DNA from: Cupriavidus gilardii J11
Lineage (GTDB): Bacteria > Pseudomonadota > Gammaproteobacteria > Burkholderiales > Burkholderiaceae
DNA: 47,859 bases
Reading direction: 5' to 3'
Assembly (NCBI RefSeq): GCF_007829435.1
Contig: NZ_VLJN01000026.1
Span: 18,028-65,886, forward strand
How positions within the stretch are numbered: the first letter of the stretch is position 1; the number at the start of each line of letters is the position of its first letter. Below the pieces are notes generated by a model. That model ran no database searches, was not told the DNA's origin, and saw nothing but the letters and a program-made list of their open reading frames with translations. Of the stretch, positions 1 to 47,859 are shown piece by piece. The translations under genes were made by a program, and so were the position numbers.

Positions 1-152
1 CCGCGGGTGCCGCCGGACCCGGTCCCACCGCCCGCCTGGTGTTCGGGCGGGAATGGGTCGACGCGCCGCGCCAGTTGCTGCTGGTGCGCGGCAGCATCCG
101 TGTGCTGGTCACGGGCGACGGCGCCGGCCGCTATCTGGCGAGCGCGCCATGA
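1..152 (+). CDS. gspH: Type II secretion minor pseudopilin GspH, C-terminal end
   Basis: Only the last 50 or so residues are present; the reading frame is open from the left edge of the window and stops with TGA at 150-152. The tail contains a pattern of short beta strands (LLLVRGSIRVLV) typical of the C-terminal beta sheet of GspH-type minor pseudopilins. The identification rests mainly on position: it overlaps gspI by ATGA, exactly where gspH sits in G-H-I-J-K operons. As a minor pseudopilin it would join the tip of the periplasmic pseudopilus. The prepilin cleavage site lies outside the window and cannot be checked. Confidence 0.75.
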   Translation, partial: AGAAGPGPTARLVFGREWVDAPRQLLLVRGSIRVLVTGDGAGRYLASAP

Positions 153-553
153 GCCGGCGTCCCGCGCCACGGCGCCCCGCGCGTGGCTTCACCCTGATCG
201 AAGTGCTTGTGGCGCTGACCATCCTGGCGGTCGCGCTGACCGCCGCGATGCGCGCAATGGGCTCGATGATCGATGCCGGGGTGTCGCTGCAACAGCGCAT
301 GCTAGCGGGCTGGAGCGCCGATAACCAGCTGGCGATGCTGCGACTGGCCAAGGCCTGGCCCGAGCCCGGTACGCGCGGCGGCGCCTGCGGGCAGGGCGGT
401 CTCGATTTCTACTGCGAGCTCACTGTCTCTTCCACGCCCAATCCGGCGTTCCGCCGCGTCGAGGTAGCGGTATATCCGTCCGCCGCCGACCGCAGCGTGC
501 GGCTGGCGTGGCTGGTCACGATCGTTCCCAATGAAACGCGCAACGTGCTCTAG
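149..553 (+). CDS. gspI: Type II secretion minor pseudopilin GspI
   Basis: A 134-residue minor pseudopilin. Residues 12-35 carry the class III prepilin signal: a basic N-terminus, then the cleavage site G/FTLIEV with the conserved Glu at +5, followed by a hydrophobic helix rich in Ala, Leu and Val. This is the substrate signature of the prepilin peptidase GspO, which is not in the window. In the family, GspI forms the tip complex with GspJ and GspK. The start ATG at 149 overlaps the gspH stop (ATGA), which favours it over a start further upstream in the same frame. The 3' end overlaps gspJ by 23 bp, indicating translational coupling. Confidence 0.93.
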   Translation: MSRRPAPRRPARGFTLIEVLVALTILAVALTAAMRAMGSMIDAGVSLQQRMLAGWSADNQLAMLRLAKAWPEPGTRGGACGQGGLDFYCELTVSSTPNPAFRRVEVAVYPSAADRSVRLAWLVTIVPNETRNVL

Positions 554-1232
554 CCGGCGGCGCCGCGCGCGCGGCTTCACGCTGATCGAAATGCTGGTGG
601 CGATCACGCTGCTGGCCGTGATGGCCGTGATGGCGTGGCAAGGGCTCGACGCGATGACGCGCGGCCGCGAACGGCTGGTCGAGCATGACAGCCGACTGGA
701 CGGCCTGAAGCTGCTCTACGGCCAGTTCCAGACCGACTGCGAGCAGTTGGCGCGGCCCGACGTACTACAGCTCAGCCCCGTAATCCTGGCGTCCGGACAA
801 TTGCTGCTGGTGCGCGACCGTCGCGAGGAAGGCGCGCCGGGCGCGTGGCAGGTCGTGGCCTATCGGATAGAACAGGGCGCCGTGGTGCGCGCCGCCACCG
901 CGCCGCTGCAGAACCGGCTGCAGGTACAGGCAGCGCTGGCGGCGTTGCGGCAACCGGGCAGCGGCGACATGGCGCGCCCTCTGGTGGCCGATGCGGACGC
1001 GCTGGCCGCGCGCGCCTGGGTCGACCCGGGCGGCTGGCGCAGCGACAACGGCGCCATCGAAGCCGCGCTGCGCATCGGCGCGGCGGGAGCCGCGAGTGCG
1101 ACGGCCGCCAGCAATGCCGTGATCGGCACGCCCACCGGCACGCTGCGCGGCTTGGAACTGGTGCTGATGGCGCGCATGGGCGACGGCGATGCGCCCCGGC
1201 GCTTCGAAAAGCTTTGCATGACGGGCCAATGA
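531..1232 (+). CDS. gspJ: Type II secretion minor pseudopilin GspJ
   Basis: A 233-residue pseudopilin with a basic leader (MKRATCSSRRRRARG), the cleavage site G/FTLIEM and a hydrophobic helix up to about residue 40. The remainder is a soluble periplasmic domain of the usual GspJ length. It starts inside gspI and its TGA overlaps the gspK start, so I-J-K is a tightly coupled set. In characterised systems GspJ, GspI and GspK form a trimeric cap on the pseudopilus; that role is taken from the family. Confidence 0.93.
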   Translation: MKRATCSSRRRRARGFTLIEMLVAITLLAVMAVMAWQGLDAMTRGRERLVEHDSRLDGLKLLYGQFQTDCEQLARPDVLQLSPVILASGQLLLVRDRREEGAPGAWQVVAYRIEQGAVVRAATAPLQNRLQVQAALAALRQPGSGDMARPLVADADALAARAWVDPGGWRSDNGAIEAALRIGAAGAASATAASNAVIGTPTGTLRGLELVLMARMGDGDAPRRFEKLCMTGQ

Positions 1233-2266
1233 TGCAGGACCACGCCCCTCGTTCGTGTGGCACCCGTGCCGCATCGTCCCGTCGCCCGGCGCGCCGCCAG
1301 CGGGGCGCCGCCGTGGTGACCGCGCTGCTGGTGGTGACGCTGGCCGTGGTGGTGGTATCCGGCATGCTGTGGCGCCAGCAGGTGCAGATCCGCTCGGTGG
1401 AGAACCAGCGGCTGGTGGCCCAGGCGGCGTGGATCGAACGGGCCGCGGTGGACTGGGCCCGGCTGATCCTGCGCGACGACCTGCGCCGCTCCAGCGTCGA
1501 CCACCTTGGCGAGCCGTGGGCGGTGCCGATCGCGGAAACGCGGCTGTCCGACTTCCTCGGCGCGGCGCTGCGTACCGACCGCGCGGGCGAGAGTTCGTTC
1601 CTGTCGGGCCGCATCCTCGATGCGCAGGCCCGCTTCAACTTGCGCAATCTCGTCATGACCAGTGCCGCCGGGGATGGCACCGTCAGCGCGACCATCGACC
1701 TGAACGGTCAGGCGGTCTATCGTCGCCTTCTGCAGTTGCTGGGCCTCAATCCAGGCCTGGCCGACACCACTGCGCGCTTTCTGGTCGATGCCCAGCGCAG
1801 CGGCAGCGATGCGCCCCGTCCGCCGGACAGCGTGGCCGATCTGCTGGCCGTGCCAGGATACCGCCCGGAGTACCTGCCGGTGCTGGAACCGTTCGTGGAC
1901 GTACTGCCCGAGCGCACCGCGGTCAATATCAACACCGCCGAGCCCGAGGTGCTGGCCGCCGCGATAGACAAGCTGCCGCTGGACCGCGCTCGCGAGCTGG
2001 TACGGCAACGAGACCGCGCATACTTCAATAACGTCGGCGATCTGCAGACACAGCTCGGCGCCATCGCGCCGCAGGCGACTGTGCCCACAGGCACCGATGC
2101 GCTCGATGTGCGCAGTCATTATTTCCTGGTCTATGGGCTGATCCGGCATGAACGGGCGGTGCGCCAGCAGGTGTCGCTGGTGCGCCGCGCGGCGGTGATC
2201 GGCAACGCGCAGGCGACGCAAGTGATGTGGGTGCGGGATGTGGAGAGGATGCCGGAGTTGCGGTGA
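1229..2266 (+). CDS. gspK: Type II secretion pseudopilus tip protein GspK
   Basis: A 345-residue protein beginning MMQDH (ATG at 1229 or 1232, overlapping the gspJ stop). A basic segment (ARRQRG) precedes a hydrophobic helix at about residues 27-45; as usual for GspK, the Glu normally found at +5 of pseudopilins is missing. The body has two helix-hairpin-helix-like stretches, including VNINTAEPEVLAA near residue 230, which is a hallmark of GspK. In the family this large minor pseudopilin caps the tip and limits pseudopilus length. A 352-bp gap with a palindromic repeat follows, the only large break in this operon. Confidence 0.93.
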   Translation: MMQDHAPRSCGTRAASSRRPARRQRGAAVVTALLVVTLAVVVVSGMLWRQQVQIRSVENQRLVAQAAWIERAAVDWARLILRDDLRRSSVDHLGEPWAVPIAETRLSDFLGAALRTDRAGESSFLSGRILDAQARFNLRNLVMTSAAGDGTVSATIDLNGQAVYRRLLQLLGLNPGLADTTARFLVDAQRSGSDAPRPPDSVADLLAVPGYRPEYLPVLEPFVDVLPERTAVNINTAEPEVLAAAIDKLPLDRARELVRQRDRAYFNNVGDLQTQLGAIAPQATVPTGTDALDVRSHYFLVYGLIRHERAVRQQVSLVRRAAVIGNAQATQVMWVRDVERMPELR

Positions 2267-2308
2267 GGGGTTGGGGTGGATGCGGTTACGGCTGTTACAG
2301 CCGTTATT

Positions 2309-2430
2309 GCCCTCTCCCCCGCCCCTCTCCCGCAGGCGCGAGAGGCGAGAACACCGGGGTATTTGAAACACCGTCGGTTTTCTCCCCTCTCCCCTCTCCC
2401 GCTCGCGGGAGAGCGGCGCGGGCGGGGAAG
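2309..2430. repeat. Dispersed palindromic repeat, copy 1 (between gspK and gspL)
   Basis: The first and most diverged of three related copies (the others start at 10964 and 16361). Each copy has outer arms made of GCCCTCTCCCCC and its complement, enclosing two small hairpins with stems of the type CTCCCGC/GCGGGAG. Here the right hairpin (about 2395-2413) is intact while the left one is degenerate. The surrounding gap, 2267-2618, holds no convincing gene. TTGACG at 2466 and TATGCT at 2494 are present but 22 bp apart, too far for a standard promoter. The hairpin could attenuate transcription between gspK and gspL. Confidence 0.8.
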
Positions 2431-2618
2431 TCACAGCCCGCCCACCTTTCATAACACCAAAACGGTTGACGCGAATCCGCCACAAAGGCAAGGTATGCTG
2501 ATGCCTTGACGGAAGGGCATTTTGCAGCACATCGATCGCGCTGGCCCTCGTGTCGCGGGCCAGCGCGGGCCGGCTTGTCGCCGCCTCGTCCGCATATCGA
2601 CGCCGTAGCAGAGACATC

Positions 2619-4079
2619 TTGAGCACCACCCTTTTCGTCCGCTTGCCGCACCGGCCCCACGATCAACCGCAGCCCTGGCGCTTCGGGCCGGTAGCGTTCG
2701 CGCTGGTGCGCGATACGGCAACCGTGCGTGGGGGTCGCGACGCGCATCCGGCGCGTCCGCAGTTGCTGCGGGAAGGCCGCGCCGAGATCGGCGAGTTGCC
2801 GGCCGCCGACCGGCTGGTGCTGATCGTGGCCGCGCCCGATGTACGGCTGGCAAGCGCGGTGGTGCCGCCGTTGGCGCCCGCACGGCTGAAGCTCGCGCTG
2901 CCCAATCTGGTCGAAGACGTGCTGGCCGCGGACGCGCAGGCGTGCCATATCGCGGTTGGTCCGGCCCTCGATGCAAGGGCCGGCACGCGGGCTGGCGCGG
3001 CATCCGGGGCCCGCCATCGCCTGTTGATGGTCACCGAACGCGCATGGCTACGGGCCGTGCTCGATGCATTTGCCGGCCATCGCCATCGGCGCCGGCATCT
3101 GCTGCCCGCCCAGCTGTGCCTGCCGTTGCCGGGTACCGATGCGGCCGAAGTGCCCGGCGCATCCGGTGCGGAAGGGGCGCTTGCCGCCGATGGCGCCGCG
3201 GACGGCATGGTGAGCGCAACCGTGCAGCCGGCAGCGATCGCCCTGGAAGTCGCCGCGGCGCCGCTCGCGGACGCCGAGTCGCTGCTCGACTCAGCAAGCC
3301 AGCCCAGCGACGCGCCCGGCAGCGGCCGCCATTGGCAGTTGACGGTCCGCAGCGGCCAGCACGAGGGCTACGGCCTGCTGCTGGGCGAGGAGGCCCTTGG
3401 CGCCTGGCAGGCGCTGGCGCCAGCGGGCGTGTGGTACGGCGATGCGGCCGCGGCCTCGCTTCCCACAGCGGTCGGCATGCGGCCGTTGGACTGGGCGCTG
3501 TGGATCGACGGCGCGCTCGAATGCCTGCAAGACCGTTCGCGCGATCTGGCTCAGTTCGATTTTGGCCAGGGACGCGCCGACCGCTGGAACCTGCGCGCAT
3601 GGCCGCTCGCGCTGGCCGCGGCGCTGCTGCTGGTACAGATCGTCGGCATGAACATTCACTGGCTGCTGCTGCGCAACGAGCAGGCGCGGCTGCAGGCCGC
3701 GCAGGAAACGGTGCTGCGCGGCGCCTTCCCGCGCCTGCCCCTGGTGGTGGACGCGCCGCTGCAGATGCGCCGACAGGTCGATCAACTGCGGCTGGCCAGC
3801 GGCCGCGGCACGCCCGACGATTTCCTGCCGCTGGCCGACCGCTTCGCGTCGGCTGGCCGCAATCTGCCGCCGGACGCGCTGCTGTCGCTGGAATACCGCG
3901 AGCGCGCGCTGCATGCCACGCTGAAGGCCGGCACCGACACCGGCTCGCTGCGCAACGCGGCGCGGCAGGCGGGGCTGTCGATGGAGGAAGACCGCTCGCC
4001 CGCCCAACCGGGCCGCGGCACCGCCACCCCGGCCGGCACGCCGCCTGGCAGCCGGTGGGTCATCCGGCCCGCACGATAG
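2619..4079 (+). CDS. gspL: Type II secretion inner-membrane protein GspL
   Basis: A 486-residue protein starting at a TTG codon and reading MSTTLFVRLPHRP, which matches the usual GspL N-terminus; no ATG lies nearby in frame. The N-terminal 320 or so residues form the actin-like cytoplasmic domain that recruits the ATPase GspE. A single membrane helix follows at about residues 327-350 (ALAAALLLVQIVG), then a periplasmic ferredoxin-like domain. The central part contains an Ala-rich insertion near residues 170-220 that looks like a linker. The ribosome-binding site is weak (AGCAGAGA), so the start carries some doubt. It lies 83 bp upstream of gspM. Confidence 0.88.
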   Translation: MSTTLFVRLPHRPHDQPQPWRFGPVAFALVRDTATVRGGRDAHPARPQLLREGRAEIGELPAADRLVLIVAAPDVRLASAVVPPLAPARLKLALPNLVEDVLAADAQACHIAVGPALDARAGTRAGAASGARHRLLMVTERAWLRAVLDAFAGHRHRRRHLLPAQLCLPLPGTDAAEVPGASGAEGALAADGAADGMVSATVQPAAIALEVAAAPLADAESLLDSASQPSDAPGSGRHWQLTVRSGQHEGYGLLLGEEALGAWQALAPAGVWYGDAAAASLPTAVGMRPLDWALWIDGALECLQDRSRDLAQFDFGQGRADRWNLRAWPLALAAALLLVQIVGMNIHWLLLRNEQARLQAAQETVLRGAFPRLPLVVDAPLQMRRQVDQLRLASGRGTPDDFLPLADRFASAGRNLPPDALLSLEYRERALHATLKAGTDTGSLRNAARQAGLSMEEDRSPAQPGRGTATPAGTPPGSRWVIRPAR

Positions 4080-4162
4080 GCGACCGGCATGATCGATCGA
4101 CGCTTCCACCCTATCAACGCACGCCCCATGCATGACCGCTGCATGTCCCACTCCCCTGCTCC

Positions 4163-4795
4163 ATGATGCCCCGCGCGCCTGATCGACCCTCCCCATCGGC
4201 GGCGCCGTCGGCCGCGGCAGCGGGCAACCGTGCGCGCGCCGGACGTCTGGCGTGGATGCACACCCTGCGGCCCCGCATTCCCGAACCCTGGCGCGAGCGT
4301 GCCAGCGCCTTCTGGTCGGCACGCAATCCGCGCGAACAGGCGCTGCTCGCCGGTGGCGGCGCGGTGCTGGCGCTGGTGGTCGGCTATAGCATGCTATGGG
4401 AGCCCGCCGCCGAAGGCCGCGAACGGCTGTCGCGCAGCCTGCCACAGCTGCGCGCCGAACTGGCGGAGATGGAAACCCTCGCGCAGGAGGCGCGCGGCCT
4501 GTCGGCCAGCCCGGCGCCGTCGCTGCGCGGCGAGGCGCTGGTCAATGCGCTGCGCGAAGGCATGACCCAGCATGGCCTGTCGCCCACCCGGCTGGCATCG
4601 GTCGGCGACAACGCGGTCCAGGTCCAGTTCGAACGCGTGCCGTTCGGCGCGGTGGCGGGCTGGATGTCCGCCGTGCGGCAGCAACAACGGCTGAAGGTGA
4701 CCGAGGCGCGTATCGACTACGTCGGAAAGACCGCGCTGGTCAATGTCACCGCCACACTGCAAGGACCCGGGGCCAACCCGGCCGGCCGCGGCTGA
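4163..4795 (+). CDS. gspM: Type II secretion inner-membrane protein GspM
   Basis: A 210-residue bitopic membrane protein. A Pro/Ala/Arg-rich cytoplasmic tail of about 58 residues precedes one membrane helix (ALLAGGGAVLALVVGYSMLW, about 59-79), then a periplasmic domain with an early coiled-coil-like stretch (about 90-115) and a ferredoxin-like fold. In the family GspM binds GspL and helps place the secretion platform. The stop codon TGA shares bases with the gspN start (TGATG). Confidence 0.9.
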   Translation: MMPRAPDRPSPSAAPSAAAAGNRARAGRLAWMHTLRPRIPEPWRERASAFWSARNPREQALLAGGGAVLALVVGYSMLWEPAAEGRERLSRSLPQLRAELAEMETLAQEARGLSASPAPSLRGEALVNALREGMTQHGLSPTRLASVGDNAVQVQFERVPFGAVAGWMSAVRQQQRLKVTEARIDYVGKTALVNVTATLQGPGANPAGRG

Positions 4796-5616
4796 TGGCG
4801 CGGCTGGAAGCGCTTCGCCTGCCGCGCCGCGCGCCGGCCGCCTCGCGTGGGGGCGGCGCGCTGCGCTGGACGCTGCTGGGCATCGCCACGATGGCGGCAA
4901 CCGTGGTCGCCGCCTGGCCGGCGGCATGGGTTGCCGATCTGGTGGCATCCCGCAGCGGCGGCCGCGTGCTGCTGGCGGACGCCGCGGGCACGCTGTGGCG
5001 GGGCAGCGCGACGCTGGCGCTGTCGGCGGGCACCGGCAGCCAGACCGCGACCGTGCTGCCCGGCAGGCTGCAGTGGTCGATCGCTTTCTGGCCGCTGCTG
5101 GCCGGCTCGCTGCGCGCCGTGGTGTCGCACACCGAGGCGATGCCCTCTGCGGTGGCAGTCCGCGTCACGCCCGCGGGCTGGCAGGCGCAGACCGGCACGC
5201 TGCAATTGCCGGCGTCGTTGCTGGAGGGCATTGGCGCGCCATTCAACACGCTGCGCCCCGACGGCGCGATGCGGCTGGACTGGTCGGCACTGGAGGGGCG
5301 TTTTCGTGCCACCGATGGCCGCCCGGCCGGGGTTTTCGGCAGGCTGACGGTGCGGCTGGACCAAGTATCATCGGCCGTCAGCCGCGTGCGGCCGCTGGGT
5401 AGTTACCGCGCCGACATCGAATTAAGCGGCCAGGGCGGCATGCTGCGCCTTGCCACCATCGCGGGCCCGTTGCATCTCGAAGGAAGCGGCCCGCTTGGCA
5501 AGCGGGCGCGCTTCGAAGGCACCGCGCGCGCCGATGCCGACGCCGCGGAACAGCTGGCGGCCCTATTGAGCCTGCTGGGAAGACGTGAGGACAATGTGAC
5601 ACGGCTGCGCTTTTGA
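4795..5616 (+). CDS. gspN: Type II secretion protein GspN
   Basis: A 273-residue protein with one N-terminal membrane helix (about 22-45, LLGIATMAATVVAAWPAAW) followed by a beta-rich periplasmic region. The motif AGTLWRGSA near residue 62 is characteristic of the GspN family. GspN is absent from many type II systems; where present it is an accessory periplasmic protein whose exact role is unsettled. It begins at the ATG overlapping the gspM stop and ends 44 bp before gspD. Confidence 0.88.
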   Translation: MARLEALRLPRRAPAASRGGGALRWTLLGIATMAATVVAAWPAAWVADLVASRSGGRVLLADAAGTLWRGSATLALSAGTGSQTATVLPGRLQWSIAFWPLLAGSLRAVVSHTEAMPSAVAVRVTPAGWQAQTGTLQLPASLLEGIGAPFNTLRPDGAMRLDWSALEGRFRATDGRPAGVFGRLTVRLDQVSSAVSRVRPLGSYRADIELSGQGGMLRLATIAGPLHLEGSGPLGKRARFEGTARADADAAEQLAALLSLLGRREDNVTRLRF

Positions 5617-5660
5617 AGCGACGGCGCCGACAGCGCCGGGCCGCAGCCATCTGACAAGCT

Positions 5661-8093
5661 ATGACGAAAACCGACTCCCGCTCCAATCCGCGAACCGACC
5701 GGCCCGGCGCCGGACCGGGCACCGCGCCGCCTTCGCGCGCCAGCGCCAGCATGCGGGCCATCGCCCTGTTGTGCATGGCGTCGCTGCTGGCGCCGGCGCC
5801 GGTGTGGGCGCAGCAGCCCGGCGCCGCACCGCCCGCGCCGCCCGACATCACGCCGCGCAACCGTGACCAGGTGGTGCTGAACTTCGTCAACGCCGATCTC
5901 GATGCCGTCGTGAAGGCCGTGGGCCAGGCCACCGGCCGAAACTTCGTGATCGATCCGCGCGTGAAGGGCACGGTGAACCTGGTGACCGAGCAGCCGGTGT
6001 CGCGCGCGCAGGCGCTGGAAACGCTGGGCTCGGTACTGCGCATGCAGGGCTATGCGATGGTCGAGGCCAACGGCTTCACCAAGGTCGTGCCGGAGGCCGA
6101 CGCCAAGCTGCAGGGCTCGCCCACCGTGATAGGTCCCGGCGCCAGCCGCGGCGGGCAGGTCGTCACGCAGGTGTTCCGGCTCAACTACGAGTCGGCCAAC
6201 GCGCTGGTGCCGGTGCTGCGCCCGATGATCGCGCCCAATAACACGATCACCGCGTATCCGGCCAACAACACGCTGGTGATCACCGACTACGCCGACAACC
6301 TGCGCCGCATCGCGCGGATCATCGCCGCCATCGATGCGCCCGCCTCCGGCGAGGTCGAGCTGATCCCGCTGCAGCATGCGATCGCCAGCGATGCCGCGGT
6401 GGTGCTGCAGAAGCTGCTGGACCCGTCGGCCGCGCCGAGCGTCGGTGGCGCCGCCGGCGCGGCGCCGGGTGGCGACGCCAGCCTGCGCACCACCGTGGTG
6501 GCCGAGCCGCGCAGCAATGCGCTGCTGGTACGCGCCAGCAGCCGCGCGCGCCTGCAGATGGCGCGCCAGCTGATCGAGAAGCTGGACCAGCCGCAGGCCC
6601 GGCCCGGCAATATCTGGGTGGTGCCGCTGAAGAACGCCGATGCCGTCAAGCTGGCGCCAACGCTGCGCGCGATCGTCGCCGCCGACAGCAGCTTCAGTGC
6701 GTCGCAGCAGGGCGGCGGCGCGGCCGGCATCGGCGGCGCCGCAGGCATGACGCAGACGCAAACGACCGCCACGCCCACCGGCACGCAGTACGGCGGCGCC
6801 ATGGGCACCGGCGGCTATGGGCACAGCGGCACCGGAACGACAGGGGGGCTGGGTGGCAGCGGCGGCGGATCTGCCTTCGCCGCCTCGTTCGCGCCGAACC
6901 AGATTCCCACCACCGGCGGCATCATCCAGGCCGACCCATCGACCAATTCGCTGATCATCACCGCCAGCGAGGCGGTCTACCGCAGCCTGCGCGCCGTGAT
7001 CGACGACCTCGACATGCGGCGCGCGCAGGTCTACATGGAATCGATGATCGTCGAGGTATCGTCGACCCAGGCCGGCGAACTGGGCATCCAGTGGCAGGGC
7101 TTGATCAGCTCCAGCGGCAACAACACCAATGTGTTCGCCGGCACCAATTTCGGCACCGGCGGCCAGAACATCATCAACCTGACCGGCGCCATCGCCGACT
7201 ACAACGCCAACGGCGCCGCGGCGCTGTCGCGCATCGGCGGGCTGGTGCCCGACGTCGGCGGCCTCAATATCGGCGTGGTCAATCGCGCGCTCGGCCTTGG
7301 CGCGCTGCTGCGCGCACTGGGCGCCAACGGCAGCGTCAACCTGCTGTCGATGCCGAACCTGATCACGCTGGAGAACGAGGAAGCGAAGATCCTGATCGGC
7401 CAGAACGTGCCGATCACCACCGGCTCGTATGCGCAGACCGGCTCCAGCGCCACGGTGACCCCCTTCAACACCTTCGATCGCAAGGACGTCGGCATCACGC
7501 TGCGGGTCAAGCCGCAGATCACCGACGGCGGGCTCGTCAAGCTGCAGATCTACCAGGAGTCGTCGTCGGTCGTGCCGACCACCGCCACGCTGCAGCAGGG
7601 GCCGACCATCAACGTCCGTTCCATCGAGACCAATGTGCTGGTCAACGACGGCCAGATCATCGTGCTGGGCGGGCTGATCGAGGACAACTACAGCGACGGC
7701 GTGCAGAAGGTGCCGGGGCTGGGCGACCTGCCGCTGATCGGCGGGCTGTTCCGCTACGAGAACAAGTCGCGCGGCAAGACCAACCTGCTGGTGTTCCTGC
7801 GCCCGTATGTGATGCGCACCTCCGGCGCGACCGACCGCATCACGCAGGACCGCTACAGCTATATCCGCGACGAGCAGCAGAACTACGTGTCGCCGAATAT
7901 CATGATGCGTGACCAGCAGACGCCGACGCTGCCGCCAGCCGACGCGCCGGTCGCGCCGTTCGTCGATCCGCGCAACAATGGGCCGGTACCCGGGCCGCTG
8001 CCACTGGAACAGACGCTGCCGCCGCCGAACGGCGGCGAACGCGGCGGCGCCACGCCGGCGCAGGTCGGCTATACCCCGAGCAACGGCGGCTGA
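5661..8093 (+). CDS. gspD: Type II secretion outer-membrane secretin GspD
   Basis: An 810-residue secretin. A long basic N-terminus precedes a signal peptide at about residues 31-52 (MRAIALLCMASLLAP...AQQ); ATG at 5751 is an alternative start that would give a standard signal peptide. Periplasmic N0-N3 domains follow, with the N0/N1 pattern VLNFVNADLDAVVKAVG early and repeated N-domain motifs up to residue 470. N3 contains a Gly/Ser/Thr-rich loop at about residues 350-406. The secretin core covers about 470-720 and includes VPGLGDLPLIGGLFR near residue 685, the family signature. A Pro-rich tail follows. It forms the multimeric outer-membrane channel for folded exoproteins. Confidence 0.95.
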   Translation: MTKTDSRSNPRTDRPGAGPGTAPPSRASASMRAIALLCMASLLAPAPVWAQQPGAAPPAPPDITPRNRDQVVLNFVNADLDAVVKAVGQATGRNFVIDPRVKGTVNLVTEQPVSRAQALETLGSVLRMQGYAMVEANGFTKVVPEADAKLQGSPTVIGPGASRGGQVVTQVFRLNYESANALVPVLRPMIAPNNTITAYPANNTLVITDYADNLRRIARIIAAIDAPASGEVELIPLQHAIASDAAVVLQKLLDPSAAPSVGGAAGAAPGGDASLRTTVVAEPRSNALLVRASSRARLQMARQLIEKLDQPQARPGNIWVVPLKNADAVKLAPTLRAIVAADSSFSASQQGGGAAGIGGAAGMTQTQTTATPTGTQYGGAMGTGGYGHSGTGTTGGLGGSGGGSAFAASFAPNQIPTTGGIIQADPSTNSLIITASEAVYRSLRAVIDDLDMRRAQVYMESMIVEVSSTQAGELGIQWQGLISSSGNNTNVFAGTNFGTGGQNIINLTGAIADYNANGAAALSRIGGLVPDVGGLNIGVVNRALGLGALLRALGANGSVNLLSMPNLITLENEEAKILIGQNVPITTGSYAQTGSSATVTPFNTFDRKDVGITLRVKPQITDGGLVKLQIYQESSSVVPTTATLQQGPTINVRSIETNVLVNDGQIIVLGGLIEDNYSDGVQKVPGLGDLPLIGGLFRYENKSRGKTNLLVFLRPYVMRTSGATDRITQDRYSYIRDEQQNYVSPNIMMRDQQTPTLPPADAPVAPFVDPRNNGPVPGPLPLEQTLPPPNGGERGGATPAQVGYTPSNGG

Positions 8094-8110
8094 GCATTTC
8101 CACTACGACG

Positions 8111-9697
<1,587 letters not shown>

Positions 9698-9717
9698 CCG
9701 GACCGGGGACGCACGCC

Positions 9718-10935
9718 ATGCCAGCCTTCCGCTACGAGGCCGTCGACGCCGTCGGCAAGACCGACCGCGGTGTGATCGAGGCCGACAGCGCCAAACAGGC
9801 CCGAACCCAGTTGCGCACGCGCGGCCTCACGCCGCTGACGGTGGATGTGCTGGGCAGCGCGGCTCCGGCCGCCCGGGGCGCGGCGTCCGGCTTTGGCCGG
9901 CGGCTGTCGACGCAGGAACTGGCGCTGTTCACGCGGCAGCTGGCCAGCCTGATCGTGGCCGGCCTGCCGCTGGACGAGGCGCTGGGCGCGCTGGCCGACC
10001 AGGCGGAGCGCGCCTACGTGCATGAACTGCTGGCCAGCGTGCGCGCCGAGGTGATGGGCGGCAGCGCGCTGTCGGTGGCGCTGATGCAGCATCCGCGCGA
10101 TTTTCCGGACATCTACCGTGCGCTGGTATCGGCAGGCGAGCATTCCGGGCATCTTGGGCTGGTGCTGGAGAAGCTGGCCGGCTATATCGAGACGCGCAAC
10201 CAGCTCACCGGGAAGATCCGGCTCGCTTTCACGTACCCGGCGATCGTCACCGTGGTGGCCTTCGCCATCGTGATCTTCCTGCTGTCGTATGTCGTGCCGC
10301 AGGTTGTCAGCGTGTTTGCCAATACCAAGCAGAAATTGCCGCTGCTGACGGTGATCATGCTGGCGCTGTCGGACTTCGTGCGCGCATGGTGGTGGGCGGC
10401 GCTGGGCGTGATCGCGCTCGTCGCGCTGGGTGTGCGCTCGCTGCTGCGGCAGCCCGGCGTGCGGCTCGAATGGCATCGCTGGCTGTTGACCGCGCCGCTG
10501 GCCGGCAAGCTGATCCGCGGCTACAACACGGCGCGCTTCGCCAGCACGCTGGCGATCCTCGTGTCGGCCGGGGTGCCGATCCTGCGCAGCCTGCAGGCGG
10601 CCGGCGAGACGCTGGGCAACGAGGCGCTGCGCGCCAACGTCGAGGACGCCACCACGCGGGTGCGCGAAGGCGCGTCGCTGGCGCGCGCGCTGTCGGCGCA
10701 GAACCAGTTTCCGCCGGTGCTGGTGCATCTGATCCGCTCGGGCGAGGCCACCGGCAATCTGCCGGCGATGCTGGAGCGGGCGGCGCAGGGCGAAGGGCAG
10801 GAACTGGAGCGCCGCACGATGTTCCTGACCAGCCTGCTGGAGCCGCTGCTGATCCTGACGATGGGCGTGGTGGTGCTGCTGATCGTGCTGGCGGTGTTGA
10901 TGCCGATTATCGAGATCAACCAGATGGTGCGGTAA
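9718..10935 (+). CDS. gspF: Type II secretion inner-membrane platform protein GspF
   Basis: A 405-residue polytopic protein starting MPAFRYEAVDA, the standard GspF N-terminus. It has two repeated cytoplasmic helical domains (about 70-170 and 270-370), each with the ARQLASLI or RFASTLAIL type motif, and three membrane helices at about 172-192, 222-242 and 375-400. In the family it is the central platform protein of the inner membrane that contacts GspE and GspL. It is the last gsp gene here; gspC, gspG and gspO are not in the window. A repeat able to form hairpins follows and may end the transcript. Confidence 0.94.
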   Translation: MPAFRYEAVDAVGKTDRGVIEADSAKQARTQLRTRGLTPLTVDVLGSAAPAARGAASGFGRRLSTQELALFTRQLASLIVAGLPLDEALGALADQAERAYVHELLASVRAEVMGGSALSVALMQHPRDFPDIYRALVSAGEHSGHLGLVLEKLAGYIETRNQLTGKIRLAFTYPAIVTVVAFAIVIFLLSYVVPQVVSVFANTKQKLPLLTVIMLALSDFVRAWWWAALGVIALVALGVRSLLRQPGVRLEWHRWLLTAPLAGKLIRGYNTARFASTLAILVSAGVPILRSLQAAGETLGNEALRANVEDATTRVREGASLARALSAQNQFPPVLVHLIRSGEATGNLPAMLERAAQGEGQELERRTMFLTSLLEPLLILTMGVVVLLIVLAVLMPIIEINQMVR

Positions 10936-10963
10936 GCGGGCGGCGTGTCGGGGGGCTGTGACT

Positions 10964-11081
10964 GCGCTCTCCCCCGGCCCCTCTCCCGCTTTGCGGGAGA
11001 GGGGAGAACACCGCGAGCGTTCGATACCGCGGCGGTTTGCTCCCCTCTCCCGCAGAGCGGGAGAGGGGCGGGGGAGAGGGC
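10964..11081. repeat. Dispersed palindromic repeat, copy 2 (between convergent gspF and NYN gene)
   Basis: A well-preserved copy with two hairpins, CTCCCGCTTTGCGGGAG and CTCCCGCAGAGCGGGAG, inside a larger inverted repeat whose arms read about CTCTCCCCCGGCC and GGCGGGGGAGAG. It lies between the converging ends of gspF and the NYN-domain gene, where it could act as a two-way transcription terminator, although no U-tract follows. Confidence 0.85.
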
Positions 11082-11112
11082 AGTCCGAGCCCCCCAACGC
11101 CCTACCCGCCCC

Positions 11113-12429
<1,317 letters not shown>

Positions 12430-12728
12430 CGGTGGTTCCTGGAAACGGTGCGCCGCCGCTGGCGGCTGCCCGAGCGCGCGCCGGCATGATGCGGCGCGCG
12501 GGGCATGGGTTCTACGTTTGCCGTGCAGTGTACACGCGATCCACTGTCCATCCGGGAAACCGTGTATCCGGCCACGCACGCCATGCTGCGCCGCAGGGTG
12601 CCTCGGCCGGGGGGCCGGTGCTACCATTCGCCAAAGAGACACGGCCGTTCACGCCTTCACAAGAGGCCACCGCGGCTGCCCCCCACCAATGAGTCGGTGA
12701 TCCCGACTGCATGCCAAGAGGAGCACTT

Positions 12729-15700
12729 ATGAATGCCCCCCTGACCCCTCCGGTCAGCGACGCCATCCGCCGGGCGCTCGCCAACGTTACCCTTGACGAC
12801 AAATACACGCTGGAGCGCGGCCGCATCTATATCAGCGGCACGCAGGCCCTGGTGCGCCTGCCCATGCTGCAGCAGGAACGCGACCGCGCCGCCGGGCTGA
12901 ACACGGCCGGCTTTATCTCGGGCTATCGCGGGTCGCCTTTGGGCGCGCTGGACCAGGCGCTGTGGAAGGCCAAGGCGCACCTGGGCGCCCATCAGATCGT
13001 ATTCCAGCCGGGCCTGAACGAAGACCTCGCCGCCACCGCCGTGTGGGGCTCGCAGCAGGTCAACATGTACCCCGGGGCTAAGTACGACGGCGTGTTCGGC
13101 ATGTGGTACGGCAAGGGGCCGGGCGTGGACCGCACCGGCGACGTCTTCAAGCACGCCAACTCGGCCGGCTCGTCGCGGCACGGCGGCGTGCTGGTGCTGG
13201 CGGGCGACGACCACTCGGCGAAGTCGTCGACGCTGGCGCACCAGTCCGAACATATCTTCAAGGCCTGCGGGCTGCCGGTGCTGTTCCCGGCCAACGTGCA
13301 GGAATACCTCGACTACGGCCTGCATGGCTGGGCGATGAGCCGCTATTCGGGGCTCTGGGTGGCGATGAAGTGCGTCACCGACGTGGTGGAATCGTCGGCG
13401 TCGGTCGAGCTCGACCCGCACCGCGTGCAGATCGCGCTGCCGCAGGACTTCGTGATGCCGCCGGACGGCCTCAATATCCGCTGGCCCGACCCGCCGCTGG
13501 TGCAGGAAGCGCGGCTGCTCGACTACAAGTGGTATGCCGCGCTGGCCTATGTTCGCGCCAACGGCATCGACCGCATCGAGATCGATTCCCCGCACGCGCG
13601 CTTCGGCATCATGACCGCCGGCAAGGCGTACCTGGATACGCGGCAGGCGCTGGCCGACCTCGGCCTGGACCGCGAGACCTGCGAGCGCATCGGCATCCGG
13701 CTGTACAAGGTCGGCTGCGTGTGGCCGCTGGAAGCGCAGGGCGCGCGCGCCTTCGCCGAAGGGCTGCAGGAAATCCTGGTAGTCGAGGAAAAGCGCCAGA
13801 TCATGGAGTACGCGCTGAAGGAAGAGCTGTACAACTGGCGCGACGACGTGCGGCCCAAGGTCTACGGCAAGTTTGACGAGAAGGACAACGCCGGCGGCGA
13901 ATGGTCGATCCCGCAGAGCAACTGGCTGCTACCGGCGCACTACGAGCTATCGCCGGCGATCATCGCCAAGGCCATCGCGACCCGCCTGGAAAAGTTCGAT
14001 CTGCCCAGCGACGTGCGCGCCCGCATCGCGGCCCGCATCGCGGTGATCGAGGCGAAGGAACGCGCGCTTGCCACGCCGCGCGTGGCGGCCGAGCGCAAGC
14101 CGTGGTTCTGCTCGGGCTGTCCGCACAACACGTCGACCAACGTGCCCGAGGGCTCCCGCGCGATGGCGGGCATCGGCTGCCACTACATGACGGTATGGAT
14201 GGACCGCAACACCAGCACATTCAGCCAGATGGGCGGCGAAGGGGTGGCGTGGATAGGGCAGGCGCCGTTCGCCGGCGACAAGCATGTGTTCGCCAACCTG
14301 GGCGATGGCACCTACTTCCACTCGGGACTGCTGGCCATTCGCGCGGCGATCGCGGCGGGCGTCAATATCACCTACAAGATTCTCTACAACGACGCGGTCG
14401 CGATGACCGGCGGCCAGCCGGTGGACGGCCAGCTGTCGGTGCAGGACATCGCGTTCCAGGTCGCGGCCGAGGGCGCCAGGCGCATCGTCATCGTCAGCGA
14501 CGAGCCGGAGAAGTACACCGCGGCGATCCGGCTGCCCGACGGCGTGCAGGTGCACCACCGCGATGAGCTCGACCGCATCCAGCGCGAACTGCGCGAGATT
14601 CCGGGCACCACCATCCTGATCTACGACCAGACCTGCGCCACGGAGAAGCGCCGGCGCCGCAAGCGCGGGGCCTATCCCGATCCGGCGCGGCGCGCCTTCA
14701 TCAACGACGCGGTGTGCGAGGGCTGTGGCGACTGCTCCGTCAAGTCCAACTGCCTGTCCGTGGAGCCGCTGGAAACCGAACTGGGCACCAAACGCAAGAT
14801 CAACCAGTCAACCTGCAACAAGGACTTTTCCTGCGTCAACGGGTTCTGCCCGAGCTTCGTGACGGCCGAGGGTGCGCAGTTGCGCAAGCCCGAACGGCAT
14901 GGCGTGGCGATGGAGGGCCTGCCGCCGCTGCCGATGCCGCAGATGCCTGAGCTGACGCGGCCGTTCGGCATTCTGGTGACCGGCGTGGGCGGCACCGGCG
15001 TGGTGACGATCGGCGGGCTGCTGGGCATGGCCGCGCATCTCGAGCAGAAGGGCGTGACGGTGCTCGACATGGCGGGGCTGGCGCAGAAGGGCGGCGCGGT
15101 GCTGTCGCATGTGCAGATCGCCGCGCGGCCGGAAGACATCCACGCCACGCGCATCGCGATGGGCGAGGCCGATCTGGTGATCGGCTGCGATGCCATCGTG
15201 TCGGCCACCGACGAGGTCCTGTCGAAGACGCAAGGCGGCCGCACGCGCGCGGTGGTCAATACCGCGCAAACCCCGACCGCCGACTTCATCCGCAACCCGA
15301 AGTGGCAGTTCCCCGGCCTGTCGGCCGAGCAGGACGTGCGCAACGCGGTGGGTGAGCAGTGCGAATTCGTCAATGCCAGCGCGCTCGCCGTATCGCTGCT
15401 GGGCGATGCGATCTACACCAACCCGCTGATCCTCGGCTATGCGTGGCAGAAGGGGTGGGTGCCGCTGTCGCTGGACGCCATGCAGCGCGCCATCGAGCTG
15501 AACGGCGTGTCGGTGGACAAGAACAAGGCTGCGTTTGAATGGGGCCGCCATCTGGCGCATGATCCCGAGCGCGTGCTGCCGCTGGCCGGCGAGCTGAAGA
15601 CGAGCGCCGAGGGCGCGGACGTCGTGAAGCTGCCGACCTCGTCCGGCGCGCTGCTGGAAAAGCTGATCGCGCATCGTGCCGGCCACCTGTCCGCGTATCA

Positions 15701-16322
15701 GGACGCCGCGTATGCCCAGCGCTATCGCGACGACGTGAATCGCGTCCGCGCCGCCGAGAGCGCGCTGGTCGGCAGCGGCAAGCCGTTGCCGCTGACCGAG
15801 GCCGTGGCGCGCAACCTTGCCAAGCTGATGGCGTACAAGGACGAGTACGAAGTGGCGCGGCTCTATACCGATCCGGCCTTCCTCGACAAGCTGCGCAATC
15901 AGTTCGAGGGCGAGCCCGGGATCGACTATCAGCTGAACTTCTGGCTGGCGCCGCCGCTACTGGCCAGGCGCGATGCGCAGGGGCATCTGGTCAAGCGGCG
16001 CTTCGGGCCGTGGACGATGCGTGCCTTCCGGCTGCTGGCGCGGCTGAAGGGCCTGCGCGGCGGCCCGCTGGACGTGTTCGGCAAGACCGCCGAGCGGCGT
16101 ACCGAACGGGCGCTGATCGGCGAGTATCGGGCGCTGCTGGACGAGCTGATTGCCGGCCTGAAGGCAGACAATCACGCCACCGCGATTGCGCTGGCCAGCC
16201 TGCCCGACGATATCCGCGGTTTCGGGCACGTGAAGGAAAACAACCTGAAGGCGGCGCGGGCGCGGTGGGCAAGGCTGCAGGAGGAATTCCGCAATCCGAA
16301 GGTGGGGGAGCGGGCGGCTTGA
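12729..16322 (+). CDS. Indolepyruvate ferredoxin oxidoreductase, single-chain type
   Basis: A 1197-residue fused 2-oxoacid:ferredoxin oxidoreductase. It would oxidatively decarboxylate aryl pyruvates or related 2-oxoacids to acyl-CoA, using thiamine diphosphate, CoA and an iron-sulfur cluster. Motifs: GYRGSPLGALD near residue 62 in the N-terminal domain, CSGCPHNTST near 460, the thiamine diphosphate motif GDGTYFHSG near 525, a Cys cluster CEGCGDCS...C near 663 followed by CVNGFCPSF, and a gamma-type domain with GVGGTGVVTIGG near 753. Start ATG at 12729 has the ribosome-binding site AGAGGAG eight bases upstream. The 300-bp gap upstream (12430-12728) shows no gene. It is transcribed alone. Confidence 0.93.
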   Translation: MNAPLTPPVSDAIRRALANVTLDDKYTLERGRIYISGTQALVRLPMLQQERDRAAGLNTAGFISGYRGSPLGALDQALWKAKAHLGAHQIVFQPGLNEDLAATAVWGSQQVNMYPGAKYDGVFGMWYGKGPGVDRTGDVFKHANSAGSSRHGGVLVLAGDDHSAKSSTLAHQSEHIFKACGLPVLFPANVQEYLDYGLHGWAMSRYSGLWVAMKCVTDVVESSASVELDPHRVQIALPQDFVMPPDGLNIRWPDPPLVQEARLLDYKWYAALAYVRANGIDRIEIDSPHARFGIMTAGKAYLDTRQALADLGLDRETCERIGIRLYKVGCVWPLEAQGARAFAEGLQEILVVEEKRQIMEYALKEELYNWRDDVRPKVYGKFDEKDNAGGEWSIPQSNWLLPAHYELSPAIIAKAIATRLEKFDLPSDVRARIAARIAVIEAKERALATPRVAAERKPWFCSGCPHNTSTNVPEGSRAMAGIGCHYMTVWMDRNTSTFSQMGGEGVAWIGQAPFAGDKHVFANLGDGTYFHSGLLAIRAAIAAGVNITYKILYNDAVAMTGGQPVDGQLSVQDIAFQVAAEGARRIVIVSDEPEKYTAAIRLPDGVQVHHRDELDRIQRELREIPGTTILIYDQTCATEKRRRRKRGAYPDPARRAFINDAVCEGCGDCSVKSNCLSVEPLETELGTKRKINQSTCNKDFSCVNGFCPSFVTAEGAQLRKPERHGVAMEGLPPLPMPQMPELTRPFGILVTGVGGTGVVTIGGLLGMAAHLEQKGVTVLDMAGLAQKGGAVLSHVQIAARPEDIHATRIAMGEADLVIGCDAIVSATDEVLSKTQGGRTRAVVNTAQTPTADFIRNPKWQFPGLSAEQDVRNAVGEQCEFVNASALAVSLLGDAIYTNPLILGYAWQKGWVPLSLDAMQRAIELNGVSVDKNKAAFEWGRHLAHDPERVLPLAGELKTSAEGADVVKLPTSSGALLEKLIAHRAGHLSAYQDAAYAQRYRDDVNRVRAAESALVGSGKPLPLTEAVARNLAKLMAYKDEYEVARLYTDPAFLDKLRNQFEGEPGIDYQLNFWLAPPLLARRDAQGHLVKRRFGPWTMRAFRLLARLKGLRGGPLDVFGKTAERRTERALIGEYRALLDELIAGLKADNHATAIALASLPDDIRGFGHVKENNLKAARARWARLQEEFRNPKVGERAA

Positions 16323-16360
16323 GTTGTTGTTCCGGGGGGCGCTGGTGGTTGGCTGTTGCT

Positions 16361-16477
16361 GCCCTCTCCCCCGGCCCCTCTCCCGCTTTGCGGGAGAGGG
16401 GAGCACACCGTCGGCACATCAAACGCTCCCGGTTTTCTCCCCTCTCCCGCTCGCGGGAGAGGGGCGGGGGAGAGGGC
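16361..16477. repeat. Dispersed palindromic repeat, copy 3 (between convergent genes)
   Basis: The best-preserved copy: hairpins CTCCCGCTTTGCGGGAG and CTCCCGCTCGCGGGAG are nested in outer arms GCCCTCTCCCCCGGCCCC and the near-complement ending GGGGGAGAGGGC. It sits between the converging ends of the indolepyruvate oxidoreductase gene and the HD-domain gene. Confidence 0.87.
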
Positions 16478-16500
16478 AGCCACAGCCCACACCAGAGCCC

Positions 16501-17139
16501 CTACCCCTTCGCCACCCCCACTCCCTCTTCCCCCTTCCTCACATACATCGACTGCCGCGGCCGCGCCAGCACGCGGCGCACCATCGGCTCGAAAAAGGAC
16601 AAGGGCAGCGTGTCGTAGTCCGGCATGAAGGCCGCCGCATCGTACTTCGCGCAGAACTCCTCGGTGCGCGCGAACAGTTCGGGCTGGTCGCGGAATTGCT
16701 CGCGCAGGTCGCGGTCGAGGCCCAGATGGTGAAAGAAGTAATGCCCCTGGAAAATGCCGTGCTTTTCCACCATCCACAGGTTCTCCGGACTGACGAAGGG
16801 CTTGAGGATCGCCGCCGCGATGTCCGGATGGTTGTAGCTGCCCAGCGTGTCGCCGATGTCGTGCAGCAGCGCGCAGACCACGTATTCCTCGTCACGCCCA
16901 TCGCGGTGGGCCAGTGTCGCGGTCTGCAGGCAGTGGGTGAGCCGGTCGATCGGGAAGCCGCCGCAGTCGCCTTCCAGCAGGCGCAGGTGGGCCAGCACCC
17001 GGTCCGGCAGCGCGGCGGCGTAGGGCATGAATTCGCCGGCAATGGCTGCCCAGTCTTCCCGGGTACCCTGCTCCATATGACGGAAGGTGGCGCGCGGATG
17101 CGCGGACGGCGATCCGCCGGGTTGCTTCGCTTCGCTCAT
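16501..17139 (-). CDS. HD-domain metal-dependent phosphohydrolase-like protein
   Basis: A 212-residue protein with an HD domain: H in CLQTATLAHRD, the HD pair in LLHDIGDTLG, then SYNHPDIAAAIL and HGIFQGHYFFHHLG, giving the set of His and Asp residues that would hold a di-metal centre. The pattern is close to the small HD proteins related to PhnZ and myo-inositol oxygenase, so an oxygenase activity is as possible as phosphohydrolysis. ATG at 17139 has the strong ribosome-binding site AGGAG eight bases upstream. It stands alone, divergent from the MFS gene at 17309. Substrate unknown. Confidence 0.82.
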   Translation of the reverse strand: MSEAKQPGGSPSAHPRATFRHMEQGTREDWAAIAGEFMPYAAALPDRVLAHLRLLEGDCGGFPIDRLTHCLQTATLAHRDGRDEEYVVCALLHDIGDTLGSYNHPDIAAAILKPFVSPENLWMVEKHGIFQGHYFFHHLGLDRDLREQFRDQPELFARTEEFCAKYDAAAFMPDYDTLPLSFFEPMVRRVLARPRQSMYVRKGEEGVGVAKG

Positions 17140-17308
17140 GTTCGTCTCCTGTAGGCGCGCTCGATCGGCGCGTTCCGTTGCATTGTGGCACGCATGGGCC
17201 GATGCGCTGCAATCCGGCCCGACTCGCCGCTACAATCGGGCTTCGAGCCAACCATGCGTCACCGGCAACGTATCGGTGGCGCGGGCGCCGGTGCACACGG
17301 CGCATACC

Positions 17309-18613
17309 ATGACAACCGACCCCTCCTCCGTCTCCGACTCCGATGCGTCCGCTTCCGACGCGTCCGCCCACGGCTTGCATGCCGCCGCTGCCACACCGCC
17401 TGCCGGCCCGCCGCCCCGCCTTGCCTGGGTGCTCGGCCTGACGGAGACCATCTCCTGGGGCACGCTGTACTTCTGCTTCACCGTGTTCATCGAGCCGATG
17501 AGCCACAGCCTGGGCTACGGCAAACCCTTCCTCGCGGGCGGCTATTCGTTGGGGCTGCTGGTATGGGCCTTGTGCTCGTTCGCGGTGGGACGGCTGCTGG
17601 ACCGGGTGCCGGCACGCTGGGTGATGGGCTGCGGCTCCGTGCTGGCGGCCGTGGGCCTGCTGCTGTGGGCATGGTCGCCGAGCCCGACGCTGTTCCTGCT
17701 GATGTGGATACCGCTGGGCCTGGCGATGGCGACCACGCTGTACGAGCCCGCCTTCGTGGTGTTGCGGCAGGCGTACGGCGACAGCTACCAGAAGTCGATC
17801 GTCATCGTCACGCTGGTGGCCGGCTTCGCCAGCACCATTTTCATTCCGCTGGCGCAATGGCTGGTGCTGCATGTCGGCTGGCGCGCCACGCTGGTGGGCT
17901 TCGCCGCGCTGAATCTGCTGGTCTGCGCGCCGCTGCACGCGCGGTTGCGCTATCGGCACCATCCCGGCTACGCGCCGGTGCAGGCGGTGTCGCCGGTATC
18001 GTCGCTGGCGGGCGGCGCGGAACCGGGCATCGCCTCTACCGCCTTGCGGGAGCCGGTGTTCTGGTCGGTGGTGCTCGCCTTCACCGCGCTGGCGGTGGTC
18101 GCGTCGCTGCTTGGCGCCCATCTGATCCCGATGCTCAATGAGAAGGGGCTGCCGGTCGGCGAACAGTTGATCGTCGCGGCCCTGATCGGCCCGGCACAGG
18201 TGATCGGCCGGCTGGCGATGGCGCGGCTGCCCGCCCGACAGCCGGTGCGCATCGCGCTGCCGGTCTATATCGTGATGAGCGCCGGGCTGCTGACGCTGGC
18301 GCTCGGATATGGCTGGTGGCTGATGCTGGCTGCGGTGCTGTACGGGTGCGCCAACGGCATCAATACCATGCTGCGCGCGATCGCCATGCCCGAGCTGATC
18401 TCGCGCCACCATTACGCCACCCTGAACGGGCTGATGATGACGCCGGTACTGCTGATGCAGGCCGCGGCGCCGTGGCTCGGTGCCCTGCTGTGGCGGGCCG
18501 CGGGCGGCTACTGGCTGATGTTGTGGGTGATGGTGGCGCTCGCGTTGACGGCGCTGGGGTCGTTCGCCTTCGCGCTGAGGCGGCGCGGCATGCTCGGCCC
18601 GACGCCGGCCTAG
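17309..18613 (+). CDS. Major facilitator superfamily transporter
   Basis: A 434-residue inner-membrane protein. A Ser/Ala/Asp-rich cytoplasmic tail of about 35 residues precedes twelve predicted hydrophobic segments. The loop between helices 2 and 3 has the MFS motif-A-like sequence GRLLDRVPARWVM. The N-terminal pattern SWGTLYFCFTVF with a long GGYSLGLLVWAL stretch resembles the oxalate/formate-type and monocarboxylate-like branch of MFS. The substrate cannot be told from sequence. The start ATG lacks a clear Shine-Dalgarno sequence, and GTG codons lie upstream in frame. Confidence 0.88.
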   Translation: MTTDPSSVSDSDASASDASAHGLHAAAATPPAGPPPRLAWVLGLTETISWGTLYFCFTVFIEPMSHSLGYGKPFLAGGYSLGLLVWALCSFAVGRLLDRVPARWVMGCGSVLAAVGLLLWAWSPSPTLFLLMWIPLGLAMATTLYEPAFVVLRQAYGDSYQKSIVIVTLVAGFASTIFIPLAQWLVLHVGWRATLVGFAALNLLVCAPLHARLRYRHHPGYAPVQAVSPVSSLAGGAEPGIASTALREPVFWSVVLAFTALAVVASLLGAHLIPMLNEKGLPVGEQLIVAALIGPAQVIGRLAMARLPARQPVRIALPVYIVMSAGLLTLALGYGWWLMLAAVLYGCANGINTMLRAIAMPELISRHHYATLNGLMMTPVLLMQAAAPWLGALLWRAAGGYWLMLWVMVALALTALGSFAFALRRRGMLGPTPA

Positions 18614-18743
18614 GACGCCGTGCCGCGGCCCCGTGGCCCGTGAAGGAACTTGTCATCCGTTTGTGAGACCATCCAGGATCGTCCGACACACTGGGTGCCG
18701 CCACTCAGTGCACGCGGCCGTTCAACGTATCACTGGTCCTGCC

Positions 18744-20051
18744 TTGTCCGAAGCCTCTCCCGATTCCGCCGTTTCCTCCGCTTTAAGCCCGCCCGCGCTG
18801 CGCGGCGTGGAGCGCGCCGCCTGGGCCACCATGGCGCTGTTCTTCGTCAACGGCGCCACCTTCGCCACCTGGGGCGTTCATATTCCGACCATCAAGGCCC
18901 GCTTCGGCCTGTCCGATGCCGCGCTGTCGATCGCGATGTTCGTCGTGGCGGGCGGCGCCATCCTGGTGATGGGGCCGGTCGGTCGATGGGTCGCCCGCGT
19001 GGGCAGCGGCCGTGCGTGCATGCTCGCGACGATTCCGTACGCGATCGCGACCATGTCGATCCTGGCGATGCCGTCGTACCTGTGGCTGCTGCCGGCCCTG
19101 CTCGCCTTCGGCATGGCCAACGCCGCCTTCGACGTGGCGATGAACGCCCAGGCCGCCACGGTCGAGGCGGCACGGCCACGGCCGATCATGTCGGCGCTGC
19201 ATGGCATGTTCAGCCTGGGAGGCATGGTGGGGGCCGCGGTCGGCGGGCTGGCGATCGGCGCCGGCGTGCCGCCGTTCGCGCATGCCACCGGCATGGCTCT
19301 GCTGACAGCCGCGGTCGGCATCGCCAGCACACGCTGGCTGATGGCCGATCATCCGGTGCCGCCGTCGACCGACAGCCACCGGCACCATGCGGCGCGCGCG
19401 GTGTGGCTGCTGGGGCTGATGGCGTTCCTGGGTCTGGTGGGCGAAGGATCGATGTACGACTGGTCGACCGTCTATATGCGCGAGATCGCGGCCGCGCCGC
19501 TGGGCTGGATCAGCCTGGGCTACGCCGCGTTTTCCGGGGGGATGGCGCTGGGCCGCTTCACCGGCGACCGCGTACGTGCCCGCTTTGGCGATGACCGCAC
19601 GCTGTGGGGCAGCGCCTGGATGTGCTTTGCCGGCATTGCGCTGGCGCTGGTCTGGCCCGCTCCCGCCGCCACGCTGGCGGGATTCGCGCTGATGGGGCTG
19701 GGCGCGGCGAATATGGTGCCGATCTTTTTCGTGGCGGCCTCGCGGCTGCCCGGCGTGGCACCGGCAGAGTCGATCGCGCGCGTCGCCCGCCTCGCCTATG
19801 TGGGAATGCTGCTCGGTCCGGTGATCATCGGCAGCGTCGCCCATGCGGCCAATCTGCGCTACGGGCTGGCCGTGGTGGTGCTGATCATGGGCTGGATCGC
19901 GCTGTTCGGCGTACGGCTGGCCCGCCCCTACCTGGGTAACGGCCACCGCCCGGGCGCAGGCGAACCGGGCGGCTCTCACGCCGCCAACACGGGCGGCGAT
20001 GGCACGCCTGCGCCGTCGAACACGAAGGTATCCATCGCCAGCACGCCATAG
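18744..20051 (+). CDS. Major facilitator superfamily transporter, FucP/YbjJ-like
   Basis: A protein of about 435 residues with twelve hydrophobic segments. The start FFVNGATFATWGVHIPTIK and the stretch ANAAFDVAMNAQAATVE in helix 4 are typical of the YbjJ-like MFS group; several members have only putative sugar or metabolite roles. The start is uncertain: TTG at 18744 (reading MSEASPDS) is proposed, while ATG at 18831 would cut into helix 1. The last 76 bp overlap the 3' end of the convergent dioxygenase gene, encoding a hydrophilic tail. Confidence 0.82.
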   Translation: MSEASPDSAVSSALSPPALRGVERAAWATMALFFVNGATFATWGVHIPTIKARFGLSDAALSIAMFVVAGGAILVMGPVGRWVARVGSGRACMLATIPYAIATMSILAMPSYLWLLPALLAFGMANAAFDVAMNAQAATVEAARPRPIMSALHGMFSLGGMVGAAVGGLAIGAGVPPFAHATGMALLTAAVGIASTRWLMADHPVPPSTDSHRHHAARAVWLLGLMAFLGLVGEGSMYDWSTVYMREIAAAPLGWISLGYAAFSGGMALGRFTGDRVRARFGDDRTLWGSAWMCFAGIALALVWPAPAATLAGFALMGLGAANMVPIFFVAASRLPGVAPAESIARVARLAYVGMLLGPVIIGSVAHAANLRYGLAVVVLIMGWIALFGVRLARPYLGNGHRPGAGEPGGSHAANTGGDGTPAPSNTKVSIASTP

Positions 20052-20857
20052 GTCACCGCGTCGACCGGCCGCGCGACGGACGTCCGCCCGCCGCCCGGCG
20101 CCGGCTGCGCCGGCCCCAGTGCCGCGCCGAGCACGACGAAGAATGGCAGCAGATGTTCGTCGGTGGGATGGGCACGATGGGCGTACGGCGCCTGCTGCCG
20201 ATATCCGGCGATCCGTGTGGTGTCGCCGGTGCGCAGTGCCTCCTCCATCGCGTCGATCATCCAGCCGCGGAACGCCTCGACATAGGACTGCGTCGGCACG
20301 CCATGTTGGGCCGGACGCTCGCCGCCGAAAATCTCGCGCAAATTGTGCGTGAAGCTGCCCGAGCCGACGATCAGCACGCCCTCGTCGCGCAGTGGCCTCA
20401 GCGCGCGGCCAATGGCGATCTGCGTGGCCGGCGCCAGGTAGGGATTCAATGCGAGTTGCACCACCGGCACATCGGCGTCGGGGAACATATAGCGCAGCGG
20501 CAGCCAGGCGCCGTGATCCAGCGGACGTTCCTCGTCGCGCGCCACATAGCCCGCGCCTTCGATACGGGCCGCCTCGATCAGCGACTTGACGCGGTCGGCC
20601 AGCGCGGGCGAGCCCGGCGCGTCGTAGCGCAACGCATAGAGCTGCGGCGGAAAGCCGCCGAAATCGTGCCATGCCTCCTGACGTTCGCGCACCGTGACGG
20701 CCAGCGTGCTGTAGATCCAGTGCGCCGATATCACCAGCACCGCGCGCGGGCGGGCGGCGCGCAGCGAGGCGCCCAGCGTGTCGAACGCGGCGCCCACCGG
20801 CCCCGGCTCCAGCGCAAGCATCGGCGAACCGTGGGACACATAGAGGGCGGGAAGCAT
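19976..20857 (-). CDS. Extradiol ring-cleavage dioxygenase, DODA/LigB type
   Basis: A 293-residue class III enzyme of the 4,5-DOPA dioxygenase family. Conserved metal-site segments are visible: YVSHGSPMLAL at the N-terminus, VISAHWIYS, DHGAWLPLRYMFPDA and GSGSFTHNLRE. These His residues form the Zn or Fe site in family members. In E. coli the homologue acts on L-DOPA, and plant relatives make betalamic acid; the physiological substrate here is unknown. ATG at 20857 is preferred over a start 36 bp upstream because AAGGA stands about nine bases before it. The 3' end overlaps the convergent MFS gene by 76 bp. Confidence 0.88.
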   Translation of the reverse strand: MLPALYVSHGSPMLALEPGPVGAAFDTLGASLRAARPRAVLVISAHWIYSTLAVTVRERQEAWHDFGGFPPQLYALRYDAPGSPALADRVKSLIEAARIEGAGYVARDEERPLDHGAWLPLRYMFPDADVPVVQLALNPYLAPATQIAIGRALRPLRDEGVLIVGSGSFTHNLREIFGGERPAQHGVPTQSYVEAFRGWMIDAMEEALRTGDTTRIAGYRQQAPYAHRAHPTDEHLLPFFVVLGAALGPAQPAPGGGRTSVARPVDAVTYGVLAMDTFVFDGAGVPSPPVLAA

Positions 20858-20982
20858 GGCAAGTCCTTGTGCGTAACGGCCCGATCGGCCCATGACGCAC
20901 AGTGTCGCAAACCGTGGCGGCGCGTGGATGCAGCCGATACGGATCGGTCGGTCAATTTCTTTGAACGGAGAGGCGCACGGCG

Positions 20983-21894
20983 TCAGCCGGATGACTCCGC
21001 ACCGCCTCCCGCGACGTGCGGCGCGCCGGCCAGCGCGTTGAGCGGAATCTTCAGGTAGCGCACACCGTTATCCTCCGCCGGCGGCAGCTCGCCGGCGCGG
21101 ATATTCACCTGGAGCGACGGCAGGATCAGCGTCGGCATGTCCAGCGTGGCGTCCCGGGCGGTGCGCATGCGAACGAAATCGTCTTCCGACACCCGGTCGT
21201 TCACATGGATGTTGCCCGCGCGCTGTGCCGCGACCGTGGTGCGCCATGCGGGCTGCCGCCCATCGGGAGGGTAGTCGTGACAGACATAGACGATCGTCTC
21301 GGGCGGCAGCGCCAGGATGCGTCGGATCGACCGGTACAGCACGCGCGCATCGCCGCCGGGAAAGTCGGCGCGTGCGGAACCGACGTCCGGCATGAACAGC
21401 GTGTCGCCGACGAATGCGGCGCCATCGATCAGATAGGCCATATCGGCAGGCGTATGGCCCGGCACGAGCAGCGCGGTGGCCTCGATTCCGCCGATGTGGA
21501 AGATCTCGCCATCATGGAACAGATGATCGAACTGCGCGCCATCGGGCAGGAAGGGCCGTTCGAGGTTGTACAGCTTGCCGAAGGTGGCCTGGACTTCGCG
21601 GATCCGTTCGCCGATGGCGATGCGGCCCCCGACGTGCTGTTGCAGGTAACGCGCCGCGGACAGGTGGTCGGCATGGGCGTGCGTTTCCAGGATCCACTGC
21701 ACGGTGAGCCCTCGCTCGCGCACATACGACAGCATCCGGTCGGCCTGCGTGGTGCCGGTGCGTCCCGACTTGATGTCGAAGTCCAGCACCGAGTCGATGA
21801 TGGCCGCGCACCGCGTGGCGTTATCGGTCACGACGTATGACACGGTCCGCGTGCTCTCATCGAAGAAGGCCTCGACGGTGGTGCGATCGGTCAT
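20983..21894 (-). CDS. Metallo-beta-lactamase-fold hydrolase, Blh/persulfide dioxygenase-like
   Basis: A 303-residue protein with the metal-binding motif THAHADH (H72, H74, D76, H77), then PGHTPAD and [10 protein letters not shown]. This pattern and length match the Blh/ETHE1-like branch, which oxidises persulfides (often glutathione persulfide) to sulfite using mononuclear iron. The neighbourhood supports this: the divergent genes at 22012 and 22455 encode YeeE/YedE half-transporters, the partners of Blh in BigR-type sulfide detoxification operons. No BigR/ArsR regulator and no rhodanese are adjacent, so the persulfide role is inferred. Confidence 0.82.
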
Positions 21895-22011
21895 GCGGAC
21901 TCCAGGTGGTGCATCATTTCGGGTGGGCACGCATCCTACTGTAGAACCTGTTCCGCTCAAAGGAACCCTCGCGGGAAAACCGCGGCAATTCCGGAAAATC
22001 GGGAGCAAATC

Positions 22012-22446
22012 GTGAACATCGACTGGAACGCCTTCACGCCGTGGAGTGCACTGATCGGCGGTCTGCTGGTTGGCACGGCCGCCGCCCTGATGGTGCTGCT
22101 CAATGGCCGGATCGCCGGCATCAGCGGCATTGTGGGCGGCCTGCTCAGGCCCCTGCGCGGCGACATCGGCTGGCGCGTCGCCTTCGTCGCCGGACTGCTC
22201 GCCGCACCGGCCCTGTACGGCCTTGCCAGAACGGTCCCCCCGCCAAGGATCGACGCGGGGTGGGCCGGGCTGGTGATCGCCGGACTATTGGTGGGCATCG
22301 GTGCCCGCTACGGCGCCGGCTGCACCAGCGGTCACGGCGTGTGCGGCCTGTCACGGCTGTCGCCGCGCTCGCTGGTGGCCACCATCGTCTTCATGGCCGC
22401 GGGCTTCGCCACCGTGTTCGTGATCCGGCATCTTGTCACCGCGTGA
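22012..22446 (+). CDS. YeeE/YedE family sulfur transporter, half A
   Basis: A 144-residue membrane protein with about four helices, starting at GTG with GGGAG seven bases upstream. The segment [17 protein letters not shown] carries the conserved Cys residues C104 and C111 of the YeeE/YedE (DUF395) family, whose members import thiosulfate or related sulfur species by passing them between cysteines. The half-size and the pairing with the next gene match the PmpA/PmpB arrangement. Divergent from the metallo-hydrolase gene across 117 bp that must contain both promoters. Confidence 0.87.
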
Positions 22447-22454
22447 GGCATGCC

Positions 22455-22892
22455 ATGGCTGTACTGACTTCGCTGCTGGCCGGGCTGGTGTTCGGCATTG
22501 GACTGATCCTGTCCGGCATGGCGAACCCCGCCAAGGTGCTGGGCTTTCTCGATCTGGCGGGACGATGGGACCCGTCGCTGGCCCTGGTCATGGCGGGCGC
22601 GATCGCGGTGGGGCTGGTCGGGTTCACCATCGCGCGCCGGCGCACCGTGTCGTGGCTCGGACTCGATATGAAGCTGCCGACCTCGCGCCAGATAGACGCC
22701 CGTCTGGTGGGCGGAAGCCTGCTGTTCGGCATCGGCTGGGGCCTGGCTGGTTTCTGCCCCGGACCCGCGTTGGTGGCGCTCGGCATGGGCGAACCCAAGG
22801 CGATGGTGTTCGTCGCCGCCATGTTGGCCGGCATGGGCGTGTACGAACTGCTGCAGCGCAGGCGCGGGATCGCGGCACCGTCGGCGGCATGA
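22455..22892 (+). CDS. YeeE/YedE family sulfur transporter, half B
   Basis: A 145-residue membrane protein with about four helices, eight bases after the previous stop. LSGMANPAKVLGFLDLAGRWDPSL and GFCPGPALVALG are hallmarks of the second YeeE/YedE half, the latter holding the conserved Cys. It would pair with the preceding gene product to form one transporter in the inner membrane. Sulfur-compound transport is known for the family; the exact substrate here is not determined. Confidence 0.87.
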   Translation: MAVLTSLLAGLVFGIGLILSGMANPAKVLGFLDLAGRWDPSLALVMAGAIAVGLVGFTIARRRTVSWLGLDMKLPTSRQIDARLVGGSLLFGIGWGLAGFCPGPALVALGMGEPKAMVFVAAMLAGMGVYELLQRRRGIAAPSAA

Positions 22893-22910
22893 CCGCCACG
22901 CACCGGGCGG

Positions 22911-24014
22911 CTATCCGCCGCGCGGCACCCACACGGTGAATTCGGTGCCGTGCGGCTCCTGCGACACGACACGGATATCGCCGCCATTCAGGCGCGCGAG
23001 CTCGCGGGCAATATGCAGGCCCAGCCCCAGCCCTTCCGACTCCGATACCGAGCGGCCGGAACGGAACGGATCGAACAGATGCGGCAGCAGATCGGGCGGA
23101 ATCACGCCGCCATTGCGCACGGATACCGTGAGCCTTTCCGCCTCCGTGCCATCGATGCGCACCTGCACCGGTACGGCAGGATCGCCGTGCTGCAGCGCAT
23201 TGCCGACCAGATTGGCGATCACCTGCGACAGCAGCCCGGCATCCACCGTGGCATGGGTATCGCCGGCACATTCGAGCACCAGCCGTCCCTTGCCATGCCG
23301 GCTCTCGTGCTCGTCGACGATGGCGGTGCATAGCGCATGCAGGTCGTCACGCTGGGGCACCGGTTGTACGCGGCCGCCGTGCAGCCGCGCCACGTCCAGC
23401 AACTGGTCGACCATCCGCACCATGCGCGTGCCGCTGCGACGGATGCGCTCCACCGCCGGCGCGAGCCGCTCGTCCTTTCCCATCCGCTCCAGGAACGACG
23501 CCGATGCCAGGATGGCCGACAACGGCGTGCGCAGGTCGTGCGCCAGCACCGCCATCAGCATTTCATTCGCCTTGAGCAGCCGCGTCGTGGTGGCCAGCTG
23601 GTCGGCAAGCTGTTGCTTTTGCCGCGCAAGCTGCACGAACACATCCACCTTGGCGGCCAGGATATTGGCATCGAGCGGCTTGTAGAGGAAATCCACTGCC
23701 CCGCTGGCATAGCCCTTGAACGTGCGCTGGCTGTCGTAGCCGGCGGCGGTCAGGAACAGGATCGGGATATGGCTGGTTCGCGTGCTGCCGCGCATCAGTT
23801 CGGCCAGCTCGAAACCGTCCATGCCGGGCATGTTGACGTCGAGGATCGCCAGGCCGAAATCGTGGTCCAGCAGCAGTTCCAGCGCCTGGGCGCCCGAGCT
23901 CGCGTGCACCAGTTGGACGTCCGGCCGGGACAATACCGCGTCTAGCGCCGCCAGATTGCTGGCGATATCGTCCACGGTAAGGATCTTGACGGGCGTCTGG
24001 GTCGAATCTGTCAT
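22911..24014 (-). CDS. Response regulator-histidine kinase fusion
   Basis: A 367-residue cytoplasmic signalling protein. Residues 8-125 are a receiver domain with phosphoacceptor D59 (AILDVNMPGMDG) and the conserved Lys in YKPLDA. A short coiled coil (about 125-150) leads into a HisKA domain with H159 in LAHDLRTPLSA. A HATPase domain follows, with N box NLVGNALQHG and G boxes including GLGLGLHIAREL. There is no membrane segment, so input must come through the receiver, plausibly from the hybrid kinase in the same operon. ATG at 24014 is preferred; a TTG at 24029 would overlap the cheB stop. Confidence 0.88.
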   Translation of the reverse strand: MTDSTQTPVKILTVDDIASNLAALDAVLSRPDVQLVHASSGAQALELLLDHDFGLAILDVNMPGMDGFELAELMRGSTRTSHIPILFLTAAGYDSQRTFKGYASGAVDFLYKPLDANILAAKVDVFVQLARQKQQLADQLATTTRLLKANEMLMAVLAHDLRTPLSAILASASFLERMGKDERLAPAVERIRRSGTRMVRMVDQLLDVARLHGGRVQPVPQRDDLHALCTAIVDEHESRHGKGRLVLECAGDTHATVDAGLLSQVIANLVGNALQHGDPAVPVQVRIDGTEAERLTVSVRNGGVIPPDLLPHLFDPFRSGRSVSESEGLGLGLHIARELARLNGGDIRVVSQEPHGTEFTVWVPRGG

Positions 24015-24025
24015 GGCGGCGGATG

Positions 24026-24625
24026 TCAATGAACGGCATGCCGGAGCCGGCTGCCGATCGCGTCGAGTGTCAATACTTCATCGGCCGCGCCACGTGCGAT
24101 GGCTTCGGCCGGCATCGTATCGGCGGAGGCGGTGTGCGGCGCCTGTACCCAGGTGCGGCCCCCGCAAGCTCGGATCGTCTCGAGTCCGCGCGCGCCGTCG
24201 TCGTTGGCGCCGCTAAGCAGGATGCCGAGCAGCCGGTGGCGCCACACTTCGGCGGCCGACTCGAACAGCACGTCGATCGACGGCCGCGAGAAGCGTACCG
24301 GCGGCGCAACCGACAGGGCCAGATGCACATCGTCGTGGCCGCGTTCGACCAGCAGATGATAGTCGGGTGGCGCCACGTAGAGATGGCCGGGCCGCACCGG
24401 CAGCTTGTCCTCGGCTTCGCACACCGGCAGCGCGCAGCGCGCCGAAAACAGGCCCTGCAACAGGCTTGGCACATCCGGCCGCAGGTGCAGCACCACGATC
24501 AGCGGGGGGCGGAACGCCGGGGGCACCATCGGCAACAGAACGCCCAGCGCCTCGATGCCGCCGGCAGAGGCGCCGATCACCACCGCCGCGGCCTCTGTCG
24601 CCAGGAAGTCGGATGTGCTGGTCAT
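24026..24625 (-). CDS. CheB-type methylesterase domain protein
   Basis: A 199-residue stand-alone CheB methylesterase domain. The catalytic triad is visible as S20 in IGASAGG, H47 in VVLHLRPD and an Asp in LLSGANDDGA (D143). The N-terminal receiver domain present in chemotaxis CheB is missing. It starts within the cheR stop codon (ATGA overlap) and is followed 11 bp later by the kinase gene. No chemoreceptor, CheA or CheW gene is nearby, so it probably acts on a non-flagellar target or as part of this operon. Confidence 0.87.
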   Translation of the reverse strand: MTSTSDFLATEAAAVVIGASAGGIEALGVLLPMVPPAFRPPLIVVLHLRPDVPSLLQGLFSARCALPVCEAEDKLPVRPGHLYVAPPDYHLLVERGHDDVHLALSVAPPVRFSRPSIDVLFESAAEVWRHRLLGILLSGANDDGARGLETIRACGGRTWVQAPHTASADTMPAEAIARGAADEVLTLDAIGSRLRHAVH

Positions 24626-25527
24626 CGCTTGCGATACAGTCGATCAGCGGGCATCACCGCCTCGAAAGCCTCGGCATGCGCGCTGAACTGCAGGGACTCC
24701 TTGCTGCCGAGGCCGAGGAAACCATGACGCACCAGCGCATCCCGGAACAGCCCGAGCGCGCGGTCCTGCAGCGACCGGTCGAAGTAGATCAGCACATTGC
24801 GGCACGAGATCAGCTGCGCTTCCTGGAATACGCTGTCGGTGGCGAGGCTGTGGTCGGCGAACACCGCGCGTGTCACCAGGCTGGCATCGAACTTCGCCTT
24901 GCCGTAGGCGGCATGATAGTAGTCGCCCAGCGAATGCTGTCCTCCGGCGGCCAGATAATTGCGGCCGAAGGCGCGCAGCCGCGCCACGTCATAGACACCG
25001 GCCCGCGCCTCGGCCAGCGCGGCCGGATTGATGTCCGTCGCGTAGAAGGTGGTGCGTTCGTGCAGCCCCTCCTCGGCGAACAGGATCGCCAGCGACCACA
25101 GCTCCTCGCCGCTGCTGCAACCGGCCACCCACACCTTCAGCGATGGATAGGTCTTCAGCACCGGCACCACCTGCTCGCGCAGCGCGCGGAAATACGACGG
25201 GTCCCGGAACATCTCGCTGACCTGCACCGTCAGGTACTGGAACAGGCGCGTGAACAGCGCGCTGTCGCGCAGCATGCGGTCCTGCAGCTGCGACAGCGTA
25301 TCGAGCTTCAGGTCGCGCAGCGCCTGCGACAGGCGCCGCCGCAGCGACGCGCGCGAATAACCGCGAAAGTCGTGCTGGTACTTGCGGTAGATTCCTTCGA
25401 GCAACAGCTCCAGCTCGATATCGAAATCGTCAGCGGGCGCCGCCGCGACCGCGCTGTCGCGGCCGGCGACACGGCCGCCGGCGGGCGAAGCGGCGGGAAT
25501 CGATGGGGTCAGCGGGCGTGCAGCCAT
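24622..25527 (-). CDS. CheR-type protein glutamate methyltransferase
   Basis: A 301-residue CheR. A Pro/Ala-rich start is followed by the helical N-terminal domain ([24 protein letters not shown] pattern, here about residues 31-54). The SAM-binding domain has [22 protein letters not shown], and [11 protein letters not shown] near the catalytic region. It would methylate glutamates, the reverse of CheB. ATG at 25527 lies inside the 3' end of the hybrid kinase gene (19-bp overlap), showing tight coupling. Confidence 0.88.
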
Positions 25528-28500
25528 ACGCGGCACAGCGAAAGCAGCTTGTCGATGTCGATGGGCTTGGCGATATAGTCGTTCGCGCCGGCCAGCAGGC
25601 AGGCCTCGCGGTCGGACGACATCGCCTTGGCGGTCAGCGCGATGATCGGCAAGCCGTTGTGGCGGCCATCCTGCCGGATATGCCGCATCGCGGTCAGGCC
25701 ATCCATCTCCGGCATCATGATGTCCATCAGCACCAGGTCGATGTCGTCGCGGCCGTCCAGCAGGTCCAGCGCCTGGCGGCCATTGCGCGCGATCTCGACC
25801 TTGGCCCCCAGCGGCTCGATGACCTTGGAGAGCGCGAAAATATTGCGCGCATCGTCCTCGACCAGCAGCAGCGTGCGGCCCTCGAAGGCATCGTCGCGGC
25901 TGCGCACCGCGCGCAGCATGCGCTGGTGCTCCGGCGGCAGCGTTGATTCCACGCTGTGCAGGAACAGCGTCACTTCGTCGAGCAGCCGCTCCGGCGAGCG
26001 CGCGCCCTTGATGATGATCGACTTCGAGTAGCGCCGCAGTCGCTGCTCGTCCTCCGCGGACAACTGCCGGCCCGTGTAGACGATCACCGGCGGCATCGGA
26101 CGGCCTGCATCGGCGGCCATCTTCTCCAGCAGGTCGTGGCCCGAGCCGTCGGGCAGCGCCAGGTCCATCACCACGCAATCGAACGGCCCGGCGTCGATCT
26201 GTGCTGCCGCCGCCTTGATGGTGTCGGCGGTCACGATCTCGATGTCCAGCGACTGCAGCAGCGCGCGGATGCTCTCGCGCAGCGCCGCGTCGTCTTCCAC
26301 CACCAGCACCCGGCGCATGCCGCCGCGTTCCATGCGCGCCTCAAGTTCGCGGATCACGCTGGCCAGGTCCTCGCGGCCGCTGGGCTTGAGCGTATAGCCG
26401 ATGGCGCCGCGATGCAGCGCGGCCTCGGCATGGTCGCTGATCGACACCAGATGCGTCGGGATATGCCGCGTCGCCGGATCGCGCTTGAGCCAGTCGAGCA
26501 GCGTCAGGCCCGAATGGTCGGGCAGCGCGACATCGAGCAGGATGCCGCAGGGCTGATGCTCGCGCGCCAGTTCCAGCCCCTGCTGGGCAGTGGTGGCGTG
26601 CAGGCAGTCGAAGTCCAGTTCATGCGCGAGGTCGTACAGGATGCGCGCAAAGTGCACGTCGTCCTCGATCGCCAGGATCAGGCGATTGCCACGCGAGCGC
26701 CGTTCGCGATCGTCCTCGATCGGCGGCGGCCCCAGTTCGATGGAGCCGGCCCCCGGACGAGGCGGCGCCACGCTCGCCGTCACCGCGGGCGCGACGGGCG
26801 CCGGCTCCGGCGCCGCGGTGTTCAGCAGCGCCGCCTCGGGTACGGAGGCGGGCGCGGGCGGCAGGCTCGGGGCCGCGGCGCGGCTGCCGGACGACGGACC
26901 GGCCGCATAGGCCAGCGGCAGCGTCAGCGTGAACACGCTGCCAACGCCGGGCTCGCTTGACACCGTCAGGCTGCCGTTGAGCAGTTGCGCCAGCTGGCGC
27001 GAGATCGACAATCCCAGCCCGGTGCCGCCGTAGCGGCGGCTGGTGGTGCCATCGCCCTGCTGGAACGCCTCGAAAATGATCTGCTGCTTGTCCTTCGGAA
27101 TGCCGATGCCGGTGTCGCGCACCTCGAAGCGCACCGCGTCGTCGCCATCGGCCGTGATGCGCAGCGACACCTCGCCGCGATCGGTGAACTTGAATGCGTT
27201 CGACAGCAGGTTGCGCAGGATCTGCTGCAGGCGTTGCATATCGGTCACGATGGTGGCCGGCAGCCGGTCGGCACGCTCGACGCGGAACTGCACCGACTTC
27301 TGCGCGGCGATCGGCGCGAAGCCCTGCGCCAGTCCGCCGCTCAATGCCTCCAGATCGACCGGCTCGGGGTTCACGGCCATATGGCCCGCTTCGATCTTGG
27401 ACAAGTCCAGGATGTCGTTGATCAGGTTCAGCAGGTCGGTATTGGCCGAATGGATGGTGGCGGCGTAGCGGACCTGCTCCGGCGTCATGTTGCCGTCCTT
27501 GTTGTCCTGCAGCAGCTTGGCCAGGATCAGCGAGCTGTTCAGCGGCGTGCGCAGCTCGTGCGACATATTGGCGAGGAACTCCGACTTGTACTGGCTGGCC
27601 CGCTCCAGCTCGCGCGCGCCGGCCGCCAGTTCGGCCTGATAGCGCAACAGGTCGCGCTTTTGCGCTTCCAGCAACTGGGTATGTTCCTCCAGCTGGACGT
27701 TGCTCTGTTCGAGTTCCGCCTGCTGGCTCTCCAGGCGCGCCTGCGATTCCATCAGCGCGCGGCCTCGCTCCTCCAGTTCCTCGTTCGATACGCGCAGTTC
27801 CTCCTGCTGGACCTGCAGCTCCTCGGCCTGCCGCTGGGTCTGCGCGAGCAGCGCCTCCAGTCGCGCACGGTGAGCCGACGCGGCCAGCGCCATGCCCGCT
27901 GCCTCGGATACCCGGCCAATCAGTTCGACCGCGTCATCCAGCCGGTGGGTGGCGGCGCTGAAGCCGAGTTCGACCACGCCGACCACATCGCCGTCCGCGG
28001 TGATCGGCGCCACCACCACCGCCTGGGGCACCCCGCTGCCGAGCGACGACGCAATGTGCAGATAGTGCGACGACAGCGCGCGTGCCACCAGCGGGCGGTT
28101 CTCCATCACGGCCTGCCCGGCCAGCGTATCGCCCAATGCCAGCGTCTCCGGCACGTCGGCGGGCGCCGCCCAACCCGCCAGCCGCTTCAGCTCGCCCTCC
28201 TCGACCCGGTAGATCACGGCCACCTGCGCCTGCGCCAGCGGCACCAGCGCCCGCAGCAGCGCGCTGCCCACTTCGGCCGGCGTCTGCAGGCGGCGGGTCT
28301 GCTGGACCACGGTAACGTGGGCCTCCTGCAGCCAGGACAGGCGCCGCATCTGCAGCTGGGTGACGATATAGCGATAGACCGCCGCGGCGAGGAACCACAG
28401 CACCACCGCGCCAGCCACGCGGTTGATCGCGGCGGTCACCAGATCCACGCCGCCTTGCGACATGAAATAACCCAACGCCATCAGCAAGGTGGCCCCGGTG

Positions 28501-28679
28501 GCGATCCACAACGGCAAGACGGGACGGTCGGTGAATACGCACAGCGCCACTGGCACCAGATAAAAAATCCACACCGCCATACCGAGCGGCGTGACGAGGT
28601 CGCTGGCGAAGACCAGCACCAACAGCAAGGGATTGACGATCGTCCGAAGAAGATCGCCGCGTGGCAATGGATCGGGCAT
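25509..28679 (-). CDS. Hybrid histidine kinase with GAF and three receiver domains
   Basis: A 1056-residue sensor kinase. Four membrane helices lie at about 11-30, 34-51, 55-73 and 83-101. A GAF domain spans about 125-268, and a long Gln/Glu-rich coiled coil about 270-365. HisKA has H374 in [10 protein letters not shown], followed by a HATPase domain ending near 610. After a Pro/Ala linker come three receiver domains, the first with [11 protein letters not shown], the second with [11 protein letters not shown] and the third with [11 protein letters not shown]. It heads a four-gene operon with cheR, cheB and a receiver-kinase. The signal is unknown; similar hybrid kinases with CheB/CheR are thought to regulate stress or surface behaviour. 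Confidence 0.9.
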
Positions 28680-28943
28680 CAGGGTTGGCGATGAAGTTGA
28701 ATGGCATGCCCGGCGCAACAGCCGCCCCGGACCCGCGCGTAACGTTCGATCGTAGCAAACACACCTTCTCCAAAAAATCAGACAAAATCCGACACGCCAA
28801 CGCGGGTTTCGGGCGATCCGGCGCCCTCCATCCGGCATGTCACGATGCGGGGATATGTGCGGCCCTGCCGCAACTTCCCGGCGACAGTTCCACCACGGAC
28901 AGGGCCCATGGACCCGGGCCGCACCTGACAGGAGGTCGATAAC

Positions 28944-29894
28944 ATGGCAGGAGCCAGCTTGCTTGCGCTGCTCGACGATATCTCCACCATCCTCGACGAC
29001 GTGGCGACCATGAGCAAGGTCGCCGCGCGCAAGACCGCCGGCGTGCTGGGCGACGATCTTGCGCTCAACGCCCAGCAGGTCACCGGCGTGCGCGCGGAGC
29101 GGGAGCTGCCGGTGGTATGGGCCGTTGCGGTCGGCTCGCTGCGCAACAAGCTGATCCTGGTGCCATTGGCGCTGGCCATCAGTGCCTGGGCGCCATGGGC
29201 GGTCACCCCGCTGCTGATGATCGGCGGCGCCTTTCTTTGCTACGAAGGGTTCGAAAAGATTGCCCACAAGCTGATGCACCGCGCCGATCCCGACGAAGAG
29301 GTCGAGGAGCGCGCGCACCAGGCCGCGCTGCGCGAGGCGGCGCGCAAGCCGGCGGTCGATCTTGTCGCGATCGAGAAGGAGAAGATCAAGGGGGCGGTCC
29401 GCACCGATTTCATCCTGTCGGCGGAAATCATCGTGATCTCCCTCGGCACGGTCGCCGATGCGCCGTTCACCACGCGGCTGGCGGTGCTGGCCGCGATCGG
29501 GCTCTTGATGACCGTGGGCGTTTACGGGCTGGTCGGCGGCATCGTCAAGCTCGATGACGCCGGCCTCTACCTGAGCCAGCGCGCCGGCCGCGCCGCCCGC
29601 GCGCTGGGCCACGGCCTGCTGCGGCTGGCGCCGTGGCTGATGAAGACGCTATCGGTGGTCGGCACCATCGCCATGTTCCTGGTCGGCGGCGGCATCCTTG
29701 CGCATGGTCTGCCGTGGATCCACCATTTCGAAGAGGCCGTCGCCCATATGCTCGGCGGCGTGGCGGGTATCGGTCCGCTGCTGGGGTGGCTCGGTCCGTT
29801 GCTGATCAGCCTCGTGGTTGGCGTGGTGGCCGGAGCGGTGGTGGCGGCCGGGGTGTGGGTGTTCAAGCGTGGGCGAGCGTTGGTGCACGGCTAA
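28944..29894 (+). CDS. DUF808 inner-membrane protein (YedI-like)
   Basis: A 316-residue membrane protein of the DUF808 family. It starts [21 protein letters not shown], the conserved family N-terminus, and has several hydrophobic segments (about 62-95, 150-205, 225-260 and 275-305). The function is unknown. ATG has a strong ribosome-binding site (AGGAGG). It is divergent from the hybrid kinase across 264 bp, where I see no other gene, and its stop codon overlaps that of the convergent tag gene by 4 bp. Confidence 0.87.
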
Positions 29895-30505
29895 CGCGGC
29901 ACCGTAAATACCGCCCGCTCCCGCGCCACCGCTTCGCGCGCCCAGCATCCTTGCTGGTGGTCGTTGACCATTCCCATCGCCTGCATCAGCGAATACATGG
30001 TGGTCGGACCGACGAAGCTCCAGCCTCGCTTTTTCAGGTCCTTCGACAGGGCGATCGCCTCGGGACACGTGGTCACCGGCTCGACCGGCCGCTTGGCCGG
30101 GTCGGGCTCGTAGCGCCATAGATAGGCCGCCAGCGAAGACTCCGTCTCCAGCAGCTCCAGCGCCCGCCGCGCGTTGTTGATCGCCGCCTCGATCTTGCCC
30201 CGATGCCGCACGATGCCGGCATCGCCGAGCAGCCGTTCCACGTCGCGCTCGCCGAATCGCGCCACCTTCTCCACGTCGAAACCGGCAAAGGCACTGCGAA
30301 ACGCCTCGCGCTTGCGCAGGATGGTCAGCCAGCTCAAGCCGGACTGGAAGCCTTCCAGGCACAGCTTCTCGAACAGGCGACGGTCGTCGGCCACCGGGTA
30401 ACCCCATTCGGTGTCGTGGTAGCGGCAGTAGTCTTCCAGTGTGCCGCACCAGTGGCAGCGCGGGAGGGAGGGGTCGAGAGGGAGGGGTGCGTCGGCGGGG
30501 GGCAT
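29891..30505 (-). CDS. tag: DNA-3-methyladenine glycosylase I
   Basis: A 204-residue base-excision repair enzyme that removes 3-methyladenine from alkylated DNA. The zinc-binding N-terminus CHWCG (C17, C20) is followed by YHDTEWGYPV, LFEKLCLEGFQSGLSWLTIL and WSFVGPTTMYSLMQAMGMVNDH, all standard Tag segments. ATG at 30505 has AAGGA about ten bases upstream. It is the last gene that looks like ordinary chromosomal content before the accessory region. Confidence 0.94.
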   Translation of the reverse strand: MPPADAPLPLDPSLPRCHWCGTLEDYCRYHDTEWGYPVADDRRLFEKLCLEGFQSGLSWLTILRKREAFRSAFAGFDVEKVARFGERDVERLLGDAGIVRHRGKIEAAINNARRALELLETESSLAAYLWRYEPDPAKRPVEPVTTCPEAIALSKDLKKRGWSFVGPTTMYSLMQAMGMVNDHQQGCWAREAVARERAVFTVPR

Positions 30506-30648
30506 TCGGTAATCCTTCGGGTCCGGGATGCCAATGGTAATCGGATGAGGTTTGGCATGCGTTAGACCCCAGAGCGCGAATGCGGATGTCCGGAATTCCG
30601 AGAGCATTCGTTGCACGGGGCGACGAAACGGAACTTCACCATCAAGCG

Positions 30649-31137
30649 TCAGAGCTGCAATGTGCCTTGATTCCCGTCGGCGAACCATCCTTCCCAGAAG
30701 GGCTCGTGCAGGCTGATGGGTTGAGGCAGACCGGCCATTATGCCGCTGGCGCGCGCTGCGGCGATACGCTTGGCACAGGGCTCGTCATCCGTTGCGAAAT
30801 GGGTGATTCCCGCAACGACGCACTGACCCAACAGCTTAGCGTCGTCTTTCACTGCGTCCCGCCCGTCGCCAGGCCGACGAGCCGAATGCATGACATCGAA
30901 GGCTCTGGCCGTGGCGATGGCATCGTCAATGTTGAAGGGCAGAACGATGAAATTTTCGAGGCCCAGATCTGAAATCGGCTGCCTGACTTCGTATTCACTA
31001 ACGACGATGGTGGACAGATGCATCGTTACTTCCGTGGCAATAAACCGCTGGAAGTATTGCTTGGCGATGTCATGATGGGGACGGCTTGGGCTGCTCAGGC
31101 AAATCAGAAAACTCGTATCAAGCAATACGGAGTTCAA
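30649..31137 (-). CDS. PIN-domain protein, probable RNase toxin
   Basis: A 162-residue PIN-like nuclease domain. The acidic residues expected for the metal site are visible: D7 in LLDTSFL, E48 in VVSEYEV, D98/D99 in VKDDAKL and D117 in FATDDE. No ATG fits the N-terminus; TTG at 31137 (MNSVLLD) overlaps the upstream gene's stop codon (TTGA), so translation is probably coupled. PIN toxins cut tRNA or mRNA in many VapC-like systems. The partner is far larger than a VapB antitoxin, so this pair is not a standard VapBC. Base composition is visibly less GC-rich than the genes to the left. Confidence 0.75.
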   Translation of the reverse strand: MNSVLLDTSFLICLSSPSRPHHDIAKQYFQRFIATEVTMHLSTIVVSEYEVRQPISDLGLENFIVLPFNIDDAIATARAFDVMHSARRPGDGRDAVKDDAKLLGQCVVAGITHFATDDEPCAKRIAAARASGIMAGLPQPISLHEPFWEGWFADGNQGTLQL

Positions 31138-31901
31138 TCGGATGCCCCCCGGATATGTCGCACCCACTCGGCGGGATTTTCCACATCCTTCCAAGCCTCC
31201 TCGCCCCGCGCAGTAAGCTTGTCAAATTCCTGCTGATCGAAGCGCGGCGAGTAGTGAACGAACTCGACCAGTTGCGCGTCGCTGAGCTCGCCTGTCACTA
31301 GGTCCAGCTTGGCCCGGATGCGCAAATGCACTTGCTTGTACAGATGGTTTTCCGTCTCGGAGCGGATCAGATCGCGGTCTGAGCGCACTACCAGAGTTTT
31401 GCCGTCCGGAAGCTTGATACGCGCGTTCGGCTGGGTGATTCCACCCAGATCGACCATCTCGCCGCGAACATACCGCTCGACATTGACGAGACGCTGTTCC
31501 TTCTCGGCGCGGAAGTTAGTCTGGCTCGAAATCGCAATGACGGCGCCGTCATGCGTTTCGATCCTTACCTTCAAAGAGCCGCGCTTGTGTGCCAACGATT
31601 GCCAGCGCTGCACGATTGTCCGGCGCTTGGGGTCGATTTTGTCCAGATCAGACGTCGTGGCGAGCATCCGCAAGTCATGGACAAGGCTCGGAGAACGAAA
31701 ATGGTGGACCTCGACTGCCAAGGACCCATCCACCAGCGCCACATCCGCAGCGTCGGCGTCACCGTCTTTCCCGCTGCCTTTGAGAAAGTCCCGGACCTCG
31801 CTGGCAAAGCCAGCCAGCGTCGCCAAAGGCACGCGCGCCGGGCTAATCCTGTAGCCAGGCGAATCATCCTCCAACGAAATGGTGATCGGGTTCGTTCCCA
31901 T
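31134..31901 (-). CDS. Unknown protein coupled to the PIN-domain gene
   Basis: A 255-residue soluble protein I do not recognise. It begins MGTNPITISLEDDSPGY and is mostly mixed alpha/beta with several strand-rich stretches (LKVRIETHDGAVIAISS; RIKLPDGKTLVVRS), but has no clear helix-turn-helix, membrane segment or catalytic motif. The stop overlaps the PIN gene start, and gene order is the usual antitoxin-first arrangement. That suggests it is the partner or antitoxin of the PIN protein, but this is inference from context only. Confidence 0.6.
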   Translation of the reverse strand: MGTNPITISLEDDSPGYRISPARVPLATLAGFASEVRDFLKGSGKDGDADAADVALVDGSLAVEVHHFRSPSLVHDLRMLATTSDLDKIDPKRRTIVQRWQSLAHKRGSLKVRIETHDGAVIAISSQTNFRAEKEQRLVNVERYVRGEMVDLGGITQPNARIKLPDGKTLVVRSDRDLIRSETENHLYKQVHLRIRAKLDLVTGELSDAQLVEFVHYSPRFDQQEFDKLTARGEEAWKDVENPAEWVRHIRGASD

Positions 31902-32658
31902 GCATCAATTGTGGCGGTGCCAGCCTTTCACAGTCTACCCCAGCGGACTCGATTCAAGTGCGTATCGCCTGGCCGACCTAAGCCCCGCGTGCCGATCCGA
32001 ATCGGCATCATCAGCGCTTGGTGTTCTCAATGACACAATTCTACGGCGCTGCGCCGCGGGCCGGTATGGGAGGAAGGGCGTAAATAGTTATCCGAACCGC
32101 GAACTTCGGCAGGCCGGCTCGTGCGTTGCACCACCAACCGATGAGCCGGTATCACGGCGGTTGATACTCAAACACGATGATGCTGCGGGATACGTTGCAT
32201 CCCGACCCTCAGCAATTCCCCGGCCCCGAGCTGGCCAAGGGCTACCTGCAGGCCTTCGAGTTGAAGCTGTCTTCAGCATGGGCGCTGCACCAGCTCCAGG
32301 CCAACGCCTTCGGACGACATCGGGTCGCCGTCAGTGTGGTCCGCGATGCAAGGAGGTCACATGAGACAAAGCGACCAATGAAAAAGCCGCGAAGCTGGTA
32401 ACTTCGCGGCTTTGGGCGTTACGAGACTCGTAAACCTTGATTCTGGTGGTGGATTCTACCGGAACCTTGAACCGCTTATCTTCAGCGATGCCGAAACGTC
32501 CCCATAGAAGTGGGAATCGGCGCGCCGAGCAGGGACATATGTGCAACCCGCTGATGCTCGCATTGCGCTGAGACTGCACGGAGGCCTTGCCGAGGACTTG
32601 GCTTCGTGGCCGACGTCACGCCTGAATGCGTTGCCTTCAACCACGAACGGAGTCAACC
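31902..32658. other. 757-bp region without a convincing gene
   Basis: No open frame here shows protein-like composition. A frame at 32180-32401 reads MLRDTLHPDPQQFPGPEL and could be a small protein or a decayed gene end, but it lacks a good ribosome-binding site and a recognisable family. A strong hairpin at 32383-32413 is the only clear structure. Base composition is mixed and lower in GC than the chromosomal part. It may be the scar of earlier insertions or deletions. Confidence 0.5.
32383..32413. terminator. Strong hairpin, probable bidirectional terminator
   Basis: A perfect 12-bp stem, AAAGCCGCGAAG and CTTCGCGGCTTT, around a 7-base loop. The stem is flanked by A residues on the left and ends in TTT on the right, so it can terminate in either direction. 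It closes the region after 32177 on the plus strand. Confidence 0.8.
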
Positions 32659-33132
32659 ATGCAGAAGATGATGATGAACGAAAACGAGCTGGCCACGCGC
32701 TGGAACATCAGCCCCAAGACGTTACAGCGCTGGCGCAGCGAAGGCCGCGGGCCTCGATTCATGAAAATGTCCAAGCGCGTCGTGTACCCCATTGACGAGG
32801 TCTTCGACTTCGAGTCCCAAGCCCTCCGGTCAGCGACGTGGGAGCAAGCATCCGACGTCGTCCTCCCGAGCGGCTCGAAGTTGGTTGATGCGCGCGAGAT
32901 ATCGTATATGACCGGACTGCCCCTGTACGTCTTCACGCAAAAGCAGATGCGAGAGGCGTTGGGCATCCCGCATCGTCGGGTTCAGAAGCTCATCCGGTTC
33001 GACCGCGACGAGGTCATGGTATGGGCCAAACGTTGGTTGCAGGACGCTCAAGATCAGGGCATCGACGTGAAGGCCGATCCCGCCAGCCAGCATAGATCGT
33101 TGCTGCATGCCTTGGCATCGCTGCCCGTCTGA
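32659..33132 (+). CDS. Helix-turn-helix DNA-binding protein
   Basis: A 157-residue protein. Residues about 5-45 (ENELATRWNISPKTLQRWRSEG, here split by the turn at N-I-S) form a MerR/AlpA-like helix-turn-helix followed by a short wing (PRFMKMSKRVVYPIDEVFDF). A second, weaker helical segment at about 75-125 (REISYMTGLP; RRVQKLIRFDRDEV) resembles another DNA-binding unit. Such proteins often act as excisionases or local regulators on mobile elements. It is convergent with the Fic gene, 22 bp away. ATG at 32659 is used; the Shine-Dalgarno match is poor. Confidence 0.65.
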   Translation: MQKMMMNENELATRWNISPKTLQRWRSEGRGPRFMKMSKRVVYPIDEVFDFESQALRSATWEQASDVVLPSGSKLVDAREISYMTGLPLYVFTQKQMREALGIPHRRVQKLIRFDRDEVMVWAKRWLQDAQDQGIDVKADPASQHRSLLHALASLPV

Positions 33133-33154
33133 CCACTGCATCCGCGCCACCGGC

Positions 33155-34273
33155 CTACTGGCCCGCCAGCTCGTAGCCGGTGCTGCGCCCGCCGCCGGGC
33201 GATTTCTTCAACACGCCCAGTTCCAGCAACTGCGTGATGTCGCGCAACGCGGTGTCGGGCGAGCACTTGGCGATGGTCGCCCACTTGCTGCTGGTGAGCT
33301 TGCCCTCGAAGCCGTCGAGCAGGCGGTTGAGCAGTTTCACCTGCCGTTCGTTCAACGACGTGCCAGCCCAGCGTTGCCAGAAGCGCGCCTTGACCAGCAC
33401 GGCGTCCAACGTGGACTGCGTGCTGGCGACCGCGCGCCCGAGTGTGTCGAGGAACCACGACAGCCAGCCGGTGGCGTCGAGCGTGCCCTTCTGCGTGCGC
33501 TCCAGCACGTCGTAGTAGTCCTTGCGCTCGCGCTGGATTTGCGCCGACAGGCTGTAGAAGCGTTGCGGGCTGCCGTCGGCGCGGGCCAGGAACAGATCGC
33601 CCACGGCGCGCGCGATGCGGCCGTTGCCATCGTCGAAGGGGTGCAGCGTCACGAACCACAGATGCGCCAGCCCGGCCTTGATGAGCGCGGGCTCGCCGGT
33701 GTCCGCGTTGGCCCACGCCAAGAAGCGCGCTGTTTCGGCGGGCAGCGCATCGGCGGGCGGTGCCTGGAAGTGAACCTTGCGTCGCCCCACCGGGCCGGAA
33801 ACCACCTGCATCGGCCCGGCGGCATCGTCACGCCACCGGCCCACGGTGAGCCTATTCATGCCCGAGTACCCGGTCGGGAACAGGGCGGCGTGCCAGCCGA
33901 ACAGGCGCTCGGCGGTCAGTGGGGAGGCAGCGCGCGAAGTGGCATCGAGCACCATCTCCACGACGCCTTCGACGTGCCGATCCACCGGGGCCACCGCGCC
34001 GATGTCCACGCCCAGACGGCGAGCAATCGACGAACGCACCGATTCGACGTTCAGCACTTCGCCTTCGATTTCGCTGGTCTTGACCACGTCCTCCGTCAGC
34101 GCGGCGAGGCTGGCCTGGTCGCGCAGCGCCAACCCCACGTCGGCCAGGCGCCCCAGCAGCACGCCCTGGGCACGGCTGACCTCGGTCAGCGGCCCGGTCA
34201 GCGCGGCCAGGTCGTAGCGCCATTTCGGCCAGTCGTCGGCCTGCCAGATGTAAAGTTTTTCTCCGCTATCCAT
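33155..34273 (-). CDS. Fic-family protein AMP transferase with C-terminal winged helix
   Basis: A 372-residue class II Fic protein. Its catalytic motif HPFDDGNGR starts at H211 and is complete, so AMP transfer to a protein hydroxyl is possible. The N-terminal inhibitory motif T66-x3-E70-G71 is also intact, which in family members blocks ATP binding until displaced. A DUF4172-like N-terminus precedes the Fic core (about 110-260), and residues about 300-370 look like a winged helix (KWATIAKCSPDTALRDITQL). The latter could bind the palindromic sites just upstream of its own start. ATG at 34273 lies inside one of those palindromes. Confidence 0.87.
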   Translation of the reverse strand: MDSGEKLYIWQADDWPKWRYDLAALTGPLTEVSRAQGVLLGRLADVGLALRDQASLAALTEDVVKTSEIEGEVLNVESVRSSIARRLGVDIGAVAPVDRHVEGVVEMVLDATSRAASPLTAERLFGWHAALFPTGYSGMNRLTVGRWRDDAAGPMQVVSGPVGRRKVHFQAPPADALPAETARFLAWANADTGEPALIKAGLAHLWFVTLHPFDDGNGRIARAVGDLFLARADGSPQRFYSLSAQIQRERKDYYDVLERTQKGTLDATGWLSWFLDTLGRAVASTQSTLDAVLVKARFWQRWAGTSLNERQVKLLNRLLDGFEGKLTSSKWATIAKCSPDTALRDITQLLELGVLKKSPGGGRSTGYELAGQ

Positions 34274-34336
34274 GCGGAGATTAAACACCCTATTCGCCGC
34301 AAAGACAAGTCATTCTCCGCGTGATGTGCGGCGAAT
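34260..34336. promoter_or_regulatory. Cluster of inverted half-sites upstream of the Fic gene
   Basis: Related half-sites of the form (A)TTCTCCGC or ATTCGCCGC occur repeatedly. TCTCCGC at 34260-34266 faces GCGGAGA at 34274-34280 with a 7-base spacer. ATTCGCCGC at 34292-34300 faces GCGGCGAAT at 34328-34336, and ATTCTCCGC stands between them at 34312-34320. They cover the start codon and promoter region of the Fic gene, fitting negative autoregulation by its winged helix. Confidence 0.6.
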
Positions 34337-34381
34337 GTGGCGGCTAATCACCGCATCCAGCAGCGCAATATGTTCCTATGT

Positions 34382-34407
34382 TTCTCCAAACTGCTACATT
34401 GGGAGAA
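34382..34407. promoter_or_regulatory. Inverted repeat at the AbiEi start
   Basis: TTCTCC at 34382-34387 and GGAGAA at 34402-34407 form an inverted repeat; the right arm overlaps the ribosome-binding site of the AbiEi gene. AbiEi antitoxins are known to repress their own promoters by binding inverted repeats, so this is a plausible operator. Confidence 0.45.
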
Positions 34408-34410
34408 TAT

Positions 34411-35040
34411 ATGGAACACGAAACGGCCATACCCGCCGACACCCACAGCCAGCGCGTGCTCGATTTGGCCAGCCAGAAGGGATTGCTGCGCGCCAGCGAT
34501 CTGGACGCCATCGACGCGCCGCGGGTCGTCCTGACGCGCTTGATCGCCGCTGGCCTGCTGGACAGGGTCGGGCGCGGCCTCTATCGCCTGCCCGGTCATC
34601 CGATCTCGGAACACGAAAGCCTCGCGGTGGTGGCGGCCAAGGTGCCGCAGGCCGTGTTCTGCCTGCTGACGGCGCTGCAATTCCACGGGCTAACCACCCA
34701 ACTCCCGCGCCAGATCTGGATCGCCATGCCGCGCGGCAGCCACGCGCCCCGCATCGACTACCCGCCGATCAGGATGGTTCAAATGACGGGCGATGTCCAC
34801 GCGGCGGGCATCGAGGAGCACCTGCGCGACGGCGTGAAGCTGCGGGTCTACAGCGCAGCCAAGACGGTCGTGGACTGCTTCAAGCACCGCAACAAGATCG
34901 GTCTGGATGTGGCGCTGGAAGCGCTGAAAGATGCCTGGAGGGCGCACAAGGCGTCGGCGGACGATCTGTGGCGGTACGCCGAGGTGTGCCGGGTCGCCAA
35001 CGTGATGCGGCCCTATATGGAAGTGGTCGCCCATGAGTAA
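34411..35040 (+). CDS. AbiEi-type antitoxin of a type IV toxin-antitoxin system
   Basis: A 209-residue protein with an N-terminal winged helix (about 10-75: RVLDLASQKGLLRASDLDAI...GLLDRVGRGLYRL in two parts) and the AbiEi C-terminal domain (QLPRQIWIAMPRG; VYSAAKTVVDCFKHRNKIG). In AbiE systems this protein represses its operon and counteracts the AbiEii nucleotidyltransferase toxin. ATG at 34411 follows GGGAG by five bases. The toxin gene that should follow overlaps this stop codon but is truncated (35033 onward), so this antitoxin is an orphan. Confidence 0.83.
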   Translation: MEHETAIPADTHSQRVLDLASQKGLLRASDLDAIDAPRVVLTRLIAAGLLDRVGRGLYRLPGHPISEHESLAVVAAKVPQAVFCLLTALQFHGLTTQLPRQIWIAMPRGSHAPRIDYPPIRMVQMTGDVHAAGIEEHLRDGVKLRVYSAAKTVVDCFKHRNKIGLDVALEALKDAWRAHKASADDLWRYAEVCRVANVMRPYMEVVAHE

Positions 35041-35089
35041 TCGCGCGGCCTCGCTCCCATGAGCGCCTGATCGCCCGCGTGATCATCCG
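35033..35089 (+). pseudogene. Remnant of the AbiEii toxin gene, 5' end only
   Basis: ATG at 35033 overlaps the antitoxin stop and reads MSNRAASLP before a stop codon. MSNRAAS is the usual AbiEii N-terminus. Continuing in the next frame gives ERLIARV, which fits the following residues of that family, so a one-base shift is likely. Similarity ends by about 35089; none of the nucleotidyltransferase core is present downstream. The rest was lost or separated by insertion of the element to the right. Confidence 0.6.
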
Positions 35090-35140
35090 GCGACGGTGAT
35101 CGGTCGCGGCTTCCGTGCGGATTTGCATGGAGACCCGACG

Positions 35141-35608
35141 ATGACCCGACACTGCACCTGCTGCGGCAAGCCCTTCGAACCCCGCCCGCAAGTTCCCGAC
35201 CAATCCTTTTGTTCTGCGCCCGACTGCCAGCGCGCCCGCAAGCGCCAATGGCAGCGGGCCAAGCTCCAGTCCGATCCCGACTACCGGATCAACCAGCGCG
35301 CCGCGCAGCAGGCGTGGTCGCAGCGCAATCAGGACTACTGGCGCAACTACCGTGACGCTCGGCCCGAATACGCACAACGCAACCACGAGCAACAGCGGTC
35401 GCGGGATCAGGGCCGAAACGGGGATCTTGCAAAGATGGACGCGTGCGACCTGCCGAGCGGCCTGTACCGCATCACGCGGCATCCGGCATTGCCGAGGGAA
35501 AACGGCGACTCGTGGGTCGTCGAGATCACGCCGGTCTGCGTGACGTGTCCGTGCAAGATGGACGTGTCAAGAGAGGACGTGATCGACGCCTCGTCGATTC
35601 GCCCGTAA
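35141..35608 (+). CDS. Cys-rich zinc-finger-like protein of the recombinase module
   Basis: A 155-residue protein. The N-terminus has CTCCGKPF and, 17 residues later, CSAPDCQ, a four-Cys set likely to bind zinc. A charged helical stretch rich in Gln, Arg and Tyr follows (QRAAQQAW; RNYRDARPEYAQRN). The C-terminal part adds another CVTCPC. The protein type recurs next to large serine recombinases, but its role is unknown; a DNA-binding accessory or directionality factor is conceivable. ATG at 35141 is preferred to an upstream in-frame GTG at 35096 because similarity begins here. Confidence 0.7.
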   Translation: MTRHCTCCGKPFEPRPQVPDQSFCSAPDCQRARKRQWQRAKLQSDPDYRINQRAAQQAWSQRNQDYWRNYRDARPEYAQRNHEQQRSRDQGRNGDLAKMDACDLPSGLYRITRHPALPRENGDSWVVEITPVCVTCPCKMDVSREDVIDASSIRP

Positions 35609-35746
35609 CTTTGCTTCCAAAACGGGTTCTCTCGAACATCCTGCATGGCAACGATTCCAACCGTGTGCGTTGCCGCCGTGCGGCGGCGGCGCGTCCATTG
35701 AAGGGGCGGCAGACCCGAGATCGCCAATCACGGAGTGACCGGGTCT

Positions 35747-37306
35747 ATGCAATCGAACGAATCGCCTATAAGCCAGCCGGGCCCGGTGTTCCGCGCCGCG
35801 CAGTACGTGCGCATGTCCACCGAGCACCAGCAATACTCGACGGAGAACCAGGCCGACAAAATCCGCGAGTACGCCGCCCGGCGCAACATCGACATCGTCC
35901 GCACCTACGCCGACGAGGGCAAGAGCGGTCTGCGCATCGACGGTCGGCAGGCGCTCCAGCAGCTGATCGGCGACGTTCAGGCGGGCAAGGCCGACTTCCA
36001 GATCATCCTCGTCTACGACGTGAGCCGCTGGGGCCGGTTCCAGGACGCCGACGAAAGCGCCTACTACGAATACATCTGCCGCCGCGCCGGCATCCAGGTC
36101 GCCTACTGCGCCGAGCAGTTTGAGAACGACGGCTCGCCGGTGTCCACCATCGTCAAGGGCGTCAAGCGCGCGATGGCAGGCGAATACAGCCGCGAGCTGT
36201 CGGCGAAGGTGTTCGCCGGGCAGTGCCGCCTGATCGAACTCGGATTCCGGCAAGGCGGGCCAGCGGGCTACGGTCTGCGCCGCGTGCTGATCGACCAGTC
36301 CGGCGCGGTGAAGGGGCAGCTTTCCCGTGGTGAGCACAAGAGCCTGCAAACCGACCGCGTGATCCTGCAACCCGGCCCGGACGAGGAAGTGGCCGTCGTG
36401 AACCAGATCTACCGCTGGTTCGTCGAGGACGGCCTGTTCGAATCCGAAATCGCCGACCGGCTCAACACCCGTGGCATCCAGACCGACCTCGGGCGCGACT
36501 GGACGCGGGCCACGGTGCGCGAGGTGTTGTCCAACGAGAAATACATCGGCAACAACGTCTACAACAGGCGCTCCTTCAAGCTCAAGAAGGTGCGCGTGGT
36601 GAACCGCCCGGAGATGTGGATCAAGAAGGAAGGCGCGTTCGAGGGCATCGTGCCACCCGACCTGTTCTACACGGCGCAAGGCATCCTGCGCGAACGCGCC
36701 CACCGCTTCAGCGACGAGGAACTGATCGAGAAGCTGCGGCGGCTCTTCCAGCAGCACGGCTACCTGTCCGGCCTGATCATCGACGAGGCCGAGGGGATGC
36801 CGTCGGCGGCGGCCTACGCGCATCGCTTCGGCAGCCTGATCCGCGCCTACCAGACGGTGGGCTTCACGCCGGATCGGGACTACCAGTATCTGGAGGTCAA
36901 CCAGTTCCTGCGCCGCCTCCACCCAGAGATCGTCGGCCAAACCGAGCGGATGATCGCCGAGGTCGGCGGCGCGGTCGTGCGCGATCCGGCGACCGACCTG
37001 CTCACGGTCAACCGCGAGTTCACCGTCTCGCTGGTGCTGTCGCGCTGCCAACTGCTCGACAACGGTCGCCGCCGCTGGAAGGTGCGCTTCGACACCAGCC
37101 TCACGCCGGACATCACGGTCGCCGTGCGTCTGGATGACTGCAATCAGGCGGCATTGGACTACTACCTGCTGCCGCGTCTGGACTTCGGCCAGCCGCGCAT
37201 CCACCTGGCCGATCACAACGGCCTCGAATTCGAGAGCTACCGCTTCGACAGCCTGGACTACCTCTACGGCATGGCCGAGCGCAGCCGTCTGAGGAGAGTC
37301 GCATGA
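35747..37306 (+). CDS. Large serine recombinase
   Basis: A 519-residue site-specific recombinase. The resolvase-like catalytic domain (about 15-170) has the nucleophile S24 in YVRMSTEHQ and later VYDVSRWGR with catalytic-site arginines. The recombinase domain follows (GGPAGYGLRRVLID; TRGIQTDLGRDWTRATVREVL in two parts), then a C-terminal region that lacks an obvious zinc-ribbon CxxC set. It would integrate and excise a mobile element by cutting short att sites with 2-bp staggers. GGAG lies 11 bases before ATG 35747; GTG at 35735 is an alternative. The stop overlaps the next gene (ATGA). Confidence 0.92.
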   Translation: MQSNESPISQPGPVFRAAQYVRMSTEHQQYSTENQADKIREYAARRNIDIVRTYADEGKSGLRIDGRQALQQLIGDVQAGKADFQIILVYDVSRWGRFQDADESAYYEYICRRAGIQVAYCAEQFENDGSPVSTIVKGVKRAMAGEYSRELSAKVFAGQCRLIELGFRQGGPAGYGLRRVLIDQSGAVKGQLSRGEHKSLQTDRVILQPGPDEEVAVVNQIYRWFVEDGLFESEIADRLNTRGIQTDLGRDWTRATVREVLSNEKYIGNNVYNRRSFKLKKVRVVNRPEMWIKKEGAFEGIVPPDLFYTAQGILRERAHRFSDEELIEKLRRLFQQHGYLSGLIIDEAEGMPSAAAYAHRFGSLIRAYQTVGFTPDRDYQYLEVNQFLRRLHPEIVGQTERMIAEVGGAVVRDPATDLLTVNREFTVSLVLSRCQLLDNGRRRWKVRFDTSLTPDITVAVRLDDCNQAALDYYLLPRLDFGQPRIHLADHNGLEFESYRFDSLDYLYGMAERSRLRRVA

Positions 37307-38202
37307 GCAAAATGCACCACGCTTCCGAGCTGCAAATGATCCCGGTCGATCAGATCGCGGTGCTCAACCCACGCGACCGCAACGGCCGCGTGTTCGAGGA
37401 GATCGTCGGCAACATCAAGAACGTCGGTCTGAAGAAGCCGGTCACGGTCACGCCGCGAGACGATCTGGAGGATGGCAAACACTTCCTGCTGATCTGCGGC
37501 GAAGGCAGGCTCAAGGCGTTCAAGTCGCTCGGCGAGACGCAGATCCCGGCGCTGGTCGTGAACGTCAACGACGAGGACGCCTTCATCATGAGCCTGACCG
37601 AGAACATCGCCCGCCGGAAATACAGTGCGCTGGAACTGCTGATGAGCATCGAACAGTTGAGCCAGCAGGGCTACGACAAGCGCGTCATCGCCCAGAAAAC
37701 CGGCCTGAGCCTCGACTACATCAAAGGCATCCTGCTCCTCTTCGAGAAGAGCGAGGAACGCCTGCTGGCCGCCGTCGAGGCCGGCAGGGTTCCACTCAAC
37801 GTCGCCATCACCATCGCGGGCGCAAGCGACGAAGAAGCGGTGCAGGCCGCGTTGCAGGACGCCTACGAAAGTGGCCAACTGCGTGGCGGGCAACTGATGC
37901 AGGCGCGGCGCGTGCTCCAGCGGCGCAGCACCTTGGGGAAAACGCTGGCCCACCGGCCCACGCGCAAGGGAGCGTCCGTCACCACCTCCAGCCTGGTGCG
38001 TAACTACCAGCACGAGGTCGAGCGGCAGAAGCTGATGGTCAAGAAGGCCGAATTCGCCCAGCAGCGCCTGCTGTTCGTGATCGAGGCGCTGCGTCAGTTG
38101 CTGGCTGACGAGCATTTCTCCAACCTGCTGCGCGCCGAAGGACTGGACACCTTGCCCAAGCAACTGGCCGAGCGCGTCTGGGCCGGAGGCCACGCGGCAT
38201 GA
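37303..38202 (+). CDS. ParB-like protein with RepB C-terminal domain, first copy
   Basis: A 299-residue protein. The N-terminal ParB domain has the CTP-binding signatures GEGRLKAF (about 66-73) and TENIARR (about 97-103), and a helix-turn-helix lies near 125-150 (DKRVIAQKTGLSLDYIKG). The C-terminal half resembles the RepB plasmid-partition domain. ParB proteins usually work with a ParA ATPase at parS sites; no parA is present here. The start ATG overlaps the recombinase stop and has GAGGAG upstream, so it is made from the recombinase transcript. Confidence 0.85.
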   Translation: MSKMHHASELQMIPVDQIAVLNPRDRNGRVFEEIVGNIKNVGLKKPVTVTPRDDLEDGKHFLLICGEGRLKAFKSLGETQIPALVVNVNDEDAFIMSLTENIARRKYSALELLMSIEQLSQQGYDKRVIAQKTGLSLDYIKGILLLFEKSEERLLAAVEAGRVPLNVAITIAGASDEEAVQAALQDAYESGQLRGGQLMQARRVLQRRSTLGKTLAHRPTRKGASVTTSSLVRNYQHEVERQKLMVKKAEFAQQRLLFVIEALRQLLADEHFSNLLRAEGLDTLPKQLAERVWAGGHAA

Positions 38203-39083
38203 GCCGACCGCCACTGGGGTTCATCCCAGAACCGATCACGCTTGCGCTGGATCGGATTCTGCCGTCGCGCAAGACGCCGGAGGGTTTGAATACCTCGCGA
38301 AAGTTCAAGCAGATCATGGCCTCGATGGAAGCAGTCGGACTGATCGAACCCTTGAGCGTGGGCAAAGCCGATAAGGCCACCGGCCAGCACATCCTGCTCG
38401 ACGGGCACATGCGCCTGCTGGCGCTGCGGCAGCTCGGCTACGTCGACGCACCGTGCCTGATCGCTACCGACGACGAAAGCTACACCTACAACAACCGGAT
38501 CAACCGCATCTCGTCCATTCAGGAGCACCACATGCTTCGGCGAGCGGTCGAGCGTGGCGTTTCGCCCGAGCGGCTGGCCAAGGCGCTGAACGTGGACATC
38601 AGCCAGATCCACAAGAAGGTGAGCCTGCTCGAAGGCATCTGCCCGGAGGCGGTCGAGATGCTAAAGGATCAGCACTTCTCTGCCAACCTCGGTTCGGTGC
38701 TGCGCAAACTCAAACCGACCCGGCAGGTCGAGTGCGTGGAATTGATGCTCACTGCCAACAACATGACGGTCGCCTACGCCGAAGCCCTTCTCGCAGCCAC
38801 GCCGCCGCACCTGCTGGTCAGCGAGAAGCGGCCCCGGAAGATATCCGGCGTCACGGCGGAACAGATGGTGAAGATGGAGCGCGAGATGGGAAACATCCAA
38901 GGGCAACTGAAGCTGGTCGAAAAATCCTACGGTCAGGACGTGCTGCTACTCGTGCTGGCGCGCGGCTACCTCGGCAAGCTGATCGACAACAAGGCGGTGT
39001 TCCGTTTCCTGTCGCAGCGCCAGCCCGACGTGCTGGCCGAGTTCGAGAACATCATCCAGACCGTGGCGCTGGACGGCAAATGA
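38199..39083 (+). CDS. ParB-like protein with RepB C-terminal domain, second copy
   Basis: A 294-residue paralogue of the preceding protein. The ParB domain is recognisable (ILLDGHMRLLALRQLGY about 64-80), but the second CTP motif is changed to NNRINRIS, lacking the ENxxR pattern of the first copy. A helix-turn-helix follows (PERLAKALNVDISQIHKK), then a RepB-type C-terminal domain. It begins within the stop codon of the first copy. The two may form a heteromer or bind different sites. Confidence 0.83.
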   Translation: MSRPPLGFIPEPITLALDRILPSRKTPEGLNTSRKFKQIMASMEAVGLIEPLSVGKADKATGQHILLDGHMRLLALRQLGYVDAPCLIATDDESYTYNNRINRISSIQEHHMLRRAVERGVSPERLAKALNVDISQIHKKVSLLEGICPEAVEMLKDQHFSANLGSVLRKLKPTRQVECVELMLTANNMTVAYAEALLAATPPHLLVSEKRPRKISGVTAEQMVKMEREMGNIQGQLKLVEKSYGQDVLLLVLARGYLGKLIDNKAVFRFLSQRQPDVLAEFENIIQTVALDGK

Positions 39084-39086
39084 AGA

Positions 39087-40451
39087 ATGCGTCGGATCGT
39101 CGATGCCATTTCGCCATCGCACGCGGCACCACCGTTCGACAACGCCGATGACGGCGACGGTGCGGCGATGGTCGCGCACCGCAACGCGCCCGAGGCCGAC
39201 CCGGCTTGCCTCTACGGCCTGATCGGCGACGTGGCTCGCGCGGGCAGCGACGGCACAGAGACCAACGCCTGCGCCATCGCCGCCAACTTCATGGCCTACC
39301 TGTCCTGTGCGGTCGGGCGCGGCGTGTACCTGCCTGTCGGCAACACCCGCCACCACGCGCGGCTGTTCTGCTTGCACGTCGGGCGCTCGGGCCGTGGCCG
39401 TAAGGGCGACGCGGTGTCGCTGGTGCTGCGCATCGATCAGGCGCTGCGCGCGATGGACGAAGGCTTCGCGCCGCAGATTCATCGCGGCGGCCTGTCCAGC
39501 CGCGAAGGGTTGGTGGCGCTGATGCACGATGGCTATCGGCAAGGCCGACTAGAGGTGCCCGCCATCGAGGACAAGCGGCTGTGGGTGGTCGAATCCGAAT
39601 TCGCCAACGTGCTGCATCAGGGACGGCGCGACGGCAACACGCTGTCGGCGGCGCTGCGCGATTGTTGGGATGGCGTCGATCTCAAGCCCGCCACCAAGTC
39701 GAACCGGCTCTACGCCAGCCAGCCGCACCTCTGCCTGAGCGGCGCGATCTCGCCCAGCGAACTGACGGGCCTGATGAGCGCCCGCGATCTCACCAACGGC
39801 TTCGCCAATCGCTTCCTGTTGATCTGGGCCGAGCGCACGCGGATGCTGCCCTTCCCGAAGGAGACGCCGCAGGCGGTGGTGGAGCATCTGGCGTGCAGGA
39901 CGCTCGAGGTGTTGGCCTTCGTTCATGCCAATCGGCACGACCGTCGCGACCACCTGCGGATGGAGCTATCGCCGCAGGCGCAATGGCGCTATGCCCAGCT
40001 CTACCGGGGCGAACTGAACGACGATCTCGGCGACGGCGTTGTCGGCGCGTTGTTGGAGCGCCGTGCCCCGATGCTGCTACGGCTGGCGATGCTGATGGCG
40101 CTGACCGATCTGCAAACCCGCATCGATGCCCAGCACATCGACGCGGCGACGGCATGGATTCGCCACGCCACGGCGTCCGTGCGCTTCGTGTTCGTCAGCG
40201 CCGCCGAGGAGGCGAAGCTGGCGCAGGTGCTGGAAATGTCGAACCGCGTGCTGGCTTTCCTCCACGAGCGTGGCCAGGCCACGCGCAGCCAGATCAGCGC
40301 GGAGTGCTTCCGGGGCAAGGTGACCAAGGCGCGGATCGACGCCAGCCTGGAGCACCTGTTGGCCAGCACGCCGCCCAGGATCAGCGTGCAGTGGGTCGAG
40401 CGGCCTGCCGACACGCCGGGTACGCCAACGCGGGTGTACCGACTCGCGTAG
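39087..40451 (+). CDS. DUF3987 (YfjI-like) protein
   Basis: A 454-residue protein of the DUF3987 family, often found on plasmids, phages and islands beside replication or primase genes. A RecA-like nucleotide-binding core is suggested by LHVGRSGRGRKGDAVSL near residue 96, where the loop ends RKGD instead of the usual GKS/T, and by RLWVVESEFANVL near 165. LCLSGAISPSEL and GFANRFLLIW are typical later family segments. The C-terminal 80 residues look like a winged helix. It starts only 3 bp after the second ParB-like gene and ends the coupled set. Confidence 0.75.
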   Translation: MRRIVDAISPSHAAPPFDNADDGDGAAMVAHRNAPEADPACLYGLIGDVARAGSDGTETNACAIAANFMAYLSCAVGRGVYLPVGNTRHHARLFCLHVGRSGRGRKGDAVSLVLRIDQALRAMDEGFAPQIHRGGLSSREGLVALMHDGYRQGRLEVPAIEDKRLWVVESEFANVLHQGRRDGNTLSAALRDCWDGVDLKPATKSNRLYASQPHLCLSGAISPSELTGLMSARDLTNGFANRFLLIWAERTRMLPFPKETPQAVVEHLACRTLEVLAFVHANRHDRRDHLRMELSPQAQWRYAQLYRGELNDDLGDGVVGALLERRAPMLLRLAMLMALTDLQTRIDAQHIDAATAWIRHATASVRFVFVSAAEEAKLAQVLEMSNRVLAFLHERGQATRSQISAECFRGKVTKARIDASLEHLLASTPPRISVQWVERPADTPGTPTRVYRLA

Positions 40452-40465
40452 TGGCGCGAAGCTCA

Positions 40466-40542
40466 TTTCGCTCGTTTCGCTGCGCCGAACCGCCCGCAAG
40501 TGCTTGTCGGGCTTCTCATTTCGCTGATTTCGCTCTTTTCGC
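40466..40542. repeat. Iteron-like repeats with 9-bp period
   Basis: TTTCGC occurs at 40466, 40475, 40519, 40528 and 40537. Steps within each group are exactly 9 bp and the two groups are 44 bp apart; both groups begin with TCATTTCGCT. They lie directly after the DUF3987 gene in the 256-bp gap before the WYL gene. Such spaced repeats are typical of binding sites for replication or partition proteins, here perhaps one of the ParB-like proteins. Confidence 0.55.
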
Positions 40543-40647
40543 CAGCCCCTATTAAGTCGAGCAATCAGTCGCTCTGCGGCGGGCTGGTAGCTGCCCCTTT
40601 AAAATCATCATCATTTTGCGATGCACTGAAGCTATTTATGCAACTGC

Positions 40648-40680
40648 TTGACGGATTGTTTTGATATGCGTATGCTACGC
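40648..40680 (+). promoter_or_regulatory. Sigma-70-type promoter with overlapping palindrome (WYL gene)
   Basis: TTGACG at 40648-40653 and TATGCT at 40671-40676 are separated by exactly 17 bp. A 13-bp palindrome, GCGTATGCTACGC (40668-40680), lies across the -10 box. A regulator bound there would block the promoter, and the gene just downstream encodes a WYL regulator, so autorepression is likely. The promoter position also implies that translation starts at 40708, not at the upstream ATG codons. Confidence 0.65.
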
Positions 40681-40707
40681 CAAACGATAGGAAAACTCCC
40701 GCAATCC

Positions 40708-41604
40708 ATGTCCAGCGACCGACTCTCAGGAATGACCCAAGCGCAACGCGACCGACTCGCGTTCGTCGAGTTGCGTCTGCGCTTCGTGGGCGAAATCCGC
40801 CGACAGGACTTGGTCACGCGCTTCGACATCCAGGCGGCGGCGGCGACGCGGGACATCGCCCAATACAAGGAGATGGCGCCCGGCAACATGGAGTACGACC
40901 CCAAGGGCAAGGTCTATGTCCGCGCATCCTGGTTTCGGGCCTTGTTCGACTTCCCGGCCGAGCGCGTGCTCACGTGGTTGTCCCAGGGCTATGGCGACGG
41001 AGAACCGATCCGCTGGAAGGGTGTTGTGGCGCAGGAAGGCACCAGCCTGCCGGGCAAGATCGATCTGGAGCTGCTGTCCGTTCTGACGCGCGCCATCCAT
41101 CAAGGCGCAGCCGTTGAGATTGCCTACCGCGCCCTGTCGAGCGGACTGACCACCCGCGAAATCGTGCCCTTCGCGCTGGCTGACAGCGGACTGCGTTGGC
41201 ACGTCCGTGCCTTTGACCGGCGCAGCGGCGAGTTCCGGGATTTCGTGCTGGGCCGCCTCGATGACGCGCAACTCCTTTCCGGGCCGGTGGCTGACCACGA
41301 GAAGTCCGATCAGGACATCCAGTGGAACCGGATCACTGAGCTCGAGCTTGTGCCGCATCCGGCCAACGTGCAGCACCCCGACACCATCGAGGCCGAGTAC
41401 GGCATGGAGGGCGGCGTGCTCAAGTTCCGCGCGCGTGCGGCGATGGCGGGTTACCTGCTGCGCCGCTGGAACGTGGACTGCACCGATGACCACAGCCTCA
41501 AGGGTGGCGAGTACCACCTGTGGCTCCGAAATCGCCAAGCGCTTTACGGCGTCACCAACCTGGTGCTCGCACCGGGCTACGGCGAACCGAGCAAGGAGTG
41601 GTGA
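40708..41604 (+). CDS. WYL-domain transcription factor (BrxR/CapW-like)
   Basis: A 298-residue regulator. Residues about 8-72 form a winged helix (RRQDLVTRFDIQAAAATRDI), about 120-190 the WYL domain (REIVPFALADSGLRWHVRAFD), and about 210-298 a WCX-type C-terminal domain (RMRR-like segment and LWLRNRQALYGVTNLVLAP). This layout matches BrxR and CapW, homodimeric repressors that control BREX, CBASS and other defence loci and may sense nucleic-acid ligands. It is the first gene of the putative defence operon. The start is chosen from the promoter at 40648-40676. Confidence 0.85.
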   Translation: MSSDRLSGMTQAQRDRLAFVELRLRFVGEIRRQDLVTRFDIQAAAATRDIAQYKEMAPGNMEYDPKGKVYVRASWFRALFDFPAERVLTWLSQGYGDGEPIRWKGVVAQEGTSLPGKIDLELLSVLTRAIHQGAAVEIAYRALSSGLTTREIVPFALADSGLRWHVRAFDRRSGEFRDFVLGRLDDAQLLSGPVADHEKSDQDIQWNRITELELVPHPANVQHPDTIEAEYGMEGGVLKFRARAAMAGYLLRRWNVDCTDDHSLKGGEYHLWLRNRQALYGVTNLVLAPGYGEPSKEW

Positions 41605-41664
41605 CCACGATGATCGCCAACGCCTGCAATCCCGCCGACCGCAACGACCGAAAGGAGTCACACC

Positions 41665-41871
41665 ATGGCTAACCCCCCGGCCAACCACGGCAAGCAATGG
41701 ACGCCTGCCGACGTTTCGCAGCTCAAGCAGCTCGCCAAGCAGAACACGCCCACGCGCGTCATCGGCCTCAAGATGGGCCGCACTGAGGACGCTGTGCGCA
41801 ACAAGGCGAGCGAGAACGACGTCTCCCTCAAGCCCACGAACCAGTCGCCCTACAACCGGCGCAAGCCCTGA
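41665..41871 (+). CDS. Small SANT/Myb-like protein of the defence operon
   Basis: A 68-residue basic protein with good ribosome-binding site AAAGGAG. Residues about 10-50 (WTPADVSQLKQLAKQN; RVIGLKMGRTEDAVRNKA) match the SANT/Myb-like or SWIRM-like three-helix pattern with the W and spaced hydrophobic residues. It ends in SPYNRRKP. It sits between the WYL gene and the helicase, spaced 60 and 33 bp from them. Likely a small DNA-binding protein; its role in the system is unknown. Confidence 0.7.
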   Translation: MANPPANHGKQWTPADVSQLKQLAKQNTPTRVIGLKMGRTEDAVRNKASENDVSLKPTNQSPYNRRKP

Positions 41872-41904
41872 GGGCGGGCAAGCAAGAAGAATAAGGGGCG
41901 CACC

Positions 41905-45458
<3,554 letters not shown>

Positions 45459-45459
<1 letters not shown>

Positions 45460-46508
45460 TGGTCGATCAGCACCACGACATCTTCGACTCGCTGACCCGC
45501 AACGCCTTCGATTTCCTGGAGCGCGGTATCGCGGAGTTCGACAAGACGCCCAAGTATTCCGTCATCCACTTCTGCGCGGCGGTGGAGATGCTGCTCAAGG
45601 CGCGACTGATGAAGGAGCACTGGTCGCTGATCGTCTCCAAGCCCGAGCAGGCCAACCTCGCCAAGTTCATGGCCGGGGACTTCATCTCGGTCACGCTGGA
45701 GGATTGCAGGGCGCGGATTCGTGATGTCGCGGGCGAGGACATCGGCGACGAAGCCTACGGCAGCTTCCGCGCGCTGGCGAACCATCGCAACAAGATGGTT
45801 CACTTCTTCCACAACGGGCTGGAAAACGACGAAAAGGCCAAGGCGCAGATCGTCGCCGAGCATTGCCGCTCGTGGTTTCATCTGCACCGCCTGTTGAACC
45901 GGTGGAACAGCTACTTCCACGACTTCAGCGGCGAAATCGCTCACGCGGATCGGGCGATGAAGGGCCACCGGCAATACTTGGCCGCTAAGTTCAAGGCGCT
46001 TGCCCCGGAATTGGACGCCGTTCGCAATGCGGGTGGCAAACCGAAAGCATGCAGCGCCTGCGGCTTCAAGGCCGCCATACCGGACGCCCTTGACGATCAG
46101 ATCGCGTCGCTGCGCTGTCTGGTGTGCGATCACACCGAAACGCAGGTCGAACTCGAATGCCCGCATTGCGGCGAACCCATCGTCATTGCGACCGAGGGCT
46201 ACGCGACGTGCGAGCACTGCGAGGAACGCATCGAGCCTGAGCATCTGGTGGATGCCTTGACCAAAGACGTGGTCGGCACGAAGGACTACTTCGAGACCGG
46301 GTTGCCTGCCAACTGCGGTAATTGCGAGGGCTACCACACCGTCGTCGAGCGTGGCGGCCACTACTTCTGCACGAACTGCTTCGACATCTTCGATGACATC
46401 GAGCAGTGCCAGTGGTGCAACGAATACAACACCGGCGATATGGAACACAGTTACTCAGTCGGCTGTAGCCAATGCGATGGCAAGGTCGGCTGGGAGAAGG
46501 ACGACTAA
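45459..46508 (+). CDS. HEPN-like domain fused to four zinc ribbons
   Basis: A 349-residue protein. The N-terminal half is all-helical and resembles a HEPN domain: YSVIHFCAAVEMLLKARL is a typical HEPN helix, and R110-NKMV-H115 fits the RX4-6H ribonuclease motif. The C-terminal half (198-339) contains eight CxxC pairs, at 198/201, 220/223, 234/237, 251/254, 286/289, 304/307, 317/320 and 336/339, enough for four zinc ribbons. An RNA-cutting effector with a zinc-ribbon nucleic-acid sensor is inferred. It overlaps the helicase stop (TGATG) and is followed directly by the methyltransferase. I do not recognise this exact fusion as a described defence component. Confidence 0.75.
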
Positions 46509-47859
46509 ATGAACAACAACATCAAAACACCCAAGAAGCTAATCGAAGTCGCCCTGCCGCTCGATGCCATCAATGTCGCCGCTGCCCGCGAGAAAAGCAT
46601 CCGCCACGGCCACCCCAGCACGCTGCACCTGTGGTGGGCGCGGCGTCCGCTGGCGGCGGCGCGGGCAGTCATCTTCGCGCAGATGGTCAACGACCCCGGC
46701 TACCAGCAAGGCGGCGGGTTCCGCTACGGCGTCAACAAGGAAAAGGCGCAGGCCGAGCGCGAGCGGTTGTTCAAAATCATCGAAGACCTGGTGCAGTGGG
46801 AGAACACCAACAACGAGGAAGTGCTGGAGCGCGCCCGCGCCGAAATCCGCCGCTCGTGGCGTGAGGTCTGCGAACTGAACAAGGGCCACCCCCAGGCCGC
46901 CGAACTGTTCAACCCCGACAAGCTTCCTGCCTTTCACGACCCCTTCGCGGGCGGCGGCGCGCTGCCGCTTGAGGCGCAGCGTCTGGGCTTGGAGAGCTAC
47001 GCCTCCGACCTCAACCCCGTGGCCGTCACCATCAACAAGGCCATGATCGAAATCCCGCCGCGCTTCGCGGGCCGCGCGCCGGTGGGGCCTCGCGTGCCGG
47101 ACGACAAGCAGGGCAAGCTGACAGAAGATTGGTCGGGCCCCAAAGGGCTGGCTGAAGACGTGCGCCGCTACGGCGCATGGATGCGGACTGAGGCCGAGAA
47201 GCGCATCGGCCATCTATACCCGCAGGTGGAAATCACCGCCGAGATCGTGAAGGAGCGGCCCGACCTCAAGCCGCTGCTGGGCGAGAAACTTACCGTCATC
47301 GCATGGCTGTGGGCGCGCACGGTAAAGAGCCCCAACCCGGCGTTCAGTCATGTGGATGTGCCGCTGGCTTCGACCTTCATCCTCTCCAGCAAGGCGGGCA
47401 AGGAAAGCTATGTGCAGCCTGTGGTTGAGGGTGGCAAGTACCGCTTCACGGTGAAGGTAGGCGAGCCTCCGGAAGAAGCGAAGGAAGGAACCAAGGCTGC
47501 CGGCCGTGGCGCGAACTTCCGCTGCGTGCTCTCGGACACACCGATTGGCGGCGACTACATCAAGGCCGAGGGGCAGGCGGGACGCATGGGCGAGAGATTG
47601 ATGGCCATCGCCGCCGAAGGCGCGCGAGGCCGGATCTATTTGGCTCCGACCCAAGAGCATGAAGATGCGGCCCTGCAAGCGCAGCCAAGCTGGAAGCCCT
47701 CCGGAGATGTTCCTGCTCGACTCACAGGCGGTACGTGCGTGCCCTATGGCCTGTCCGAATGGGGTGACCTCTTCACCCCGCGCCAACTGGTGGCGCTGAC
47801 CACCTTCTCCGATCTGGTAGGCGAAACGATTTCCAAGGTCAAGGCCGACGCGTTGGCGG
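46509..47859 (+). CDS. DUF1156 DNA methyltransferase, partial
   Basis: The first 450 residues of a large protein that runs off the window. It begins with the DUF1156 signature ([35 protein letters not shown]). The SAM-binding motif [13 protein letters not shown] starts at D144, followed by [10 protein letters not shown] near 164. [24 protein letters not shown] near the end (here split only by the family position) is also typical of DUF1156 enzymes. The catalytic D/NPPY motif is not yet seen and may lie further on. It would methylate adenine in host DNA, as in R-M-like or DISARM-type systems. It begins one base after the previous stop codon. Confidence 0.85.

Follow-up and report, generated by a model that had tools for sequence, protein, structure and literature searches.

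The window, that is the whole 47,859-nucleotide stretch of Cupriavidus gilardii J11 DNA that was analysed, carries a module whose constant core is made of three genes, those for a large serine recombinase and for a pair of ParB-family proteins (ParB1 and ParB2). Judging by comparison with homologous loci, this module behaves as a mobile unit, since it occurs as elements bounded by direct repeats and as two copies at unrelated sites, and its family appears to be one of small integrative elements with sharp ends, terminal direct repeats and the module alone inside, a form found in three clean loci of 125. We give about an even chance to the module serving as the integration core in a family of integrative elements that are very small, with the recombinase as the target on which the two ParBs act.

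Table 1. Features of the module and its surroundings (positions in the window)
Feature	Position	Strand	Basis
Prophage left end, core TGGTGG	32444..32449	+	repeated at tRNA-Ala on contig C27; left end identical in seven genomes
Prophage HTH protein, excisionase-like	32626..33132	+	Pfam HTH_17; PHROG excisionase and regulator 2.5e-9 (L063 orthologue)
Left cargo: Fic protein	33155..34288	-	Pfam Fic 3.2e-16
Left cargo: AbiEi-type antitoxin/regulator	34378..35040	+	PADLOC AbiEi 1.1e-91
Conserved core module, sharp ends in many genomes	35098..40543	+	alignment of 16 close homologues to the window
Cys-rich protein gene, small, treble-clef-like	35141..35608 (ATG 35141; longer GTG start possible at 35096)	+	ORF list
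Large serine recombinase, 523 aa	35735..37306	+	Pfam Resolvase 1.1e-23, Recombinase 6.3e-24; PHROG integrase 5.3e-62
ParB1 (ParB_N and RepB C-terminal), CTP-site motifs kept	37303..38202	+	Pfam, motif columns, structure matches
ParB2 (RepB C-terminal; ParB-like fold; DGHxR motif; ENxxR lost)	38199..39083	+	Pfam, alignment, structure matches
Helicase/primase-like gene, optional (DUF3987 of the sequence-only reading)	39087..40451	+	PHROG helicase 4.5e-16, primase 3.1e-11
Iteron-like repeats TTTCGCTNNTTTCGC, two clusters, matches at 40466, 40519 and 40528 (first to second 53 bp)	40466..40542	+	around CAAG-TG-CTTG inverted repeat (40497)
Right cargo: WYL regulator	40648..41604	+	Pfam WYL 2.7e-11
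Right cargo: HmaA helicase	41905..45459	+	PADLOC HmaA, 2134.8 bits
Right cargo: HmaB DNA methylase, cut by the window edge	46509..47859	+	PADLOC HmaB 2e-255

The recombinase gene and two overlapping ParB genes are the constant unit

A complete recombinase gene followed by both ParB genes was found in 72/75 genome loci and in 52/54 viral contigs. Among 300 genomes of the order, for which the linkage counts are our own reading of the search tables, the recombinase gene lay directly upstream of full-length ParB2 in all 15 places, and ParB2 lay downstream of the full-length recombinase in 15 of 16, the sixteenth being at a contig edge. The sequence-only reading, which had the ParB pair always beside a recombinase, is thus borne out nearly always and in both directions. 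Its five-gene set did not hold up as a unit, because the Cys-rich gene accompanies 73/74 genome loci versus 9/47 viral contigs and the helicase/primase-like gene 22/73 genome loci and 6/50 viral contigs, which leaves the recombinase, ParB1 and ParB2 as the genes that are constant.

All five open reading frames and the coupling first described for them are present in the ORF list and in the junction letters: the recombinase and ParB1 genes share an ATGA at 37303-37306, the ParB1 and ParB2 genes another at 38199-38202 (both read from the sequence), and 3 bp separate the ParB2 stop (39083) from the helicase/primase-like gene. In the 120 of 157 fetched loci where both junctions were readable, a 4-bp overlap was counted at the recombinase/ParB1 junction in 98 and at the ParB1/ParB2 junction in 100, the start codon taken being the one nearest to the upstream stop, which biases these counts toward overlaps. 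Since the gene overlaps are kept across diverged sequences, the coupling seen in the window is not a product of chance.

The module is spread over alpha-, beta- and gammaproteobacteria and resides on plasmids, on chromosomes and in prophages; its neighbours are often defence genes. It is nearly absent from sequenced phages, the recombinase (E up to 1e-20) matching one of 50,697 records and ParB2 (E up to 1e-5) matching that same unverified 7.5-kb record.

Proteins encoded by the module

The recombinase has a Resolvase catalytic domain followed by a Recombinase domain (Pfam), the order that marks a large serine recombinase or integrase; Pfam gave no Zn_ribbon_recom match and, instead, a weak HNH_repeat at residues 326-377. 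Large serine recombinases without a zinc ribbon exist, so the zinc beta-ribbon was not treated as defining. The Cys-rich protein, which where it is present could be the accessory factor in place of the ParB pair, matches the DUF2116 treble clef weakly (E 0.014), and conservation among its homologues begins mostly at residue 13-18 of the GTG-started form. The helicase/primase-like character given to the last gene stands on PHROG families, while its earlier assignment to DUF3987 fits in general sense only, Pfam yielding no match even at E 5.

Across 35 ParB1 sequences, residues G42, P46, G66, G68, E100, N101 and R104 are invariant. Aligned to Spo0J, ParB1 keeps GxxxP, GxxR and ENxxR, the C-motifs of the ParB CTPase clade. 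ParB2 keeps GxxxP and DGHxR and has ENxxR replaced, so that it lacks the full ParB CTPase motif set. The predicted folds of both proteins match the structures of Noc, Spo0J and KorB (8qa8). PF13614, the one ParA-like family searched, was matched nowhere in six prophage regions (that of the window's genome and those of five relatives), which agrees with the earlier claim that the module lacks a ParA and extends it to the rest of the prophage. Given the missing PF13614 partner, the linkage to a recombinase and the elements that consist of the module between direct repeats, the simplest assumption is that the pair serves mobility or the upkeep of the excised circle. The earlier suggestion of a role other than partition is therefore favoured, and the job itself may be direction, synapsis, circle maintenance or regulation.

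Ends of the module and minimal elements

When 16 close homologues were aligned to the window, 9 of them ceased matching at 35098-35103 and 12 at 40533-40543. Terminal repeats were scored in 125 loci and judged against a shuffled maximum of 15.5, which seven loci exceeded, three of them convincingly: a 4744-bp element (L092) with a 51-bp direct repeat (score 41), a 4950-bp element (L132) whose 49-bp direct repeat includes the 3' half of a tRNA-Val (score 39), and a 4359-bp element (L239) with a 23-bp direct repeat (score 20.5). Inside them lies the module, accompanied at most by a single additional ORF of at least 80 aa; the helicase/primase-like gene is absent. Most of the 125 loci had no clean terminal repeats. 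The scores of L097 and L128 were barely above the shuffled maximum, and the repeats of L207 and L208 were rejected as att sites, as they lie in flanking NusG-like genes.

Two Agrobacterium plasmids, those of C58 and Sta005, carry the same 3904-bp unit (96.9% identical) at unrelated sites with tRNA-arm-like sequences. Imperfect repeats lie exactly at the unit ends, with 21/27 and 19/27 bases alike, against at most 17 in random pairs (n=2000); an unguided repeat search did not single out these ends, 6/40 and 1/40 shuffles scoring as high. At the ends of the core in the window, which are sharp, repeats do not go beyond chance (4/40 shuffles reach the best score).

A T-arm repeat test on 126 loci gave four hits, of which the tRNA-Val element alone was clean, and ARAGORN found a tRNA in 8/60 loci, tied to a module end in that same element alone. 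Rfam gave no match within 31000-42000 of the window, and neither the g29 and g33 islands nor a search of P. aeruginosa plasmids provided a clean empty site. A tRNA-Ser situated 263 bp before the Cys-rich match of another locus (L113) is suggestive.

The copy in the window lies in a prophage cargo slot

In the window, the module occupies the left cargo slot of a prophage of ~66.9 kb at tRNA-Ala(CGC), with Fic and AbiEi genes before it and Hma genes after it, the putative Hma defence system being called here from the PADLOC matches to HmaA and HmaB. The G088 prophage has terminase, portal, protease and tape measure genes, the marks of a temperate prophage; in the window's own genome the terminase is on contig C27. 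The distance between the module and the left end stays at 2.6-3.6 kb throughout this prophage lineage, so that the module is a possible passenger there.

That position near the left end, seen in seven prophages, would fit a module that is the prophage's own integrase, targeting tRNA CCACCA ends, as would the TGGTGG repeat with which the prophage terminates at tRNA genes. We consider this very unlikely and set it aside, since another serine integrase, distinct from that of the module, is encoded in the same prophage (C27:9792-11579; 93% conserved in the window's genome), which makes the window recombinase probably not the prophage integrase, and since four 19-20 kb stretches, each from a different relative with the same right end, have no recombinase or ParB match. 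The second integrase is likewise unmatched in those four stretches (E up to 1e-30), so that either of the two enzymes may set the tRNA site. The right-end pattern was found in 13/399 genomes (16 rows, 15 distinct sites; reversed control 0), with an intact tRNA following it at 10/15 sites (8 Ala and 2 Phe, own genome counted), a broken tRNA-Phe at 1/15 and other sequence at 4/15. Ten of these 13 genomes are missing from the recombinase list, a draw of 300 that may not include all 13. The tRNA pattern at the right end describes the prophage, not the module.

Possible roles of the ParB pair

According to the reading that we prefer, the recombinase and the two ParB-family proteins would be co-translated from their overlapping genes, and the recombinase would insert a circular form at particular sites and release it again; among the clean examples one lies at a tRNA 3' end, and the Agrobacterium pair lies at tRNA-arm-like sequences. 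ParB1, with its motifs kept, and ParB2, with a motif lost, would most likely load on element-internal DNA and either confer directionality on the recombinase (excision) or draw both element ends into contact. Larger elements also carry the module, as in the prophage cargo slot between Fic/AbiEi and Hma. In a more specific version, a heteromeric ParB pair, with one CTP-type clamp kept and one lost, would determine direction or synapsis. The element, with its three conserved genes in ~4-5 kb, would then be among the smallest integrative elements able to move by themselves, and would also sit in prophages next to defence cargo that can be exchanged; this we put forward tentatively, as possible and somewhat improbable.

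The ParB pair may instead keep the excised circle in the cell, by ParA-less segregation or by origin binding; in the longer form, the helicase-like gene and the iterons would then act as the origin. In 16 of the 28 loci having the helicase/primase-like gene, two clusters of TTTCGC repeats with a spacing of 53 bp come after that gene, iterons were seen only together with it, and the matches of both proteins to Noc, Spo0J and KorB would suit such a task. However, the gene is missing from most loci and from the three minimal elements, PF13614 is unmatched, and the most widespread 9-mers near the module are common to at most 26/45 loci of a group, with motifs confined to subsets and no operator- or parS-like motif shared by every locus; we regard circle-keeping as rather unlikely. 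It seems similarly doubtful that the two proteins regulate transcription of the integration operon in the manner of KorB, their translational coupling serving dosage only. KorB is among their structural matches, and a CCATGC/GCATGG inverted repeat was seen by eye upstream of the first gene in several loci, but it is missing in others and, in our judgement, two regulators kept in 4-5 kb elements would be much for autoregulation.

Large serine recombinases find wide use as tools, and the directionality factors known for them are few and mutually unrelated, with none known to belong to the ParB family. The conserved ParB pair, its genes overlapping, beside the recombinase is a candidate for a new means by which direction or synapsis could be controlled, perhaps through a clamp driven by CTP, and such a tiny element near defence genes bears on how defence genes move.

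Relation to known systems

A recombinase with two ParB/RepB-like partners was not found in the literature searched, whose scope left out most subscription journals. The ssrA-specific genomic islands of Dehalococcoides are tandem islands inserted in the tmRNA T-loop, with a serine-recombinase module, a 210-aa ParB-domain protein and variable cargo (PMC3146451). The module resembles them in joining a serine recombinase to a ParB-domain protein beside variable cargo and in insertion at an RNA gene, whereas these islands have a CcrB-like DsiB accompanied by a further small recombinase, genes of the RecF-like, Mom and RNA-polymerase-domain kinds, a single ParB as against two here, and another organism and target (PMC3146451). 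By its gene set, the window module falls outside the ssrA islands as defined by the DsiB/DsiA pair and the tmRNA target. The integrases of phages, of PLEs (PMC6002521) and of SCC (PMC3146451) likewise are large serine recombinases that work with partner proteins, accessory or directionality factors, on elements with defence or resistance cargo; the module recombinase differs in having no zinc-ribbon match.

ParB1 and ParB2 are like ParABS, KorB and Noc proteins, with matches to Spo0J, Noc and KorB at the level of the sequence and of the predicted fold, and unlike ParABS in that there is no PF13614-type ParA, the ParBs are in tandem and a recombinase nearly always adjoins them. ParB-domain proteins are also described for phages and prophages in ParB-MTase and ParB-Tls loci, the former joining ParB to a methylase (PMC6536676), whereas here the ParBs belong to a recombinase operon. 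A ParB-methylase (phrog_498) is encoded in the G088 prophage.

The conserved unit consists of a serine recombinase and two ParB-like proteins

The gene positions and tight coupling claimed in the sequence-only reading match the ORF listing and the sequence, and its domain calls for the recombinase, ParB1 and ParB2 were upheld by Pfam; the last gene, labelled DUF3987, gave no Pfam match and instead resembles phage helicase/primase families. Among 120 loci, four-base overlaps were found at 98 recombinase/ParB1 and 100 ParB1/ParB2 junctions.

Linkage was counted in homologous loci (L-numbers) from scans of one genome per species (at least 80 loci) and of viral contigs (77), taking loci where the recombinase is complete and followed by 2 kb or more of sequence and scoring a ParB as present at a coverage of at least 60%. 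Both ParBs accompanied the recombinase at 72/75 genome loci among the matches listed and on 52/54 viral contigs; the exceptions are L068, L138, L204, L240 and L069, the last because its ParB1 match covers just 55%. The Cys-rich gene lay upstream at 73/74 genome loci and the helicase-like gene was present at 22/73 (both among the matches listed), with 9/47 and 6/50 on viral contigs, respectively. Of the five genes grouped into one module, recombinase, ParB1 and ParB2 are thus linked, whereas the other two are not constant partners.

Among 300 genomes (G-numbers) of the same order, 17 carry a ParB2 match at E up to 1e-25 and 18 a recombinase match at E up to 1e-60. When both tables were compared by reading, all 15 full-length ParB2 places had the recombinase directly upstream on the same strand, and ParB2 followed 15 of the 16 full-length recombinases, counting a partial match in G335; the sixteenth (G128) lies at a contig edge, with no ParB2 downstream. 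Partnerless fragments occur for the recombinase in G104 and G185, and for ParB2 in G200 and G128. Given these counts in loci, viral contigs and order genomes, the conserved unit is recombinase-ParB1-ParB2.

The unit has defined ends and variable neighbours

Close homologues in Rhodanobacter, Pigmentiphaga, Thiomonas, Ottowia and others (among the matches listed) carry a 90-99% identical recombinase. In 16 aligned homologues, the match to the window ends at 35098-35103 in nine and at 40533-40543 in 12; in the remainder, it continues into shared cargo or ends at a contig end or elsewhere. The DNA right of the module is exchangeable: it holds Hma defence genes in the window and in L073, L078 and L096, a DUF499 defence-type gene in L063 (a stretch also present in L127, there after another block that L067 has alone), and, in G034, a 4.5-kb stretch common to L065 (97.8%) and in part to L064, followed from 4.8 kb by type I restriction genes. 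At 45460-45471, the window lacks about 0.84 kb that L073 and L096 carry between HmaA and the next genes.

In the Agrobacterium plasmids C58 and Sta005, a 3904-bp unit (96.9%) sits at unrelated places between imperfect direct repeats resembling the T arm of a tRNA (21 and 19 of 27 bases alike; none of 2000 random pairs exceeded 17); an unguided repeat search did not single them out. When the surroundings of the module were searched for direct repeats in 125 loci, seven scored higher than any shuffled sequence (maximum 15.5); three of these, the minimal elements, are convincing (Table). At the window's own core ends, the repeat search gave nothing beyond chance.

In Rhizobiales plasmids, T-arm-like sites near CCTTGANNGGATTCGAACC divide Fic, toxin-antitoxin and other genes, and in four of them the sequence after one Fic gene switches exactly at such a site, as if these genes had moved as cassettes. 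On two Agrobacterium plasmids, TniQ, TniB and Mu-type transposase genes directly follow the module, and Sinorhizobium meliloti megaplasmids often have two to four ParB2-similar places, some annotated as short fragments (L054 and L055, pSymA).

Table. Features of the unit, its relatives and the host prophage
Feature	Locus or genome	Position	Length (bp)	Remark
Minimal element	L092		4744	module, at most one further ORF of at least 80 aa
Minimal element	L132		4950	same content; at tRNA-Val(CAC)
Minimal element	L239		4359	same content
T-arm-like sites	L057	12059, 15941, 30504		
T-arm-like site	L058	9409		
T-arm-like site	L059	8796		
T-arm-like sites	L060	7667, 10240		
T-arm-like sites	L062	334, 3098		
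Module followed by transposase genes	L050	18375-21954		
Module followed by transposase genes	L051	18382-21967		
Prophage right end	G000			tRNA-Ala
Prophage right end	G034			tRNA-Lys
Prophage right end	G087, G088			tRNA-Phe
596-aa serine integrase	G088	L168:9108-10898		
Related element	G112	C1:2342243-2395771		tRNA-Ala
Related element	G285	C1:1804787-1886302		tRNA-Ala
Iterons	window	40466-40542		two clusters 53 bp apart

The ParB pair may act with the recombinase

That the ParB genes come without a ParA was borne out for AAA_31 (PF13614), the ParA-type family searched: it had no match inside the prophages of six genomes, although every one of these and of 14 control genomes gave a match elsewhere. 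Residues aligning with the CTP-site motifs of Spo0J are kept by ParB1 across 35 members, its GERR box reading GEGR; ParB2 keeps GxxxP and DGHxR and lacks ENxxR. Predicted models (mean pLDDT 79.9 and 78.5) match ParB, Noc and KorB structures. Since query-normalised TM-scores in the top ten are just 0.24-0.36, the modelled domain arrangement is not reliable.

Because the minimal elements hold little else, few jobs are left for the pair: serving the recombinase complex, or caring for a circle. We favour the former, giving about an even chance that the ParBs would direct or assemble this complex. Maintenance of an excised circle, the other job that such small elements leave, seems unlikely, and regulation by the pair equally so.

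In the literature searched, as far as its text was available, we found no description of the three-gene unit. Dehalococcoides ssrA islands combine a serine recombinase with a tmRNA target and one ParB-domain protein, in contrast to the two here (PMC3146451). According to the accessible parts of two surveys, one Paracoccus phage with a serine recombinase is predicted to use a tRNA-Met site (PMC6536676), and in Mycobacterium 16/23 tyrosine integrases have tRNA or tmRNA sites, with none named for the six serine integrases (PMC10654092).

The window copy lies in a prophage with another serine integrase

A left end that begins with TGGTGGTG is common to seven genomes (the window's, G034 and G084-G088). 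Past the cargo, G088 has genes for terminase, portal, protease, tape measure, primase and a ParB-methylase, which makes the host element a prophage. The terminase gene of the window's genome (92% identical) is on contig C27, whose end overlaps that of C26 exactly by 257 bp, giving a 66,890-bp prophage if joined. Its right end is at a tRNA-Ala(CGC) (C27:4073-4148), with TGGTGG as at the left end. The flank of this tRNA is matched in 60/60 genus genomes, and in the 19 relatives inspected, DNA other than the prophage follows the tRNA. For four of these seven genomes with the shared left end, the right end was mapped to a tRNA (Table). In tandem prophages, one's right end meets the next one's left end (G084 C1 near 1765127; L096 1-5750).

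A search for tyrosine integrases (PF00589) gave no match within the prophages of six genomes. G088 carries, close to the prophage right end, a serine integrase that weakly matches a zinc ribbon; the window's genome has this gene at 93% identity, G087 at 89% and G034 at 77%. Given this gene, the window's recombinase, in the left cargo slot, is a second one. Two right-end stretches of relatives contained neither of these two enzymes. Related elements in G112 and G285 have the same right end, and the first 19-20 kb from their left end contained no recombinase-ParB module.

Iterons accompany the helicase-like gene

The window's TTTCGCTNN iterons show the same arrangement in 16/28 loci with the helicase-like gene; gene and iterons mark a longer form of the unit, which might replicate. 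L232 carries extra copies of the iteron, and in L071 a second copy stands alone near 690.
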